DNA of 64,000 nucleotides from contig NZ_OBDO01000002.1 in the NCBI RefSeq assembly GCF_900215145.1, positions 434,001 through 498,000 of the forward strand, in the 5' to 3' direction. Every line of letters begins with the position of its first letter. Position 1 is the stretch's first letter. Shown here one piece after another: positions 1-64,000 of the stretch. This DNA comes from Geodermatophilus sabuli. GTDB taxonomy: Bacteria > Actinomycetota > Actinomycetes > Mycobacteriales > Geodermatophilaceae. Below the pieces are notes generated by a model, which saw only the letters and a program-made list of their open reading frames with translations, ran no database searches and was not told where the DNA came from. A program made the translations under genes and the position numbers.

Positions 1-821
1 AGTTGCACGGCAAGCAGATGTCCTACAACAACTACGTCGACACCGACGCCGCCTGGCGGGCCGCGCACGACCACACCGACCCCTGCGTGGCGATCATCAA
101 GCACGCCAACCCCTGCGGCATCGCCGTGGGCCCCGACATCGCCGCCGCGCACCGCAAGGCACATGCCTGCGACCCGGTGTCGGCCTTCGGGGGCGTGATC
201 GCCGCCAACCGCGAGGTGGACCTCGCCATGGCCGAGCAGGTCGCCGGCGTCTTCACCGAGGTCGTGGTGGCGCCGTCGTTCACCGACGACGCGGTGGAGG
301 TGCTCACCGCGAAGAAGAACATCCGCCTGCTGCGGCTCCCCGACGCCGGCCGGCCGGCCACCGAGCTGCGGCCGGTCAGCGGCGGGCTGCTGCTGCAGGT
401 CACCGACCGGGTGGACGCGCCCGGCGACGACCCGACCACCTGGACGCTGACCACCGGGCAGCCGCTGGACGCCGCCGGCCTCGACGACCTCGTGTTCGCC
501 TGGCGCAGTGTCCGCGCCGTCCGCAGCAACGCGATCCTGCTCGCGCACGAGAAGGCCACCGTCGGCGTGGGCATGGGCCAGGTCAACCGCGTGGACGCCG
601 CCCGTCTCGCCGTCTCCCGGGCGGGGGACCGCGCCGCCGGTGCGGTCGCCGCCTCCGACGCCTTCTTCCCCTTCGCCGACGGCCTGCAGGTGCTGATCGA
701 CGCCGGCGTGCGGGCGGTCGTGCAGCCCGGCGGGTCGGTGCGGGACGAGGAGGTCATCGCCGCGGCGGCGGCCGCGGGCGTGCCGCTGTACCTCACCGGG
801 ACCCGCCACTTCGCGCACTGA
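1..821 (+). CDS. purH: PurH, AICAR transformylase domain (3' part)
   Basis: C-terminal part of bifunctional phosphoribosylaminoimidazolecarboxamide formyltransferase/IMP cyclohydrolase, which performs the last two steps of de novo purine synthesis in the cytosol. The 5' end lies outside the window; the reading frame is open from base 3. About 272 codons are visible and all belong to the transformylase domain. The Lys-His catalytic pair sits in [11 protein letters not shown], followed by the substrate-loop blocks [14 protein letters not shown] and [13 protein letters not shown], and the C-terminal signature [14 protein letters not shown]. The missing part should be the cyclohydrolase domain, given the usual length of about 520 residues. 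The stop codon shares one base with the next ATG (TGATG), so the downstream pentapeptide-repeat gene is probably translationally coupled to it. Confidence 0.97.
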
Positions 822-1522
822 TGGCGGACCCTCCCGCCCCCCGCCCCTCGCCGGCTCGCAGCGGGCCCCTGCGCGAGGGCCGCGTGCCGTCCACCGGGCC
901 GCGCCCGCACGTCCGCCCCCCCGAGGCCGGTGCCGAGGTCGAGGGCCAGGACCTCGCCCGGGTGGACTGGTGGGGCGCCGAGCTCGACGGGGTGACCTTC
1001 ACCCGCTGCCGCTTCGACGACGCCGGGCTGGAGGAGCTGGTCACCCGCCGGTGCGTGTTCGAGTCCTGCGTGCTGACCGGCGTCCGGATGGGCGGCTCGC
1101 GGCACCTGGGCTCGGCGTTCCTCTCCTGCCGGTTCGACCGGGCGCGGCTGTTCGACGTCACCTGGGACGGCTGCAAGCTGACCGGCTCGCAGTTCCCCGG
1201 CGCGCAGGTGCGCCCCATGACGTCGACCGAGAGCGACTGGAGCTGGACGAACCTCCGCGGCGCCGACCTCTCGGGGCTGGACCTGTCCGGTCACCGGTTC
1301 CGCGAGGCGGACCTCACCGACGCCGACCTGCGCGAGTGCGACCTGACCGGCGCCGACCTCGACCGGGCCCGGCTGCAGGGCGTCAAGCTGCGCGGCACCG
1401 ACCTGCGCGGCGCGTCGACCGACGGGGTCAACTGGCTGGCGTTCGAGCTGACCGGCGTCCGCCTGGACCTCGTGCAAGCCGTCCAGTTCGCCCGCGCCCA
1501 CGGCGCCCTCGTGAGCGACTGA
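821..1522 (+). CDS. Pentapeptide-repeat protein
   Basis: A 233-residue cytosolic protein. Residues about 50-135 and 140-210 carry the five-residue A(D/N)LXX periodicity of pentapeptide repeats (GADLSGLDLSG, EADLTDADLRECDL, GADLDRARL), which fold as a right-handed quadrilateral beta-helix. The first 45 residues are Pro/Arg-rich and look disordered. The central stretch (FTRCRFDDAGLEELV, CVFESCVLTGVRMGG) resembles the two-block layout of Qnr/MfpA-like proteins, but I cannot tell whether it binds gyrase; most chromosomal members have no known role. The ATG overlaps the purH stop by one base and no separate ribosome-binding site is needed. It ends 7 bp before the stop of a convergent gene. Confidence 0.85.
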   Translation: MADPPAPRPSPARSGPLREGRVPSTGPRPHVRPPEAGAEVEGQDLARVDWWGAELDGVTFTRCRFDDAGLEELVTRRCVFESCVLTGVRMGGSRHLGSAFLSCRFDRARLFDVTWDGCKLTGSQFPGAQVRPMTSTESDWSWTNLRGADLSGLDLSGHRFREADLTDADLRECDLTGADLDRARLQGVKLRGTDLRGASTDGVNWLAFELTGVRLDLVQAVQFARAHGALVSD

Positions 1523-1529
1523 GGGACGG

Positions 1530-2177
1530 TCACCTCCTCGGGCTGGTCACCATCGCCTTGAGCGCGCCCAGCAGTCCCAGCGCCGGGACGGCGACGGCGA
1601 ACCAGAAACCGGTGTCGAAGGTGGCCCTCTCCCACCCGGCGTCGGCCAACGGCACGAGCACCCCGGCGAACGCGACCAGGCTCACCAGCAGCGCCAGCAC
1701 GCCGAGGAAGCGGTGCGAGCGAGCCGGCAGCAGCACCAGGATGCCGAGCACGAGCAGCACCGCACCGCCACCGACGACGGCCACCGGCTGCCACATCCCG
1801 TCGGCGAACACGCCGGCCACGTCGCGGCCCAGGCCCTCCACGCCGCGCCGGACCAGGTCCAGCCCGGTCAGCTCGCTGGTGCTGAGCCAGCGCAGCAGCA
1901 GGCTGACGCCGGCCGCGACGCCGGCCAGCACGAGCAGCAGCCCGGCCAGGGCGTCCGGACGGCGCACCGTCACCGGCTTGGTCGAGTACTGCGGCGCGGT
2001 CGACGAGGCGGGAGGCTGTCCGGGCGGCACCGCGGTGGGTGGCGCACCACCCGCGTAGCCGCCGTACCCGGCGTCGGGACGCGCGCCGCCCACCGGCTGG
2101 AGGCCCGGTGTCGTCTGCTCCCGCCAGTCGTCGGCGCCGCGCTGCGTGCCGGCCGGGGACTGGTCGCGCTCGGTCAT
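1530..2177 (-). CDS. Small integral membrane protein, unknown function
   Basis: A 215-residue protein with a soluble Gly/Pro/Tyr-rich N-terminus (about 75 residues, with runs such as [10 protein letters not shown]) followed by four hydrophobic segments: [59 protein letters not shown] and [21 protein letters not shown] do not recognise a named family. The start was chosen at the ATG preceded by GAGGAGAG; a longer frame exists upstream but would run into the folD promoter. It is convergent with the purH/pentapeptide pair and divergent from folD. Confidence 0.75.
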
Positions 2178-2277
2178 CTGCTCTCCTCGCGGGTCGGCAG
2201 GCGGGGAAGCGCCCGCTGCCCGCGAGCCTAGGGCCGCCCTGGCGTCCGGCGGAGGGCTCTCGGGCAGACTGTCGGAC

Positions 2278-3147
2278 GTGCCCGCGACGATCCTGGACGG
2301 CAAGGCGACCGCAGCAGCGATCCGGGCGGAGCTGACCGACCGGGTCGCCGCCCTCACCGCCACCGGTCACCGGCCCGGCCTCGGCACCCTGCTCGTCGGC
2401 GACGACCCCGGCAGCCGCTGGTACGTCAACGCCAAGCACTCCGACTGCGCGCAGGTGGGCATCGCCAGCATCCAGCGCGAGCTGCCCGCCACCGCCACGC
2501 TCTCCGACGTGCTCGAGGTCGTCGACGAGCTCAACGCCGACCCGGCCTGCACCGGCTACATCGTCCAGCTGCCGCTGCCGCGGGGGATCGAGGCCAGCGT
2601 CGTCCTCGAGCGGATGGACCCGGCGAAGGACGCCGACGGACTGCACCCGGTGAACCTCGGCCGACTGGTCCTCAACGTGCCCGGCGCGCTGCCGTGCACG
2701 CCGGTCGGCATCGTGGAGCTGCTGCGCCGGTACGACGTGCCGATCGCCGGCGCCGAGGTGGTCGTCGTCGGCCGCGGCATCACCGTGGGCCGGCCGCTGG
2801 GCCTGCTGCTCACGCGTCGCAGCGAGAACGCCACGGTGACCCTGTGCCACACCGGGACCCGTGACCTCGCCGCGCACCTGCGCACCGCCGACATCGTGGT
2901 CGCCGCCGCCGGCGTGCCCGGTCTGGTCGGCCGTGACCTGGTCAAGCCGGGCGCCGCCGTCCTCGACGTGGGGGTGAGCCGGGTCGACGGCAAGATCGCG
3001 GGGGACGTCGCCAAGGACGTCGTCGAGGTGGCGGGGTTCGTGGCGCCCAACCCCGGCGGGGTCGGCCCGATGACCCGAGCGATGCTGCTGCAGAACGTCG
3101 TCCTGGCCGCCGAGCAGGCCGCCGCCGTGGACGTCCTCACCGCCTGA
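2278..3147 (+). CDS. folD: FolD, methylenetetrahydrofolate dehydrogenase/cyclohydrolase
   Basis: A 289-residue bifunctional enzyme that interconverts 5,10-methylene-THF and 10-formyl-THF, supplying the formyl donor used by PurH upstream. It has the family signatures: the substrate region with the Tyr and Lys of the active site ([17 protein letters not shown]), the loop GYIVQLPLP, the block [11 protein letters not shown], the NADP-binding motif [14 protein letters not shown] and the C-terminal [15 protein letters not shown]. The length is normal for the family. GTG was chosen as start because the conserved N-terminus ([11 protein letters not shown]) begins there. There is no clear Shine-Dalgarno, but a CAGACT hexamer lies 7 nt upstream, so the transcript may be leaderless. 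Its stop overlaps the next ATG by one base. Confidence 0.95.
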
Positions 3148-3446
3148 TGTCGCGCCCGCCGCTCTACACCCGCCGGCCGTTCCTGGCCGGCCTCCTCCGG
3201 CAGCTGCCGTTGCTGCTGGTGCTGGTCGGGGTGGCGGTGGGGCTGGGCATGGTCGCGTTCGAGTACTGGCGGCGGGGGCTCGTCGTCGTCGGGGTGGCGC
3301 TGGTCGGCGGTGGGCTGCTGCGGCTGCTCCTGCCGGTCCGGCGGGTGGGCTTCCTCGCCGTCCGCAGCCGGCCGGCGGACGTCGTCCTGCTGGCCGGGGT
3401 GGGGGTCACGCTGGCCGCGTTCGCCCTCGCGATCCCCGGTGAGTGA
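3147..3446 (+). CDS. DUF3017 membrane protein
   Basis: A 99-residue membrane protein with three hydrophobic segments (LPLLLVLVGVAVGLGMVAF, GLVVVGVALVGGGLLRLLL and ADVVLLAGVGVTLAAFALA) separated by short Arg-rich loops. It matches the DUF3017 family, which is restricted to actinobacteria and is commonly found immediately after folD, as here. The start overlaps the folD stop (TGATG), indicating translational coupling. The function is unknown. The conserved position next to folD suggests co-expression but does not by itself indicate a role in folate metabolism. Confidence 0.8.
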   Translation: MSRPPLYTRRPFLAGLLRQLPLLLVLVGVAVGLGMVAFEYWRRGLVVVGVALVGGGLLRLLLPVRRVGFLAVRSRPADVVLLAGVGVTLAAFALAIPGE

Positions 3447-3488
3447 GGTGCCTCGGCACCCGACCGGGCGCTGAGGGCCACCCAGCGA

Positions 3489-3494
3489 TAGGTT
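3489..3494 (+). promoter_or_regulatory. -10 element for leaderless mdh
   Basis: TAGGTT lies 7 nt before the mdh ATG with no Shine-Dalgarno between them. This spacing puts the transcription start at the start codon. Confidence 0.5.
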
Positions 3495-3501
3495 GGCCGC
3501 C

Positions 3502-4455
3502 ATGGCAGAGCAGCCCAGGAACGGCAAGGTCACCGTCGTCGGTGCCGGCTTCTACGGCTCGACCACCGCCCTCCGCCTCGCGGAGTACGACATCTTCGAG
3601 ACCGTCGTGCTCACCGACATCGTCGAGGGCAAGCCCGAGGGCATCGCCCTCGACATGAACCAGTCCCGGCCGATCGAGGGCTTCGAGACGGAGGTCGTCG
3701 GTGTCGGCGGCGGGTCGTACGAGGGCACCGAGGGCTCCGACGTCGTCGTGATCACCGCGGGGCTGCCACGCAAGCCCGGCATGAGCCGGATGGACCTCAT
3801 CGAGACCAACGCCAAGATCGTCCGCCAGGTCGCCGAGAACATCGCGCAGACCTCGCCGGACGCGGTGGTCATCGTGGTCTCCAACCCGCTGGACGAGATG
3901 ACCGCGCTGGCCCAGCTGGCCACCCAGTTCCCGAAGAACCGTGTCATGGGCCAGGCCGGGATGCTCGACACCGCCCGGTTCACCAACAACGTCGCCGAGG
4001 AACTCGGCGTCCCGGTGGCCTCGGTGCGCACCCTCACCCTCGGCTCGCACGGCGACACGATGGTGCCGGTGCCCTCGCGCTGCACCGTCGACGGCAAGCC
4101 GCTGGCCGACGTGATGGCCGCGGACCGCATCGAGCACCTGGTCGACCGCACCCGCAACGGGGGCGCCGAGGTCGTGGCGCTGCTGAAGACCGGCTCGGCC
4201 TACTACGCGCCCTCGGCCGCCGCGGCCCGCATGGCCCGCGCCGTCATGGAGGACTCCGGCGCCGTGATGCCGGTGTGCGCCTGGGTGGACGGCGAGTACG
4301 GCATCTCCGGGGTGTACCTGGGGGTCGAGGCCGAGATCGGGCGCGAGGGTGTCCGCCGGGTCGCGGAGGGCGACCTGACCGAGAGCGAGCTGGCCGGGCT
4401 CCGCGAGGCGGCCGAGGCCGTGCGCGCCAAGCAGGCCGACGTAGCCGACCTCTGA
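3502..4455 (+). CDS. mdh: Malate dehydrogenase (LDH-like type)
   Basis: A 317-residue NAD-dependent malate dehydrogenase oxidising malate to oxaloacetate in the TCA cycle. The Rossmann glycine motif is VVGAGFYGSTTA. The substrate-binding arginine pair lies in GLPRKPGMSRMDL, NPLDEMT carries the conserved Asn, and the catalytic His is in GSHGDTMVP. The arrangement is that of the homotetrameric LDH-like malate dehydrogenases (Chloroflexus/Bacillus type), not the dimeric type often seen in actinobacteria; a lactate dehydrogenase is unlikely because of the Arg-Lys residues in the substrate loop. ATG 3502 was chosen rather than an in-frame TTG nine bases upstream because it sits at the right distance from a -10-like hexamer. 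The gene precedes icd by 114 bp. Confidence 0.92.
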   Translation: MAEQPRNGKVTVVGAGFYGSTTALRLAEYDIFETVVLTDIVEGKPEGIALDMNQSRPIEGFETEVVGVGGGSYEGTEGSDVVVITAGLPRKPGMSRMDLIETNAKIVRQVAENIAQTSPDAVVIVVSNPLDEMTALAQLATQFPKNRVMGQAGMLDTARFTNNVAEELGVPVASVRTLTLGSHGDTMVPVPSRCTVDGKPLADVMAADRIEHLVDRTRNGGAEVVALLKTGSAYYAPSAAAARMARAVMEDSGAVMPVCAWVDGEYGISGVYLGVEAEIGREGVRRVAEGDLTESELAGLREAAEAVRAKQADVADL

Positions 4456-4569
4456 CCGACCCGATCAGAGGTGCAGAGAGGGAAACGCAGAGTGCGCGAG
4501 CGTGCGAGCGCACCCATGGACACAGCAGCGGCCGCGAACGCGGCCGACGAGCGCTAGCGAGGAGAACGC

Positions 4570-5784
4570 GTGAGCAAGATCAAGGTCGAGGGGAAGATCG
4601 TCGAGCTCGACGGCGACGAGATGACCCGGATCATCTGGCAGTTCATCAAGGACCAGCTGATCCTCCCGTACCTCGACGTCGACCTCGAGTACTACGACCT
4701 CGGGATCGAGAAGCGCGACGAGACCGACGACCAGATCACGGTCGACGCGGCCAACGCCATCAAGGAGCACGGCGTCGGCGTCAAGTGCGCGACGATCACC
4801 CCGGACGAGGCGCGGGTCGAGGAGTTCGGCCTCAAGCGCATGTACCGCTCGCCCAACGGGACGATCCGCAACATCCTCGGCGGCGTCATCTTCCGCGAGC
4901 CGATCATCATGTCGAACGTGCCGCGGCTGGTGCCGGGCTGGACCAAGCCGATCGTCGTCGGCCGTCACGCCTTCGGTGACCAGTACCGCGCCACCGACTT
5001 CAAGTTCCCCGGCGAGGGGACGCTGACGATCACCTTCACGCCGAAGGACGGCTCGGCGCCGATCGAGCACGAGGTGTTCCAGTCGCCCGGGGGCGGCGTG
5101 GCCATGGCCATGTACAACCTCGACGAGTCGATCCGCGACTTCGCCCGGGCCTCGATGAACTACTCGCTGCAGCGCGGCTACCCGCTGTACCTCTCGACGA
5201 AGAACACGATCCTCAAGGCCTACGACGGCCGGTTCAAGGACCTGTTCGCCGAGGTGTTCGAGGCCGAGTTCAAGGGGAAGTTCGACGGCGCCGGCCTCAC
5301 CTACGAGCACCGTCTCATCGACGACATGGTCGCCGCCTCCCTCAAGTGGGAGGGCGGCTACGTCTGGGCCTGCAAGAACTACGACGGTGACGTGCAGTCC
5401 GACACCGTGGCCCAGGGCTTCGGCTCGCTCGGCCTCATGACCTCGGTGCTGATGAGCCCCGACGGCCGCACCGTCGAGGCCGAGGCCGCGCACGGCACGG
5501 TGACCCGGCACTTCCGCCAGCACCAGCAGGGCAAGGAGACGTCGACCAACCCGATCGCGTCGATCTTCGCCTGGACCCGGGGCCTGGCCCACCGCGGCAA
5601 GCTGGACAACACCCCCGAGGTGACCCGCTTCGCCGAGACGCTGGAGAAGGTCTGCATCGACACCGTCGAGGGCGGCCAGATGACCAAGGACCTCGCGCTG
5701 CTGATCAGCAAGGACCAGCCCTGGCTGACGACCCAGGACTTCCTGGCGGCCATCGACGCCAACCTGCAGAAGGCCATGGCCTGA
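4570..5784 (+). CDS. icd: NADP-dependent isocitrate dehydrogenase (homodimeric)
   Basis: A 404-residue isocitrate dehydrogenase of the eukaryote-like homodimeric subfamily, producing 2-oxoglutarate, CO2 and NADPH. Diagnostic blocks are [12 protein letters not shown] at the N-terminus, the substrate loop [17 protein letters not shown], the active-site Tyr/Lys region [18 protein letters not shown], the metal ligands in [13 protein letters not shown] and the NADP-selecting loop [17 protein letters not shown]. The GTG start is preceded by GAGGAGAA at good spacing. It follows mdh in the same direction after 114 bp without a clear hairpin, so the two may be co-transcribed. Two strong hairpins follow its stop. 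Confidence 0.97.
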
Positions 5785-5803
5785 GAGCGGACTCCGTCCT
5801 CGT

Positions 5804-5821
5804 CACCCCGCGCTCGGGGTG
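5804..5821 (+). terminator. Hairpin after icd (proximal)
   Basis: A 7-bp stem, CACCCCG/CGGGGTG, with a CGCT loop, 20 bases after the icd stop. It lies directly before a stronger hairpin; the pair may act as a tandem terminator between the convergent icd and CAP-domain genes. Confidence 0.45.
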
Positions 5822-5827
5822 GACCCC

Positions 5828-5861
5828 AGCGGCCCTCTCGCCTCGCGGCGAGAGGGCCGCT
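5828..5861 (+). terminator. Strong terminator hairpin between icd and CAP-protein gene
   Basis: A perfect 15-bp stem (AGCGGCCCTCTCGCC pairing with GGCGAGAGGGCCGCT) closed by a TCGC tetraloop, located between two convergent genes. It is symmetrical and can serve both strands. No U-tract follows, as is common in high-GC actinobacteria. Confidence 0.75.
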
Positions 5862-5913
5862 GCCGCGTTCGGGAGCTGGTCACCGGCCGTCGGCGGAAGC
5901 GGGCCGGAGCGGG

Positions 5914-6903
5914 TCAGGCGCCGAAGAGCTGGGTCCACCAGGGGCCGCCGGGCCCCTCGGCCACGCCCACGCCCAGCTTGGTGAGCTCGCAGTCGAGGAT
6001 GTTGGCCCGGTGGCCGGAGCTGGTCATCCAGTCCTCCATCACCGCGGCCGCGTCGGGCTGGCCGTAGGCGATGTTCTCCGCGCGTGCGTAGCCGACGCCG
6101 GCCTTCTCGGCCCGGTCGAAGGGGGAGAGGCCCTCCGGCGTGTCGTGCGAGAAGTAGTCGCGGTCGCGCATGTCGGCGCTGTGCGCCCGGGCGACGGCGG
6201 CCAGCGCGCTGTCGGCGACGAGGGGTGCGCAGCCGGCGGTGGCGCGAGCCTGGTTCACCAGCGTCAGGACCTGTCCCTCGGTGCCCGGGGCGGCCAGCGC
6301 GGCGGGGGCGGCCCGCGGCGCGGGAGCCGGGGCGGGGGCGGCCCGCGGCGCGGGAGCCGGGGCGGGAGCCGGGGACGTGGCGGACCCCGGTCGCTCGGGG
6401 CTCTCCTCGGCCTTCTGCTCGGCGGGCTCGGCGGGCTCGGCGGGCTCGGCGGGCTCGGCGGGCGCGGTGGGCTCCGACGCCGAGGTGGTCTCGCCGGCAG
6501 CCGCTGCGGGCGCGGCGCTCTCCTCCGACGGCTCGGCGGCGGGCGCCGCGGGCGGTGCAGGGGACTCCGCCGGGGCCTCGGCGGCGGGGGCGCCGTCCAC
6601 GCCCATCTGCACCGTGCCGCCCCCGGACGTCGACGGGGCGGACGACGTCCGGCCCGAGCGTGCCGCGCCCGAGGAGGCCGCGCCCGCGGCCGCGGCGGAC
6701 TCCAGGGCGGCGCGCTCCGAGGAGCTGGTCACGACGCTCGACACCACCGGGACGGCGAACGCGATGCCCGCGACCGCGAGGACCACCGCCAAGACCGGCA
6801 GGACGCGGCGCAGGCCGAACGCGCGGGTGAGGACGGAGACCCAGCGGCCGAGCGCTGCGGCGATCCGCGAGGAAGGCGGGCGACCCGCCGGCATGTGGTG
6901 CAC
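5914..6903 (-). CDS. Membrane-anchored CAP (SCP/PR-1) domain protein
   Basis: A 329-residue protein with an Arg-rich cytosolic start, one membrane helix (RRVLPVLAVVLAVAGIAFAV), about 145 residues of low-complexity Ala/Pro/Glu linker, and a C-terminal CAP domain of about 120 residues. The CAP domain shows LVNQARATAGCAPLV, ARAHSADMRDRDYFSHDTPEG with the conserved His and Glu positions, AENIAYG and SSGHRANILD, as in YkwD-like proteins. Two linker Cys in the domain (GCAPL and LDCEL) can form a disulfide. The linker DNA holds tandem repeats, a 30-bp unit twice (6301-6360) and a 9-bp unit about five times (6421-6465). The GTG start has GAGGG seven bases upstream; a frame extending to 6966 lacks one. 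Role unknown; probably extracytoplasmic. Confidence 0.82.
   Translation of the reverse strand: MHHMPAGRPPSSRIAAALGRWVSVLTRAFGLRRVLPVLAVVLAVAGIAFAVPVVSSVVTSSSERAALESAAAAGAASSGAARSGRTSSAPSTSGGGTVQMGVDGAPAAEAPAESPAPPAAPAAEPSEESAAPAAAAGETTSASEPTAPAEPAEPAEPAEPAEQKAEESPERPGSATSPAPAPAPAPRAAPAPAPAPRAAPAALAAPGTEGQVLTLVNQARATAGCAPLVADSALAAVARAHSADMRDRDYFSHDTPEGLSPFDRAEKAGVGYARAENIAYGQPDAAAVMEDWMTSSGHRANILDCELTKLGVGVAEGPGGPWWTQLFGA
6301..6465. repeat. Intragenic tandem repeats in the CAP-protein linker
   Basis: Two exact 30-bp copies (encoding a Pro-Ala-rich decapeptide with RAA) at 6301-6330 and 6331-6360 with a partial third, and four exact plus one imperfect copies of GGCGGGCTC at 6421-6465 (encoding Ala-Glu-Pro). 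The units are multiples of three, so copy number can change without a frameshift. Confidence 0.85.
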
Positions 6904-6985
6904 GAGGTAACCCTCACGAGTTGCTAGATCACGGATCGTTACTTTGGGCAGAGTAGCCGTAGGCACTCCGTGATCGGCACCGTGC

Positions 6986-7001
6986 TGTGCGCAACATCAC
7001 A
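6986..7001. promoter_or_regulatory. Candidate CRP/GlxR-like operator
   Basis: TGTGCGCAACATCACA matches the TGTGA-N6-TCACA palindrome of the CRP/GlxR family at nine of ten conserved positions (TGTGA and GCACA read on the minus strand). It lies in the 203-bp space between the divergent CAP-protein and CNNM/CorC genes. Confidence 0.35.
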
Positions 7002-7106
7002 TCACGTTCGGCTTCACCTCTCCACGGCGACCTCCGGTGGGCGCGCCTGGCGGGGGCAGGCAGCATGGACCCGTCCCATCTGCCCCGACCGAGGAGCGCG
7101 CCGCCG

Positions 7107-8426
7107 GTGAGCGACGTCTGGCTCAACATCGTCATGGTCGTCGTCTTCGTGCTCGTCGGCGGTGCCTTCTCCGGTGCGGAGATCGCGCTGGTGAGCCTGC
7201 GCGAGTCCCAGGTGCGCGCCATGGCCGACAACGCGGGGCGGCGCGGCAAGGCCGTGGCGCGCCTGCTCAGCGACCCCAACCGCTTCCTCGCGGCCGTCCA
7301 GGTCGGCGTCACCCTGGCCGGGTTCTTCTCCGCGGCCTTCGGTGCCAGCACCCTGTCCGCGCCGCTGGCCGACCGGCTCGAGGGCCTCGGCGTGAGCGAG
7401 CGGCTGGCGGGCACGCTGGCGCTGGTCCTCGTCACCATCGCCATCAGCTACCTGTCGCTGGTCGTGGGCGAGCTGACCCCGAAGCGGCTGGCCCTCCAGC
7501 GCGCCGAGGGCTTCTCGCTCCTCGTCGCCGCCCCGCTCAACGGCATCGCCACGCTGTTCCGGCCGGTCATCTGGCTGCTGTCGGTCTCGACCAACCTGCT
7601 GGTCCGCCTGCTCGGCGGTGACCCGAAGGCCAGCGGGGAGGCGATCAGCCAGGAGGAGCTGCGCGACCTCGTCGCCGCGCACGAGTCGCTGAGCACCGAC
7701 GAGCGCCGGCTGATCGGTGAGGTGTTCCGCGCCGGCGACCGCGAGGTCCGCGAGGTCATGACCCCGCGCACCGAGGTCGACTTCCTCGATGCGTCGATGA
7801 CCGCCAGCCGCGCCGCCAAGCAGGTGCACGACTCCAGCCACTCGCGCTACCCGGTCGTCGGCCGGGACGAGGACGACGTCGTCGGGTTCGTGCACGTGCG
7901 CGACCTGTTCCTGCCCCACCACCCCGCCGGGCGGGCGGCGACCGTCGGCGACCTCGTCCGGGAGGTGAAGCGGTTGCCGGGCACCGCGGGTGTCCTCACC
8001 GCGCTGTCGGAGATGCGCCGGGAGAACCACCACCTCGCCATCGTCATCGACGAGTACGGCGGCACCGACGGCATCGTCACGCTCGAGGACCTCATCGAGG
8101 AGGTCATCGGGGAGATCTACGACGAGTACGACGAGGACGTCACCGAGGAGGGCGCCGACGTGCCCGGCGGGCCGTCGGAGGTCGACGGCCTGCTCAACCT
8201 CGACGACTTCCGCGAGGCCACCGGGGTGCAGCTGCCCGAGGGGCCGTACGAGACGGTCGCCGGGTACGTGCTCGCCGAGCTCGGCCGGCTGCCCGACGTC
8301 GGGGACGCCGTGACGGTCGGGGGCCGCACCCTCACCGTGCTCGAACTGGACGGGCGCCGCATCGCGCGGCTGTCGGTCAGCCCGGTCCCCGACCCGGAGC
8401 CGGCCGTCGTCGACCCCGAGGCGTAG
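7107..8426 (+). CDS. CNNM/CorC-type transporter with DUF21, CBS pair and CorC domain
   Basis: A 439-residue membrane protein often annotated as hemolysin-like; the family (CNNM/CorC, formerly HlyC/CorC) is linked to Mg2+ export. The N-terminal DUF21 domain has about four hydrophobic segments (LNIVMVVVFVLVGGAFSGAE, VGVTLAGFFSAAFGA, LALVLVTIAISYLSLVVGEL and LVAAPLNGIATLFRPVIWLL). A CBS-domain pair follows (MTPRTEVDFLDASM with SRYPVVG, then a second with IVIDEYGGTDGIVTLEDLIE). The C-terminal domain of about 80 residues is CorC-like (LLNLDDFREATGVQLP, ETVAGYVLAELGRLPDVGD). GTG was chosen as start because GAGGAG precedes it by 10 nt; an ATG 42 bases upstream is possible. The gene is convergent with galE. 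Confidence 0.9.
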   Translation: MSDVWLNIVMVVVFVLVGGAFSGAEIALVSLRESQVRAMADNAGRRGKAVARLLSDPNRFLAAVQVGVTLAGFFSAAFGASTLSAPLADRLEGLGVSERLAGTLALVLVTIAISYLSLVVGELTPKRLALQRAEGFSLLVAAPLNGIATLFRPVIWLLSVSTNLLVRLLGGDPKASGEAISQEELRDLVAAHESLSTDERRLIGEVFRAGDREVREVMTPRTEVDFLDASMTASRAAKQVHDSSHSRYPVVGRDEDDVVGFVHVRDLFLPHHPAGRAATVGDLVREVKRLPGTAGVLTALSEMRRENHHLAIVIDEYGGTDGIVTLEDLIEEVIGEIYDEYDEDVTEEGADVPGGPSEVDGLLNLDDFREATGVQLPEGPYETVAGYVLAELGRLPDVGDAVTVGGRTLTVLELDGRRIARLSVSPVPDPEPAVVDPEA

Positions 8427-8442
8427 GAGGACCCCGTCCTCC
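8426..8442 (+). terminator. Terminator-like hairpin between CNNM/CorC gene and galE
   Basis: GGAGGAC-CCC-GTCCTCC, a 7-bp perfect stem starting on the last base of the TAG stop. The genes converge, so it can serve the plus-strand gene and possibly galE. Confidence 0.55.
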
Positions 8443-8525
8443 TCACCGCTCGCAGGCTCGCGGCGAACCTCCGGACGGGGCCGAACCGGGACGGGGTCGC
8501 GGCGGCACCCTGCGCAGCGGCCGCC

Positions 8526-9482
8526 TCAGGCGCGCTTCTGGGTGGTCTCCCAGGCGTCCCGGACGATGCCGGCCAGGTCGGCGTGCTTCGGCGTCCAGCC
8601 CAGGTCGGCGCGGATCCGGTCGCTGGAGGCCACCAGCTGCGCGGGGTCCCCGGCCCGGCGTTCCCCGACGACGACCGGCACGGGGTGCCCGGTGACCTCA
8701 CGGACGGCGTCGACGACCTGCTGCACCGAGAAGCCGGTGCCGTTGCCCAGGTTGTAGATGCGGTGCTCGCCCGGTGCCGGTGCGGTCAGCGCGAGCAGGT
8801 GCGCGTCGGCGAGGTCGGCGACGTGGATGTAGTCGCGGATGCAGGTGCCGTCCGGCGTCGGGTAGTCCTCGCCGTAGACGGTCATCGCCTCGCGGGTGCC
8901 GGCGACGACCTGCAGGGCGATCGGGATGAGGTGGGTCTCGGTGGTGTGCCGCTCGCCCCGGCCGTAGGCGGCGCCGGCCACGTTGAAGTAGCGCAGGCTG
9001 ACCGCGGCGAAGTCGTACGCGGCGGCGTACGAGGTCAGCATCGCGTCGACGGCGAGCTTCGTGGCGCCGTAGGTGTTGGTCGGCCGGGTGGGGGCGTCCT
9101 CGCGGATGGGCACCTGCTCCGGCTCGCCGTAGGTCGCCGCGGTGGAGGAGAAGACGATGCGGCGGCAGTCGGCCGCCCGCATGGCCTCCAGCAACGCCAG
9201 TGACCCCGCGACGTTGGTGTCCCAGTAGATCTCCGGCTGGACCTGCGACTCCCCGACGAGGCTCTTCGCCGCGAAGTGGAGGACCGCCTCGGGGCGGACG
9301 TCGGCCAGCACGGGCGCGGAGTCGTGCAGCGAGGCCCGCACGAACGCCGCACCCTCGGGCACCGCGTCGGCGTGACCGGTGGAGAGGTCGTCGAGCACGG
9401 TGACCTCGTGGCCGCCCGCGAGGAGGGCGGCCGTGACTACGCTGCCGATGTAGCCGGCCCCACCGGCGACGAGTACGCGCAT
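8526..9482 (-). CDS. galE: UDP-glucose 4-epimerase
   Basis: A 318-residue extended SDR enzyme interconverting UDP-glucose and UDP-galactose for sugar use and cell-wall polysaccharide synthesis. NAD binding is through GGAGYIGS. The catalytic Ser region is [15 protein letters not shown] and the Tyr-Lys pair is in [27 protein letters not shown] and [18 protein letters not shown] are the UDP-sugar signatures typical of GalE. The length is slightly short of the E. coli enzyme (338) and typical of actinobacterial versions. ATG 9482 is preceded by TAGGGT at 6 nt with no Shine-Dalgarno, indicating a leaderless transcript. It is divergent from the aminotransferase gene with only 51 bp between them. 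Confidence 0.95.
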
Positions 9483-9488
9483 GCGCCC

Positions 9489-9494
9489 ACCCTA
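9489..9494 (-). promoter_or_regulatory. -10 element for leaderless galE
   Basis: TAGGGT on the minus strand, 6 nt before the galE ATG; no ribosome-binding site fits between. Confidence 0.5.
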
Positions 9495-9533
9495 GAGACG
9501 GTCCACGGGCGGCGCGGTCAGGAGGCGGAACCA

Positions 9534-10646
9534 GTGGTCAGCGCACGACCGGCGGTGCAGCAGCTGCCCGCCTACAAGCCGGGGCGCAACCCGGCCGACC
9601 TCGCCCGCGAGATCGGCGTCGCGCAGGCGGTCAAGCTGGCCAGCAACGAGGTCGCCTTCCCGCCGCTGCCCGCCGTCGTCGAGGCCCTGGCCGGTGCGGC
9701 CGCGGAGACCAACCGCTACCCGGACAACGGTGCCGTCGTCCTCACCCGGGCGCTGGCCGAGCGCTACGGCGTCGACCCCGCGCAGGTGGTCACCGGCTGC
9801 GGCGCGGTCATGCTCTGCCAGCAGCTGGCCCAGTCGTTCAACGACCCCGGCACGAGCATCGCGTTCGCCTGGCGCTCGTTCGAGATGTACCCGCTGCTGG
9901 CCCAGGTCGCCGGCGCCCGCTCGATCCAGGTGCCGCTGGTGCCCGGCCGCCCCGGCGGGCCGGCCGACACCCACGACCTCGACGCCCTCGCCGCGGCGGT
10001 CGACGACACCACCCGCGTCGTCTTCGTGTGCAACCCCAACAACCCGACCGGGACGGCGGTGCGCCGCCGGGAGCTGGAGCGCTTCCTCGACGCCGTCCCC
10101 GCCGGGACCCTCGTCGTCCTCGACGAGGCCTACCGCGAGTTCGTCACCGACCCCGACGTCCCCGACGGGCTGGAGCTGATGCGCGGGCGGCCCAACGTGG
10201 CCGTGCTGCGCACCTTCTCCAAGGCCTGGGGGCTGGCCGGCCTGCGGGTCGGCTACCTGGTGGCCGAGGACCCCGCGGTGGCCGACGCGGTGCGCCGGAC
10301 CCACGTGCCCTTCAGCGTCTCCTCCCTCGCCCAGGCGGCGGCCGTCGCCGCGCTGGCCAGCGAGGACGAGGTGCGCCGGCGGTGCGCGGCGGTCACCGCC
10401 GAGCGGGAGCGGCTCACCGCGGCTCTGCGCGAGCGCGGCCTCGACGTCTCCGACAGCCAGGCCAACTTCGTCTGGCTGCCGGTGGGGGAGCAGGCCGCCG
10501 GCCTGGCCGCCGCGCTGGAGGCGCGGGCGGTCATCACCCGTCCGTTCGCCGGGGAGGGCGTCCGGGTCACCGTGGGCACGTCCGAGGAGGACGACGCCTT
10601 CCTCGCCGCGCTCGACCAGGTGCGCTCCGCCACGCCGGTCGCGTGA
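9534..10646 (+). CDS. Histidinol-phosphate/aromatic aminotransferase-like protein
   Basis: A 370-residue PLP-dependent class I/II aminotransferase, closest in layout to HisC and to the phenylalanine aminotransferase (Pat) branch of actinobacteria. Motifs are KLASNEVAFPPLPAV, YPDNGA, the cofactor-contacting VCNPNNPTGT and VLDEAYREFV, the Schiff-base lysine in RTFSKAWGLAGLRVGY, and the C-terminal Arg in FAGEGVRVTVGT. There is no his operon nearby, which favours a stand-alone aromatic or histidinol-phosphate aminotransferase. GTG 9534 was chosen because GGAGGCGG ends 5 nt upstream. Confidence 0.85.
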   Translation: MVSARPAVQQLPAYKPGRNPADLAREIGVAQAVKLASNEVAFPPLPAVVEALAGAAAETNRYPDNGAVVLTRALAERYGVDPAQVVTGCGAVMLCQQLAQSFNDPGTSIAFAWRSFEMYPLLAQVAGARSIQVPLVPGRPGGPADTHDLDALAAAVDDTTRVVFVCNPNNPTGTAVRRRELERFLDAVPAGTLVVLDEAYREFVTDPDVPDGLELMRGRPNVAVLRTFSKAWGLAGLRVGYLVAEDPAVADAVRRTHVPFSVSSLAQAAAVAALASEDEVRRRCAAVTAERERLTAALRERGLDVSDSQANFVWLPVGEQAAGLAAALEARAVITRPFAGEGVRVTVGTSEEDDAFLAALDQVRSATPVA

Positions 10647-12298
<1,652 letters not shown>

Positions 12299-12347
12299 AG
12301 CGTCCCCAGGGTCGCCCACCGTGCGGCCGGGCCGCAGGCTGGGGCGG

Positions 12348-13358
12348 ATGAGCGCCGCCCCCGCCGAGCGCTCCGGGCCCGTGGGCACCGACCCACCGGG
12401 CCCCGGCGGCCGCTGGTCGTGGCTCACCCGACTGACCGACGGGTGGGACTCGCTCGTCACCGCCCTGCGGCGTCGCCTGCCGTGGTTCGACCACCTGGCC
12501 CGCGCCGGTGGCCGCTACCGGCGCACGCAGGGCGACCTCATGGCGGCCGGTGTCACGTACTTCGTGTTCCTCGGGCTGTTCCCGGCCCTGCTGGTGGCCG
12601 CCTCCGTCGTCGGGATGGTGCTGGCGGGGGACCAGCTGCTGCAGGACCAGCTGTACGCCGCCATCCGCGACGCCTTCCCCGGTCCCACCGGCGAGGAGAT
12701 CGTCCGGGAGTTGCGCTCGGCGGTGGGGTCGGCCGGCGTCGTGGGCGTCATCGGGCTGGCCGGCTTCCTGTTCGCCGGGCTGCGCGCCATGGACCAGCTG
12801 CGCCTCGGGATGGAGCGCATCTGGAAGGGGCGGGCCGACGAGCCGGAGTTCCTCCGCGACAACGTGCAGGACCTGTTCGCGCTGCTGGCCCTCGGCGTCA
12901 CCGGACTCCTCAGCCTCGGCTTCACCGGCGTGGTCACCCAGGCCACGGGGTGGCTGCTGGGGCTGCTCGGGCTCGCGGACGCCCCGGGCCTGCCGGTGCT
13001 CACCGCCGCGCTGGGGCTCGCGCTCGCGATCGGCACCGACGTCGTGGTGTTCCTGTGGCTGCTCAAGGTGGTGCCCTCGACGTCGCACCCGGTGCGGCGG
13101 CTGCTGCCCGGTGCCCTGTTCGGCGCGGCCGGGCTGGAGGTGATGAAACTGCTCGGCAGCCTCTACCTCTCGCTGATCTCCGGCAGCGTCACGGCCTCGG
13201 CCTTCGGGGGGGCCGTCGGCATCCTCGTGTGGCTCAACCTCGTCTGCCGGTTCGCCTTCTTCACCGCCGCCTGGACGGCGACCCTGCCCCGGGTCCAGGA
13301 GTCGGCCCCGGCGGTTCCGGACCGCCTGGAGACGATGGTGCCGCCGGCCGACCGCTGA
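12348..13358 (+). CDS. YihY/BrkB-family membrane protein
   Basis: A 336-residue membrane protein of the YihY/UPF0761 (BrkB) family, once misassigned as ribonuclease BN. It has about six hydrophobic segments, including GVTYFVFLGLFPALLVAASV, GVVGVIGLAGFLFAGLRAM, LFALLALGVTGLLSLGFTGV and the C-terminal VGILVWLNLVCRFAFFTAAW. The family features GVTYFVFLGLFP and WLNLVCRFAFFTAAW are clear. The function is unknown. Its last 98 bp overlap the 3' end of the convergent carboxypeptidase gene. The ATG is preceded by a GGGGCGG stretch. Confidence 0.85.
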   Translation: MSAAPAERSGPVGTDPPGPGGRWSWLTRLTDGWDSLVTALRRRLPWFDHLARAGGRYRRTQGDLMAAGVTYFVFLGLFPALLVAASVVGMVLAGDQLLQDQLYAAIRDAFPGPTGEEIVRELRSAVGSAGVVGVIGLAGFLFAGLRAMDQLRLGMERIWKGRADEPEFLRDNVQDLFALLALGVTGLLSLGFTGVVTQATGWLLGLLGLADAPGLPVLTAALGLALAIGTDVVVFLWLLKVVPSTSHPVRRLLPGALFGAAGLEVMKLLGSLYLSLISGSVTASAFGGAVGILVWLNLVCRFAFFTAAWTATLPRVQESAPAVPDRLETMVPPADR

Positions 13359-14589
13359 CCGGCGGCTCCCCGCCAGGCACCCGCCGGACCGCGCGGCGAC
13401 GGCCCACCAGGGCGGCGAGGACGACGGCGACCGCCGCGGCGCCCAGCCCCAGCGCCAGGAGCGGCGACTCACCGGCCGGCTCGCCGGCGGCCGCGGTGCC
13501 CGGCGCGGGGACCGCCCGCACGGCCGACGGCGTCGTCGGCGGCGGGGCGGTGGTCGGCGGGGAGACGTCGGCCGCGGAGTCGACCAGCACGCCGACGCCC
13601 GGTGAGCCGGCGGGGACGGCGAAGCCCCAGTCGAGCAGCAGCGCGGCCTGGTCGGCGGCGCGCAGCGGCACGTTCTCGGTGTTCATGACGCTGACGACCA
13701 GCCGGCGGCCGTCGCGCTCGGCGGCGGTGACGAAGGTGTGCCGGGCGGCGTCGGTGAACCCGGTCTTGCCGCCGAGGTCGCCCGGGTACCGGGTCAGCAG
13801 CGGGTTCTCGTTCTGGATCTCGTAGCCCTCGGAGCGTCCCAGGACCGGTGGCATCTGCGCGATCGGCGTCTGGAGGATGGCGGCGGTGCGCGGGTCGGCG
13901 ACCAGCCGCCGGAAGACCAGCGCCAGGTCGTAGGGGGAGGAGGTCTGGCCCGCCACGTCGAGCCCGGACGGCGACCCGGCGACGGTGTCGAACGCGCCGA
14001 GGGCCGCCGCCGTCTCGTTCATCGCCCGCACGGTGACGTCGACGCCGCCGGCGGCGCGGGCGAGCGCGTTGGCCGCGTCGTTGCCCGACTGCATCACCAG
14101 CGCCTCGAACAGCAGCGAGACCGGATAGTGCCCGCCGGCCACCATCCCGACCCGGCTGCCCTCCATGTTCTCGTCCTCGACGGTGCCCTCGACGACCATG
14201 GCGGGGTCCAGCAGCGGCACGAGCGTGAGCAGGGTCAGCGTCTTGAGCGTGCTGGCCGGGTAGTAGCGGCCGTGCGGGTCCCGGGCGGCCAGGACCACGC
14301 CGCTGGTCGCGTCGGCCACCAGCCACCCCGCCGCGGTCAGCCCGTCGGGCAGCGGAGGGGCGCCGTCGGTGACGACGGTGCCCCGGGTGTCGAGTTCATC
14401 GCCGCCGACCGTGACACCGCCCGGGCCGCTGCCCTGCGGCGGGCCGCCCGGCAGGGGGGCGGTGGGCGTGGGCGCCGCCAGGTCGGCGGTGGGACGGGGG
14501 TCCTCGGCGAGCGCCGGAGCCGCCCCGGTCAGCAGGACCGCGGCGGTGAGGACCGCGGCCAGCCCGGCCCGCAGTCTCCGTCGTCCCAT
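13261..14589 (-). CDS. D-alanyl-D-alanine carboxypeptidase (S11 family)
   Basis: A 442-residue penicillin-binding enzyme that trims terminal D-Ala from peptidoglycan pentapeptides outside the membrane. Signal peptide: RRRLRAGLAAVLTAAVLLTG with a likely cut after PALA. The active-site triad is complete: SxxK in YYPASTLKTLT, SxN in VMQSGNDAANA and KTG in GGKTGFTD. After the catalytic domain comes a Pro/Thr-rich spacer, one C-terminal membrane helix (LLALGLGAAAVAVVLAALVG) with an Arg-rich stop-transfer, and a Pro/Gly/Ser tail of about 40 residues. The tail overlaps the convergent YihY gene by 98 bp. ATG 14589 has TAGCGT 7 nt upstream, suggesting a leaderless transcript. Confidence 0.92.
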   Translation of the reverse strand: MGRRRLRAGLAAVLTAAVLLTGAAPALAEDPRPTADLAAPTPTAPLPGGPPQGSGPGGVTVGGDELDTRGTVVTDGAPPLPDGLTAAGWLVADATSGVVLAARDPHGRYYPASTLKTLTLLTLVPLLDPAMVVEGTVEDENMEGSRVGMVAGGHYPVSLLFEALVMQSGNDAANALARAAGGVDVTVRAMNETAAALGAFDTVAGSPSGLDVAGQTSSPYDLALVFRRLVADPRTAAILQTPIAQMPPVLGRSEGYEIQNENPLLTRYPGDLGGKTGFTDAARHTFVTAAERDGRRLVVSVMNTENVPLRAADQAALLLDWGFAVPAGSPGVGVLVDSAADVSPPTTAPPPTTPSAVRAVPAPGTAAAGEPAGESPLLALGLGAAAVAVVLAALVGRRRAVRRVPGGEPPVSGRPAAPSSPGGPEPPGPTPGPGAGSPSRRR

Positions 14590-14596
14590 GGTGGGG

Positions 14597-14602
14597 ACGC
14601 TA
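14597..14602 (-). promoter_or_regulatory. -10 element for leaderless carboxypeptidase gene
   Basis: TAGCGT on the minus strand, 7 nt before the ATG, no Shine-Dalgarno between. The divergent BMP lipoprotein gene starts 260 bp away, so this region also holds its promoter; I cannot place that one. Confidence 0.5.
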
Positions 14603-14848
14603 GTGGCGAGACCGCTGGAACTCGTGCCGCACGGTCGTCGTGGCCCACGCCACTGGCCCGGAGGGCCCTTCGCAACGATCGCATCTCGGTCTCCTGGGGA
14701 GGGGGCGGCGGTGCCGCCGACCGCGGTTAGCGTGCGCTGGTCGCGCGTGCGGTGGTCCCGGCTGTGCCGGTCCGCGGCGCGTGGCCCCCGATGACACCGG
14801 GGCGGGCCCGGTTCCCCACGGACCCGTCCCCCCAGAGAGGAGACCGTC

Positions 14849-15913
14849 TTGCGCCGAGCGCGGAGGATGAAGGCCGCGGCGTTGCTGCTGGCCGGCAGCA
14901 TGGCCCTGGCGGCCTGCGCCAGCGACGAGGAGGGCGGCGGTAGCGCCAGCGGCGGCGGGTCCGGCGGCGGCGAGAGCGCCGAGCTGCAGATCGGCCTGGC
15001 CTTCGACACCGGCGGCCGCGGCGACCGCTCGTTCAACGACTCGGCCGTGGCCGGCGTCGAGGCCGCGATCGAGGAGCACGGTGGCGAGGTCACCGAGCTG
15101 TCCCCGAACGCCGACGCCTCCAACCGCGCGGACCTGCTGACCCAGCTGGCCGACCAGGGCTTCAACCCGATCATCGCCGTGGGGTTCGCCTACAGCGACG
15201 TGATCGGCGAGGTGGCCGAGCAGTACCCGGACGTCACCTTCGCGCAGGTCGACGGGGCGGTCGCGGACGCCGGCAGCCCTGAGAACCTGACCGGCCTGCT
15301 GTTCGCCGAGGAGCAGGGCTCCTTCCTCGCCGGTGTCGCGGCCGCGCTGAAGAGCGAGACCGGCCACATCGGCTTCGTCGGCGGCGTCGAGACCCCGCTG
15401 ATCCAGAAGTTCGAGGCCGGCTACGTGGCCGGCGCCCAGGCGGTCAACCCGCAGATCATCATCGACCGGCAGTACATCTCGCCGGCCGGTGACTTCTCCG
15501 GGTTCAACGACCCGGCCCGCGGCCAGATCGTCGCGCAGGGCATGTACGACGCCGGCGCCGACATCGTCTACCACGCGGCCGGCGGCTCGGGCATCGGCGT
15601 CTTCCAGGCCGCTGCCGCCTCCGGTGGCCGCGCCATCGGCGTCGACTCCGACCAGTACCAGACGGTCGACCCGGCGCTGCAGTCGGTGGTCATGACCTCG
15701 ATGCTCAAGCGCGTGGACAACGCGGTGCAGACGTTCATCGGCGAGTTCGTCGACGGCAACGTCGCCGGTGGCGCGGACGAGGTCTACGACCTGGAGTCCG
15801 ACGGCGTCGGGCTGGCCACCAGCGGTGGCTTCATCGACGACATCCAGAGCGACATCGACGGCTACCGCCAGCAGATCATCGACGGCGCGATCACGGTCCC
15901 CACGACCCCGTGA
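14849..15913 (+). CDS. BMP-family nucleoside-binding lipoprotein
   Basis: A 354-residue substrate-binding lipoprotein of the BMP/PnrA family, the extracytoplasmic receptor of an ABC nucleoside importer. The signal sequence ends in a lipobox (SMALAACAS) and is followed by a Gly/Ser tether. The mature part has the family signature at the ligand pocket: GLAFDTGGRGDRSFNDSA, the hinge block FVGGVETPLIQKFEAGY and the purine-sandwiching region HAAGGSGIGVFQAA with GVDSDQYQT. TTG was chosen as start because AGAGAGGAG precedes it by 6 nt; the in-frame ATG six codons later has its GGAGG too close. A strong hairpin separates it from the ATPase gene. Confidence 0.93.
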   Translation: MRRARRMKAAALLLAGSMALAACASDEEGGGSASGGGSGGGESAELQIGLAFDTGGRGDRSFNDSAVAGVEAAIEEHGGEVTELSPNADASNRADLLTQLADQGFNPIIAVGFAYSDVIGEVAEQYPDVTFAQVDGAVADAGSPENLTGLLFAEEQGSFLAGVAAALKSETGHIGFVGGVETPLIQKFEAGYVAGAQAVNPQIIIDRQYISPAGDFSGFNDPARGQIVAQGMYDAGADIVYHAAGGSGIGVFQAAAASGGRAIGVDSDQYQTVDPALQSVVMTSMLKRVDNAVQTFIGEFVDGNVAGGADEVYDLESDGVGLATSGGFIDDIQSDIDGYRQQIIDGAITVPTTP

Positions 15914-15938
15914 CGCCGATCGGCTGAGCACGACCGAC

Positions 15939-15974
15939 AGCGGGTCCGGGGGCGCACGCGCCCCCGGACCCGCT
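15939..15974 (+). terminator. Strong hairpin after the BMP lipoprotein gene
   Basis: Perfect 16-bp stem, AGCGGGTCCGGGGGCG pairing with CGCCCCCGGACCCGCT, loop CACG. It lies inside an otherwise co-directional transporter cluster, so partial termination here would yield more binding protein than ATPase/permease. The remaining 170 bp up to the ATPase gene may carry a second promoter, but I see no clear -10/-35 pair. Confidence 0.7.
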
Positions 15975-16148
15975 GCCGTCAGCAGGGCGCCCCTGCCCGC
16001 CCGGTCCCGCCTCCCGGTGCGCGATCATTCGGCGGCCGGTGGAACCCGGCGACGGAGCGGTGGCGGCGGTCGATCCCGCGCCACCGATGCAGCAGAGTGG
16101 ACGTGCCCGGCACACCCGCGGGGCGCGCAGCGAGGGAGAGGGCGCACG

Positions 16149-17747
16149 ATGCCGCCAGAAGACGGGGCCACAGCCGGCGTGCCGTCGGGGGAGCCACCGG
16201 GCCGCGGTGCCGAGGGCGCGGAGGCGCCGCTGGCCGTGGAGCTGCGCGGCATCACCAAGCGCTTCCCGGGCGTCGTGGCCAACAAGGACATCGAGCTGCG
16301 GGTCCGTCGCGGCGAGGTGCACGCCATCGTGGGCGAGAACGGCGCCGGCAAGTCGACGCTGATGAAGACGCTCTACGGCATGCACCGGCCCGACGAGGGG
16401 CAGATCCTGCTGCACGGGCGCGAGGTGCACTTCCGCAGCCCGGGCGACGCGATCGCCGCCGGGATCGGCATGGTCCACCAGCACTTCATGCTCGCCGACA
16501 ACTTCACCGTGCTGGAGAACGTGGTCCTGGGCAGTGAGCCCACGAAGGGCGGCCGGCTGGACCGGGGCGAGGCCCGCCGCCGGATCCGCGAGATCTCCGA
16601 CGCCTACGCCCTGGGGCTGGACCCCGACGCGATGGTCGAGGACCTCGGCGTCGGCGACCGGCAGCGGGTCGAGATCGCCAAGGTGCTCTACCGGGGCGCC
16701 ACCACCCTGATCCTCGACGAGCCGACCGCCGTCCTCGTACCGCAGGAGGTCGACGAGCTGTTCGGCAACCTGGCCGAGCTCAAGCGCGAGGGCCTCACGG
16801 TCATCTTCATCTCGCACAAGCTGGACGAGGTCCGGAAGGTCGCCGACTCGATCACCGTGATCCGGCGCGGCACGACGGTGGGCACGGCGGACCCCGAGAC
16901 GACGTCGAGCCGGGAACTGGCCGAGATGATGGTCGGCGCCGAGCTGCCCTCGCCGGAGACCCGCACCTCCACCGTCCGCGACACCCCCGTGCTCGAGCTG
17001 CACGGGGTCACCGTCGCCGGCGCCGGCGGCCGTCCGCTGGTCGACGCGGTCGAACTGACCGTCCGCGAGGGCGAGGTCGTCGGGATCGCCGGCGTCGAAG
17101 GCAACGGCCAGTCCGAGCTGATCGACGCGGTCATGGGCCTGCGCGACGTCGCCACCGGCACCGTGGTGCTCGGCGGGGAGGACATCAGCGCCTGGAGCAC
17201 CCGCGCCCGCCGGGAGGCCGGGCTCGGCTTCATCCCCGAGGACCGGCACCGCCAGGGCATGCTGCTGGACGCCTCGCTCTGGGAGAACCGGATCCTGGGC
17301 CACCAGACCCGCCCGCCGGCGGTGAAGGGCCCCTTCATCGACCGCAGGGGCGCGCGGGCGGACACCGAGCGGATCATGCGCGAGTACGACGTCCGCGCCC
17401 CCGGGCCGGACACCCTCGCCGTGGCCCTGTCCGGCGGCAACCAGCAGAAGCTGATCGTCGGGCGGGAGATGAGCGCGCAGCCGCGGCTGCTGCTGGCCGC
17501 CCACCCCACCCGCGGCGTGGACGTCGGTGCCCAGGCGGTCATCTGGGGCCTGCTCAAGGACGCCCGCGCCGCCGGGCTGGGCATCCTGCTGGTCTCCGCC
17601 GACCTCGACGAGCTCATCGGCCTGTCGGACACGCTGCACGTCATGCTGCGCGGCCGGCTGGTGGCCACGCTGGACCCCACCACGGTCACCCCCGAGGAGC
17701 TGGGTGGGCACATGACCGGCGGCCGGACGACGGCGGGTGCGGCATGA
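16149..17747 (+). CDS. Nucleoside ABC transporter, duplicated ATP-binding protein
   Basis: A 532-residue protein with two fused nucleotide-binding domains, as in sugar and nucleoside importers of the CUT2/YufO group. Domain 1 has Walker A GENGAGKST, Q-loop MVHQHFML, a degenerate signature (GVGDRQRVE) and Walker B TLILDEPTAVL. Domain 2 has a modified P-loop (GVEGNGQSE), a good signature (LSGGNQQK) and an altered Walker B in which the acidic residues are lost (LLAAHPTRGVDVGA). This asymmetry is the rule in the family, so I do not read it as decay. It is coupled to the next gene by an ATGA overlap. The ATG follows GAGGGAGAGG. Confidence 0.93.
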   Translation: MPPEDGATAGVPSGEPPGRGAEGAEAPLAVELRGITKRFPGVVANKDIELRVRRGEVHAIVGENGAGKSTLMKTLYGMHRPDEGQILLHGREVHFRSPGDAIAAGIGMVHQHFMLADNFTVLENVVLGSEPTKGGRLDRGEARRRIREISDAYALGLDPDAMVEDLGVGDRQRVEIAKVLYRGATTLILDEPTAVLVPQEVDELFGNLAELKREGLTVIFISHKLDEVRKVADSITVIRRGTTVGTADPETTSSRELAEMMVGAELPSPETRTSTVRDTPVLELHGVTVAGAGGRPLVDAVELTVREGEVVGIAGVEGNGQSELIDAVMGLRDVATGTVVLGGEDISAWSTRARREAGLGFIPEDRHRQGMLLDASLWENRILGHQTRPPAVKGPFIDRRGARADTERIMREYDVRAPGPDTLAVALSGGNQQKLIVGREMSAQPRLLLAAHPTRGVDVGAQAVIWGLLKDARAAGLGILLVSADLDELIGLSDTLHVMLRGRLVATLDPTTVTPEELGGHMTGGRTTAGAA

Positions 17748-18979
17748 GCGTCCTCCGCCGGATCGTCGCGGCCCTGGCCGCGCCGCTGCTGGCCATCGTC
17801 GCGGCGATCGTGATCTCCGGGCTGGTGATGGCCGTCCTGGGGGTCGACCCGTTCGAGGTGTTCGCCGTGATGCTGGACTTCGGCGACACCCCCAGCCAGC
17901 AGGTGACCGCGCTCGTCGTGATCCTCAACCGGGCCATCCCGCTGTTCATCTCCGGGCTGGCGGTCGCGATCGCCTTCCGGATGGGGCTGTTCAACATCGG
18001 CGTCGAGGGCCAGTACCGGCTGGCGACGGTCATGGCCGCCGCGGTCGGCGCCGCCGTCGTCCTGCCCGGCCCGCTGCACGTGCTGTTGATCGTGGTGGTG
18101 GCGATGGCCGTCGCCGCGATCTGGGCGGGCATCGTCGCCGTGCTCAAGGTGACCCGCGGGGTCAGCGAGGTCATCAGCTCGATCATGCTCAACTTCATCG
18201 CGCTGGGCATCGCGTCGTTCCTGCTGACCGGACCGTTCCGCGGCAGCCCGGAGGGCGCGTCGATCATCAGCACCGCGGAGATCCCGGAGTCCGGGTGGAT
18301 GCCCGGCCTCAACGGCGTCTTCGACCTCTTCGGGCTGGCCAACCCGCCGCGGCAGCTCTACGGCTTCCTGGTCGTGGCGGCGCTGCTCGGCGTCGCGATC
18401 GCGATCCTGCTCAACCGGACCCGCTTCGGCTTCGACCTGCGGGCCACCGGCCTCTCGCCGTCGGCGGCGAGGGCCAGCGGCGTGGACGCCCGCGGGATGG
18501 TCGTCAAGACGATGCTGCTGTCGGGCGCGGTCGCCGGCCTGATCGGCATACCCGACCTGCTCGGGACGACGCACAGCTACACGACCGACTTCACCGCCGG
18601 CCTGGGCTTCCTCGGCATCGCGGTCGCCCTGCTGGGGCGCAACAACCCGGCCGGGATCGCGTTCGCCGCGCTGCTGTTCGCCTTCCTCGACCGCGCGCTG
18701 GTGCCGCTGCAGATCGCGGACTTCCCGTCGTCGGTGGTCACGATCATCCAGGGCGTGATCGTGCTCGCCGTGGTCATCTCCAACGAGGTGGCCCGGCGGG
18801 TCGCGCTGCGCGCCGCGGAGCGTCGCTCGGCGCAGGCCGGCCCCGCCCCCGTGGCCAGCGACGGCAGCGCCGGCCCGGGGCAGACCACGGACGGCGGGGG
18901 TGCCGGGACCGGCGCGGGCGTCGACCCCACCACCGGCGCCGGCCGGCAGACCGACGAGCGGCAGGGGACCGGGGCATGA
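17744..18979 (+). CDS. Nucleoside ABC transporter permease (first)
   Basis: A 411-residue inner-membrane permease of the branched-chain/nucleoside type (BPD_transp_2). About eight to ten hydrophobic segments are visible. The conserved coupling region LFNIGVEGQYRLATV and the later GVDARGMVVKTMLLSGAVAG match the YufP/NupP-like permeases. The last 55 residues are a Gly/Ala/Asp-rich cytosolic tail not typical of the family and probably disordered. The start overlaps the ATPase stop and the stop overlaps a 20-codon reading frame that leads to the second permease. Confidence 0.9.
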   Translation: MSVLRRIVAALAAPLLAIVAAIVISGLVMAVLGVDPFEVFAVMLDFGDTPSQQVTALVVILNRAIPLFISGLAVAIAFRMGLFNIGVEGQYRLATVMAAAVGAAVVLPGPLHVLLIVVVAMAVAAIWAGIVAVLKVTRGVSEVISSIMLNFIALGIASFLLTGPFRGSPEGASIISTAEIPESGWMPGLNGVFDLFGLANPPRQLYGFLVVAALLGVAIAILLNRTRFGFDLRATGLSPSAARASGVDARGMVVKTMLLSGAVAGLIGIPDLLGTTHSYTTDFTAGLGFLGIAVALLGRNNPAGIAFAALLFAFLDRALVPLQIADFPSSVVTIIQGVIVLAVVISNEVARRVALRAAERRSAQAGPAPVASDGSAGPGQTTDGGGAGTGAGVDPTTGAGRQTDERQGTGA

Positions 18980-19038
18980 ACCGACCCCACGAGGACGTCC
19001 CGCTGGCGCTCCACGCCTCCGAGGGGGCCCCCGAATGA
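18976..19038 (+). other. 20-codon bridging reading frame between two permease genes
   Basis: An ATG overlaps the stop of the first permease (ATGA) and the frame's own TGA overlaps the ATG of the second permease (ATGA). It encodes MNRPHEDVPLALHASEGAPE. The GAGGGGG that serves the second permease lies inside it. It could be a coupling leader that keeps ribosomes moving across the 55-nt gap; it could also be chance. No protein function is proposed. Confidence 0.3.
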
Positions 19039-20315
19039 GCACCGTCGTGACCTCGCAGGACACCCGGCCGGCGCGCGGCCCGGTCGGCGAGCTGTTCCTC
19101 GGCGGCGGCCGCGCCCGCCGGCTCACCTGGTTGGCGGTGGGCGCGGTCGTGCTCCTCTCCGCGGTCCGCGTGATCAGCGGCGAGCAGGCGCTCACGTCGT
19201 CGTCCACCATCTCGGCGGCGCTGCTGCTGGCCGTGCCGATCGGCCTGGCCGCCCTCGGCGGCCTGTTCTCCGAACGGGCCGGCGTGGTCAACATCGGCCT
19301 CGACGGGATGATGACCCTCGGCACCTGGGGCGCGGGTTTCGCCGGCTACCAGTGGGGCTGGGGCGCGGCGCTGGTCGGCGGGCTGCTGTTCGGCGCGCTC
19401 GGCGGCCTGCTGCACGCGGTGACGACGGTGACCTTCGGCGTCGACCACGTGGTCTCCGGCGTGGCGATCAACATCCTGGCCGCGGGCGTCGTGCGCTTCC
19501 TCTCCGAGCTGTACTACACCGACAACCCGGCCGGGGGCGGCGTCACCCAGTCGCCGGCGATCACGGGCGACCAGCCGGACTTCTCGATACCGGTGCTGTC
19601 CTCGGGTCCCGACCTGCTCGGCGACCTCGAGCGGCAGGGCTGGTTCCTCGTCAGCGACGTCGCCGGCGTCCTCCGCGGGCTCACCAGCGGCGTGGGACTG
19701 CTCACCGTCCTGGCGGTGCTGCTGGTCCCGGCGTCCTACCTGCTGCTGTGGCGCACGGCCTTCGGGCTGCGCCTGCGTTCCTGCGGTGAGAACCCGGCGG
19801 CCGCGGACTCCCTGGGCGTCCCCGTCTACCGGCTGAAGTACATCGCCGTGACCACCTCCGGCGCGCTGGCCGGCATGGGCGGCGTGTTCCTCGTGTTCAT
19901 CGCCGGCATCTACCGCGAGGGGCAGACCAACGGCCGTGGCTTCATCGGTCTGGCCGCCCTGATCTTCGGCAACTGGCGGCCCGGCGGGCTGGCGGCCGGC
20001 GCGGGCCTGTTCGGCTTCGCCGACGCGTTGCAGCTGCGCAGCCGGTCGGCCGTGGTGGCGCTGTTCCTGCTGGTGGCGGTGCTGCTGGCGGCCGTCGCCG
20101 TCTGGCAGGCCGTGCACCGGCACGCGGTGCGGGCGGTACTGGCCGCCGTCGTGGCGGCGGGCGCGCTGACCGGGTTCCTGACCATCGACGAGCTCGCCCC
20201 CGGGCTGGTGTCGTTCACGCCGCACCTGACCACGCTCCTGGTGCTGTCACTGGCGTCCCAACGACTCCGGCCGCCCAAGGCCGACGGGCTGGTCTACCGA
20301 CGAGGAGAGCACTAG
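19035..20315 (+). CDS. Nucleoside ABC transporter permease (second)
   Basis: A 426-residue permease, partner of the preceding one, again BPD_transp_2 type. It has about nine to ten membrane segments; the conserved blocks GLFSERAGVVNIGLDGMM and SCGENPAAADSLGVPVYR match the YufQ-like subunit. An unusual feature is an extra hydrophobic pair at the C-terminus (VVALFLLVAVLLAAVAVWQA and VLAAVVAAGALTGFLTI). It has its own GAGGGGG upstream. Its TAG stop shares one base with the GTG of cdd. Confidence 0.9.
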   Translation: MSTVVTSQDTRPARGPVGELFLGGGRARRLTWLAVGAVVLLSAVRVISGEQALTSSSTISAALLLAVPIGLAALGGLFSERAGVVNIGLDGMMTLGTWGAGFAGYQWGWGAALVGGLLFGALGGLLHAVTTVTFGVDHVVSGVAINILAAGVVRFLSELYYTDNPAGGGVTQSPAITGDQPDFSIPVLSSGPDLLGDLERQGWFLVSDVAGVLRGLTSGVGLLTVLAVLLVPASYLLLWRTAFGLRLRSCGENPAAADSLGVPVYRLKYIAVTTSGALAGMGGVFLVFIAGIYREGQTNGRGFIGLAALIFGNWRPGGLAAGAGLFGFADALQLRSRSAVVALFLLVAVLLAAVAVWQAVHRHAVRAVLAAVVAAGALTGFLTIDELAPGLVSFTPHLTTLLVLSLASQRLRPPKADGLVYRRGEH

Positions 20316-20761
20316 TGATCGAGCCGGACTGGGACGCGCTGCGCGCGGCCGCCCGGGAGGCGATGGCCCACGCCTACGCCCCCTACTCGCGCTTCCCGGT
20401 GGGGGTCGCGGGGTTGGTGGACGACGGCCGCGTGGTCACCGGCTGCAACGTCGAGAACGCCTCCTACGGGCTGGGCCTGTGCGCCGAGTGCGGCATGGTC
20501 AGCGACCTCGCTCGCACCGGCGGCGGCCGGCTGGTCGCGGTCGCCTGCGTGGGCGGGGACGGCCAGCCGCTGATGCCCTGCGGGCGGTGCCGGCAGTTGC
20601 TGTGGGAGCACGGTGGCGCGGACATGCTCATCGAGACGGTCTCCCTGGGGATCGTGCCGATGCGCGAGGTCCTGCCGGACGCGTTCGGGCCGGACGACCT
20701 GCTGGCTGCCGCCACGCGGTCCGGCGGGGACGTGCCGGCGGTGGAGCGAGGGCAGGGCTGA
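20315..20761 (+). CDS. cdd: Cytidine deaminase
   Basis: A 148-residue zinc enzyme converting cytidine/deoxycytidine to uridine/deoxyuridine. The substrate motif CNVENASYG is followed by the catalytic Glu and first zinc Cys in LCAECGMV; the other two Cys are in MPCGRCRQLL. These three ligands identify the homotetrameric short form. It overlaps the permease stop and the deoA start by one base each, so uptake, deamination and phosphorolysis are translated from one message. Its product feeds the adjacent phosphorylase. Confidence 0.96.
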   Translation: MIEPDWDALRAAAREAMAHAYAPYSRFPVGVAGLVDDGRVVTGCNVENASYGLGLCAECGMVSDLARTGGGRLVAVACVGGDGQPLMPCGRCRQLLWEHGGADMLIETVSLGIVPMREVLPDAFGPDDLLAAATRSGGDVPAVERGQG

Positions 20762-22041
20762 TGGCCGGCTTCGACGCGATCGACGTCATCCGCGCCAAGC
20801 GGGACGGCGCCGGGCTGAGCCCGGAGCAGATCCGCTGGGTGATCGACGCCTACACCGCGGGCAGCGTCCCCGACGAGCAGATGAGTGCGCTGCTGATGGC
20901 GGTGTTCTTCCGCGGGATGAGCGCGGACGAGCTCGCCGTCTGGACCCAGGCGATGATCGACTCCGGCGAGCGCAAGGACCTCTCCCCGCTGGGCCGCCCA
21001 ACTGCCGACAAGCACTCCACCGGTGGCGTCGGCGACAAGATCACGCTGCCGCTGGCGCCCCTGGTCGCGGCGTGCGGGGTGGCGGTGCCGCAGCTGTCCG
21101 GGCGGGGGCTGGGGCACACCGGCGGCACGCTGGACAAGCTCGAGGCGATCCCCGGCTGGCGGGCCGACGTCCACGAGGAGGCCTACCTGGCGCAGCTGCG
21201 CGAGGTGGGCGCGGTGATCTGTGCGGCGGGCAACGACCTCGCCCCGGCGGACAAGAAGCTCTACGCGCTGCGTGACGTCACCGGCACGGTGGAGTCCATC
21301 CCGCTGATCGCCAGCTCGATCATGAGCAAGAAGATCGCCGAGGGCGCCGACGCGCTGGTGCTCGACGTGAAGACCGGTTCGGGTGCCTTCATGAAGGACC
21401 CGGCGGCCTCCCGTGAACTGGCCCGCACGATGGTCGGGCTGGGGGAGGCCGCGGGGGTGCGCACGGTGGCACTCGTGACGGCGATGGACCGGCCGCTGGG
21501 GCGCGCCGCGGGCAACGCCGTCGAGGTCGCGGAGTCGGTCGAGGTGCTCGCCGGCGGGGGGCCCGCCGACGTCGTCGAGCTGACCCTCGCGCTGGCGCGG
21601 GAGATGCTGGCCGGCGCCGGGCGGCCCGACGTCGACCCGGCCGAGGCCCTGCGCGACGGTCGCGCCATGGACGTGTGGCGGCGGATGATCGCCGCCCAGG
21701 GCGGCGACCCCGACGCGCCGCTGCCGCAGCCGGCCGAGAAGCACGTCGTGACGGCGCCCGCGACCGGCACGCTCACCCGGCTCGACGCCTACGCGCTCGG
21801 CGTGGCCGCCTGGCGGCTGGGGGCCGGGCGCGCCCGCAAGGAGGACCCGGTCTCGGCCGCGGCGGGCGTCACCTGGAACGCCGGGGTGGGGCAGCAGGTG
21901 ACCGAGGGGCAGCCGCTGCTGGAGCTGCACACCGACGACCCGTCACGCATCGAGCGGGCGCTGGACGCGCTGCACGGCGCGATCGGCGTGGACACCGACG
22001 ACGTGCCGCTGCCACTGGTGCTGGACCGCATCACCGCCTGA
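20761..22041 (+). CDS. deoA: Thymidine/pyrimidine-nucleoside phosphorylase
   Basis: A 426-residue enzyme of the nucleoside phosphorylase II family, splitting thymidine/uridine with phosphate into base and (deoxy)ribose-1-phosphate. The phosphate-binding signature is SGRGLGHTGGTLDKLE; KHSTGGVGDKITL carries further phosphate contacts, and SKKIAEGADALVLDVKTG supplies the base-binding Lys-Lys region. The C-terminal domain (VTAPATGTLTRLDAYALGVA, GVTWNAGVGQQVTEGQPL) is present. Its length suits both DeoA and Pdp; which base it prefers cannot be read from sequence. Upp downstream in the window would reclaim uracil. Confidence 0.94.
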   Translation: MAGFDAIDVIRAKRDGAGLSPEQIRWVIDAYTAGSVPDEQMSALLMAVFFRGMSADELAVWTQAMIDSGERKDLSPLGRPTADKHSTGGVGDKITLPLAPLVAACGVAVPQLSGRGLGHTGGTLDKLEAIPGWRADVHEEAYLAQLREVGAVICAAGNDLAPADKKLYALRDVTGTVESIPLIASSIMSKKIAEGADALVLDVKTGSGAFMKDPAASRELARTMVGLGEAAGVRTVALVTAMDRPLGRAAGNAVEVAESVEVLAGGGPADVVELTLALAREMLAGAGRPDVDPAEALRDGRAMDVWRRMIAAQGGDPDAPLPQPAEKHVVTAPATGTLTRLDAYALGVAAWRLGAGRARKEDPVSAAAGVTWNAGVGQQVTEGQPLLELHTDDPSRIERALDALHGAIGVDTDDVPLPLVLDRITA

Positions 22042-22101
22042 GCCCGTGCACGGGGAGGGGCGGGCGCGGCCACACAGGCGCGGAGAGGACACTGACCCCT
22101 C

Positions 22102-23010
22102 GTGACACGAACGCCCGCCGCGACCGCGACCGCGCCCGGTGCGGTGCATCCCGCGACGCCCCTGGATCCCGACGCCGCCATCTCGGTGCGCGGCCTGGTC
22201 AAGCGCTACGGCGACAGCACCGCCGTCGCCGGCCTGGACCTCGACATCCGGCGGGGGGAGATCTTCGCCCTGCTCGGCCCGAACGGCGCCGGGAAGACCA
22301 CCACGGTCGAGGTGCTCGAGGGGTACCGGCAGCGCGACGGCGGCGACGTCCGGGTGCTGGGCGTGGACCCCGCGACCGGCGGGCGGCGCTGGAAGGCCGA
22401 CATCGGCATCGTGCTGCAGTCCGGCGGCGGTGACAGCCAGCTGACCTGCCTGGAGCTGCTGCGGGCCCAGGCGTCCTACTACGCCGATCCCCGAGACCCG
22501 GCGGAGGTGCTCGAGTTGGTCGGGCTCACCGAGAAGGCGGGCGCGCGCGGCCGCACGCTGTCCGGGGGGCAGCGGCGCCGGCTCGACGTCGCCCTCGGCA
22601 TCGTCGGCCGCCCCCGGCTGCTGTTCCTCGACGAGCCGACCACGGGTTTCGACCCGGAGGCCCGCCGCCAGTTCTGGTCGCTGATCCGGTCCCTGCGCGA
22701 CCTGGGGACGACGATGTTGCTGACCACCCACTACCTGGACGAGGCCGAGGAGCTGGCCGACCGGGTGGGTGTCATCGCCCGCGGCCGGCTGGTCGAGGTG
22801 GCCGTGCCCGCCGAGCTGGGCGGGCGGGGGCAGGCCCCCGCGGTCGTCTCCTGGACCGAGGACGGCGTGCGGCGCACCGCCGAGACCGTCGGCCCGACCG
22901 CGTTCGTGCGGGAGCTGGCCACCCGTTTCCCGGGAGAGGTGCCCGACCTCGCCGTCGCCCGGCCCACCCTCGAGGACGTGTACCTGCGCATGATCGGAGA
23001 GCCGGCATGA
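22102..23010 (+). CDS. ABC-2 type exporter, ATP-binding protein
   Basis: A 302-residue ATPase of a two-gene ABC exporter. Walker A is GPNGAGKTTT, the signature LSGGQRRRLDVALGI, Walker B LLFLDEPTTGFDPEA, and the switch His follows in LLTTHYLDEAEEL. The C-terminal 70 residues form the usual DrrA-like accessory part. It is preceded by a 60-bp gap from deoA with GGAGAGGA upstream of the GTG, so it may be transcribed with the nucleoside cluster or on its own. Substrate unknown; similar pairs are annotated for daunorubicin-like drugs or lipids without direct proof. Confidence 0.9.
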   Translation: MTRTPAATATAPGAVHPATPLDPDAAISVRGLVKRYGDSTAVAGLDLDIRRGEIFALLGPNGAGKTTTVEVLEGYRQRDGGDVRVLGVDPATGGRRWKADIGIVLQSGGGDSQLTCLELLRAQASYYADPRDPAEVLELVGLTEKAGARGRTLSGGQRRRLDVALGIVGRPRLLFLDEPTTGFDPEARRQFWSLIRSLRDLGTTMLLTTHYLDEAEELADRVGVIARGRLVEVAVPAELGGRGQAPAVVSWTEDGVRRTAETVGPTAFVRELATRFPGEVPDLAVARPTLEDVYLRMIGEPA

Positions 23011-23816
23011 CGGCGACCACGGAGCGCTCGCTGCCCTCGGTCGGCAGCGTGTGGCGCACGCGCGGCGGGGTCGAGCTCAAGGAGTTCTTCCGTCAGCGCG
23101 AGTCGGTGGTCTTCACCCTCGCGTTCCCGGTGATCCTCCTGGTCGTCTTCGGGGCGGTCCTCGACTACGACATCGGCGGCGGCGTCACCTTCACCCAGTA
23201 CTTCATGGCCGGGATCGTCGCCGCGGGCATCCTGGGCGCCAGCCTGCAGAACATGGCGATCAGCATCGCCACCGAGCGGTCCGACGGGACCCTCAAGCAC
23301 CTGTCCGGCACCCCGATGCCGAAGAGCGCCTACTTCGTCGGCAAGGTCGTGCAGGTCCTCGCGGTCACCGTGCTGATCGTGGTGATCCTGCTGGCGGTCG
23401 GCCGGCTGGCCTACGGCGTCGTGCTGCCGTCGGGCAGCGACTGGATTACCTTCGTGTGGGTCACCGCGCTGGGGTCGTCGGCGTGCACGCTGCTGGGCAT
23501 CGCCGTCTCCAGCCTGGCCAAGAACGGCCGCTCGGCCTCGGCGATGGTCACCCCGATCGCGCTGGTCTTGCAGTTCATCTCCGGTGTCTTCTTCCAGTTC
23601 AGCCAGGTGCCGACGTGGATGCAGACGATCGCCGCCCTGTTCCCGCTGAAGTGGATGGCGCAGGGTCTCCGGTCGGTGTTCCTGCCCGACGCCCTGGCGG
23701 CGGCGGAACCGGCCGGCAGCTGGGAGCTCGGCCGGGTCGCTCTCGTGCTGGGCATCTGGTGCATCGTCGGACTCGCGCTGTGCGTCAAGACCTTCCGCTG
23801 GCAGGACCGCGGCTGA
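23007..23816 (+). CDS. ABC-2 type exporter, permease
   Basis: A 269-residue membrane protein with six hydrophobic segments, including VVFTLAFPVILLVVFGAVL, VLAVTVLIVVILLAVGRLAY, MVTPIALVLQFISGVFF and VALVLGIWCIVGLALCV. The family blocks LKHLSGTPMPKSAYFVGK and PLKWMAQGLRSVFLP match ABC-2 membrane proteins (DrrB-like). It overlaps the ATPase gene by four bases and forms a two-component exporter with it. A hairpin follows its stop. Confidence 0.88.
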   Translation: MTATTERSLPSVGSVWRTRGGVELKEFFRQRESVVFTLAFPVILLVVFGAVLDYDIGGGVTFTQYFMAGIVAAGILGASLQNMAISIATERSDGTLKHLSGTPMPKSAYFVGKVVQVLAVTVLIVVILLAVGRLAYGVVLPSGSDWITFVWVTALGSSACTLLGIAVSSLAKNGRSASAMVTPIALVLQFISGVFFQFSQVPTWMQTIAALFPLKWMAQGLRSVFLPDALAAAEPAGSWELGRVALVLGIWCIVGLALCVKTFRWQDRG

Positions 23817-23823
23817 GTGCTCC

Positions 23824-23841
23824 GTCGTCCTACCGGACGAC
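23824..23841 (+). terminator. Hairpin after the ABC-2 exporter genes
   Basis: GTCGTCC-TACC-GGACGAC, a perfect 7-bp stem 8 nt after the permease stop, directly before the 86-bp tandem repeats. Confidence 0.5.
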
Positions 23842-23843
23842 AC

Positions 23844-24072
23844 CGCGGCCAGGTGCCGTCCCTGGTTGCCGTGGAGCCCTCCCCGTGTCCCGGTCGGGAG
23901 GCCCTCCGGGCCTCCGCGACCGGTCCACCCGCGGCCAGGTGCCGTTCCCGGTTGCCGTGGAGCCCTCCCCGTGTCCCGGTCGGGAGGCCCTCCGGGCCTC
24001 CGCGACCGGTCCACCCGCGGCCAGGTGCCGTCCCCGAGCTGCGCTGGGCCGTCCCGTGTCCCGGTCGAGGCC
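23844..24072. repeat. 86-bp tandem repeat with strong internal hairpins
   Basis: Two near-identical 86-bp units start at 23844 and 23930 (two differences seen by eye) and a third, degenerate and shorter unit starts at 24016. Each complete unit contains a 15-bp hairpin stem with one bulged G: CCGGTCG+GGAGGCCC, loop TCC, GGGCCTCC+G+CGACCGG, at 23890-23923 and 23976-24009. The third unit keeps the left part but has lost the hairpin. The array fills the 307-bp gap between the exporter and add; no reading frame within it looks real. Confidence 0.9.
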
Positions 24073-24111
24073 GGGTGGCGTCCCCGGCGCGAGTCGGCGC
24101 GCGGGGCGGAC

Positions 24112-24117
24112 GACAAT
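24112..24117 (+). promoter_or_regulatory. -10-like element for leaderless add
   Basis: GACAAT, 6 nt before the add GTG, with no Shine-Dalgarno. It resembles TANAAT except for the first base. Confidence 0.4.
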
Positions 24118-24123
24118 GACTCG

Positions 24124-25197
24124 GTGCCTGCACCTCTCGACGCCGCCTCCCTCCGCCGGGCCCCGAAGGTCCTCCTGCACGACCACCTCGACGGCGGGCT
24201 GCGGCCGCAGACGGTGCTCGAGCTCGCCGACGACTGCGGCTACCGCGACCTGCCCACCGACGACGCCGACGAGCTGGGCCGCTGGTTCCAGGCGGCGGCC
24301 GACTCCGGCTCGCTGGAGCGGTACCTGGAGACCTTCGCGCACACCGTCGCGGTGATGCAGCGGTCCGACGCGGTGCGGCGGGTGGCCCGGGAGTGCGCCC
24401 TCGACCTCGCCGCGGACGGCGTGGTCTACGCCGAGATCCGCATGGCGCCGGAGCTGCTGACCGCCATGCCGATGGACGCGGCGGTCGAGGCGATGCTCGA
24501 CGGCTACGCCCAGGGTGCCCGGGAGGCCGCCGAGGCCGGCACCCCGATCACCGTCGGCACCCTGCTGTGCGCCATGCGGCAGAACGACCGGTGGGACGAG
24601 GTGGCCGAGCTCGTCGTCCGCCACCGGGACGGCGGCGTGGTCGGCTTCGACCTCGCCGGCCCGGAGGACGGCTTCCCGCCCGACCGGCACCCGTCGGCGA
24701 TCGCGCTGCTGGACCGGACCGGCGCGCACCGCACCGTCCACGCCGGCGAGGCGGCCGGCATCGACAGCATCGTGGCCGCCCTGGACGGCGCCCGCGCCGA
24801 ACGGCTGGGCCACGGCGTCCGCATCGCCGACCAGGTCGCCGCCGACGGGTCGCTGGGCCCGGTGGCCGAGCGGGTCCGCGACGAGCAGGTGACCCTGGAG
24901 GTCGCGCCGTCGTCCAACGTGCAGACCGGCGCCTACCCCTCGCTGGCCGAGCACCCGGTGGGCCGGTTGCACCGGCTGGGCTTCGCGGTCACGGTCAACA
25001 CCGACAACCGGCTGATGAGCGGGGTCTCGGTGACCAGCGAGCTCGCCGACGTGGTCGCCACCTGCGGCTGGGACTGGGACGACGTCCAGGCGGTCGCCGA
25101 GCGCGCACTCGCCGCGGCGTTCGTCGACGAGACGGAGCGGGCGCGGCTGCTGGCCGACGTCGTCCGGCCCGGGTACGCCGCGCTGCGGCAGGGCTGA
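24124..25197 (+). CDS. add: Adenosine deaminase
   Basis: A 357-residue zinc enzyme converting adenosine/deoxyadenosine to inosine/deoxyinosine, the substrates of PNP further down. Zinc ligands are in LLHDHLDGGLRP (H-x-H; the family usually has HxHLDG) and the later His positions in TVHAGEAAG (catalytic Glu) and RLGHGVR. The catalytic Asp is in TVNTDNRLMSG, where adenosine deaminases read (N/C)(T/S)DN/DP; the DN form is common in actinobacteria. Length is normal. GTG 24124 was chosen because it opens the conserved domain closely and is preceded by a -10-like hexamer. The stop codon lies in an exact 25-bp tandem duplication. Confidence 0.93.
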   Translation: MPAPLDAASLRRAPKVLLHDHLDGGLRPQTVLELADDCGYRDLPTDDADELGRWFQAAADSGSLERYLETFAHTVAVMQRSDAVRRVARECALDLAADGVVYAEIRMAPELLTAMPMDAAVEAMLDGYAQGAREAAEAGTPITVGTLLCAMRQNDRWDEVAELVVRHRDGGVVGFDLAGPEDGFPPDRHPSAIALLDRTGAHRTVHAGEAAGIDSIVAALDGARAERLGHGVRIADQVAADGSLGPVAERVRDEQVTLEVAPSSNVQTGAYPSLAEHPVGRLHRLGFAVTVNTDNRLMSGVSVTSELADVVATCGWDWDDVQAVAERALAAAFVDETERARLLADVVRPGYAALRQG

Positions 25198-25226
25198 GGT
25201 GGCCGCGCTGCGGCAGGGCTGAGGTG
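25177..25226. repeat. Exact 25-bp tandem duplication over the add stop codon
   Basis: The unit GCCGCGCTGCGGCAGGGCTG followed by AGGTG occurs twice head to tail (25177-25201 and 25202-25226). The first copy contains the end of add and its TGA, so the second is untranslated and the protein is unaffected. Confidence 0.92.
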
Positions 25227-25308
25227 ACGGCGCACACCCCGCTCTCGGGAATCGCGCCGCGATCTCCGCTGCTAACCTAGGCGTACCGGCACTCAGGCCG
25301 GTCATCCT

Positions 25309-25327
25309 CCCGGACGGTTCGTCCGGG
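25309..25327 (+). other. Hairpin in the leader of the DEAD-box helicase gene
   Basis: CCCGGAC-GGTTC-GTCCGGG, a perfect 7-bp stem about 130 nt before the helicase ATG, in a gene-free stretch of about 230 bp (25227-25457). A TAACCT hexamer just upstream could be a -10 element, which would put this hairpin near the 5' end of a long leader. Confidence 0.4.
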
Positions 25328-25457
25328 CATGAGCGCATCCGTGCAGATCCAGCGTTCCATCCCTGGGCGCAGACGATCGCCAGTGAGGACGCCGGTACCT
25401 GCGGCGCTCTCCGCTTCCACGGGACGCGCTCCGAGCTGTATCGGAGCCCCACCCCGC

Positions 25458-26975
25458 ATGACTTTGGTCCACCCTGTCTCCTTCGCCTCCAACGAAGGTC
25501 AGAACACCACCGAGAACACCGTCGCGGACGTCGCGGCGGAGAACACCGTCGAGACGCCGACCGGCCCCACCTTCGGCCAGCTGGGCCTGCCCCAGCAGCT
25601 GGTGACCGCCCTCGAGCGGCGCGGCATCCACCGCCCCTTCGCGATCCAGACGTCGGCCCTGCCCGACGCCCTGGCCGGCCGCGACGTCCTCGGCAAGGCC
25701 GCCACCGGCTCGGGCAAGACCCTGGCCTTCGGCCTGCCGCTGCTGGCCCGCATCGGCGCCGACGTCAAGAACGGCCGGCGCGCCCCGCGCGGCCTCGTCC
25801 TCGTGCCGACCCGTGAGCTCGCCCAGCAGGTGCACGACAACCTGGCGCCCCTCGGCCAGGCCATCGGCGTCCAGCTCGCCACCGTGTACGGCGGCGCGCC
25901 CATGTACCGCCAGATCCAGCAGCTGCGCCGCGGCGTCGACGTCGTCATCGCCACCCCCGGGCGCCTGCAGGACCTGATCAGCCAGGGCGAGGCGAGCCTC
26001 GCCGAGGTCGTCGTCACCGTGCTGGACGAGGCCGACTTCATGGCCGACCTGGGCTTCCTCCCGGTCGTCAAGGAGCTGCTCGACCAGACCGTGTCCGACG
26101 CGCAGCGGCTGCTGTTCTCGGCCACGCTGGACGGCGAGGTCGACGCGCTGGTCCGCCGCTACCTGAAGGACCCGGCCCGGCACGAGGTCAAGCGCGCCGG
26201 CGACGACGCACCGCCGGCCGAGCACCTCGCGTTCAGCCTCGCCTTCCGCGACAAGCTGCAGGTGGCCACCGAGCTGGCCTCCCGCCCGGGCCGCACGATC
26301 GTCTTCGCGCGGACCCAGCTCGGCGTGGACCGGCTGACCGAGAACCTGCAGGCCGCCGGCATCAAGGCCGAGGCCATCCACGGCGGGCTGCCGCAGTCGG
26401 CGCGCAAGCGAGCGCTGGAGGCGTTCACCGACGCCCGCAGCCCGGTGCTCGTCGCCACCGACGTCGCCGCCCGCGGCATCCACGTCGACGACGTCTCGCT
26501 GGTCCTGCACTACGACCCGCCGACGGACGCCAAGACCTACCTGCACCGTTCGGGCCGCACCGCCCGCGCGGGTGCCGCCGGTGTCGTCGTCTCGCTGCTG
26601 CTGCCCGACCAGGTGGGCCAGGCCAAGCGCCGGTTCCGCTCGGCCAAGGTGGACCCGATGGTCGACCGGATCCGTCCGGGTGACGCCCCGATCGCCGAGC
26701 TCGTCGCCAGCGGCGTGCACGTCGAGCCGATCGAGCGCCCGGTGCGCGAGTCCCGCCGCCCGGCGGGCTCCGGCGGCCCGCGTCGTCCGCGGCGCGACGG
26801 TGACCGCCCCCGCCGTCCCTACGGTGACCGTCCCCGCCGGGACGGCGACCGTCCGGTGGGCGAGCGCTCCGAGCGCCCGCGCCGGGAGGGCGACCGCTCC
26901 TACGGTGACCGCCGGCCCGGCGGCTCCCGCGGCCAGGGCGGGCGTCCCGGCCGCTCGGCGGACTTCTCCAACTGA
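25458..26975 (+). CDS. DEAD-box RNA helicase
   Basis: A 505-residue ATP-dependent RNA helicase (RhlE/DeaD-like) that remodels RNA structure, typically in ribosome assembly, mRNA decay and cold adaptation. The motifs are complete and in order: Q motif (HRPFAIQTSALPD), I (AATGSGKT), Ia (PTRELAQQ), Ib (TPGR), II (LDEADFM), III (SAT), IV (IVFARTQ), V (VATDVAARGIHV) and VI (HRSGRTARAG). The last 65 residues are Arg/Gly/Asp-rich with repeats such as RPRRDGDRP, a probable RNA-binding tail. ATG 25458 was chosen; an upstream in-frame ATG at 25329 would add 43 residues unlike any helicase. No good Shine-Dalgarno is seen at either. Confidence 0.92.
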   Translation: MTLVHPVSFASNEGQNTTENTVADVAAENTVETPTGPTFGQLGLPQQLVTALERRGIHRPFAIQTSALPDALAGRDVLGKAATGSGKTLAFGLPLLARIGADVKNGRRAPRGLVLVPTRELAQQVHDNLAPLGQAIGVQLATVYGGAPMYRQIQQLRRGVDVVIATPGRLQDLISQGEASLAEVVVTVLDEADFMADLGFLPVVKELLDQTVSDAQRLLFSATLDGEVDALVRRYLKDPARHEVKRAGDDAPPAEHLAFSLAFRDKLQVATELASRPGRTIVFARTQLGVDRLTENLQAAGIKAEAIHGGLPQSARKRALEAFTDARSPVLVATDVAARGIHVDDVSLVLHYDPPTDAKTYLHRSGRTARAGAAGVVVSLLLPDQVGQAKRRFRSAKVDPMVDRIRPGDAPIAELVASGVHVEPIERPVRESRRPAGSGGPRRPRRDGDRPRRPYGDRPRRDGDRPVGERSERPRREGDRSYGDRRPGGSRGQGGRPGRSADFSN

Positions 26976-26988
26976 TCCCAGCGCACCA

Positions 26989-27029
26989 CGGCAGCGGCCG
27001 GTCCCGGTTCCCGGGGCCGGCCGCTGCCG
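26989..27029 (+). terminator. Bidirectional terminator hairpin after the helicase gene
   Basis: A 13-bp perfect outer stem (CGGCAGCGGCCGG with CCGGCCGCTGCCG) with a further CCCGG/CCGGG inner stem, between convergent genes. Confidence 0.75.
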
Positions 27030-27054
27030 TCTGTCGAGGGCCTCGGACAGGCCC

Positions 27055-28488
27055 TCAGTCGCGGAAGACCAGCGCTCCGCTCACCGCGGTGACGACGTCG
27101 TCCCACGCCGACCGCAGCGTCGCGGCGTCCTCGGCGCGCAGCGGGGCGTCGGGCTCCCCGTCGGCGAGGGCGACGGCGCGGCCCAGCGGCTCGGTGGGCC
27201 GCAGCAGCGACTCGACACGGGTCAGTCCGGCGTACTCGGCGACGTCCCGCGCGCCCTCCACCGGCTGGAGGAGGGCGCGGTGGGGAACCAGCCCGGCGGC
27301 GCCGTCGGCGACCTCCGCCATGACCTCGGTCAGCTCGGTGAGGTCGTAGCGGTCCTGCTCGGACGGCAGCGGCGGGACGTCGGTGCCGGCCACCTCCGGC
27401 CAGGAGGCGATCTCGGTCAGGTCGTGGTCCTCGTCGCCGGCGCAGAAGCGGCCCAGCTCCTCGGGCGAGGCGAACAGGAAGACCTCGCCGTCGCGGCCCA
27501 GGAAGCGGGCCCGGTCGTCGACGTAGCAGCGCAGGGTCAGCCCCGCGCCCTCGGGGACGACGAGCTCCACCGGCAGGATCCCGACGGCCTCCCAGAACTC
27601 CGCGGCCTTGGCCACCTCCGCGGGCGGGGCGCTGATCCGGCCGGGTCGGGCGATGGCGCTCACGGGGGTGGGCGTGGCCGCCGTCGCGCCACCGTCGGCA
27701 GCGGCGTCCTCGGCGTCGGTCAGGTCGTCCTCGCCGTCGTCCTGCTCCGCCGCCGACGGGTAGTCGGCGAGGGTGACGGTGCCACCCCCGGTCCAGTCCA
27801 GGTGCGCCGACAGCTCCTCGAGGACGTCCTCCCACAGGTCGTCGAGGGCGCTGCCGACCCCGAGCCAGGCGTCCTCACCGGCACGGCCGACGAAGGCGTC
27901 GACGCCCAGGCCGAGCGAGCCGATCTCGGGGCGGGCCACGAGCTCGGCCAGGGCGCCGAACTCCCCGCCCCGCTCGACGTCGGTGGCCGGTCGGCGGTCC
28001 AGGTCGACGTCGGCATCGACGTCCCGGTCGTCGTCGTCGGTGTCGGTGTCGGTCAGCTCGTCGTCGAGGTCGTCGTCCGCCTCGTCAGCGAGGTCCAGGC
28101 ACTCGGCCAGCCGGCTGACGATGTCGATCGTCGCGGCGAGCTCCTCGACCGCCCAGCGGTCCGGGTTCTCCGCGGCGATGTCATAGACGCCGTCGAGGTC
28201 GTAGCCGTGGTCGTCGTCCGGGGTGAGGTCGGCGGCGCCGAGTCCGACGACGACCGGCCACACCGGGTGGTCGGCGAGGTCGTGGTCGGTCCGGGTGCGG
28301 CAGAAGACGGCCAGGGCCGCGGGCGTCGGGAAGAGGTGCACGGTCGCCGTGTCGCCCTCGGACGTGCCGAGGAACGCCTGCCACTCCTCGCCGTCCTCCT
28401 CCCACGGCGGGGCCCACAGCGTGTAGCCGGTGCGGTCGTCGACGGTGAGTGAGATGGGGACGATGCTCGGCCTGGCCACGGGGGACAT
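27055..28488 (-). CDS. Acidic protein with an internal domain duplication, unknown function
   Basis: A 477-residue, strongly acidic, soluble protein with no signal peptide or membrane segment. Two related blocks stand out: residues about 38-100 and 328-390 share the order F-L-G, then F-x-x-P-x-x-L-x-x-F-C, then D-H-D-L, then W-P-x-V, then Y-D-L. Between them lies an Asp-rich linker (residues 134-165, for example TDTDTDDDDRDVDADVDLD) and a second acidic stretch near 248-265. I recall similar actinobacterial proteins being labelled 'primosomal protein', but nothing here resembles PriA/B/C or DnaT. No catalytic motif is evident. The ATG follows GGGGGA at 10 nt. It stands alone between a convergent helicase and the ALDH genes. 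Confidence 0.8.
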   Translation of the reverse strand: MSPVARPSIVPISLTVDDRTGYTLWAPPWEEDGEEWQAFLGTSEGDTATVHLFPTPAALAVFCRTRTDHDLADHPVWPVVVGLGAADLTPDDDHGYDLDGVYDIAAENPDRWAVEELAATIDIVSRLAECLDLADEADDDLDDELTDTDTDDDDRDVDADVDLDRRPATDVERGGEFGALAELVARPEIGSLGLGVDAFVGRAGEDAWLGVGSALDDLWEDVLEELSAHLDWTGGGTVTLADYPSAAEQDDGEDDLTDAEDAAADGGATAATPTPVSAIARPGRISAPPAEVAKAAEFWEAVGILPVELVVPEGAGLTLRCYVDDRARFLGRDGEVFLFASPEELGRFCAGDEDHDLTEIASWPEVAGTDVPPLPSEQDRYDLTELTEVMAEVADGAAGLVPHRALLQPVEGARDVAEYAGLTRVESLLRPTEPLGRAVALADGEPDAPLRAEDAATLRSAWDDVVTAVSGALVFRD

Positions 28489-28593
28489 CCTGCCCGGTCC
28501 CCCTGGGACCGCACCTCCGGGTTCGGAAGGTGCTGGAACGGCCCGCTCCAGGGCACCGCCCCGAGCTCGCGAGGGGTGGGAGGAGGGGTCCGC

Positions 28594-29463
28594 TCAGACG
28601 CCCATCGGGTGCCAGACCGTCTTGGTCTCCAGGAACGGGGTCAGCCGCGACAGCCCGGGGTCGGCCGTCCAGTCCGGCTCCTCCGCCGGCGGGCGGACCA
28701 CCCGCTTGATGCTGCCCGCCGCGAGCCGCTCCAGCTCCATCGCCCGGCCGGCGGGGGCGCCGGTCAGGTCGACGGCGTCGACGTCGTCGTGCTCGGCCAG
28801 CCACGGTCCGATCTCCCCGGCGTCCCCGGTGAGCAGGTTGACCACCCCGGCCGGGACGTCGCTGGTCGCGAGCACCTCGCCGAGGGTCACGGCCGGCAGC
28901 GGCCGCTCCTTCGACGTCACCACGACGGCGGTGTTGCCACCGGCCAGCACGGGGGCGAGCACGCTGACCAGGCCGAGCAGCGAGGACCGCTGCGGCGCGA
29001 GGACGGCGACGACGCCGGTGGGCTCGGGCAGGGAGAAGTCGAAGTACGGGCCGGCGACGGGGTTGGCGCCGCCGAGGACGGCGCCGAGCTTGTCGGTCCA
29101 CCCGGCGTACCAGACCCAGCGGTCGATCGCGGCGTCGACGGCGGCGCGGGCCTTGCTCCCCGAGATGCCCTCGCCGGCGGCGACCTCCTCGCAGAACTGG
29201 ACGTGGCGGCCCTCCATCACCTCGGCCACCCGGTACAGGACCTGGCCGCGGTTGTAGGCGGTCGCGCCGGACCACCCGCGGAACGCGGCGCGGGCGGCGA
29301 CGACGGCGTCCCGGGCGTCCTTGCGGGAGGCCCAGGCGGCGTTGGCGAGGAAGTGCCCTCGGGTGTCGGTGACCTCGTAGGTGCGGCCGGACTCCGACCG
29401 CGGGAAGGCGCCGTTGACGTAGAGCTTGTACGTCTTGCGCACGGCCAGTCGGTCGCTGCTCAC
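28594..29463 (-). CDS. ALDH-like protein lacking the catalytic half
   Basis: A 289-residue homologue of aldehyde dehydrogenases (usual length about 480) that ends after the NAD-binding region. The N-terminal fold is recognisable (YKLYVNGAFPRSESGRTYEV, WSGATAYNRGQVLYRVAEVM, PEPTGVVAVLAPQ, LAPVLAGGNTAVVV, DVPAGVVNLLTG). The catalytic residues are absent: PWN is replaced by PQR, no ELGGK Glu follows and the Cys domain is missing. It has its own ribosome-binding site (GGGGAGG, then GTG) and no frameshift signs, so it is a maintained short protein and not a broken gene. It follows a full-length ALDH in the same operon and may be a structural or regulatory partner. Confidence 0.85.
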   Translation of the reverse strand: MSSDRLAVRKTYKLYVNGAFPRSESGRTYEVTDTRGHFLANAAWASRKDARDAVVAARAAFRGWSGATAYNRGQVLYRVAEVMEGRHVQFCEEVAAGEGISGSKARAAVDAAIDRWVWYAGWTDKLGAVLGGANPVAGPYFDFSLPEPTGVVAVLAPQRSSLLGLVSVLAPVLAGGNTAVVVTSKERPLPAVTLGEVLATSDVPAGVVNLLTGDAGEIGPWLAEHDDVDAVDLTGAPAGRAMELERLAAGSIKRVVRPPAEEPDWTADPGLSRLTPFLETKTVWHPMGV

Positions 29464-29536
29464 TCGTCCTCCCCGCTGGCGCTCGTCGCCCGCGTCCGCG
29501 GGGCTGCTGTGCTCGTCGGTGAGCTGGCGAGCCCGC
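29464..29536 (-). repeat. 73-nt intergenic spacer element, copy A
   Basis: Lies between the ALDH stop and the GTG of the ALDH-like gene. Read on the minus strand it begins GCGGGCTCGCCAGC right after TGA and ends GAGCGCCAGCGGGGAGG plus four bases before GTG. It matches the spacer at 39069-39141 at about two-thirds of positions with no gaps and identical length, so its 3' end carries the ribosome-binding site. Confidence 0.5.
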
Positions 29537-30985
29537 TCATGCGTCGCTCCCCTTCAGATAGGCGGCGAGCCCGTGTCGGCCGCCCTCGCGGCCGTAGCCG
29601 GACTGCTTGTAGCCGCCGAACGGCGACGTCGGGTCGAACTTGTTGAACGTGTTGGCCCACACCACCCCAGCCCGCAGCTGGTCGGCGATCTTCAGGATCC
29701 GGGAGCCCTTCTCCGTCCAGATGCCGGCCGACAGCCCGTAGGTGGTGTTGTTGGCCTTGGCGACCGCCTCGTCCGGCGTCCGGAAGGTGAGCACCGACAG
29801 GACCGGCCCGAACACCTCGTCGCGGGCGATGCGGTGCGCGGGGGAGACGTCGGTGAAGACCGTCGGGGGGAACCAGAAGCCGCGGGCGGGCAGCTCGCAC
29901 GCCGGCTGCCAGCGCTGCGCCCCCTCGGCGACCCCGACGTCGGACAGCTCGCGGATGCGGGCCAGCTGCTCGGCGGAGTTGATCGCGCCGATGTCGGTGT
30001 TCTTGTCCAGCGGGTCGCCGAGGCGCAGGGTGCCGATCCGCCGCTGCAGCGAGGCGATGACCTCGTCGTGGACGTTCTCCTGCACCAGCAGCCGGCTGCC
30101 GGCGCAGCAGACGTGCCCCTGGTTGAAGAAGATCCCCTGCACGATGCCATCGACGGCCTGGTCGATCGGGGCGTCGTCGAACACGATGTTCGCCGCCTTG
30201 CCGCCGAGCTCCAGGGTGAGCTTCTTCCGGGTTCCGGCGACCGCGCGGGCGATGGAGCGGCCCACCTCGGTCGAGCCGGTGAACGCCACCTTGTCGACGT
30301 CGTCGTGCTCCACGACCGCCCGGCCGGTGTCGCCGGCGCCGGTCACGATGTTCACCACGCCGGGCGGCAGGTCCGCCTGCCGGCACACCTCGGCGAACAG
30401 CAGCGCGGTCAGCGGCGTCGTCTCGGCCGGCTTGAGGACGACGGTGTTGCCGGTGGCCAGCGCCGGGGCGACCTTCCACGCCAGCATCAGCAGCGGGAAG
30501 TTCCAGGGGATGACCTGACCGGCGACACCGAGCGGCCGCGGGCCGGGGCCCAGGCCCGCCCAGCCCAGCTTGTCGGCCCAGCCGGCGTGGTAGAAGAAGT
30601 GCGCCGCGGCCAGGGGGACGTCGACGTCGCGGGACTCCCGGATCGGCTTGCCGTTGTCCAGCGACTCCAGGACGGCGAACTCCCGCGCGCGCTCCTGCAG
30701 CAGCCGGGCGATGCGGAACAGGTACTTGCCGCGGTCCGCCGGGCGCATCGGCCCCCAGACGCGGGTGAACGCGCGGCGGGCGGCCCGGACGGCGCGGTCG
30801 ACGTCCTCGGCGGTGCCCGCGGCGACCTCGGAGAGGACCTCCTCGGTGGCCGGGTTGACGGTCTTGAACGACTTGCCGCCGCCGTCGACGAACTCGCCGT
30901 CGACGAACAGGCCGTAGGACGGCGCGATGTCGACGATGGACCGCGACTCGGGCGCCGGCGCGTACTGGAACGGGTTCTCGGTCAT
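29537..30985 (-). CDS. Aldehyde dehydrogenase
   Basis: A 482-residue NAD(P)-dependent aldehyde dehydrogenase with all catalytic elements: the oxyanion Asn in VIPWNFPLLMLAWK, the cofactor region KPAETTPLTAL, FTGSTEVGR, the general-base Glu in LELGGKAANIVFDDA and the nucleophile in NQGHVCCAGSR (two adjacent Cys). The C-terminal FGGYKQSGYGREGG is typical. It lies 4 bp after deoC in the same direction, which suggests that it oxidises the acetaldehyde released by DeoC to acetate (inference). It is followed by the catalytically empty ALDH-like gene. Confidence 0.93.
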   Translation of the reverse strand: MTENPFQYAPAPESRSIVDIAPSYGLFVDGEFVDGGGKSFKTVNPATEEVLSEVAAGTAEDVDRAVRAARRAFTRVWGPMRPADRGKYLFRIARLLQERAREFAVLESLDNGKPIRESRDVDVPLAAAHFFYHAGWADKLGWAGLGPGPRPLGVAGQVIPWNFPLLMLAWKVAPALATGNTVVLKPAETTPLTALLFAEVCRQADLPPGVVNIVTGAGDTGRAVVEHDDVDKVAFTGSTEVGRSIARAVAGTRKKLTLELGGKAANIVFDDAPIDQAVDGIVQGIFFNQGHVCCAGSRLLVQENVHDEVIASLQRRIGTLRLGDPLDKNTDIGAINSAEQLARIRELSDVGVAEGAQRWQPACELPARGFWFPPTVFTDVSPAHRIARDEVFGPVLSVLTFRTPDEAVAKANNTTYGLSAGIWTEKGSRILKIADQLRAGVVWANTFNKFDPTSPFGGYKQSGYGREGGRHGLAAYLKGSDA

Positions 30986-30989
30986 CGCC

Positions 30990-32003
30990 TCAGTCGATCG
31001 TCACGTGGTCGGGGCCGGAGTAGTGGCCGGTGCGCAGCTTCTGCCGCTGCAGGAGCAGGTCGTTGAGCAGGCTGGACGCGCCGAAGCGGAACCAGTCGGG
31101 GGACAGCCAGTCCGGCCCGGCGACCTCGTTGACGAGGACCAGGTGCTTGACGGCGTCCTTGGTGTTCCGGATGCCACCGGCGGGCTTGACGCCGACCTGG
31201 CGGCCGGTGGCGGCGCGGAAGTCGCGGACCGCCTCGAGCATCACCAGGCAGACCGGCAGGGTCGCGGCGGGGGAGACCTTGCCGGTGGAGGTCTTGATGA
31301 AGTCACCGCCGGCGAGCATCGCCAGCCACGACGCGCGGCGGACCGCGTCGAGGGTGACCAGCTCACCGGTCTCGAGGATGACCTTGAGGTGCGCCCTGCC
31401 CTGCCCGTCCGGGCGCGCACAGGCCTCCTTGACCGCCACGATCTCGTCGTAGACGTCGAGGTACCGGCCGGCGAGGAAGGCGCCGCGGTCGATGACCATG
31501 TCGATCTCGTCCGCGCCGTTCGTCACGGCGTCCCGGACGTCGGCCAGCTTCACCGCCCGGCTGGCCCGGCCGCTGGGGAACGCGGTGGCGACGGCGGCGG
31601 TGTGGACGCCCGAGCCCGCCAGCGCCTCGGAGGCCACGCCGGCGAGGTCGCCGTAGACGCAGACCGCGGCCACCTGGGGGCAGGACGGGTCGCCGGGGTC
31701 GGGACGGCGGGCCTTGGCGGCCAGGGAGCGGACCTTGCCCGGGGTGTCGGCGCCCTCGAGCGTGGTGAGGTCGACCATCGAGATCGCGGTGTCGATGGCC
31801 CAGGCCTTGGCGGTGGTCTTGATCGACCGCGTGCCGAGCACCGCGACGCGGGCCTCGGCGCCGACCTGGTCGACCCCCGGGAGGCCGTGCAGGAAGGCCC
31901 GGAAGGCGGCGTCGGAGCGGGTCACGTCGCGGTACGGCGCCAGGGGCTCGCGCCGCGGCGGGGTCTCCGCCGTCACGGCGTCGGGGTCCAGCACGTGGGT
32001 CAT
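30990..32003 (-). CDS. deoC: Deoxyribose-phosphate aldolase
   Basis: A 337-residue class I aldolase cleaving 2-deoxyribose-5-phosphate into glyceraldehyde-3-phosphate and acetaldehyde. The Schiff-base Lys is in GGDFIKTSTGKVSP; the other lysines sit in KVILETGEL and VGVKPAGGIR. It belongs to the long (about 330-residue) DeoC form with an N-terminal extension, not the 220-250 residue form of many bacteria. It leads an operon with the two ALDH genes. ATG 32003 has AGGGGAG ten bases upstream and also GAGAAT six bases upstream, so leadered or leaderless expression cannot be told apart. It is divergent from upp (51 bp). Confidence 0.94.
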   Translation of the reverse strand: MTHVLDPDAVTAETPPRREPLAPYRDVTRSDAAFRAFLHGLPGVDQVGAEARVAVLGTRSIKTTAKAWAIDTAISMVDLTTLEGADTPGKVRSLAAKARRPDPGDPSCPQVAAVCVYGDLAGVASEALAGSGVHTAAVATAFPSGRASRAVKLADVRDAVTNGADEIDMVIDRGAFLAGRYLDVYDEIVAVKEACARPDGQGRAHLKVILETGELVTLDAVRRASWLAMLAGGDFIKTSTGKVSPAATLPVCLVMLEAVRDFRAATGRQVGVKPAGGIRNTKDAVKHLVLVNEVAGPDWLSPDWFRFGASSLLNDLLLQRQKLRTGHYSGPDHVTID

Positions 32004-32041
32004 GGGGGCATTCTCCCCTGAGCCCGCCCGGACCCGGCCGA

Positions 32042-32047
32042 TACGGT
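32042..32047 (+). promoter_or_regulatory. -10 element for leaderless upp
   Basis: TACGGT, 7 nt before the GTG of upp, with no ribosome-binding site. Confidence 0.5.
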
Positions 32048-32054
32048 GGCGCCC

Positions 32055-32678
32055 GTGCAGCTGACCGTCGTCGACCACCCGCTCGCCCGTGCCCGCCTGA
32101 CCCGCATGCGGGACGAACGGACCGACAACGCGGCGTTCCGCGCGGCGCTGCGGGAACTGACCCAGATGCTGGTCTACGAGGCCACCCGCGACCTCGCCGT
32201 CGCCGAGGACCCGATCACCACGCCGGTCACCTCGACCACCGGCTACCGCCTGGCCGCCCCGCCGCTGATCGTGCCGGTGCTGCGGGCCGGGCTCGGCATG
32301 GCCGACACCGCGCACGGGATGCTGCCGGAGTCGCAGATGGGCTTCGTCGGCCTGGCCCGCAACGAGGAGACGTTCCAGCCGGAGGCGTACATGGCCTCCC
32401 TGCCGGAGACGCTGGTCGACCGCGAGGTGTTCGTCCTCGACCCGATGCTGGCCACCGGGGGTTCGCTGGTGCACTGCTGCGGCCTGCTGACCGCTCGCGG
32501 CGTCACCTCGATCACCGTGCTGTGCGCGCTGGCCGCCCCCGAGGGCATCACGCGGCTGGAGGAGAGCGGGCTGCCGCTGCGGGTCTTCACGGCCTCGGTC
32601 GACGAGGGTCTCAACGACAAGGCGTACATCGTCCCGGGCCTGGGCGACGCCGGCGACCGCCAGTTCGGCGCGGTGTGA
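32055..32678 (+). CDS. upp: Uracil phosphoribosyltransferase
   Basis: A 207-residue enzyme making UMP from uracil and PRPP, completing salvage of the uracil released by the pyrimidine-nucleoside phosphorylase. The N-terminal signature [20 protein letters not shown] fixes the start at GTG 32055; a GTG nine bases earlier would add three residues. The PRPP loop is [16 protein letters not shown] and the uracil-binding C-terminus reads [19 protein letters not shown]. Length and motifs are canonical. The stop overlaps the start of the next gene (GTGA). Confidence 0.96.
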
Positions 32679-33568
32679 CCGTGCGCTTCGGGGTGCTCGG
32701 CACCGGGCACTGGGCGCAGACGGTGCACGCCGCCGCGCTGGCCGAGCACCCGACGGCGTCCCTCGCCGGCGTCTGGGGCCGCGACCTCGCCAAGGCCAAG
32801 GCGGTGGGGGCGGAGTTCGACGTCCCGGGCTACGCCGACCTCGACGCCCTGCTGGCGGAGGTCGACGCGGTCGCGATCGCCGTCCCGCCGGACGTGCAGG
32901 TCGCGCTGGTGGAGCGCGCCGCCGCCGCGGGCAAGCACCTCCTGCTGGAGAAGCCGATCGGGCTGTCGCTGGCCGACGCCGACCGGGTCGTCTCCGCGGT
33001 GCGGGCGGCCGGCGTCGCGTCGGTCGTCTTCTTCACCTTCCGGTTCCAGCCGAGCACGGCCACGTGGCTGGCGCAGGCGGGCCGCACGATGCTCGCCGGC
33101 GGTGCGGGCACCTGGCTCAGCGCCCTGGCCGGGAGCCCCTTCGACTCCGCGTGGCGCCGGCGGCACGGGGCGCTGTGGGACATCGGCCCGCACGCCCTCT
33201 CCCTGCTCCTGCCGGCTCTCGGGCCGGTGACGACGGTGCAGGCCGGCGGCGGGTCGGGCGACACCGTCCACCTGGTGCTGCAGCACTCCGCCGGGGTGTC
33301 GTCGACGGTGACGCTGTCCCACACGGTCACGCCGATGTCGACGGGCATCGAGTTCTACGTGCACGGGGACGCCGGCCGCGTCGTCCTGCTGCCCGACACC
33401 GAGCACCCGGTCGAAGCGCTGTCGGTCGCGGTCGACGAGCTGGGTGCGGCCGCCATGACCGGCGGAGCGCACCCCTGTGACGTCGGCTTCGGGCGGACCG
33501 TGGTGGCGGTGCTCGCCGCGGCCGAGCGGGCGCTCGCGTCGGGGTGCCGGGAGCCGGTCGAGGACTGA
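32675..33568 (+). CDS. Gfo/Idh/MocA-family oxidoreductase
   Basis: A 297-residue NAD(P)-dependent oxidoreductase. The N-terminal Rossmann fold begins [18 protein letters not shown]; the family signature with the conserved catalytic Lys is [16 protein letters not shown]. The C-terminal domain ([17 protein letters not shown]) carries the conserved His. Family members act on sugars, inositols or related polyols; the substrate cannot be assigned. Its start overlaps the upp stop, so it is co-translated with upp, which hints at pentose or nucleoside-sugar chemistry without proving it. Confidence 0.85.
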
Positions 33569-33578
33569 GTCCCGCGCT

Positions 33579-33628
33579 GCTCCTGCGGTGTTCTCACCCG
33601 GCTTGCGGTGGTGCAACGCCGCAGGAGC
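33579..33628 (+). terminator. Candidate bidirectional terminator (long-loop hairpin)
   Basis: GCTCCTGCGG pairs with CCGCAGGAGC across a 30-nt loop, between the convergent oxidoreductase and PKD-like protein genes. Confidence 0.4.
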
Positions 33629-33651
33629 GTGCGGAACGCCGCGGGAGGCGG

Positions 33652-34554
33652 TCAGTCGTAGGGGTCGGTGAGGACCGCGTTGGCCTGCAGGACGGCGAAC
33701 GTGACCGGCGGGCCGTCAGTGGTCGTCGTGCCGGGGACGTCGGCGCTCGCCCCGCCGTCGACGCTGAACGTGCCGCTCCAGGTCGTGGTCAGCGCGGCGA
33801 TGTAGGTGCCACTGCGGTAGCTGTGGCTGACCGCGTGGTCCGGGTAGGGGGCGCCGGGGTCGGTGCTGGTGAGCACGGTTCCGTCGCCGGTGTGCCAGGT
33901 GAAGCTGCTGGCGGTCGCGACGATGTCGACGTCGAACCCGCGGATGTCGACGGAGAAGGTCTGCGTGGTCGGGCCGTCGGTGTGGAAGACGACCGGCAGA
34001 CCCACCAGGCCGTTGCCGGGCGGCTGCTGCTGGGTGGCCAGCTGCGGCAAGGGGAGGGTCTGGAAGTAGCGGAACACCTCACCCGGGGACGGCGGCGGGT
34101 TGAGCGCCGTGATGTCCACGCAGGTGCGTGTGACTGCCTCCCAGGCGCCGATCGGACTGCCGGGCGTGGCGCCTGCGGGAACCGGCGAGCCGTCCGCGGT
34201 CGTGCCGTCGGGGAGGACGAGTCGACGCTGTTCGATGACCAGGAACTGGGCGACCCGGTCCGGCGGTACGGGGCAGAGCCGGTCGTCCTCCGCGCGGCAT
34301 GTGTCCCCGGCGGCCGTGTCGAATTGGCACGGAGACGTGAGTCGGTAGGTGTAGGGATGGGCGTCGGGCGCGGCGTTCCCAGCGACCCAGCCGCCAGGAC
34401 CGCTTATTTCAATGTATGAGGCGTCCAGCGTCCCGGAGCCCGGTGTTACCTGCGGGCCGTCACAGACGTATCCATCGCAGGCGCCGTGAGCGGTCGCCGA
34501 AGTCCCAAGGAGTAGGCAGACCGCAGTCGCAAGAGTGCCAAGTGACTTCTTCAT
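33652..34554 (-). CDS. Secreted PKD-like protein, unknown function
   Basis: A 300-residue secreted protein. The signal peptide is KKSLGTLATAVCLLLGTSA with a likely cut near TAHG/ACD. The mature region begins with a Cys pair (ACDGYVCDG) and holds several more Cys. The C-terminal 110 residues look like a PKD/immunoglobulin-like beta-sandwich (SFTWHTGDGTVLTSTDPG, AVSHSYRSGTYIAALTTTW). No catalytic motif is seen. Its 5' third and upstream neighbour have clearly lower GC than the rest of the window. The ATG is preceded by GCGGGGG. It follows a DUF6318 lipoprotein gene by 6 bp and is probably in the same operon; both may act at the cell surface. Confidence 0.75.
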   Translation of the reverse strand: MKKSLGTLATAVCLLLGTSATAHGACDGYVCDGPQVTPGSGTLDASYIEISGPGGWVAGNAAPDAHPYTYRLTSPCQFDTAAGDTCRAEDDRLCPVPPDRVAQFLVIEQRRLVLPDGTTADGSPVPAGATPGSPIGAWEAVTRTCVDITALNPPPSPGEVFRYFQTLPLPQLATQQQPPGNGLVGLPVVFHTDGPTTQTFSVDIRGFDVDIVATASSFTWHTGDGTVLTSTDPGAPYPDHAVSHSYRSGTYIAALTTTWSGTFSVDGGASADVPGTTTTDGPPVTFAVLQANAVLTDPYD

Positions 34555-34560
34555 CCCCCG

Positions 34561-35145
34561 CTATCCGACCGTGAGACTGGAGACCAGCCACGAATTGAGG
34601 TCGGCCCGCCACTGCAACAACATGCCGGATTGCAGGTCGCCTGAGGCGTCACCTGAGCGCTCGAGTACTTCGCGGCCGGAGGCGTCCACGACGACGTACT
34701 CGCTTTGGGAGTAGACGAAGCCGAGTTCGGCCTCATTTCCTGTGACTAGCGGTGGGCCGTACTCCTTGAAGGTGTAGGTGAAGCCGCGATAGGTGTACCC
34801 CGACTGTTGATCGGCTTCGTAGGAGGCGGCGATCTGCTGACAAAGGGGACAGCTAACGCTCAAATCGCGAAGGGATTGAGCTGGCACGGAGCCTGCGCCG
34901 ATCTCCTTGCCTAGACTCATGTAGTACCTCGCGAAACTGAGCGCTCCTTCTGGCGTCTTTTCGCGGGCTCCGTCCGGAACAGGAAACTCGGCCGGCCCGA
35001 GGGGTGGGAGTTCCGCCTCCGACGGCTCTGCCGCACCAGCGCTCGGCAGGGTGTCGCTGGCCTCCTGCTTCTCCGCGCATCCGCCGAGCAGCGCCACCCC
35101 CACCGCCAGGCCGGCCACCAGTCGCAGCGTCGTGCGCCGTGCCAC
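34561..35145 (-). CDS. DUF6318-like lipoprotein
   Basis: A 194-residue lipoprotein: the signal sequence RLVAGLAVGVALLGGCAE carries the lipobox Cys. An acidic Pro-rich tether (about 35 residues) leads to a compact domain with a CPLC motif (LSVSCPLCQQIAASYEADQQ), an aromatic stretch (SGYTYRGFTYTFKEYGPPLV) and a C-terminal LLQWRADLNSWLVSSLTV. The overall pattern matches the actinobacterial DUF6318 family; assignment is from memory. GTG 35145 was chosen because the GGGGGG run lies 8 nt upstream; a GTG nine bases earlier is too close to it. The gene is AT-richer than its surroundings. Function unknown. Confidence 0.72.
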   Translation of the reverse strand: MARRTTLRLVAGLAVGVALLGGCAEKQEASDTLPSAGAAEPSEAELPPLGPAEFPVPDGAREKTPEGALSFARYYMSLGKEIGAGSVPAQSLRDLSVSCPLCQQIAASYEADQQSGYTYRGFTYTFKEYGPPLVTGNEAELGFVYSQSEYVVVDASGREVLERSGDASGDLQSGMLLQWRADLNSWLVSSLTVG

Positions 35146-35306
35146 GTCGTCCACCCCCCGAGTCGATCCACCAACCGCCGGGACACTACGGAGCGCCGCC
35201 GACCCGGGCACGCGGCCCTGTGGACAACCACCCGATCGCATTGCCGGTGTCCCTCGTGCTCCACCGGCGGACCGCGGAGCGATGTGATGCGTGCCACGAT
35301 GCGCGG

Positions 35307-36320
35307 GTGACCCGCCACGGTGCCCGGCCGACGACCCGATCGAGTGGACGGGCGGCTGCTGCCGCGGTCCTCGCGCTGCCGGTGCTGCTCCTCGGTTGCT
35401 CCAGCGATCCGGAGGAGGAGCAGCAGGGCGGTGGCGGTGGGGGACAGGGCACCGAGACGATTGCGTTGGGGATCATCCCGATCATCGACGTCGCTCCCGT
35501 CTACCTCGGCCAGGAGCAGGGCTTCTTCGAGGACCAGGGCATCGAGCTCGACCTCAGTGCGGGCCAGGGCGGTGCGGCGATCGTGCCCGGCGTCGCCAGC
35601 GGGAGCATCGACATCGGCTTCGGCAACAACCTGTCGCTGGTGGTCGCCGCGTCGAACGAGCTGCCTCTCCAGGTGCTCTGCAGCGCGGTCGACAGCACCG
35701 GCGACCCGGAGCGTGACCCGTTCACGATCGTCACCGCGGACCCGGCGATCACGCGCCCGGCCGACCTCGCCGGCAAGACCGTCGCCACGAACACCATCAA
35801 CGCCATCGGCGACACGGTGGTCAAGGCGTCGGTGCGGGCGGACGGCGGCGACCCGAACGCGGTCACCTTCGTCGAGCTGCCCTTCCCCAACATGGCCGCG
35901 GCTCTGGCGGCAGGGGACGTCGACGCCGCCTGGCTGGTGGAGCCCTTCGTGACCCTCGCCGAGGGCCAGGGCATCCGCGTGCTGACCACGCCGCTCAACG
36001 ACTTCACCGACGTCCAGGTGGAGGTGTCCACCTACTTCACGAGCACGGCCTACGCCGCCGAGAACCCGGAACTCGTCGAGCGGTTCACCACGGCGATGGT
36101 GCAGTCCCTCAACTACGCGCAGGAGAACCCGGACGCGGTGCGCGCGATCCTGCCGACGTACCTCGACATCCCCGAGGAGGTCGCAGCGAAGGTGCGGCTC
36201 CCCGAGTGGAACACCGAGGTGAGCCAGGAGACCTTCGAGATGTACACCGAGCTGCCCGAGGCCCAGGGGCTGCTGGGCGGGGAGGTCGACCTGGACACCC
36301 TGCTGGCGCAGGTCAACTGA
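35307..36320 (+). CDS. Orphan ABC substrate-binding lipoprotein (NMT1/SsuA-like)
   Basis: A 337-residue lipoprotein with signal AVLALPVLLLGCSS (lipobox LLGC) and a Gly-rich tether, then a periplasmic-binding fold of the NMT1/THI5/SsuA type that binds sulfonates, nitrate, riboflavin or pyrimidine precursors. Visible blocks: ALGIIPIIDVAPVYLGQEQG, FEDQGIELDLSAGQGG, GSIDIGFGNNLSLVVAASN and the hinge LAGKTVATNTINAIGDTVVK. No permease or ATPase gene lies next to it, so its transporter must be elsewhere. The GTG has no good ribosome-binding site, but a CACGAT hexamer six bases upstream. A 161-bp divergent region separates it from the DUF6318 gene. Confidence 0.83.
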   Translation: MTRHGARPTTRSSGRAAAAAVLALPVLLLGCSSDPEEEQQGGGGGGQGTETIALGIIPIIDVAPVYLGQEQGFFEDQGIELDLSAGQGGAAIVPGVASGSIDIGFGNNLSLVVAASNELPLQVLCSAVDSTGDPERDPFTIVTADPAITRPADLAGKTVATNTINAIGDTVVKASVRADGGDPNAVTFVELPFPNMAAALAAGDVDAAWLVEPFVTLAEGQGIRVLTTPLNDFTDVQVEVSTYFTSTAYAAENPELVERFTTAMVQSLNYAQENPDAVRAILPTYLDIPEEVAAKVRLPEWNTEVSQETFEMYTELPEAQGLLGGEVDLDTLLAQVN

Positions 36321-36330
36321 CGGGGCCGGC

Positions 36331-36354
36331 GGGCGGGCCCCGGGGAGCCCGCCC
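36331..36354 (+). terminator. Terminator-like hairpin after the orphan binding protein
   Basis: GGGCGGGC/GCCCGCCC, 8-bp stem with an 8-nt C/G-rich loop, between convergent genes. Confidence 0.5.
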
Positions 36355-36357
36355 TGC

Positions 36358-36738
36358 TCAGCCCTCCAGCTCGTACGCCAGCCCGTGCCGGGGCTGGTAC
36401 AGCAGCATCCAGCCGGCGCCGGGCACACGCAGCGACGTCACCAGGCCGAAACCCTGGTCCTGCACCTCCTCCCGCACCTCGATGCCGGCCGCGCGGAGCT
36501 CGGCGGCCGTCGCCGCGACGTCGTCGCACATCAGCGACGCCTGGTGGTACGGCACGGAGGCCCAGGCCTCGCCGGGCTCGTCCGCGGTGGGGTGCACGCC
36601 GAGCTCGCTCGGCGGGGTCTTGAAGATGAGCCAGCCGCCGCCGGCGTCCAGCGACGGCCAGCGCAGCACCTCGCGGAAGAAGCGCCGTGTCGCCTCGGGG
36701 TCGTCGGAGTAGACGATCGTGTGGAAGCCGGTGATCAC
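36358..36738 (-). CDS. VOC-family (glyoxalase-like) protein
   Basis: A 126-residue single-copy vicinal-oxygen-chelate fold protein: start FHTIVYSDDPEATRRFFREV, then HQASLMCDDVAATAAELRAA and a C-terminal WMLLYQPRH. Such proteins include glyoxalases, dioxygenases and antibiotic-resistance proteins; metal ligands and substrate cannot be settled from sequence. GTG 36738 has TAGCGT 6 nt upstream, and this hexamer includes the TAG stop of the preceding HAD gene, so the gene can be read from its own leaderless transcript as well as by read-through of the PNP operon. Confidence 0.8.
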   Translation of the reverse strand: MITGFHTIVYSDDPEATRRFFREVLRWPSLDAGGGWLIFKTPPSELGVHPTADEPGEAWASVPYHQASLMCDDVAATAAELRAAGIEVREEVQDQGFGLVTSLRVPGAGWMLLYQPRHGLAYELEG

Positions 36739-36744
36739 CGGCCC

Positions 36745-36750
36745 ACGCTA
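36745..36750 (-). promoter_or_regulatory. -10 element for leaderless VOC gene (overlaps HAD stop)
   Basis: TAGCGT on the minus strand, 6 nt before the GTG. Its first three bases are the stop codon of the upstream HAD gene. Confidence 0.45.
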
Positions 36751-37440
36751 GGCCCCGAGCCGGTCGGCCAGCTCCTCGAACGAGCGCACCGACAGGTCGG
36801 CGTCCGGGTCCGTCTCCGGCGGCACCGCCCGGCCGCCGAACTCGTCGGGGCGGTGCACGTACGCCGTCCGCAGGCCGCGGGCGCGGGCCGCGGTCAGGTC
36901 CTCGACGTGCGCGGCGACCATCAGCACCGACGACGGCGGCAACGCCAGCAGCCGCGGCGCGGCGTCGTAGACCTCCGGGTCGGGCTTGTAGTGCTGCACG
37001 ATCTCCGCGCCCAGCACGCAGTCCCACGGCAGCCCGGCCCGCTTGGCCATGTCGACGATCAGCGCGACGTTGCCGTTGGACAGCGGCGCGAGCACGTGTG
37101 CCCGCGCCAGCCGGGTCAGCCCCGGGACGACGTCCGGCCACGGGTCGAGCCGGTGCCAGGCCAGCGTCAGCTCGTCGCGCACCTCCGGCGCGACGTCGGG
37201 CCGGCCGGCGGCGGCGAGGACGTCGTCCAGGGAGGAGCGGTGCAGGGCGTCCAGCGGCGTCCACGGCAGCTCGCCGGAGCGCACCCGCTCCATCGAGGGC
37301 ACGTACCGGCGGCGCCAGTCGTCGGCGAGCGCGGCGGCGTCGACCGACGGCCCCAGCAGTCGCCGGGCCTCCCGCGCGACCCCGCCGCGCCAGTCCACGA
37401 CCGTCCCGAAGACGTCGAACACCAGCGCCCGGATCGCCAC
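36748..37440 (-). CDS. HAD-superfamily hydrolase (haloacid dehalogenase type II-like)
   Basis: A 230-residue HAD hydrolase. The nucleophile Asp is in LVFDVFGTVVDWRGG; motif II is LAPLSNGNVALI and the Lys of motif III is in VQHYKPDPEVYDAAP. The type-II haloacid dehalogenase layout (FDVFGT-V-D and SNGN) fits, but sugar or nucleotide phosphatase activity is equally possible: it sits in an operon with PNP and a phosphosugar mutase. It begins 2 nt after the mutase stop, so the two are co-translated. Confidence 0.85.
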   Translation of the reverse strand: MAIRALVFDVFGTVVDWRGGVAREARRLLGPSVDAAALADDWRRRYVPSMERVRSGELPWTPLDALHRSSLDDVLAAAGRPDVAPEVRDELTLAWHRLDPWPDVVPGLTRLARAHVLAPLSNGNVALIVDMAKRAGLPWDCVLGAEIVQHYKPDPEVYDAAPRLLALPPSSVLMVAAHVEDLTAARARGLRTAYVHRPDEFGGRAVPPETDPDADLSVRSFEELADRLGA

Positions 37441-37442
37441 GA

Positions 37443-39068
37443 CTACACCCCCAGCGCCGCGGCCATCTCGGCGCGCAGCTCGTCGAGTTCGTCGGCACCG
37501 CGGCCGCGGGCGGCGATCAGCCCGGCGTCGTCGTGCACCGGCACCACCGTCTCCAGGTAGGCCTTGAGCTTCGGTTCGGTGCCGCTGGGCCGCACGATCA
37601 CCCGGACGCCGTCGCCCAGCAGCCGGACGGCGTCCACCGGCGGCTGCTCGTGCGCCAGGTCGGCGACCGCCACCTCGCGGCCCAGCAGGCGGGTGGGCGG
37701 CGCGGACCGCAGCCGGGCCATCATGGCGCCGATCCGGGAGAGGTCCTCGACCCGCACCGACAGCTGCCCGGTCACGAACAGCCCGTGCTCGCCGGCCAGC
37801 TCGTCGAGCCGGTCCAGCAGCGTGCGCCCTGAGGCCTTCAGCTCCGCCGCGAGCAGCGCGACGGCGAGCGCGGCCGAGATGCCGTCCTTGTCCTTGACCA
37901 CCTGCGGCGCGACGGCGTACCCCAGCGCCTCCTCGTAGCCGAAGACGAGGGGGACGTCGTCGATGCCGGCCCGGACGATCCACTTGAACCCGGTGGGGGT
38001 CTCGGCGAACCGCACCCCGTGCGCCGCGGCCAGTACCGACAGCAGGGAGCCGCTCACCAGCGACGCCGCGTACGTGCCGCGCACCCCGCGGCGCAGCAGC
38101 CAGTCGGCGAGCAGGGCGCCCACCTCGTCGCCGGTCAGCTGGCGGCCCCCGCAGACCACCGAGCAGCGGTCGGCGTCGGGGTCCTCGGCGATGGCGACGT
38201 CCGCGCCGACGCGGTCGGCCAGGGCCTGGAGGAGGTCGACCGCGCCCGGTTCCTCCGGGTTCGGGAAGGTGACGGTCGGGAACGCCGGGTCGGGGGAGTC
38301 CTGCTCGGCGACGCTCACCGGCGGCGCGAACCTGGCCGCGGCGAACACCGTGCGGGTGGTCTCCGCCCCGACCCCGTGCATCGCGGTGTAGGCCACCGTC
38401 AGCGCCGCACGGTCCGCGGCCGGCACGCGGTCGGGCTGCAGAGCGGCCACGACGGCGGCCACGTAGTCGGCCTGGACGTCGTCGCCGAGGGTGAGCCAGT
38501 CGTCGGAGCGCGGCACCTCCCGCGCCGGCCCCACCGCGGAGATGGCGGCCTCGATCAGCCGGTCGGCCGGGGGCACCAGCTGGGCGCCGTCGTCCAGGTA
38601 GACCTTGTAGCCGTTGTCGTCGGGCGGGTTGTGGCTGGCGGTCACCATCACGCCGGCCGCGCAGCCCAGGTGCCGGACGGCGAAGGCGAGCACCGGCGTG
38701 GGCAGCGGCCGCGGCAGCACCTGGACGGCGAAGCCCGCGCCCGCGAGCACCGCCGCCGACACCTGGGCGAACTCGTCGGAGCGGCGGCGGGCGTCGAAGC
38801 CGATGACCACCCCGGCGCCGGCGTGCCCCGAGTCGGCCAGGTACCGGGCCAGCCCCGCGGCGGCCCGGGTGACGACGGCGGCGTTCATGCCGGCCGGGCC
38901 GGCGCGCACCGGCCCGCGCAGCCCCGCCGTGCCGAAGGTGAGCGGGCCGGCGAACCGGCGCTCCAGCTCGGTCGTGTCCTCCGCCTCGATCAGCGCCTCG
39001 ATCTCCGCGCGGTCGCCGGCGTGCGGGTCGGCGTCGGCCCAGTCGCGAGCCAGGCCGAGGAGGCTCAC
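37443..39068 (-). CDS. Phosphoglucomutase/phosphomannomutase-family enzyme, possible phosphopentomutase
   Basis: A 541-residue alpha-D-phosphohexomutase. The phosphoserine loop is VMVTASHNPPDDNGYK, the metal loop AEDPDADRCSVV, the sugar loop GYEEALGYAV and the phosphate-binding loop VRPSGTEPKLK. TFGTAGLRGPV at the N-terminus is the feature of the PGM2-like branch, members of which also act on (deoxy)ribose phosphates. The operon position after PNP, and the absence of deoB in the window, suggest it converts (deoxy)ribose-1-phosphate to the 5-phosphate for DeoC (inference). In mycobacteria the corresponding gene is called pmmB. It has GGGAGG upstream of its GTG, at the end of a 73-nt spacer. 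Confidence 0.9.
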   Translation of the reverse strand: MSLLGLARDWADADPHAGDRAEIEALIEAEDTTELERRFAGPLTFGTAGLRGPVRAGPAGMNAAVVTRAAAGLARYLADSGHAGAGVVIGFDARRRSDEFAQVSAAVLAGAGFAVQVLPRPLPTPVLAFAVRHLGCAAGVMVTASHNPPDDNGYKVYLDDGAQLVPPADRLIEAAISAVGPAREVPRSDDWLTLGDDVQADYVAAVVAALQPDRVPAADRAALTVAYTAMHGVGAETTRTVFAAARFAPPVSVAEQDSPDPAFPTVTFPNPEEPGAVDLLQALADRVGADVAIAEDPDADRCSVVCGGRQLTGDEVGALLADWLLRRGVRGTYAASLVSGSLLSVLAAAHGVRFAETPTGFKWIVRAGIDDVPLVFGYEEALGYAVAPQVVKDKDGISAALAVALLAAELKASGRTLLDRLDELAGEHGLFVTGQLSVRVEDLSRIGAMMARLRSAPPTRLLGREVAVADLAHEQPPVDAVRLLGDGVRVIVRPSGTEPKLKAYLETVVPVHDDAGLIAARGRGADELDELRAEMAAALGV

Positions 39069-39141
39069 GACGCCTCCCTGCCGGCGCTCGGCGGTGTCGC
39101 CGGCCAGGCTGCGGCGCCCCCGGGCGGGCTCGCCGGCCCGC
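39069..39141 (-). repeat. 73-nt intergenic spacer element, copy B
   Basis: Between the SDR stop and the mutase GTG. On the minus strand it begins GCGGGCCGGCGAGC after TGA and ends GAGCGCCGGCAGGGAGG plus four bases before GTG; same length as copy A and about two-thirds identical. Confidence 0.5.
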
Positions 39142-40002
39142 TCACCGCTCGGCCCCGCTGCCCGGTGCGATGTCCCCGCCGGGCAGGGGCGGCTCGACGT
39201 TCTCGGCGTCGAACTGCGCCAGCGTGTACTCGCCACCCACGCGCGCGTGCACGGGGTCGGCGAGGTCCGGCTCGCCGTACGCCTCGACCAGCGCCGACGC
39301 GAACACCTCGGCGTCGTCGGCCGGCTCGTACCCCAGCGCCCGCGCGGCGGTGAGGTCCCACCAGTTGCGGGTGTTGGCCGACACGCCCCAGACGACGGCG
39401 AAGCCGGGGGCCGGCGCCCGGAGTGCGGCGTCGACGAGGCGGACCTGGTCGCCGGGGGACAGCCACGTCGACAGGTGGCGGACCGTCGTGGGCTCGGCGA
39501 AGGCGCTCCCGATCCGCAGGCAGACGACGTCCATCCCGTACCGGTCGACGTAGAGCGAGCCCAGCGCCTCCATCGCCGCCTTGGAGACGCCGTAGTACGT
39601 GTCCGGCCGCGGCGGGGCGTCGACCTCGCGCAGCAGTCCGCCGTCCGGGCGGGGGGTGTAGCCGGTGGCGTGGTTGCTGCTGGCCAGGACGACGCGGGAG
39701 ACCCCGGCCCGCCGGGCGGCCTCCAGCACGCAGTAGGTGCCCTCGATGTTGGCGTGCGAGATCGCCGGCCAGGTCGACTCCGTGGCGATCCCCGCCAGGT
39801 GCACGACGGCGGAGACCCCGGCGACGGCGTCCTCCATCGCGGTGAGGTCGGTGGTGTCGGCGACCACCTGCTCCTCGCCGGGCCGGGTGTCGGTCATCGG
39901 GACGACGTCGAGCGAGCGGACCGCCCAGCCGCGCTCGGGCAGCCCGCCGCGCAGCACGGTGCCGATCCGCCCGGCGGCCCCCGTCACCAGCACCTGACTC
40001 AC
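39142..40002 (-). CDS. NAD-dependent epimerase/dehydratase-family (extended SDR) protein
   Basis: A 286-residue SDR-type oxidoreductase. The cofactor motif is [13 protein letters not shown] follows, and the catalytic Tyr-Lys pair is in [11 protein letters not shown] with the Ser in [11 protein letters not shown]. The layout resembles uronate dehydrogenases, which lack the long C-terminal domain of GalE. The start overlaps the PNP stop (GTGA), so the two are co-translated. What reaction a sugar-nucleotide or uronate type enzyme performs in a nucleoside-salvage operon is not clear. Confidence 0.83.
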
Positions 40003-40808
40003 GGCAGCCGCCCCACGAACGCCACGAGGAACTCGCCCAGCCGGCCGGCCGCGGCCTTGCCCGCCGCGAGCACCTCCTCGTGGTCGAGCTTCTCGCCGGT
40101 GATGCCGGCCGCGGCGTTGGTGACCATCGACAGGCCCACCACCTCCAGGCCGGCGGCCCGCGCGGCGATCGCCTCCAGCGCCGTGGACATGCCGACCAGA
40201 TCCGCGCCCAGCGTGCGCAGCATCCGGATCTCGGCCGGCGTCTCGTAGTGCGGGCCGGGCAGTGCGGCGTAGACGCCCTCGGTCAGCGAGGGGTCGAGCT
40301 CGCGGGCCAGCGACCGCAGCCGCGCGGAGTACAGGTCGGTGAGGTCGACGAAGGTCGCACCCACCAGCGGCGAGCGGGCGGTCAGGTTGAGGTGGTCGCT
40401 GATCAGCACCGCCTGGCCGACCCGGTGGTCCGGCGCCAGCCCGCCGGCGGCGTTGGTGAGGACGACGGTGCGCACGCCCGCCGCGGCCGCCGTCCGGACG
40501 CCGTGCACCACCGGCTCGACGCCGCGGCCCTCGTAGAGGTGCGTGCGGCCCAGGAAGAGCAGCACCCGCCGCTGCCCGACCCGGACCGAGCGGACCTCCC
40601 CGCCGTGGCCGACCGCCGTCGGGGCGGCGAACCCGGGCAGGTCCCCGATCGCGATGCTGCCGTCGACGGCCCCGAAGGCATCGGCGGCCGGGGCCCAGCC
40701 GGACCCCATGACGATGGCGACGTCGTGGTCGCCGCCGAGGGCGGTGGTGAGGTCGCCGGCCGCGCGGGCGGCCAGGGCGGAGGGGTCGTCGGGCGCAGGG
40801 GAACTCAC
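39999..40808 (-). CDS. Purine-nucleoside phosphorylase
   Basis: A 269-residue PNP of the trimeric (human-like) family, splitting inosine/guanosine and their deoxy forms. Conserved blocks: [15 protein letters not shown] (phosphate loop), [25 protein letters not shown], the base-binding [16 protein letters not shown] with the key Glu, and [25 protein letters not shown]. Adenosine from uptake would need Add first, which is present. It heads an operon with the SDR, the mutase and the HAD gene. The GTG start has TAGCGT 6 nt upstream and no Shine-Dalgarno. Actinobacterial equivalents are called deoD or punA. Confidence 0.94.
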
Positions 40809-40814
40809 GCGGCG

Positions 40815-40820
40815 ACGCTA
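40815..40820 (-). promoter_or_regulatory. -10 element for leaderless PNP operon
   Basis: TAGCGT on the minus strand, 6 nt before the PNP GTG. The divergent -10 of the ligase gene lies 60 bp away. Confidence 0.5.
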
Positions 40821-40879
40821 GCCCAGCGGCCGTGTCCCGGCCGCGCTCGCACCGACCAGCCGGGGACGGTGATCGTCCC

Positions 40880-40885
40880 TACACT
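40880..40885 (+). promoter_or_regulatory. -10 element for leaderless GCS2-type ligase gene
   Basis: TACACT, 7 nt before the GTG, with no ribosome-binding site. Confidence 0.5.
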
Positions 40886-40892
40886 CCGCAGC

Positions 40893-42104
40893 GTGCAGAT
40901 CCCCTTCCACTCCTCCGAACGCGCCAGCCTGGGTGTGGAGTGGGAGTTGCAGCTCGTCGACCTCGAGACCCGGCAGCTGACCGCCGGGGCGGTGGAGATC
41001 CTCGAGGAGCTCCGGCCCGCAGGCGGCGACGAGCACCCCAAGGCCAAGCACGAGCTGCTGCAGTCGACGATCGAGATCATCACCGGCGTCTGCACCACCG
41101 TCGCCGAGGCCAAGGCCGACCTCGCCGGCACCCTCGCCGAGGTGCGCACCGCCGCCGAGCACCGCGGCCTGGGGCTCCTGTGCGCCGGCACCCACCCCAT
41201 CACCGACTGGCAGACCCAGCAGATCTCGCCCAAGGAGCGCTACCTCCAGCTGGTGGAGAAGATGCAGTGGCTGGCCCGGCGGCTGCAGATCTTCGGGGTG
41301 CACGTGCACGTCGGCGTCCGGGCGCCGGAGAAGGCGATCCCGATCGTCAACGCGCTCACCCAGTACGTGCCGCACTTCCTCGCGCTGTCGGCGTCCTCCC
41401 CGTACTGGGTCGGCGCCGACACCGGCCTGGCCAGCGCCCGCTCGAAGGTGTTCGAGGGGATGCCGACGGCCGGGCTGCCCTACCAGCTGTCGGGCTGGGA
41501 CCGCTTCGAGGAGTACATGGAGACGCTCATCTCCACCCACGCCATCGAGAGCGTGCGCGAGGTGTGGTGGGACATCCGCCCGCACCCCGACTTCGGCACC
41601 GTCGAGCTGCGCATCTGCGACGGGCTGCCCACCCTCGACGAGATCGGTGCGGTCGCCGCCCTGTCCCAGTGCCTGGTCGAGCAGTTCGACCGCGAGCTGG
41701 ACCGCGGCTACACGCTGCCGGTCCCGGCGGGCTGGGTACTGCGGGAGAACAAGTGGCGGGCCGCCCGGTACGGGCTCGACGCCGACATCGTCGTCGACGA
41801 GAAGGGCACCGTGCGCCCGGTGCGCCAGGCGATCGCCGACCTGGTCGAGGACCTCACCCCCACCGCCCGCCGGCTGGGCTGCGAGGCGGAGCTGGCCGAC
41901 GTCGAGCGCATCCTCGCCGTGGGCGCCTCCTACCAGCGGCAGCGCGCGGTCGCCGCCGCCCACGACGGCGACCTGCGCGCGGTGGTCGACAGTCTGCTCG
42001 CCGAGATGCGCGACGGGTTGCCGGCCGCACCCGCCGTGGGCATGCCGGTCGCACCCGTCGGCGGCCGCCCGGTGCCCGACCCGGCCGGGGGGCGCCCGGC
42101 GTGA
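40893..42104 (+). CDS. Glutamate--cysteine ligase type 2 (YbdK/GCS2 family)
   Basis: A 403-residue carboxylate-amine ligase of the GCS2/YbdK family. Blocks: SLGVEWELQLVD (metal-binding Glu residues), HELLQSTIEIITGVC, AGTHPITDWQ, FGVHVHVGV with its His pair, and VEWR-like IRPHPDFGTVELRICDG. Members have weak glutamate-cysteine ligase activity in vitro; actinobacteria make mycothiol and usually not glutathione, so the true substrate may differ. A role in ergothioneine synthesis is less likely because no egt genes lie nearby. It overlaps the amidohydrolase gene by four bases. Confidence 0.85.
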   Translation: MQIPFHSSERASLGVEWELQLVDLETRQLTAGAVEILEELRPAGGDEHPKAKHELLQSTIEIITGVCTTVAEAKADLAGTLAEVRTAAEHRGLGLLCAGTHPITDWQTQQISPKERYLQLVEKMQWLARRLQIFGVHVHVGVRAPEKAIPIVNALTQYVPHFLALSASSPYWVGADTGLASARSKVFEGMPTAGLPYQLSGWDRFEEYMETLISTHAIESVREVWWDIRPHPDFGTVELRICDGLPTLDEIGAVAALSQCLVEQFDRELDRGYTLPVPAGWVLRENKWRAARYGLDADIVVDEKGTVRPVRQAIADLVEDLTPTARRLGCEAELADVERILAVGASYQRQRAVAAAHDGDLRAVVDSLLAEMRDGLPAAPAVGMPVAPVGGRPVPDPAGGRPA

Positions 42105-43360
42105 CGGAGTTCCCGGAGGCGCTCGGGACGGCGGTCGACGAGTGGGTCACCGCCCGCCAGCAGCAGCTGGTCGCCGTTCGCCGCCACCTGCACGCGCACC
42201 CCGAGCTGGCCTTCGCCGAGTTCGAGACGACGTCCTTCATCGAGCAGCGGCTGCGCAACGCGGACCTGGAGCCCAAGCGGTTGCCCACCGGGACCGGCCT
42301 GGTCGTGGACGTCGGCGAGGGGGCGGGCGGGTCCGGGCCGACGGTCGTGCTGCGGGCCGACATCGACGCCCTCCCGCTGCCCGACCTCAAGGACGTCCCG
42401 TACGCCTCGACCCGCGAGGGCGCCTGCCACGCCTGCGGGCACGACGTGCACACCACCGTCGTCCTCGGTGCCGCCCTGGCGCTGGCCGGCCTCGACGAGC
42501 TGCCCGGCACCGTCCGCTGCGTCTTCCAGCCGGCCGAGGAGTCCATCCCCGGGGGCGCCAGCGAGGTGGTCGCCGCCGGCGTGCTCGACGGCGCCTCCCG
42601 GGCGTTCGCGCTGCACTGCGACCCGTCGCTGCCGGCCGGGACGGTGGGGCTGCGGACCGGCTCGATCACCGCCGCCTGCGACCGGATGGACGTCACCCTC
42701 ACCGGTCCTGGCGGGCACACCGCCCGCCCGCAGCTCACCGTCGACCTCGTCGACGCGCTGGGCCGGCTGATCACCGACCTGCCCGCGCTGCTGTCCCGCC
42801 AGGTCGACCCGCGGGCGGGCATGTCCCTGGTGTGGGGCGCGGTGCAGGCCGGCGTCGCGGCCAACGCCATCCCGCAGCGCGGCCACCTGCGCGGCACCGT
42901 GCGCGTGCTCGACCGCGATGAGTGGCGCAACGCCGAGACCCTGCTGCGCAGCCTGGTCGAGCGGGTCGCGGCGACCACCGGCGCGCAGGTGGACGTCGAC
43001 TACGTCCGCGGCGTGCCCCCGGTGGTCAACGACCCCCGCGCCGTCGCGCTGCTGCGGTCGGCCGCACTGGAGACCGTGGGCAGCGACGGCCTGCGGCTGT
43101 CCCCGCAGAGCATGGGCGGGGAGGACTTCGGCTGGTTCGCCGACGTCCTGCCCATCGCGCTGGCCCGGCTGGGCACGCACGGCGGCGGCGCCCCGCTGGA
43201 CCTGCACCGCGGCACCTTCGACGTCGACGAGAAGGCGATCGGGGTGGGGGTGCGGCTGCTGGCGCGCACCGCCCTGCACGCCCTGGCCGCCGACGCCGGG
43301 GTCGAGCCGTCCGGCCGCTCACCGCACCCCGGCCGCGCCCGCCCCGGCGAGCGGCGGTAG
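42101..43360 (+). CDS. M20-family amidohydrolase
   Basis: A 419-residue metal-dependent amidohydrolase of peptidase family M20 (hippurate/N-acyl amino acid hydrolase type). The metal-binding and catalytic blocks are RRHLHAHPELAFAEFET, ACGHDVHTTVVLGAALA, FQPAEESIPGGA and SMGGEDFGWF; the dimerisation domain lies between GPGGHTARPQ and NAIPQRGHLRGTVR. The C-terminal 25 residues are a basic Pro/Arg tail. Co-translation with the ligase (GTGA overlap) suggests one makes and the other breaks an amide bond of the same metabolite (inference). Confidence 0.9.
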   Translation: MTEFPEALGTAVDEWVTARQQQLVAVRRHLHAHPELAFAEFETTSFIEQRLRNADLEPKRLPTGTGLVVDVGEGAGGSGPTVVLRADIDALPLPDLKDVPYASTREGACHACGHDVHTTVVLGAALALAGLDELPGTVRCVFQPAEESIPGGASEVVAAGVLDGASRAFALHCDPSLPAGTVGLRTGSITAACDRMDVTLTGPGGHTARPQLTVDLVDALGRLITDLPALLSRQVDPRAGMSLVWGAVQAGVAANAIPQRGHLRGTVRVLDRDEWRNAETLLRSLVERVAATTGAQVDVDYVRGVPPVVNDPRAVALLRSAALETVGSDGLRLSPQSMGGEDFGWFADVLPIALARLGTHGGGAPLDLHRGTFDVDEKAIGVGVRLLARTALHALAADAGVEPSGRSPHPGRARPGERR

Positions 43361-43394
43361 ATACTCCGCAGATCGACTGGAGGGGAGCCCGACG

Positions 43395-45299
43395 ATGAGT
43401 TCCACCGATCCGCATCCGGCCCATCCCGGCGACGCCGAGGTACCGGCCGAGCACGAGGTCCCCGCGGACCTCCGGCTCGCCGGCGAGTTCCCCGCGGTCA
43501 CGCGGGACCAGTGGCGCGACCTGGTGGCCGGGGTGCTGCGCAAGGCCGGCCGCGAACAGCTCCCCGACCCGGTCGAGGACGCGCTGCGCCGCACGGTCGC
43601 CACCGGGGTGACCGTCGGCCCCCTGTACACCGCCGAGGACGCCGCGGACCTGCCCACGGCCGTCGGCGTCCCCGGGCTCCCACCGTTCGTCCGTGGCTCC
43701 CGCGCCGGCGCCACGGTGCCCGGGGGCGGGGACCCCGCCGCGTTCGGCGTCCCCGGCGGCTGGGACGTCCGGCAGCGGCACGCCCACCCCGACGTCGCGG
43801 TCACCCGGGAGGCGATCGCCGCCGACCTGGAGAACGGCGTCACCTCGCTGTGGCTGGTCCTGGGCGAGGGGGCGATCCCGGTCGGGTCGCTGGGCGAGGT
43901 GCTCACCGACGTCCTCCTCGACCTCGCGCCGGTGAGCGTGCAGGGCGGCGAGCCGGCCGCCGAGGCGTTGCTGTCCCTCGTCGAGGGGCGCACCGACCTC
44001 GCGCCGGGCGGCTCGCTGGGGCTGGACCCGCTCGGCCTGCAAGCCGCCTCCGGACAGGAGCAGGACCTCACCGGCCTGGCCGGCTTCGCCCGGCGCGCCG
44101 CCGCCCACCCGGGTCTGCGCAGCGTCGTCGTCGACGGCACCGTCTACGCCGACGCCGGCGCCTCGGCGGTGGAGGAGCTCGGCTGCGCGCTGGCCGCCGG
44201 CGTGGCCTACCTGCGCGCCCTCACCGAGGGCGGCCTGGGCGTCGACGAGGCCTTCGGTCAGCTGGAGTTCCGGTTCGCCGCCAGCGCCGACCAGTTCACG
44301 ACCATCGCGGGGCTGCGCGCGGCCCGGCGGCTGTGGGACCGCGTCGGCGACGTCAGCGGCGCCTCCGCCGACGTGCGGGGGCAGCGCCAGCACGCCGTCA
44401 CCTCCTCGGTGATGACGACCCGGCGCGACCCCTGGGTGAACATGCTGCGGACGACGGTGGCCTGCTTCGCCGCCGGTGTGGGCGGGGCCGACGCCGTGAC
44501 GGTGCAGCCCTTCGACGCCGCGCTCGGGCTGCCCGACGCCTTCTCCCGCCGGATCGCCCGCAACACCCAGAGCCTGCTGGTCGAGGAGGGCCACCTCGCC
44601 CGCGTCCTCGACCCGGCCGGGGGCTCCTGGTACGTCGAGTCGCTGACCGAGTCACTGGCCCAGGCCGCGTGGGAGTGGTTCACCGAGATCGAGCGGGCCG
44701 GCGGGCTGCCGGCCGCCCTCGCCTCGGGCCTGGTCCGCGACCGGATCGGCGCCGCCTGGGCCGCCCGTTCCGAGCGGCTGGCCCACCGACGGGACGCCAT
44801 CACCGGGGTCAGCGAGTTCCCCAACCTGACCGAGCAGCTGCCAGAGCGGCCGCCGGCCGCCGAGGTGCTGCCGAGCGGGGGCCTGCCCCGGGTGCGCGCG
44901 GCGCAGGAGTTCGAGGCGCTGCGCGACCGCGCCGAGGCGGCGGCGGAGCGTCCGACGGTGTACCTCGCCACGATCGGCCCGATCGCCCGGCACACCGCCC
45001 GGGCCACCTTCGCGGCCAACCTCCTCCAGGCCGGCGGCCTGGCGACACCGGCCGGCGACGGGGCCGGCGGTCTCGGCGAGGCCGGGACGACGGTCGCCTG
45101 CATCTGCGGCACCGACCGCGACTACGCGGAGTCCGCGGCCGGCCTCGCGGCGGAGCTGCGCGCCGCCGGTGCCACACAGGTGTGGCTCGCCGGCAAGCCC
45201 TCCCTCGGTGTCGACGGTGTCGACGGGTACGTGTACGCCGGGTGCGACGCGCTCGACGTGTTGCAGCGAGTCCACGAGCAGCTGGGAGTTCCGGCATGA
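43395..45299 (+). CDS. mutA: Methylmalonyl-CoA mutase small subunit
   Basis: A 634-residue subunit of heterodimeric B12-dependent methylmalonyl-CoA mutase. It has the (beta/alpha)8 fold ([79 protein letters not shown]) and a C-terminal flavodoxin-like domain without the DxHxxG cobalamin motif: the corresponding region reads [12 protein letters not shown]. This is normal for the small subunit, which is structural. GGAGGGGAG lies 9 nt before the ATG; a GATACT hexamer just after the preceding stop could be a -10 for the mut genes. The stop overlaps mutB (ATGA). Confidence 0.95.
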
Positions 45300-47527
45300 G
45301 CGCCATCCCCGACTTCAGCGACGTCGAGCTGGGCCGTCCGGCGGCCGGCGGCCGGGCCGGGGCGGATGGGGCGGGTGACCATGCAGCCTGGGCCAAGCGG
45401 TTCGAGGAGACCACCGGGCACAGCGTGGGGGAGGCGGCCTGGGAGACCCCCGAGGGCATCGCCGTCCCGCCGCTGTTCGGCCCGGGCGACCTCCAGGGCG
45501 TGGACTTCCTCGCCACCCTGCCGGGGCTGCCGCCGTACCTGCGCGGCCCCTACCCGACGATGTACACCACGCAGCCGTGGACGGTCCGCCAGTACGCGGG
45601 CTTCTCCACCGCGACGGAGTCCAACGCCTTCTACCGGCGCAACCTCGCCGCCGGTCAGAAGGGGCTGTCCATCGCGTTCGACCTGCCCACCCACCGCGGC
45701 TACGACTCCGACCACCCGCGGGTCGTCGGCGACGTCGGGATGGCGGGCGTGGCGGTGGACTCGATCCTGGACATGCGGCAGCTGTTCGACGGCATCCCGC
45801 TGGACCGCATGAGCGTGTCGATGACCATGAACGGCGCGGTGCTGCCGGTGCTGGCGCTCTACATCGTCGCCGCCGAGGAGCAGGGGGTGGCTCCGGCGCA
45901 GCTGACCGGGACCATCCAGAACGACATCCTCAAGGAGTTCATGGTCCGCAACACCTACATCTACCCGCCCAAGCCCTCGATGCAGATCATCAGCGACATC
46001 TTCGCGTTCACCTCGCGCGAGATGCCGCGGTTCAACTCGATCTCCATCTCCGGCTACCACATCCAGGAGGCCGGGGCGACGGCCGACCTGGAGCTGGCCT
46101 ACACGCTGGCCGACGGCGTCGAGTACCTCAACGCCGGCAAGGGCGCCGGGCTGGACGTCGACGCGTTCGCCCCGCGGTTGTCGTTCTTCTGGGCGATCGG
46201 CATGAACTTCTTCATGGAGGTCGCGAAGCTCCGGGCGGCGCGACTGCTGTGGGCCCGGCTGGTGAAGGACGCCGGTGCGCAGAACCCGAAGTCGATGTCG
46301 TTGCGCACCCACTCGCAGACCTCGGGCTGGTCACTGACCGCCCAGGACGTCTACAACAACGTCGTCCGCACCTGCCTGGAGGCCATGGCCGCCACCCAGG
46401 GGCACACCCAGTCGCTGCACACCAACGCCCTCGACGAGGCGCTGGCCCTGCCGACCGACTTCTCCGCCCGGATCGCCCGCAACACCCAGCTGCTGCTGCA
46501 GCAGGAGTCCGGGACCACGCGGGTCATCGACCCGTGGGGTGGCTCGGCCTACGTCGAGAAGCTCACCTACGACCTGGCCCGCCGCGCGTGGGCGCACATC
46601 GAGGAGGTCGCCGAGCACGGCGGCATGGCGCAGGCGATCGACGACGGCATCCCGAAGCTGCGCATCGAGGAGGCCGCCGCCCGCACCCAGGCGCGCATCG
46701 ACTCCGGCCGGCAGCCGGTCATCGGGATCAACAAGTACCGCGTCGAGGCCGACGAGGCGATCGAGGTGCTGCGCGTCGACAACGCCGACGTGCTGGCCCA
46801 GCAGAAGGCCAAGCTGGAGGAGCTGCGGGCCTCCCGCGACGCCGGGGCGGTCCAGGACGCCCTGCGCCGGCTCACCGACGCCGCGCGGGCCGCCGCCGAG
46901 GGACGTCGGGGGGACGACCTGGACTCGAACCTGTTGCGGCTCGCCGTCGACGCGGCGCGGGCCAAGGCCACGGTCGGGGAGATCTCCGACGCGCTCGAGG
47001 AGGTCTACGGCCGGCACTCCGGTCAGGTCCGGACCATCTCGGGCGTCTACCGGGAAGAGGCGGGAGCATCGGGTCCCGTGGAGGAGACCCGCCGGATGGC
47101 CGAGGCGTTCGAGGAGGCGGAGGGCCGCCGTCCCCGCATCCTGGTCGCCAAGATGGGCCAGGACGGCCACGACCGCGGCCAGAAGGTGATCGCCACCGCG
47201 TTCGCCGACCTGGGGTTCGACGTCGACGTCGGCCCGCTGTTCCAGACGCCGGAGGAGGTGGCCCGCCAGGCGGTGGAGGCCGACGTGCACGTCGTCGGGG
47301 TGTCCTCGCTGGCGGCCGGGCACCTCACGCTGGTGCCGGCGCTGAGGGACGCGCTCGCCGGGCTGGGGGCCGACGACGTGCTGATCGTGGTCGGCGGCGT
47401 CATCCCGCCCGACGACGTGCCGACCCTGCGCGAGATGGGGGCGGCGGCGGTCTTCCCGCCCGGCACCGTGATCGCGGAGGCGGCGCAGGAGCTGCTGCGC
47501 ACGCTGTCGACGCGCCTCGGTCACTGA
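45296..47527 (+). CDS. mutB: Methylmalonyl-CoA mutase large (catalytic) subunit
   Basis: A 743-residue catalytic subunit isomerising (R)-methylmalonyl-CoA and succinyl-CoA. The substrate channel shows [20 protein letters not shown] with the catalytic Tyr, [39 protein letters not shown] and [14 protein letters not shown]. The C-terminal cobalamin domain has DGHDRG with the B12-ligating His ([13 protein letters not shown]), followed by GLFQ-like GPLFQTPEE and VVGGVIP. Coupled by overlaps to mutA upstream and meaB downstream (TGATG). With the acyl-CoA carboxylase genes it forms the propionyl-CoA route; the epimerase is not in view. Confidence 0.97.
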
Positions 47528-48570
47528 TGGCGGAGCCAGGCGGGCCCCGAGGGGCAGAAATGGCCATTTCTGCCCCTCGGGGCCGGCAGGTCGACGTCCC
47601 GGCGCTGGTCGAGGGGGTGCTGGCCGGGGACCGGAGGGTGATGGCGCGGGCCATCACCCTCGTGGAGTCCCGGCGGGCCGACCACCGCGAGCGCGCCCAG
47701 GAGCTGCTCGTCGAGCTGCTGCCGCACACCGGCGTGGCGCGGCGGGTCGGTATCAGCGGTGTGCCGGGCGTGGGCAAGTCCACCTTCATCGACCAGCTCG
47801 GGGTGACGCTCACCGCGGCCGGGTCGAAGGTGGCGGTGCTCGCCGTCGACCCGTCGTCGGCCCGGTCGGGCGGGTCGATCCTCGGTGACAAGACCCGGAT
47901 GGCCCGGCTGGCCGTCGACCCGGCGGCCTTCATCCGCCCGTCGCCGACCTCCGGCACGCTCGGCGGGGTCGCGCAGGCGACGCGGGAGTCGATGGTCGTC
48001 GTCGAGGCGGCCGGCTACGACGTCGTCCTGGTGGAGACCGTCGGCGTCGGCCAGTCCGAGGTGACGGTCGCGGAGATGGTCGACTCGTTCCTCTTCCTCA
48101 CCCTCGCCCGCACCGGCGACCAGCTGCAGGGCATCAAGCGCGGCATCCTCGAGATCGCCGACGTCATCGCCGTCAACAAGGCCGACGGGCCCGGGGCCCC
48201 CGACGCCCGGAAGGCGGCGCGGGAGCTGGCCGGCGCGATCCGCATGCTGCGCGGCCACGTGGCCGGCGGCTGGGACGTGCCGGTGCTGACCTGCGCCGGG
48301 CTGACCGGCGAGGGCCTCGACGTGGTGTGGGCCAAGCTGGTCGAGCACCAGGACCGCATGCGGGCCTCCGGGGAGTTCGACGAGCGGCGCCGTGGCCAGC
48401 AGGTGCGCTGGACCTGGCAGCTGGTCCGCGACGGGCTCGAGCACCGGCTCCGCGCCCACCCCGGCGTGCGGTCGGCCGCGCCCGAGCTGGAGAAGGCGGT
48501 GCTCGCCGGCGAGCTCACCCCCGCGCTGGCCGCCCGCCAGCTGCTGGAGACCTTCCTCGCGTCCCCCTGA
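47527..48570 (+). CDS. meaB: MeaB, GTPase chaperone of methylmalonyl-CoA mutase
   Basis: A 347-residue G3E-type GTPase that gates cobalamin loading and protects methylmalonyl-CoA mutase. Walker A is ISGVPGVGKSTFIDQLG, Walker B lies in DVVLVETVGVGQSE, base specificity comes from VNKADG, and the switch region is VDPSSARSGGSILGDKTRM. The ATG shares one base with the mutB stop. The first 20 codons contain a 42-bp perfect DNA palindrome encoding residues with no counterpart I know in MeaB; without it the conserved region would begin near VDVPALVEGVLAGDRRVMAR. An internal ATG at 47560 lies within the palindrome and is a less likely start. Confidence 0.93.
   Translation: MAEPGGPRGAEMAISAPRGRQVDVPALVEGVLAGDRRVMARAITLVESRRADHRERAQELLVELLPHTGVARRVGISGVPGVGKSTFIDQLGVTLTAAGSKVAVLAVDPSSARSGGSILGDKTRMARLAVDPAAFIRPSPTSGTLGGVAQATRESMVVVEAAGYDVVLVETVGVGQSEVTVAEMVDSFLFLTLARTGDQLQGIKRGILEIADVIAVNKADGPGAPDARKAARELAGAIRMLRGHVAGGWDVPVLTCAGLTGEGLDVVWAKLVEHQDRMRASGEFDERRRGQQVRWTWQLVRDGLEHRLRAHPGVRSAAPELEKAVLAGELTPALAARQLLETFLASP
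47543..47584. repeat. 42-bp perfect palindrome inside the start of meaB
   Basis: Every base from 47543 to 47563 pairs with 47584 back to 47564; the centre is AAATGGCCATTT flanked by GGGGCAG/CTGCCCC and GGCCCCGA/TCGGGGCC. It is in frame in meaB and adds GPRGAEMAISAPRG. Confidence 0.92.
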
Positions 48571-48571
48571 G

Positions 48572-48649
48572 CCCGCGATCATGAGACCCGGGAAGCGACC
48601 CGCCGAGTCGGTGCGGGGTGTCGCTTCCCGGACTTCATGATCACGCGGG
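48572..48649. repeat. Inverted-repeat element, copy 1 (after meaB)
   Basis: Arms at 48578-48599 and 48620-48641 match at 19 of 22 positions (core CCGGGAAGCGAC / GTCGCTTCCCGG) around a 20-nt loop, with outer CCCGCG / CGCGGG pairs. It begins one base after the meaB stop. The right arm is identical to that of copy 2. It can act as a terminator. Confidence 0.85.
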
Positions 48650-48727
48650 CGTCCACAGCACTCGTAGTCGTCCACAGATCCGCGGAGGCCGGGGTGGCGG
48701 CCTCGGCGACGTCGGACGCTGCCCGGC

Positions 48728-49633
48728 GTGGACTTCGCGCTCTACCGCCTCATCGCCGCCCAGCAGGGGGTCTTCTCCACGTCGCAGGCACTGGACCACT
48801 GCAGCGACGCCGAGGTCCGCGCGCTGGTTCGCACCGGGCGCTGGCGGCGCAGCCCGTGGCGCGGCGTGCTGCTCGACGGGGAGCTGCCCGACTCACCGCT
48901 GCTGCGTGTGCGCGCCGCGGCACTGGCGGTCGGCGGTGACCTCGTGGCGTGCCACTCGACCGCGGCCTCGCTGTGGGGCTTCGACGTGCTGGGGAACCGC
49001 ATGCTGCACTTCCTCGGACCCCCGCAGTTGGTCAACCGGCGGCTGCCCGGCGTGCAGGTCCACCCGTCCTCGCTCGGGACCGACGACGCCGTGCTCGTGG
49101 ACGGTGTGTGGTGCACTCCGCCGGCGCGCACCGCCTGCGACGTCGTGCGCACCACCGCCCCGATCGACGGTCTGGCGACGCTGGACGCCGCGCTCAGGAC
49201 GGGGACGTGCACCCGGGAGCAGCTCGCTGCGGCGGCCGCGGCCCAGGCGGGTCTGCGCCAGGTCGTCCGGCTGCGCGAGTTGATCCCGGTCTCCGACGCC
49301 GCGGCCGAGTCGCCGATGGAGTCACGCACGCGGTGGCGCTTCATCCAGGCCGGCCTGCCTGCTCCCCGGCTGCAGATCCGACTGGTCGACGACGGTCGCA
49401 CGCACTACCTCGACATGGGCTGGGCGGAGAAGTGCGTCGGGGTCGAGTTCGACGGGCTCGAGGCGCACATGACGCGCGAGCAGCTGGCCGCCGACCGGGA
49501 CCGACACAACTGGGTGACCGAGCACGGGTGGACGCTGCTGCACGTCACCGCGATCGACGTGTACCGCCGACACCTGGCGATGGTGGCGCGGACGGCGCGC
49601 GCGCTCGGCGTCCCCTATCGCCAGCGATCATGA
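48728..49633 (+). CDS. DUF559-domain protein with AbiEi-like N-terminus
   Basis: A 301-residue protein of a type found in many copies in actinobacterial genomes. The N-terminus (residues 1-60, LIAAQQGVFSTSQALDHCSD, RTGRWRRSPWRGVLL) is a winged-helix block like the AbiEi antitoxin N-terminal domain. The C-terminal 100 residues match DUF559, a fold related to Vsr/restriction endonucleases: ESRTRWRFIQAGLPAPRLQI, LDMGWAEKCVGVEFDGLEAH with the D...E-F-D acidic residues, and RDRHNWVTEHGWTLLHVT. Whether it cuts DNA is unknown. No toxin partner lies next to it. Copies of an inverted-repeat element sit on both sides, the second beginning inside its last codons. GTG 48728 has a GACGCT hexamer seven bases upstream and no ribosome-binding site. 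Confidence 0.82.
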   Translation: MDFALYRLIAAQQGVFSTSQALDHCSDAEVRALVRTGRWRRSPWRGVLLDGELPDSPLLRVRAAALAVGGDLVACHSTAASLWGFDVLGNRMLHFLGPPQLVNRRLPGVQVHPSSLGTDDAVLVDGVWCTPPARTACDVVRTTAPIDGLATLDAALRTGTCTREQLAAAAAAQAGLRQVVRLRELIPVSDAAAESPMESRTRWRFIQAGLPAPRLQIRLVDDGRTHYLDMGWAEKCVGVEFDGLEAHMTREQLAADRDRHNWVTEHGWTLLHVTAIDVYRRHLAMVARTARALGVPYRQRS

Positions 49634-49699
49634 AGTCCGGGAAGCGACACCAGGACCGCCGCCGGGGCGTCGCTTCCCGGACTTCATGATCACGCGGGG
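49627..49699. repeat. Inverted-repeat element, copy 2 (after DUF559 gene)
   Basis: Perfect 22-bp arms at 49627-49648 and 49669-49690 (ATCATGAAGTCCGGGAAGCG plus AC) around a 20-nt loop. The TGA stop of the DUF559 gene lies in the left arm, and the stop of the convergent cyclotransferase gene follows 10 bp after the right arm, so it probably terminates both. Confidence 0.9.
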
Positions 49700-49700
49700 C

Positions 49701-50174
49701 TCACACGCCCGTGGAGCGGCACTCCCGGGAGCGCAGCTCGACCAGGTAGTCGTCCGGGGCGCCCGCGGCCTCGGCCGCGTCGGCGATCCCGCCGAGGTGG
49801 CGGGCCGAGGGCAACCCGCCCTCGAAGGCGTCGAGCACGTAGACGTAGGCGACGACGTCACCGGCCAGCGTGTGCACCCGCAGGTGCAGCTTCCGGTAGA
49901 GCCCGTGGTCGGCGCCCTCCCATGCGTCCAGCGCCCGCTCGTCGACCTCGGTGAGGTCGTAGAGCGCGACGAAGACGCCGGGGGAGAGGGACTCACCGGG
50001 CGTCGTGTCGTCGGGGACGAGGGTGGCCAGCGCCCCCTCCCACCCGAGTTCCTCCCCGCCGAAGGTCAGCCGCCAGCCGCGGATCCAGCCGGTGCCGGTG
50101 TGCGGGGAGGAGGGACAGCGCCGGAGCATCTGTGCGGGGTCCATGTTCGACCCGTAGGCGGCGTAGAGGCCCAT
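49701..50174 (-). CDS. Gamma-glutamylcyclotransferase family protein
   Basis: A 157-residue protein with the GGCT fold: YAAYGSNMDPAQMLRRCP is the substrate-binding YGSN block, and GWRLTFGG and GVFVALYDLTEVDERALDAW (with the catalytic-type Glu region) follow. Such enzymes release 5-oxoproline from gamma-glutamyl amines. The window also has a GCS2-type ligase, so a gamma-glutamyl cycle is possible, though the genes are 7 kb apart. ATG 50174 has TAGGCT 8 nt upstream and no Shine-Dalgarno. Confidence 0.85.
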   Translation of the reverse strand: MGLYAAYGSNMDPAQMLRRCPSSPHTGTGWIRGWRLTFGGEELGWEGALATLVPDDTTPGESLSPGVFVALYDLTEVDERALDAWEGADHGLYRKLHLRVHTLAGDVVAYVYVLDAFEGGLPSARHLGGIADAAEAAGAPDDYLVELRSRECRSTGV

Positions 50175-50182
50175 CGACGGCG

Positions 50183-50188
50183 AGCCTA
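50183..50188 (-). promoter_or_regulatory. -10 element for leaderless cyclotransferase gene
   Basis: TAGGCT on the minus strand, 8 nt before the ATG. Confidence 0.4.
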
Positions 50189-50293
50189 CGGCCGGTGTGG
50201 CGCGCTCGACCCCGGGGGATGGACGACGGCGACGCCCGCGGGCGGGGAGAATGGCCCCCGGCACGCATCCGCACCGCACCGAGAAGGACCCAC

Positions 50294-51697
50294 ATGACCC
50301 GCATCGTGATCATCGGCGGCGGTCCCGCCGGCTACGAGGCCGCGCTCGTGGCCGCATCCCTCGGTGCGGAGGTGACCGTCATCGAGCGGGACGGCGTCGG
50401 CGGGGCCAGCGTGCTCACCGACTGCGTGCCGTCGAAGACGTTCATCGCCTCCGCCGGCGCGATGACCGCCGTCCGCGACTCCCTGTCCCTCGGGGTGCAG
50501 GGCGCCGAGCTGGCGGCCGTCGGCATCGACCTCGCCGCGGTCAACCAGCGGGTCAGGGGCCTGGCCGTGGCGCAGTCGGCCGACATCCGGGCCCGCCTGG
50601 TCGCCGAGGGCGTGCGCGTGCTCGCCGGCCAGGGCCGGCTGACCGACGAGGTCCGCGGCCTGGTGGAGCACCGGGTCGACGTCGTGGACGCCGAGGGTGC
50701 GGTCAGCGAGACGCTGGAGTGCGACGTCGTCCTCATCGCCACGGGCGCCGACCCCCGCGTGCTGCCCGGCGCCGAGCCCGACCACGAGCGGATCCTCGAC
50801 TGGCGCGACGTCTACGACCTGCAGGAGCTGCCCGAGCACCTGGTGGTCGTCGGCTCCGGCGTCACCGGCGCGGAGTTCGCCTCCGGCTACCTGGAGGCCG
50901 GCGTCCCCGTCACCCTGGTCTCCTCCCGTGACCGCGTCCTGCCCGGTGAGGACTCCGACGCCGCCGAGGTGCTCGAGGAGGTCTTCCAGTCCCGCGGTGG
51001 CCGGCTGGAGCGTGGCCGGGCCGCCGGCGTCCGGCGTACCGAGAAGGGCGTCGCCGTCGAGCTGACCGACGGCCGCACCGTCGACGGCTCGCACGCGCTG
51101 ATGACCGTGGGCACGGTCCCGAACACCGCCGGGCTCAACCTGGAGCAGTGCGGGGTGGCGCTCGCGCCCTCCGGCCACGTCGTCGTCGACCGGGTCTCGC
51201 GCACCAGCGTGCCCGGCATCTACGCCGCCGGTGACGTGACCGGGGTGTTCCAGCTGGCGTCGGTGGCCGCGATGCAGGGTCGGATCGCGATGTGGCACGC
51301 CCTCGGCGAGGCGGTCACCCCGATCCGGCTGAAGACGGTCGCGGCCAACGTCTTCACCCACCCCGAGATCGCCACCGTGGGGGTGCAGGAGAAGTCGCTG
51401 CCCGACGACATCCAGGTCGACGTCGTCCGGCTGCCGCTGGCCACCAACGCCCGGGCCAAGATGAGCGACCTGCGTGACGGCTTCGTCAAGCTGTTCGCCC
51501 GTCAGGCCACCGGGGTCGTCGTCGGCGGGGTGGTGGTGGCCCCGGGCGCCTCGGAGCTGATCCTGCCGATCGCCCTCGCCGTCACCAAGGGCCTGACCGT
51601 CACCGACCTCGCGCACACCTTCGCGATCTACCCGTCGCTGTCGGGGTCGATCACCGAGGCCGGCCGCCGGCTGATGGGCGCCGACGCGCTGGCCTGA
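50294..51697 (+). CDS. NAD(P)H-quinone dehydrogenase, LpdA-like flavoprotein
   Basis: A 467-residue flavoprotein of the disulfide-reductase family. The FAD motif is IVIIGGGPAGYEAAL, the second dinucleotide motif VVVGSGVTGAEFASGYLEAG, and the FAD-binding Asp is in GIYAAGDVTGVFQLASVA. The redox-active Cys pair of true lipoamide dehydrogenases (GGxCxxxGCxPSK) is broken: here it is GGASVLTDCVPSK, with Ser at the first Cys, and the C-terminal catalytic His is replaced (YPSLSGSITEA). This matches M. tuberculosis LpdA (Rv3303c), a quinone/nitro-compound reductase and not a lipoamide dehydrogenase. GAGAAGGA precedes the ATG. In mycobacteria this gene also lies close to PNP, pmmB and upp. Confidence 0.92.
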   Translation: MTRIVIIGGGPAGYEAALVAASLGAEVTVIERDGVGGASVLTDCVPSKTFIASAGAMTAVRDSLSLGVQGAELAAVGIDLAAVNQRVRGLAVAQSADIRARLVAEGVRVLAGQGRLTDEVRGLVEHRVDVVDAEGAVSETLECDVVLIATGADPRVLPGAEPDHERILDWRDVYDLQELPEHLVVVGSGVTGAEFASGYLEAGVPVTLVSSRDRVLPGEDSDAAEVLEEVFQSRGGRLERGRAAGVRRTEKGVAVELTDGRTVDGSHALMTVGTVPNTAGLNLEQCGVALAPSGHVVVDRVSRTSVPGIYAAGDVTGVFQLASVAAMQGRIAMWHALGEAVTPIRLKTVAANVFTHPEIATVGVQEKSLPDDIQVDVVRLPLATNARAKMSDLRDGFVKLFARQATGVVVGGVVVAPGASELILPIALAVTKGLTVTDLAHTFAIYPSLSGSITEAGRRLMGADALA

Positions 51698-51840
51698 ACC
51701 GGCCGGGACGGCGGGGGTCCGCGGGGCTGCCGGGACGGGGCCCGTGGGGCCGCGGGGAGATCCGCGGCGGGCGTGGCTGATGGGACAGGGCGTTCGACTG
51801 GATCCTGCGGATCCGGTGCCGACAGGGGCGCCGGCCGCCG

Positions 51841-53580
51841 ATGTCGGAGGGGATGCGCCCCGACCGGAAGTCCCCCGCCGCCCGCCGCCCCCTCCGGGCG
51901 CTGGCCGGCGTGGCGACCGCGGTCGCCGTCTCCCTGGCGCTGCCGCCCGCGGTCGCGCAGGCCGACCAGCCGGACGCTGCCGGGGCGCAGACCGTCGTCG
52001 GCGAGCTCGTGCAGACCTGGGCGGAGGCGGGGCCGGCCGGGCACGCCGCGGACGACGCGCCGGCGGCCGAGCACGCCCCGCTGACCTGGGTCGAGGGTGC
52101 CGACGGCGAGGCCGTGCGGATCCCCACGGAGGCCGCCGCGGGGCTCCCCGTCGGTGCCACCGTCGAGGTCACCGTCGGCGGACAGCTGACCGACCCCGCC
52201 GCAGAGCAGGGCATCGAGCCCGCGCACGACCTGCTGGAGGCCGCGCTGCTGCGGTCCGGTCCCGGGGCCGAGGGCACGCCGGGCGGGGCGCTCACCAACG
52301 AGGTCACGGTGGTGCGGGTCCTGCCGCCCGGCGGCCAGGAGGACGGCACGTCGCTGGAGCAGCTGGTGTCGGTCGTCGACGACGAGGTCGCCGGGTTCTG
52401 GTCCGAGCAGACCGACGGCGGCATCCGGCTCGGCGTCACCGCGACCGCCCCCGGCTGGGTGCAGGCGACGGTGGACTGCTCGACGCCGACGCTGCTGTGG
52501 AACGAGGTCGCCGCCGCCGTCGGTTTCAGGGACGGCCCGGGGCGGCACCTGCTCCTGTACCTGGCCGACTCGGCCGGCACCGACTGCGCCTACGCCATGG
52601 GTGAGGTCGGCGCGGGACCGGGCGCCGGCGGCCGGCTGTACGTCAGCGACCTCCTGCCGTCGGTCATCGCCCACGAGCTGGGCCACAACTTCGGGCTGGG
52701 CCACTCCTCGGGGCACCAGTGCGACGGTGCGGTCGAGGGCGGCACCTGCCGCACCACGGCCTACCGCGACTACTACGACGTCATGGGGGCCTCCTGGGAC
52801 CGGCTCGGCGCCCTCAACGCCCCCCAGGCGGCCACCCTCGGCGTGCTGCCGCCGTCGGCCCAGGTGGCACTGCCGGCGGACGGCGCGACGACGACCCTCA
52901 CCCTCGCCCCGCTGGCCGGGCGCACCGGGACCCGCGCCGTCCGGATCGCCGACCCCGAGGGGGGTGCCTACTGGCTGGAGTACCGCGCCGCCGCCGGCCG
53001 GGACGGCTGGCTCGACTCCGGGGACAACCGCTTCATGCTGCAGTCCGGCGTGCTGCTGCACCGCACCGGCGCGATGCCGGACACCTCGCTGCTGCTCGAC
53101 GGGACGCCCGCGGCCGCGGCGTCGTGGCTCGGCGACCTGCAGGCCGCGCTGGTGCCCGGCGTGCCGGTGTCCCTCTCGGGCGGCGACGTCACCGTCACCG
53201 TCACCGACCTCGGGGCCGGTGCCGCCACGGTCGCGGTCACCACGACCGCCCGCGCCGTTCCGCGGAGCGCGGCACCCGCGCCGGCCCACCCACGGGTGCT
53301 GGCCGGCTCGACGCCGGAGACCTCCGACAGCGCTGCCGATGCGCCCGCCGCGGGCGACGACGTCCCCGGTGGACCGCCGGCTGCTCCGGTGCCCGCAGGA
53401 GACCCGGTCGCCGGGGCGAGTCCGGCGGGCGTGCTGCAGGCCGAGTTGTCCGAGGTGACCGTGCAGACCTCGACCGGGAACCGCGGCGGGTCCCTCGTGC
53501 TCGCCGCCGCGGGCCTCGCCGTCACGGCGCTCGCCGGCGCGACGGTCGCGCGGCTGCGCAGGGTCCGCCGGGGTGCCTGA
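51841..53580 (+). CDS. Secreted zinc metalloprotease (metzincin type), C-terminal anchor
   Basis: A 579-residue protein with a signal peptide (RALAGVATAVAVSLALPPAV, cut near AQA/DQP), an N-terminal domain of about 110 residues and a protease domain with the full metzincin zinc motif HELGHNFGLGHSS and a Met-turn (YYDVMGAS). Cys residues around the site (HQCDGAVEGGTCRTT) probably form disulfides. After a beta-rich region (GTRAVRIADPEGGAYWLEYR) comes a Pro/Ala-rich stalk and one C-terminal membrane helix (GSLVLAAAGLAVTALAGATV) with an Arg-rich end, so it is likely held at the cell surface. ATG 51841 was chosen; ATG 51853 has its GGAGG only 2 nt away. It is a paralogue of the next gene. Confidence 0.88.
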   Translation: MSEGMRPDRKSPAARRPLRALAGVATAVAVSLALPPAVAQADQPDAAGAQTVVGELVQTWAEAGPAGHAADDAPAAEHAPLTWVEGADGEAVRIPTEAAAGLPVGATVEVTVGGQLTDPAAEQGIEPAHDLLEAALLRSGPGAEGTPGGALTNEVTVVRVLPPGGQEDGTSLEQLVSVVDDEVAGFWSEQTDGGIRLGVTATAPGWVQATVDCSTPTLLWNEVAAAVGFRDGPGRHLLLYLADSAGTDCAYAMGEVGAGPGAGGRLYVSDLLPSVIAHELGHNFGLGHSSGHQCDGAVEGGTCRTTAYRDYYDVMGASWDRLGALNAPQAATLGVLPPSAQVALPADGATTTLTLAPLAGRTGTRAVRIADPEGGAYWLEYRAAAGRDGWLDSGDNRFMLQSGVLLHRTGAMPDTSLLLDGTPAAAASWLGDLQAALVPGVPVSLSGGDVTVTVTDLGAGAATVAVTTTARAVPRSAAPAPAHPRVLAGSTPETSDSAADAPAAGDDVPGGPPAAPVPAGDPVAGASPAGVLQAELSEVTVQTSTGNRGGSLVLAAAGLAVTALAGATVARLRRVRRGA

Positions 53581-53656
53581 CACGACGGTCCCCTCCAGTT
53601 CCCCCGCGTCCGTGCCGATGCGGGTGGAGTCCCCGCCCACCGCCTGGAGTCCGACC

Positions 53657-55780
53657 GTGACCGCTCGCCGCCGTCCCCCCACCCGGCTGCTCGTGCTCGC
53701 CACCGCAGCGGCCGCCGTCCTGCCGGTCCTCCCCGCCCTGCCGGCGGCCGCGGACGACGCGGCTCCCCGCGGTGAGACCGTCGTCGGCGAACTGGTGCAG
53801 GCCTGGCCGGAACCCGCCTCCCCCGGCGCGGCCGTCCGCCACGCCGACGAGGGGCCGCTCAGCTGGATCGAGACGGCGCCGGGCGAGGCCGTCCGGGTGC
53901 CGACCGACGACGTCGACCACCTGCCCGTCGGCGCCACGGTGGAGGTGGTCGTCGGGGAGCCGGTGGCCGACCGGACGCCGGCTGCGGCGGCCCTGGAACC
54001 GGCCGTGGAGGTGCTCGCCGCCGACGTCGTGGCGGCCGCGCCGGCCGCTCCACGGGTGGCCGCGGCGGACGGCGTCACCAACGCCGTCACCGTCGTCATG
54101 GTGCTGCCCCCGGGGTCGGCGCCGGACGCGACGAGCCTGGCGGACCTGGTCTCGGCGGTCGACGGTCCCGTGGCCGACTTCTGGGCCCGGCAGAGCGACG
54201 GCGCCCTCCGGCTCCGCGTCACCGGCTCGTCGGGGTGGTTGCCCACCTCCGCCGGGTGCGACTCCCCCTACGCGCTGTGGAACGAGGCGGCCGCCCGCGT
54301 CGGGTGGCGCGGCGGCCCCGGCCAGCACCTGTTGGTCCACCTGCCGTCGACGGCGGGCGGCTGCTCCGCGGGACTGGCCGAGGTCGGGAGTTCGATCTCC
54401 TCCGGGGGCCGGCTCTACGTGCGCGGCACGGCCACCTCCGTGCTGGCGCACGAGCTCGGGCACAACTTCGGCCTCGGACACGCCTCCCAGCTGCAGTGCG
54501 ACGGTGCCGTGGAGACAGGCGCGTGCCGGGTCGCCGGGTACGCCGACTGGTACGACGTCATGGGGGTCTCCTGGGACCAGCTCGGCTCGCTCGGCGCACC
54601 GCACGCCGCCCGGCTCGGGCTGCTGCCGCCGGGGGCGGTGCCCACGGTCTCCGCCGCGGCACCCGCCGGGCAGTTCCTGCTCTCGCCGTTGGGGGCCCGC
54701 ACGGGGTCCCGGGCGGTGCGCCTGCTCGACGGCGACGGTGACGAGTACTGGCTGGAGTACCGGTCGGCGACCGGCCAGGACAGCTGGCTGGGGACGGCGG
54801 CCAACCGTCGCCGGCTCGAGTCCGGTGTCGTGCTCCGGCTCGCTCGCGACGGCAACGACACCTCCCTGCTCCTCGACGCGACGCCGTCGCGGACCGCGCT
54901 CTGGGCCGGCGACGTGGCCGTGGCGCTGCCCGCCGGCGGCGCTCCGGTGTCGTTCGGGGACGCGCGGTTCACCGTCCGGGTGCTGGAGGCGACCGGGTCA
55001 GGGGCGCGGATCCAGGTCGAGACCGGGCAGGCGGGTCCGGTGTCGGCTCCTCCAGGGACCGGCGGGACCGGCGGGACCGGCGGGATCGGGGGGACGGGGA
55101 GCACGTACTTCCTGAACGACCGGTTCACCGGGGTGGCCAACCGTGTCTTCCACTACGGCGGCCCGGCCGACGACGTGCTCGTCGGTGACTGGAACGGCGA
55201 CGGGGTGGACACCCTCACGGTCCGCCGGGGGAACACCTTCCACGTCCGCGAGCAGAACACCAGTGGTGCCGCCGACCACGTCTTCGCGTACGGGGACCCC
55301 GGCGACGCGGTCCTGGTGGGGGACTGGGACGGCGACGGCCGGGACACGCTCGCGGTGCGCCGGGGCAACCGCTACTTCGTCACGAACTCCGTGCGGACCG
55401 GGGCGGCCGACGTCGTGATCACCTACGGCGACCCGGGGGACGTCGTCCTGGTGGGGGACTGGGACGGTGACGGCGCGGACAGCCTGACGGTGCGGCGGGG
55501 CGCGTACTACCACGTGAAGAACGGGCTGAGCACCGGCGTGGCCGACAGCACCTTCGGCTACGGCGAGCCGCAGGACACCGTGCTGGTGGGTCGCTGGGGC
55601 GCGGGTCAGCGCGGCGACACGCTGGCCGTCCGGCGGGGCGCGGTCTACCACCTGCGGTTCAGCCTCACCTCGGGCGTCGCGGACCTCCAGGCGGCCTACG
55701 GCGACCCCGCGGACACCGCCTTCTCCGGCGACTGGGACGCCGACGGCGTGGACACCCTCGGGGTCCGGCGTCCCGGCTGA
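53657..55780 (+). CDS. Secreted zinc metalloprotease with C-terminal repeat domain
   Basis: A 707-residue paralogue of the preceding protease: same N-terminal block (GETVVGELVQAWPEP), the same zinc motif HELGHNFGLGHAS and Met-turn (WYDVMGVSW). In place of a membrane anchor it has a Gly/Thr linker and five repeats of about 45 residues (YG-P-D-VLVGDW(N/D)GDG-DTL-VRRG), of the Asp-rich FG-GAP/VCBS-like type that forms calcium-binding beta-propellers or cell-surface binding modules. The fourth repeat has lost the Asp-rich loop (GRWGAGQRGD). The start is GTG 53657, with GGAG seven bases upstream and directly before the signal peptide (RLLVLATAAAAVLPVLPALP); a GTG overlapping the upstream stop is possible but would place 28 residues before it. 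Confidence 0.88.
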   Translation: MTARRRPPTRLLVLATAAAAVLPVLPALPAAADDAAPRGETVVGELVQAWPEPASPGAAVRHADEGPLSWIETAPGEAVRVPTDDVDHLPVGATVEVVVGEPVADRTPAAAALEPAVEVLAADVVAAAPAAPRVAAADGVTNAVTVVMVLPPGSAPDATSLADLVSAVDGPVADFWARQSDGALRLRVTGSSGWLPTSAGCDSPYALWNEAAARVGWRGGPGQHLLVHLPSTAGGCSAGLAEVGSSISSGGRLYVRGTATSVLAHELGHNFGLGHASQLQCDGAVETGACRVAGYADWYDVMGVSWDQLGSLGAPHAARLGLLPPGAVPTVSAAAPAGQFLLSPLGARTGSRAVRLLDGDGDEYWLEYRSATGQDSWLGTAANRRRLESGVVLRLARDGNDTSLLLDATPSRTALWAGDVAVALPAGGAPVSFGDARFTVRVLEATGSGARIQVETGQAGPVSAPPGTGGTGGTGGIGGTGSTYFLNDRFTGVANRVFHYGGPADDVLVGDWNGDGVDTLTVRRGNTFHVREQNTSGAADHVFAYGDPGDAVLVGDWDGDGRDTLAVRRGNRYFVTNSVRTGAADVVITYGDPGDVVLVGDWDGDGADSLTVRRGAYYHVKNGLSTGVADSTFGYGEPQDTVLVGRWGAGQRGDTLAVRRGAVYHLRFSLTSGVADLQAAYGDPADTAFSGDWDADGVDTLGVRRPG

Positions 55781-55810
55781 GGGCCTGGGACGTCGGACCG
55801 CGGGAGCGCG

Positions 55811-57574
55811 CTACCCGGCGTCGGCGATCGTGCAGATCACCGCGCCGCTGCTGACCGAGGCGCCGACCTCGGCGGCGAGGTCGGTGACCACGCCGGCCTT
55901 GTGGGCGGGGATGGGCTGCTCCATCTTCATCGCCTCGAGGACGACGACCAGATCGCCGGCGGCCACGGTGGCCCCCTCCTCGACCGCGACCTTGACGATC
56001 GTCCCCTGCATCGGGCTGGTCAGGGCGTCGCCGGAGGCCGCCGAGCCGCCGTGCCCGCCGCCCCGCTTGCGCGGCTTGGCGCCCCCGGCCGCGGCGGGTG
56101 CGCCGCCACCGCCGGCGGCCAGGCCGGCGGGCAGCGACACCTCCAGCCGCCGTCCGCCGACCTCGACGACGACGGTCTGCCGCGGCTCGGCCTCCTCATG
56201 CCCGGCCGGGGCGGCGTCGTACGGCGGGACCTGGTTGTCCCACCCGGTCTCGATCCAGCGGGTGTGCACCGTGAACGGCTCGCTGGTGAACGCCTCGTCC
56301 CGGACCACGGCCCGGTGGAAGGGGATCACCGTCGGCATGCCCTCGACGACCAGCTCGTCCAGCGCGCGGCGGGCCCGCTGCAGCGCCTCCTCCCGGGTGG
56401 CACCGGTGACGATGAGCTTGGCCAGCATCGAGTCGAACGCACCGGCCACCTCACCGCCGGTCTCCACCCCGGAGTCCCAGCGCACGCCGGGCCCCTGCGG
56501 GATCTCCAGCCGGGTCACCGGGCCGGGCGCGGGCATGAAGTTGCGCCCGGCGTCCTCGGCGTTGATCCGGAACTCGATGCTGTGCCCGCGCGGGGTGGGG
56601 TCCTCGGTGATGTCCAGCGGCAGGCCCTCGGCGATCCGGAACTGCTGGCGGACCAGGTCGATGCCGGAGGTCTCCTCCGACACCGGGTGCTCCACCTGCA
56701 GCCGGGTGTTGACCTCCAGGAAGGAGATCGAGCCGTCGGCGCCGACCAGGTACTCCACCGTGCCGGCGCCGTGGTACCCGGCCTCCGCGCAGATCGCCTT
56801 CGCCGAGGAGTGGATGCGCTCGCGCTGCTCGTCGGTGAGGAACGGCGCCGGCGCCTCCTCGACCAGCTTCTGGTTGCGCCGCTGCAGCGAGCAGTCGCGG
56901 GTGCCGACGACGACGACGTTGCCGTGGGTGTCGGCCAGCACCTGGGCCTCGACGTGCCGCGGCTGGTCCAGGAACCGCTCGACGAAGCACTCACCGCGGC
57001 CGAACGCCGAGACCGCCTCGCGGACGGCGGAGTCGAACAGGTGCGGGATCTCCTCCATGGTGCGGGCCACCTTCAGCCCGCGCCCGCCGCCGCCGAAGGC
57101 CGCCTTGATGGCCACCGGCAGCCCGTGCTCCTCGGCGAACGCGACGACCTCGTCGGCGCCGGAGACCGGGTCCTTGGTGCCCGGGACGAGGGGCGCGCCG
57201 GCCTTGGTGGCGATGTGGCGGGCCTGCACCTTGTCACCGAGGGCGATGATCGACTCGGGGGACGGGCCGATCCAGGTCAGCCCGGCCTCGAGAACGGCGC
57301 GGGCGAAGTCGGCGTTCTCCGACAGGAAGCCGTACCCGGGGTGGATCGCGTCGGCGCCGGACTGCCGGGCGGCGTCGAGGATCTTGTCTATCACCAGGTA
57401 GGAGTCGCCGGGCGTCGTCCCCCCGAGCGCGAACGCCTCGTCGGCCGTCCGCACGTGCAGCGCGTCCCGGTCGGGTTCGGCGTAGACGGCGACGCTGGTC
57501 AGCCCGGCGTCCTTGCAGGCGCGGGCGACGCGCACCGCGATCTCGCCTCGGTTGGCGATCAGGACCTTCTGCAC
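55811..57574 (-). CDS. Acyl-CoA carboxylase alpha subunit (biotin carboxylase + BCCP)
   Basis: A 587-residue biotin-dependent carboxylase alpha chain. The biotin carboxylase part starts [18 protein letters not shown], with the ATP-grasp Gly-rich loop [10 protein letters not shown], the block [17 protein letters not shown] and [14 protein letters not shown]-like [16 protein letters not shown] Gly/Ala linker with basic residues precedes the BCCP domain, whose biotin-accepting Lys is in EAMKMEQP (about residue 550). It belongs to the AccA3/PccA type shared by actinobacterial acetyl- and propionyl-CoA carboxylases. GAGGAG lies 7 nt before the GTG. It is downstream of pccB, accE and maf in the same direction. 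Confidence 0.95.
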
Positions 57575-57624
57575 CGGTGTTCTCCTCGGGGTCGGACTCT
57601 GTGGAGCTGGCTGCGCGAACGGGT

Positions 57625-58233
57625 TCAGCGGCGCCAGAGGTCGGTGATGGCCAGGCCGCGCCGGGCCAGCTGCGTGCGCAGCGTGGCCAGCGAGAGGCCG
57701 ACGACGGCGGCGGGGTCGCCGTCCACCCGGCGGACGAACGGCGCACCGAGCCCGTCGAGGGTGAAGGCGCCGGCCACGGCGAGGGGCTCGCCGGTGGCCA
57801 GGTAGGCCTCGATCTCCTGGGGCGTCGGGTCGGCGAAGTGCACCACGGTGGAGACGACGGCGACGTCGCGGCCGAGCACCTGACCGTCGCGGACGTCGAA
57901 GAGCGCCTGGCCGGTGTGCAGCACGCCGCTCCTGCCGCTCATCCGCTGCCAGCGGTCGCGGGCCTCCTGGACGTCGGTCGGCTTGCCCATGGGCTGGCCC
58001 CGGAACTCCAGCAGCGAGTCGGCGCCGATGACGAGGGCGTCGGTCTCCAGCCGCGCGACCGCGGTGGCCTTCGCCGCGGCCAGCAGGGCCACCCGCTCGC
58101 CCACCCGAGGCGCCCGCACGGCCGCCTCGTCGATGTCGCTGACGACGACCTCGGGGGCCAGCCCCGCCTGCCGCAGCAGCGCCAGCCGCGCCGGCGACGC
58201 CGACGCGAGCACCAGCCGACGGTCCACGCTCAT
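57625..58233 (-). CDS. maf: Maf-family nucleotide pyrophosphatase
   Basis: A 202-residue nucleoside-triphosphate pyrophosphatase that hydrolyses m7GTP, dTTP/UTP or pseudo-UTP to prevent their misincorporation. The N-terminal signature is [18 protein letters not shown]; the active-site region has [18 protein letters not shown], in which the usual AD(T/S) Asp is present, and the C-terminal [12 protein letters not shown] block is typical. Its ATG overlaps the accE stop (ATGA) although GGGAGG also lies upstream. A maf gene inside an acyl-CoA carboxylase operon is a standard actinobacterial arrangement. Confidence 0.92.
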
Positions 58234-58457
58234 GCCGACCTCCCGGAGGCGCGCCAGCCGCCGGGGCCGGGACGCAGTGCTGTGCGATGACGGTCCCCGA
58301 AGGACGCCCACGCCCCGACCGGTGTCGGCCGGCGCCGGGTCCGCCGCTGGGAGAGGGCGGCGACGACGACGGTGAGCGCGGCGAGCTCCTCGGCGGTGGG
58401 CTCGCCCCGGACCACCCGCAGCAGCGGGGGGCGCGGCTCGGACGCGGACTCGGACAT
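58230..58457 (-). CDS. Acyl-CoA carboxylase epsilon subunit
   Basis: A 75-residue protein with the hallmark of actinobacterial AccE/Pcc[21 protein letters not shown] near the N-terminus, followed by a basic, Pro/Trp-containing tail ([20 protein letters not shown]). The epsilon subunit stabilises the alpha-beta complex and raises activity of propionyl/acetyl-CoA carboxylases. The ATG at 58457 is used here; a GTG directly before it is equally possible. It lies 73 nt after pccB and overlaps maf. Confidence 0.9.
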
Positions 58458-58530
58458 CACAGTGTCGTCCCTCGGTCCGCGAGGCTGGTCGCCGGCGCTC
58501 CTCGGTGCTGGCGCTCCCTGCGATGCTCGC
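58458..58530 (-). repeat. 73-nt intergenic spacer element, copy C
   Basis: Between the pccB stop and the accE ATG. On the minus strand it begins GCGAGCATCGCAGGGAGCG after TGA, contains GAGCGCCGGC and ends with GAGGGACGA ahead of the start. It has the same length as copies A and B if accE starts at ATG 58457, with looser similarity. Its first 20 bases recur upstream of pccB at 60188-60209. Confidence 0.35.
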
Positions 58531-60159
58531 TCACAGGGGGATGTTCCCGTGCTTCTTGGGCGGGAGCGTCTGCCGCTTGTTGGCGAGCAGGCGCAGCGCC
58601 CGCGTGACCTGCACGCGGGTGTGCGACGGCCGGATCACCATGTCCACGTACCCGCGGTCGGCCGCGATGTACGGCGAGAGCAGCGCGTCCTCGTACTCGG
58701 TGATGAGCTCGGCACGGCGGGTCTCGGGGTCGTCGGCCTCGGCCAGCTCCTTGCGGTACAGGATGTTGACCGCGCCCTGGGCGCCCATGACCGCGATCTG
58801 CGCTGTCGGCCAGGCCAGGTTGAGGTCCGCGCCCAGGTGCTTGGAGCCCATGACGTCGTAGGCGCCGCCGTAGGCCTTGCGGGTGATCACGGTGATCTTG
58901 GGGACGGTGGCCTCGGCGTAGGCGTAGATCAGCTTGGCGCCGCGCCGGATGATCCCCTCCCACTCCTGCGAGGTGCCGGGCAGGAAGCCGGGGACGTCGA
59001 CGAAGGTCAGCACCGGGATGTTGAAGGCGTCGCAGGTGCGGACGAACCGGGCGGCCTTCTCGCTGGCGTCGATGTCGAGCGTGCCGGCGAACTGGGTGGG
59101 CTGGTTGGCCACCACGCCCACCGGCCGACCCTCCACGCGGCCGAAGCCGACGACGATGTTGGGCGCGAACAGCGCCTGCACCTCGAGGAACTCGCCGTCG
59201 TCCAGGACGTGCTGGATGACGGTGTGCATGTCGTACGGGGTGTTCGGCGAGTCCGGGATGAACGTGTCGAGCTCGAGGTCGTCGTCGGTGACCCCCTCGG
59301 GGACGCCGACGTCCGCCGGCGGCACCTCCACCGCCGGGAGCGGGTCGAGGTTGTTGCTGGGCAGGTAGGACAGCAGCGCCTTGACGTAGTCCAGCGCGTC
59401 GGCCTCGTCCTCGGCCAGGTAGTGGGCCACCCCGGACTTGGTGTTGTGCGTGCGGGCGCCGCCGAGCTCCTCCAGGGTGACGTCCTCGCCGGTGACGGTC
59501 TTCACGACGTCCGGGCCGGTGATGAACATCTGGCTGGTCTGGTCGACCATCACGATGAAGTCGGTGAGGGCGGGGGAGTAGACGTGCCCGCCGGCCGCCG
59601 CCCCCATGACCAGCGAGATCTGCGGGATGACGCCCGAGGCGTGCACGTTGCGCCGGAAGATCTCGGCGTAAAGGCCGAGGGCGACCACGCCCTCCTGGAT
59701 CCGCGCGCCGCCGCCCTCGTTGATGCCAATGACCGGGCAGCCGTTGCGCATCGCGAGGTCGAGGACCTTGACGATCTTCTCGCCGTAGACCTCCCCGAGG
59801 CTGCCGCCGAACACGGTGACGTCCTGGGAGAAGACGCAGACCGGGCGGCCGTCGACGGTGCCGTGGCCGGTGACCACGCCGTCGCCGAAGGGCCGCCGGG
59901 CCTCCATGCCGAAGTTGGTGGAGCGGTGCCGGGCGAACTCGTCGAGCTCGGTGAACGAGCCCGGGTCCAGCAGCGCCTCGATCCGCTCCCGGGCGGTCAT
60001 CTTCCCGGCGGCGTGCTGTTTCTCGACCGCGCGCTCGGAGCCGGCGTGCGTGGCTTCCTGGACGCGCCGCTCGAAGTCGGCCAGCTTGCCGGCGGTCGTG
60101 TGGATGTCGACGTCGCCCGGCACGTGCTCGCCGGCGCCGTCCGCTTCGGCCGCGCTCAC
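58531..60159 (-). CDS. Acyl-CoA (propionyl-CoA) carboxylase beta subunit
   Basis: A 542-residue carboxyltransferase that moves CO2 from biotin to an acyl-CoA, most likely propionyl-CoA. N- and C-terminal crotonase-like halves are clear: [18 protein letters not shown] and [19 protein letters not shown] in the first, and [38 protein letters not shown] in the second, with the two oxyanion loops. Substrate choice by the Asp/Cys residue of the acyl pocket cannot be settled by eye, but the mutAB/meaB genes and the epsilon subunit favour propionyl-CoA (PccB/AccD5 type). GTG 60159 was chosen for the conserved SAAEADGAG start; GGAGCGG lies upstream. Confidence 0.94.
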
Positions 60160-60187
60160 CGCGATCCGCTCCACTGCCGGCCGGGTC

Positions 60188-60209
60188 GCTCGCTGCGATG
60201 CTCGCTCAC
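60188..60209 (-). repeat. GTGAGCGAGCATCGCAG repeat upstream of pccB
   Basis: On the minus strand GTGAGCGAGCATCGCAGCGA plus GCG, matching all but one base of the sequence that contains the pccB stop codon at the other end of the gene (58512-58534). The two copies are in direct orientation and bracket pccB. Confidence 0.6.
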
Positions 60210-60217
60210 GAGTTCCG

Positions 60218-60223
60218 TAGCGT
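60218..60223 (+). promoter_or_regulatory. -10 element for leaderless birA
   Basis: TAGCGT, 6 nt before the GTG of birA, inside the 70-bp region divergent from pccB. AGGGGA between them could also serve as a weak ribosome-binding site. Confidence 0.45.
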
Positions 60224-60229
60224 AGGGGA

Positions 60230-61072
60230 GTGCCCGAACCGTCGCCGTCCCGCTCCGTCGACCCGGACCGGCCGCCCCTCGACGCGGCGCGCGTGTCGGC
60301 CGCGCTCACGGCGGACAGCGGCCTGTGGCGCTCGCTGGAGGTGGTGGAGGAGGTCGGCTCCACCAACGCCGTCCTCGTGGCCGCCGCGGCCGAGGAGGCG
60401 CCGGAGGGCACCGTGCTCGTCGCCGAGCACCAGGCCGCCGGCCGCGGGCGCCTGGCCCGCACCTGGACCTCCCCGCCCCGCGCCGGCCTCACCGTCTCCC
60501 TGCTGCTGCGCCCGGACGTCCCGGCGGCCCGGCGGGGCTGGCTGCCGCTGCTGACCGGCGTCGCGCTCGCCGAGGCCGTCGCCGAGGTCCCCGGCGTCCG
60601 GGCCTCGCTCAAGTGGCCCAACGACCTGCTCGCCGCCGACGGTGCCAAGCTCGCCGGCATCCTGGCCGAGGTCGCCTCCGGTGCGGTCGTCGTGGGCGTC
60701 GGGCTCAACGTCTCCACCCACGCCGGCGAGCTGCCCGAGGGTGGCACCTCCCTGGCACTGGCCGCCGGGGCGCCGGTCGACCGCGCGGCGGTCCTGCTCC
60801 GGTTCCTGCGCGGGTTCGAGCGCCGCTACCTGGCCTGGGTGCAGGCCCTCGGTGACCCGGTCGGCTCGGGCCTGGCCCGCGACTACCTGGCGTGGTCCTC
60901 CACGGTCGGGACGCCGGTCGTCGTCACCCTCCCCGACGGCTCCAGCGTGGACGGCGTCGCGGAGGCGGTGGACTGGGACGGCCGGCTCGTCGTCCGGACG
61001 GCCGCGGGACGCCTGGAGCTCGCCTCGGGGGACGTCCGGCACGTGCGGGGAGCGTCGCCGGGACGCCTGTGA
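60230..61072 (+). CDS. birA: Biotin--[acetyl-CoA-carboxylase] ligase
   Basis: A 280-residue biotin protein ligase that activates biotin as the adenylate and attaches it to the BCCP lysine of the adjacent acyl-CoA carboxylase. The biotin-adenylate loop is [15 protein letters not shown], followed by [19 protein letters not shown] and the C-terminal SH3-like cap ([20 protein letters not shown]). It lacks the N-terminal helix-turn-helix of E. coli BirA, so it is a monofunctional ligase and not the repressor. The divergent position next to pccB makes functional sense. Confidence 0.94.
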
Positions 61073-61198
61073 CCCGTGGGGTCGGCGGGGTGGCGACGGC
61101 GGTGTCGGAGCCCGGACGGACGGGTCCGTTCGGTTAGCGTCCAACTACTGTTTGTAGGCGGTCGTTCACCGATCGCTGTGCGAGAAGGGCCGCCTCCC

Positions 61199-62461
61199 GT
61201 GACCGTTGCCAGTCCCAGCCACCTGACCGGCGGCGAGATCCGGTCGCTGACGGGGCTGCGCATCGTCGCCGCGCTCTGGGTCGTGGTCTTCCACTTCTCG
61301 TTCACGCCGGGGGACACCTACACCCGGTACTGGGAGCCGCTGCAGCCGCTCGTCCAGACCGGAGCGCTCGGCGTGGACCTCTTCTACGTGCTCAGCGGCT
61401 TCGTCATCACGCTCACCTACCTGGACAAGACGGGCCGCCGCCCCTCGGTCCGGCGGACGGTGGCCTTCTGGTGGGCTCGGGTGTGCCGGATCTGGCCGGT
61501 CTACGCGGTGGTCACCACGCTGTTCGGCGGCTGGATGCTCTACAAGGCCTCGCGGGTGACCGACGGCTTCATCGTCTGGCAGCACACCCAGCCGACCGTC
61601 GACCTGTGGCACTACCTCCAGCAGTTGCTCATGGTCCAGCTGTGGGGCCGGTCGACCTTCGACGGCTCCTCGTGGGTCGGGGCGGCCTGGTCGATCAGCG
61701 CGGAGTGGCTGGCCTACGTGGTCTTCCCGCTGGCGGTCCTCGTCCTGTGGCGGCTGCGCAACGCCCACCCGGCGGTGACCGGCGCGCTGGCCGTTGGCGC
61801 GATGCTGCCCTTCGCCTACACCTGCTTCACCACCGGTGAGCCCTACTTCCCGTGGAGCTGGGCGCTGCGGATCGGCGCCGGCTTCCTGGCCGGTGCGCTG
61901 ACCTGCCTGGCCGTCCGCCGGATCCGCGTCACCCCGTGGGTCGAGCGCGTCGCCGCGGGCGTCGCGGTGCTGGCCGTGGTCGAGATCCTCGTCGGGCTGT
62001 GGTGGGGCCACTGGCGTGGCCAGGGGGTCGGGGAGTTCGGGGGCGTCGTCGTCCTGCTGTTCCCGGTCCTCGTGGGCGCTCTGGCGCTGTCCCGCAGCGG
62101 GCTCAGCCGGGTGCTCGCCACCGGGCCGATGGTGCACGGGGGGCGGATCTCCTACAGCCTCTACCTCGTCCACATCCCGGTCTTCGAGGTCTTCTGGACC
62201 CACATGGGCTGGACGCCGGCCATCGCGCCGGGCAGTGGTCTCGCCGGGTACCTCATCCCGCAGGTGCTGCTGGTCACCGTCGTCCTGGCGCACCTCTGCC
62301 ACCGCTACCTGGAGGAGCCGGCGCGGCTCTTCCTGCGCCACCGTGGCCCCGGTCGCTGGGCCCGCGCGGACCGCTCGCGGCCGTCGGTGCAGCAGGCCGT
62401 CGTGCCGCAGCCCCGTGCGGAGCAGCCGGTCCCGGCATCCGCCGAGCACCAGCCGGCGTGA
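61199..62461 (+). CDS. Acyltransferase-3 family membrane protein
   Basis: A 420-residue integral membrane O-acyltransferase. The N-terminal signature with the conserved His is RIVAALWVVVFHFSF, followed by LGVDLFYVLSGFVIT and FWWARVCRIWPVYAVV. About ten membrane segments follow; SWVGAAWSISAEWLAYVVFP and the late ISYSLYLVHIPV, with a conserved His, are family features. The last 50 residues form a hydrophilic Pro/Gln tail. Targets in this family are sugars of peptidoglycan, exopolysaccharide or lipids; the acceptor here is unknown. GTG 61199 has GAAGGG ten bases upstream. Upstream (61073-61198) are an ACGGAC-GG-GTCCGT hairpin after birA and TAGCGT at 61135, a plausible -10. Confidence 0.88.
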   Translation: MTVASPSHLTGGEIRSLTGLRIVAALWVVVFHFSFTPGDTYTRYWEPLQPLVQTGALGVDLFYVLSGFVITLTYLDKTGRRPSVRRTVAFWWARVCRIWPVYAVVTTLFGGWMLYKASRVTDGFIVWQHTQPTVDLWHYLQQLLMVQLWGRSTFDGSSWVGAAWSISAEWLAYVVFPLAVLVLWRLRNAHPAVTGALAVGAMLPFAYTCFTTGEPYFPWSWALRIGAGFLAGALTCLAVRRIRVTPWVERVAAGVAVLAVVEILVGLWWGHWRGQGVGEFGGVVVLLFPVLVGALALSRSGLSRVLATGPMVHGGRISYSLYLVHIPVFEVFWTHMGWTPAIAPGSGLAGYLIPQVLLVTVVLAHLCHRYLEEPARLFLRHRGPGRWARADRSRPSVQQAVVPQPRAEQPVPASAEHQPA

Positions 62462-62527
62462 CCGCGATCCACCGATGGCGTCGGCGCGCTGCGTGACGGT
62501 GCACCGACGGTCAGTCATCCTGGCGGG

Positions 62528-63085
62528 GTGCCCTACCCGGACAAGCTGCTGGCCGACGACGAAGAGGTCGTCCGGCACCTCCACCCGCACTGGCTGACGA
62601 TCTCCTGGCCGATCGTGGCGTTCCTCCTCGTGGTCGGCGCCGCCACCTTCGCCGCGGCGCTGGTGCCCGACGGGGCGCAGCAGGGCGCCGTGCGGATGGC
62701 CATCGCCGGCGTCGCGCTCGCCCTGCTGGCGTGGTCCGTGCTGGTGCCGCTGCTGCGGTGGCGGACCACCCACTACGTCATCACCACGCACCGGCTGCTC
62801 TTCCGCCAGGGCGTGCTCGCCCGCAGCGGTCGCGACATCGGCCTGTCCCGCATCACCGACGTCTCCTACCGCCAGACGCTGTGGGAGCGGCTGATCAACT
62901 CCGGCACGCTGACCATCGAGTCGGCCGGCGACAGTGGCGCCACGGTGCTGCGGCGGATCCCCGACAGCGACGGGGTGCAGCAGCTGCTCAACCACATGAT
63001 GGAGGAGGACGCCGACCGGCGGGCACGGGAGGCGGCCGGCTACCTCCACGGCTGGGAGACCGCCCAGCCGACCGCGCGGTTCTGA
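62528..63085 (+). CDS. PH-domain (bPH2/YdbS-like) membrane protein
   Basis: A 185-residue protein with two membrane helices (ISWPIVAFLLVVGAATFAAA and MAIAGVALALLAWSVLVPLL) followed by a bacterial pleckstrin-homology-like domain: THYVITTHRLLFRQGVLARS, DIGLSRITDVSYRQTLWERL and TLTIESAGDSG. This is the actinobacterial bPH_2/DUF304 architecture. The function is unknown; the domain is cytosolic and follows the helices. The GTG is preceded by GGCGGG or by CATCCT as a possible -10; neither is convincing. Confidence 0.85.
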   Translation: MPYPDKLLADDEEVVRHLHPHWLTISWPIVAFLLVVGAATFAAALVPDGAQQGAVRMAIAGVALALLAWSVLVPLLRWRTTHYVITTHRLLFRQGVLARSGRDIGLSRITDVSYRQTLWERLINSGTLTIESAGDSGATVLRRIPDSDGVQQLLNHMMEEDADRRAREAAGYLHGWETAQPTARF

Positions 63086-63101
63086 CCGGCGGCCGCTCGC
63101 T

Positions 63102-63117
63102 GTGACGGGCCCGTCAC
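63102..63117. promoter_or_regulatory. 16-bp perfect palindrome upstream of sbcD
   Basis: GTGACGGGCCCGTCAC, between the PH-domain gene and sbcD. It could be a short terminator hairpin or an operator; its half-site spacing does not fit the CRP consensus. Confidence 0.4.
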
Positions 63118-63151
63118 GGCGCGCCTGGGCGGTTCTGTCAGTACCCCGACC

Positions 63152-63157
63152 TACCTT
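63152..63157 (+). promoter_or_regulatory. -10 element for leaderless sbcD
   Basis: TACCTT, 8 nt before the ATG of sbcD, with no ribosome-binding site. Confidence 0.4.
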
Positions 63158-63165
63158 CTGCGCCC

Positions 63166-64000
63166 ATGCGGCTGCTGCACACCTCCGACTGGCACATCGG
63201 CCGCTCCCTGCACGGCGCCGACCTGCTCCGTGAGCAGGAGGCGGTGCTCGGCGGCCTGGCCGACGTCGTGGTCGGCGAGTCCGTCGACGTCGTCGTCGTG
63301 GCCGGCGACGTGTACGACCGCGCGGTGCCCTCGGCCGACGCCACCGCGGTGCTCGACCGGGTCGTCGGCCGCCTGCTGCGCGCCGGCGCCACCGTCGTCC
63401 TCACCCCGGGCAACCACGACTCCGCGCGCCGCCTGGGCACCTTCTCCGGGCTGCTGTCCGTCGCGGGGCTGCACGTGCGGGCCGCCACCGACCGGCTCGA
63501 CGAGCCGGTCCTGCTGCGTGACGAGCACGGCGACGTTGCCGTCTACGGGCTGCCCTACCTGGAGCCGGAGATCGCCCGGCACGAGCTGGCGGGCGGGCGG
63601 GACGCCGGCCTGGCGCGCAGCCACGAGGCGGTGCTCGCCGAGGCGATGGACCGGGTGCGCGCCGACCTCTTCCTCCGTCCCGGCACGCGGTCGGTGGTGC
63701 TGGCCCACGCGTTCGTCGGAGGTGGCGTGGCCAGCGACAGCGAACGCGACATCTGCGTCGGCGGCGTCGACCTGGTGCCCGCGGGGGTGTTCGACGGGGT
63801 CGACTACGTGGCCCTGGGGCATCTGCACCGGCCCCAGACGCTCAGCCCGCGGCTGCGCTACAGCGGCTCGCCCCTCGCCTACTCCTTCGGGGAGGCCGGC
63901 CAGCAGAAGCAGGCCTGGCTCGTCGACCTCGACGCCACCGGCCTGGCCGGGGTGCGTCCGCTGTTCCTGCCCACCCCCCGGCCGCTGACCGTGCTCACCG
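63166..64000 (+). CDS. sbcD: SbcD, exonuclease subunit (5' part)
   Basis: N-terminal 278 residues of the SbcCD/Mre11-Rad50-type nuclease subunit; the rest lies past the window end. The metallophosphoesterase motifs are intact: LLHTSDWHIGRSLHG, VVVAGDVYDRAVPSADA, VVLTPGNHDSARRLG, SVVLAHAFVGGGVASDSERD and YVALGHLHRPQ. SbcD processes DNA hairpins and double-strand ends with SbcC, whose gene would be expected just downstream. ATG 63166 is the natural start, as the first motif begins within five residues. The presence of several long palindromes in this window is noteworthy, given that SbcCD is the enzyme that attacks them. Confidence 0.95.
   Translation, partial: MRLLHTSDWHIGRSLHGADLLREQEAVLGGLADVVVGESVDVVVVAGDVYDRAVPSADATAVLDRVVGRLLRAGATVVLTPGNHDSARRLGTFSGLLSVAGLHVRAATDRLDEPVLLRDEHGDVAVYGLPYLEPEIARHELAGGRDAGLARSHEAVLAEAMDRVRADLFLRPGTRSVVLAHAFVGGGVASDSERDICVGGVDLVPAGVFDGVDYVALGHLHRPQTLSPRLRYSGSPLAYSFGEAGQQKQAWLVDLDATGLAGVRPLFLPTPRPLTVLT

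Follow-up and report, generated by a model that had tools for sequence, protein, structure and literature searches.

A dispersed, hairpin-bearing repeat of Geodermatophilaceae in the gap between an exporter gene and add

What is the tandem array that separates an exporter gene from the adenosine deaminase gene add in Geodermatophilus sabuli, and is it a local duplication or one copy of something larger? We analysed a window of 64,000 nucleotides (positions 434,001 to 498,000 of contig NZ_OBDO01000002.1), whose positions are used below and in which the two genes and the parts of the array lie on the forward strand. The gene for an ABC-2 type exporter permease (23007..23816; Pfam PF01061/PF12698) ends in a TGA at 23814-23816, and add (PF00962, E = 3.2e-91) occupies 24124..25197. 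The array between them (23843-24067; period 86, 2.6 copies and 92% matches by Tandem Repeats Finder) consists of two 86-bp units (23843..23928 and 23929..24014) that differ at 2 of 86 positions (98% identity), and of a third, partial and decayed unit (24015..24067) with the core plus CCCGTGTCCCGGTCG and without a full hairpin H3. Of this third unit, the first 41 nt are conserved at 76% and a 15-nt block at 100%. Each intact unit carries a bulged hairpin, H3 (23885-23928 and 23971-24014), whose stem in unit 1 has 15 bp with one bulged base and is extended by 3 outer pairs (RNA folding z = -3.6, with 0 of 200 shuffles equally stable). Up to this point our analysis bears out an earlier, sequence-only reading, which had described two near-identical units and a decayed third in this gap, each intact unit with a strong bulged hairpin. 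That reading missed the dispersal of the repeat family and a leader hairpin, H1 (23824..23841; 7-bp stem GTCGTCC/GGACGAC, loop TACC), which lies 7 nt 3' of the exporter stop codon and scores 69.8 bits with our covariance model R1. Directly after H1 comes a conserved core, ACCGCGGCCAGGTGCCGTCC (23842..23861; alignments A1 and A2), which has dispersed copies and contains a small hairpin, H2 (CGGC-CAGGT-GCCG, 23846-23858). Other tandem repeats of the window are a 25-bp repeat (2.3 copies, 25177-25233) across the end and stop codon of add, a 135-bp repeat at 55153-55590 (3.2 copies, 70% matches), and a perfect 30-bp repeat (2.2 copies, 6301-6366) with a 9-bp repeat just 3' of it (6.4 copies, 6417-6474).

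The 86-bp unit does not stand alone: it is the part that can expand, at the tail of a larger element composed of leader H1, core and H3 unit, whose basic form has a median length of about 125 bp. Uniqueness of the unit to the exporter-add locus was rejected, as a search of the 5.5-Mb genome of the same strain gave 27 DNA-level matches at E ≤ 0.001 and 25 leaders of at least 44 bits with R1, and relatives carry the element too. Among 21 loci of this genome printed with their flanks, all 20 with a visible 5' end begin in an H1-type hairpin, mostly at or a few bases 3' of the stop codon of the preceding gene, and H1 is followed by ACCGCGGCCAGGTGCCGTCC or a near variant in 19 of these 20 arrays, the core being altered at the remaining one (L041). 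The loop of H1, TACC in the window, is CACC or TCC elsewhere, and the 5' flank beside H1 has the consensus TGACAYC. A variable stretch with GAGCC and then H3 follow 3' of the core, and core plus H3 form the repeating part, which is present in 1-4 units per locus at the 21 loci (partial units counted), with unit lengths from 84 to 118 (e.g., 86 and 88). In this genome the median identity between units is 98.6% within an array and 79.4% between arrays, in agreement with the recent duplication or gene conversion that the sequence-only reading had proposed for the window; the units of a locus would be alike because the core and H3 unit grows or shrinks in place by tandem duplication, to as many as nine cores. 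The longest array (L146:622-1386) has nine cores, the leader's and eight more, with a 90-bp period; at another locus (L037, G000:C9, near 266170-266243) the leader hairpin itself appears by eye to be tandemly duplicated ahead of the core. Two contigs of the same assembly, C4 (L040:1-258) and C5 (L044:18-210), both begin in an array of this type and may be neighbours joined by a longer one, and contigs of relatives (L012 and L013) likewise end in such arrays. Copy numbers are therefore unreliable, and remain uncertain without long reads.

Comparison of the leaders shows that the pairing of H1 is maintained. In 21 leaders, aligned as trimmed sequences and excluding L041, whose core differs, every H1 cell pairs, and both sides have changed at 3 of the 7 pairs. 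Over the whole leader structure, 99.6% of cells are paired (89.0% in shuffled alignments), 23 cells have changed on both sides (7.6 shuffled), and the covariation score is 0.280 (0.094 shuffled), each of which was reached by 0 of 500 shuffles; the number of both-sided pairs and the number of further pair types were not above shuffles (433 and 486 of 500, respectively). At 124 of 146 sites that were anchored only on the 3' arm and the core, all 7 Watson-Crick pairs of H1 are present, with 9 different 3' arms, compared to 21% for shuffled arms, and thus the pairing is maintained through compensatory change. The pairing of H2, which hardly varies, has no covariation support for that reason. A family-wide strong H3 was not borne out, the structure being modest: its median z is -0.71, z ≤ -2 occurs in 20 of 112 elements vs. 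9 of 127 control stretches, and perfect hairpins 3' of the core are near chance (27 vs. 23.6 expected), with a CCTCCGG apex predicted 60 times over the 112 elements. Nothing in Rfam exceeded its gathering score, the only match being Scr2736 (18.3 bits vs. a gathering score of 43).

In the sampled genomes the element is restricted to one bacterial family. At E ≤ 1e-8, leaders were found in all 26 genomes of the genus and in 8 of 11 from the rest of the Geodermatophilaceae (34 of 37), single-contig assemblies among them, and in none of 24 genomes from other families of the order. The three Geodermatophilaceae genomes with no strong match are G029, G032 and G034. A class-wide sample, in which 15 candidates per genome were scored under strict filters, had leaders at this threshold in 2 of 394 genomes, both Geodermatophilaceae, and in none of the other 392. 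At E ≤ 0.01, the model gave 15-101 matches per genome in all 26 genomes of the genus, a range that includes internal units and weak matches, and weak matches in 23 of the 24 genomes from outside the family; the DNA query gave weak matches in 4 of these 24, and both sets were taken as chance. Scanning named genomes for the leader pattern yielded at least 113 stretches, which favour intact elements because they were chosen by an exact pattern, and all 80 of the 80 records listed belong to Geodermatophilus, Blastococcus, Modestobacter or a 'Geodermatophilaceae bacterium'. A phage, plasmid or viral origin was rejected, as the element had no match in plasmid and phage collections and no viral contig carried the exact leader pattern. 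We found no description of this repeat family in a literature search.

We consider it likely, with a probability of roughly 0.7, that the array in the window belongs to an interspersed repeat of the whole family, non-autonomous and hairpin-bearing, whose behaviour resembles that of REP elements and mycobacterial MIRUs. The basic element would be repeatedly gained, and lost, mostly in gaps with at least one gene 3' end, and would spread by a transposition-like copying that recognises H1 as RNA or as single-stranded DNA; any influence of its hairpins on transcript 3' ends would be local and mild at most.

We then compared the positions of the elements to the genes around them. Leaders with at most 3 core mismatches were kept (158 in real vs. 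1 in reversed sequence; at 4-5 mismatches, 28 vs. 18), and genes were taken from a codon-usage caller, to which RNA genes are invisible and were added separately. After exclusion of 4 leaders with less than 150 nt upstream, 154 remained, of which 12 lay inside a called ORF and were set aside, 117 followed a gene on the same strand and 25 a gene on the opposite strand. Where both neighbours of same-strand cases were known, H1 lay within 22 nt of the stop codon in 87 of 110; in 39 of the 117 it lay exactly 4 nt behind the stop codon, so that the TGA of TGACAYC is the stop of the host gene. Element-bearing gaps were convergent in 64 cases, codirectional in 61 and divergent in 5, compared to 10.9%, 51.8% and 37.4%, respectively, of the element-free intergenic bases of the same loci. 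Four of the 5 divergent cases lie just 3' of an RNA gene, tRNA-Leu(caa) in L080 and L111 and SRP RNA in L081 and L167, and two loci from relatives (L205 and L216) have the element at the same two RNA genes. With the far (3') boundary estimated from similarity between elements in 127 gaps, the median distances before and after the element were 6 and 5 nt in convergent gaps, 7 and 42 nt in codirectional gaps with a sense element, and 23.5 and 11 nt in codirectional gaps with an antisense element. Both ends of the element abut stop codons, and the start-codon side alone leaves room for expression signals; a special targeting of stop codons by the 5' end, which the distances had suggested, was rejected since both ends do so. 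The adjacency to stop codons may come largely from short gaps plus selection. Collapsing by upstream flank gave 91 clusters (44 convergent, 26 sense, 17 antisense and 4 divergent), and an apparent bias towards the sense orientation (41 vs. 20 uncollapsed) was not significant once orthologues were collapsed (26 vs. 17, p = 0.22). At four loci (L194, L080 near 1646, L111 near 5036, and L148), an antisense element lies just 5' of what look by eye like leaderless promoters, with TAnnnT 6-7 nt before the start codon.

These positions bear on a first alternative, which we regard as unlikely: that the element is a cis-acting RNA module under selection, a 3'-end processing or termination element without a U-tract, which in the window would block read-through from the exporter into add. 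Its location 3' of stop codons and of the tRNA-Leu and SRP RNA ends, its under-representation in divergent gaps, the conserved pairing of H1 and the strong fold in the window are all consistent with such a module. However, with only 25 leaders in 5.5 Mb and no trace in 18 of 26 orthologous exporter-add gaps, the element is not a general terminator, nor one that this locus requires; it occurs in both orientations in codirectional gaps, its H3 is modest across the family, and no U-tailed terminator (a G+C-rich hairpin followed by a T run) is present in 23500-24400. The sequence-only reading had also raised a transcription barrier that isolates add, or a role in RNA stability; shielding of add from exporter read-through is possible, and sequence alone decides for or against neither of these two roles. 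A candidate -10 box read by eye (GACAAT, 24112..24117), 6 nt before the GTG of add, suggests that add may be leaderless and have a promoter of its own 3' of the array; some orthologues that lack the element have a similar box in the corresponding position, and a scan with the sigma-70 consensus found no promoter at this box.

Presence at orthologous sites is variable. In the exporter-add gap of the 26 genus genomes (own genome included), we found 4 sense elements, 4 antisense traces and 18 gaps without a trace, assignments that were partly made by eye; thus the element is dispensable there. Full sense elements occur in the genome of the window (G000), in G001 and in G005, and a short sense form resembling H1 plus core was seen by eye in G013; G012 and G017 have an antisense leader with 3 mismatches, and G015 and G025 (loci L050 and L063) carry a leader-like trace in antisense, with 5 mismatches. 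In the latter two loci a TGACAT(C/T) flank of the diverged leader adjoins the start codon of add; two others (L057 and L064) have about 760 nt between exporter and add, room for an extra gene. A unique unit, which would have spoken against the sequence-only reading, is not what the searches show, given the 27 matches in the genome of the window. Between the filled site of G001 and the empty site of G018, where the region is 95% identical over 1.8 kb, the insertion lies directly 3' of the stop codon. We further compared 17 filled loci to their orthologues (of the 20 fetched, L211 and L215 had no leader in the scan and L221 was set aside). Of 55 comparisons, from which two rows with less than 80% flank identity (L245 and L274) had been dropped and among which one G018 site is counted twice (L204), 35 were without the element, including eroded remnants such as L256, 15 had it in the same orientation and 5 in the opposite one, of which three are clean (L237, L236 and L271), one has both orientations (L235) and one, with 5 mismatches, is probably spurious (L275). 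Since 15 of the 55 comparisons share the site across species, part of the distribution reflects vertical descent. At two convergent gene pairs (L209/L237 and L218/L271), the element lies 3' of one gene in one species and 3' of its partner in a second species. The filled gene of L214 is one codon shorter than its empty orthologue (L259) and ends in the TGA of the element. Not every gap looks cleanly interrupted: at some loci (e.g., L206) its sequence seems to have been exchanged.

An element that is short, generally non-coding and variably present beside coding ends would also fit a MITE, in which an ordinary DDE insertion sequence has been reduced by deletion and is moved in trans through its terminal inverted repeats, although we think this quite improbable. 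In the printed loci we noticed neither a terminal inverted repeat linking one end to the other nor a target-site duplication, and neither was noticed in the comparisons of filled and empty sites, in most of which the flanks are too diverged for exact junctions; furthermore, the ends are asymmetric, with the leader on one side and the expandable units on the other.

Another alternative, very unlikely in our estimate, is a coding repeat of the MIRU type, in which a small ORF of the element couples the flanking genes translationally. An RTGA is present at the 5' end of 71 of 154 leaders, and a 100-codon ORF spans the exporter-add gap and its array, which is unremarkable because sequence of this G+C content is expected to have open frames. 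Over 28 codons, the RTG frame stays open in 0.72 of leaders vs. 0.79 of mononucleotide shuffles, and the other two frames in 0.68 and 0.85, the last being slightly more open than the shuffles; with open frames thus near chance, the element as a coding sequence was rejected. In addition, unit lengths (84 to 118) do not preserve the frame, and 61 of 127 gaps are convergent, where translational coupling is impossible. In two Geodermatophilus genomes (L212 and L255), the element does lie at a GTGA/ATGA stop-start overlap, in frame with the next gene; there it is predicted to form an in-frame N-terminal extension of about 31-41 residues on a small protein, the ORFs (L212:1302-1610 and L255, start at 1723) having 102 and 110 residues compared to 69-71 in three element-free orthologues. 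Finally, the contigs ending in arrays (C4, C5, L012 and L013) might suggest no more than an accidental duplication or an error of assembly, of no significance beyond this locus. This has hardly any probability given that 34 of 37 genomes of the family, single-contig assemblies included, have leaders, and an assembly duplicate in the window is disfavoured because the array is internal to contig C9 and there are 2 differences between its units.

For the interspersed, non-autonomous repeat that we prefer, we searched for a mobiliser and found none: the Y1 transposase domain (PF01797, E ≤ 0.001) was detected in 0 of 57 genomes of the family and in 5 of 14 control genomes, and none was found in the genome of the window. 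Mobilisation by a RAYT or by an IS200/IS605 transposase was accordingly rejected. A more specific version, which we put forward as a tentative and rather doubtful idea, is a RAYT-independent mobile hairpin repeat: a putative enzyme would read H1 together with TGACAYC and insert copies where genes end, be it at a stop codon or at the 3' end of a tRNA or SRP RNA gene, as well as at stop-start overlaps; the copy would often bring the new stop codon with it, and core and H3 would then amplify in place.

To our reading of the literature this is an interspersed hairpin-repeat family, common to one bacterial family, for which our search found no description, and its arrays may serve as variable-number markers in the typing of Geodermatophilus and Blastococcus. 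They also call for care in annotation, as they break assemblies and at one locus are read as the N-terminal extension of a protein. CRISPR finders report 0-7 'questionable' arrays per genome in this family (PMC9686282); as a guess, hairpin arrays of this kind might lie behind such calls.

Among known systems, the element resembles the integron attC site in being a structured site directly 3' of a stop codon; unlike attC sites, the elements had no cassette array that we noticed. MIRUs show tandem copy-number variation. The passages on MIRUs consulted here describe short repeats, apparently mobile, that insert at start codons with an internal ORF coupled to the next gene (PMC12548453). Compared by description, the Geodermatophilaceae element shares with them an actinobacterial host, dispersed tandem repeats, variable copy number and, at L212 and L255, the stop-start overlap, but it is generally non-coding and often lies in convergent gaps, and its model R1 has no match at E ≤ 1e-8 in the other 392 genomes of the class-wide sample.

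There is a close likeness in behaviour to REP elements, which the sequence-only reading had offered as one possibility. In the sections of the REP account used here, these lie mostly between convergent and unidirectional ORFs, the convergent ones less than 20 bp from both 3' ends, and are sometimes intragenic; the phyla given there for the GTAG and CGTC superfamilies do not include Actinobacteria, and untagged REP-like families are mentioned in M. tuberculosis and others (PMC3733652). Measured against those sections, the element is likewise palindromic, extragenic and dispersed, lies near the 3' ends of genes and prefers the same gaps. In contrast to REPs, it has no unpaired GTAG or CGTC tag, with TGACAYC beside H1 instead; a REP is a single palindrome of 20-40 bp, whereas this is a composite of about 125 bp that expands head to tail; and GTAG REPs have a RAYT partner (a Y1 tyrosine transposase), none of which was found in the 57 Geodermatophilaceae genomes. 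Because both tags are absent and the search gave no Y1 transposase, we do not file the family as REP although it works like one, and describe it as an untagged, composite, REP-like repeat family of Geodermatophilaceae. CGTC REPs, too, have no known dedicated transposase in the same sections (PMC3733652), and the family thus provides a case for how REP-like repeats spread without a RAYT, the question that CGTC REPs leave open.
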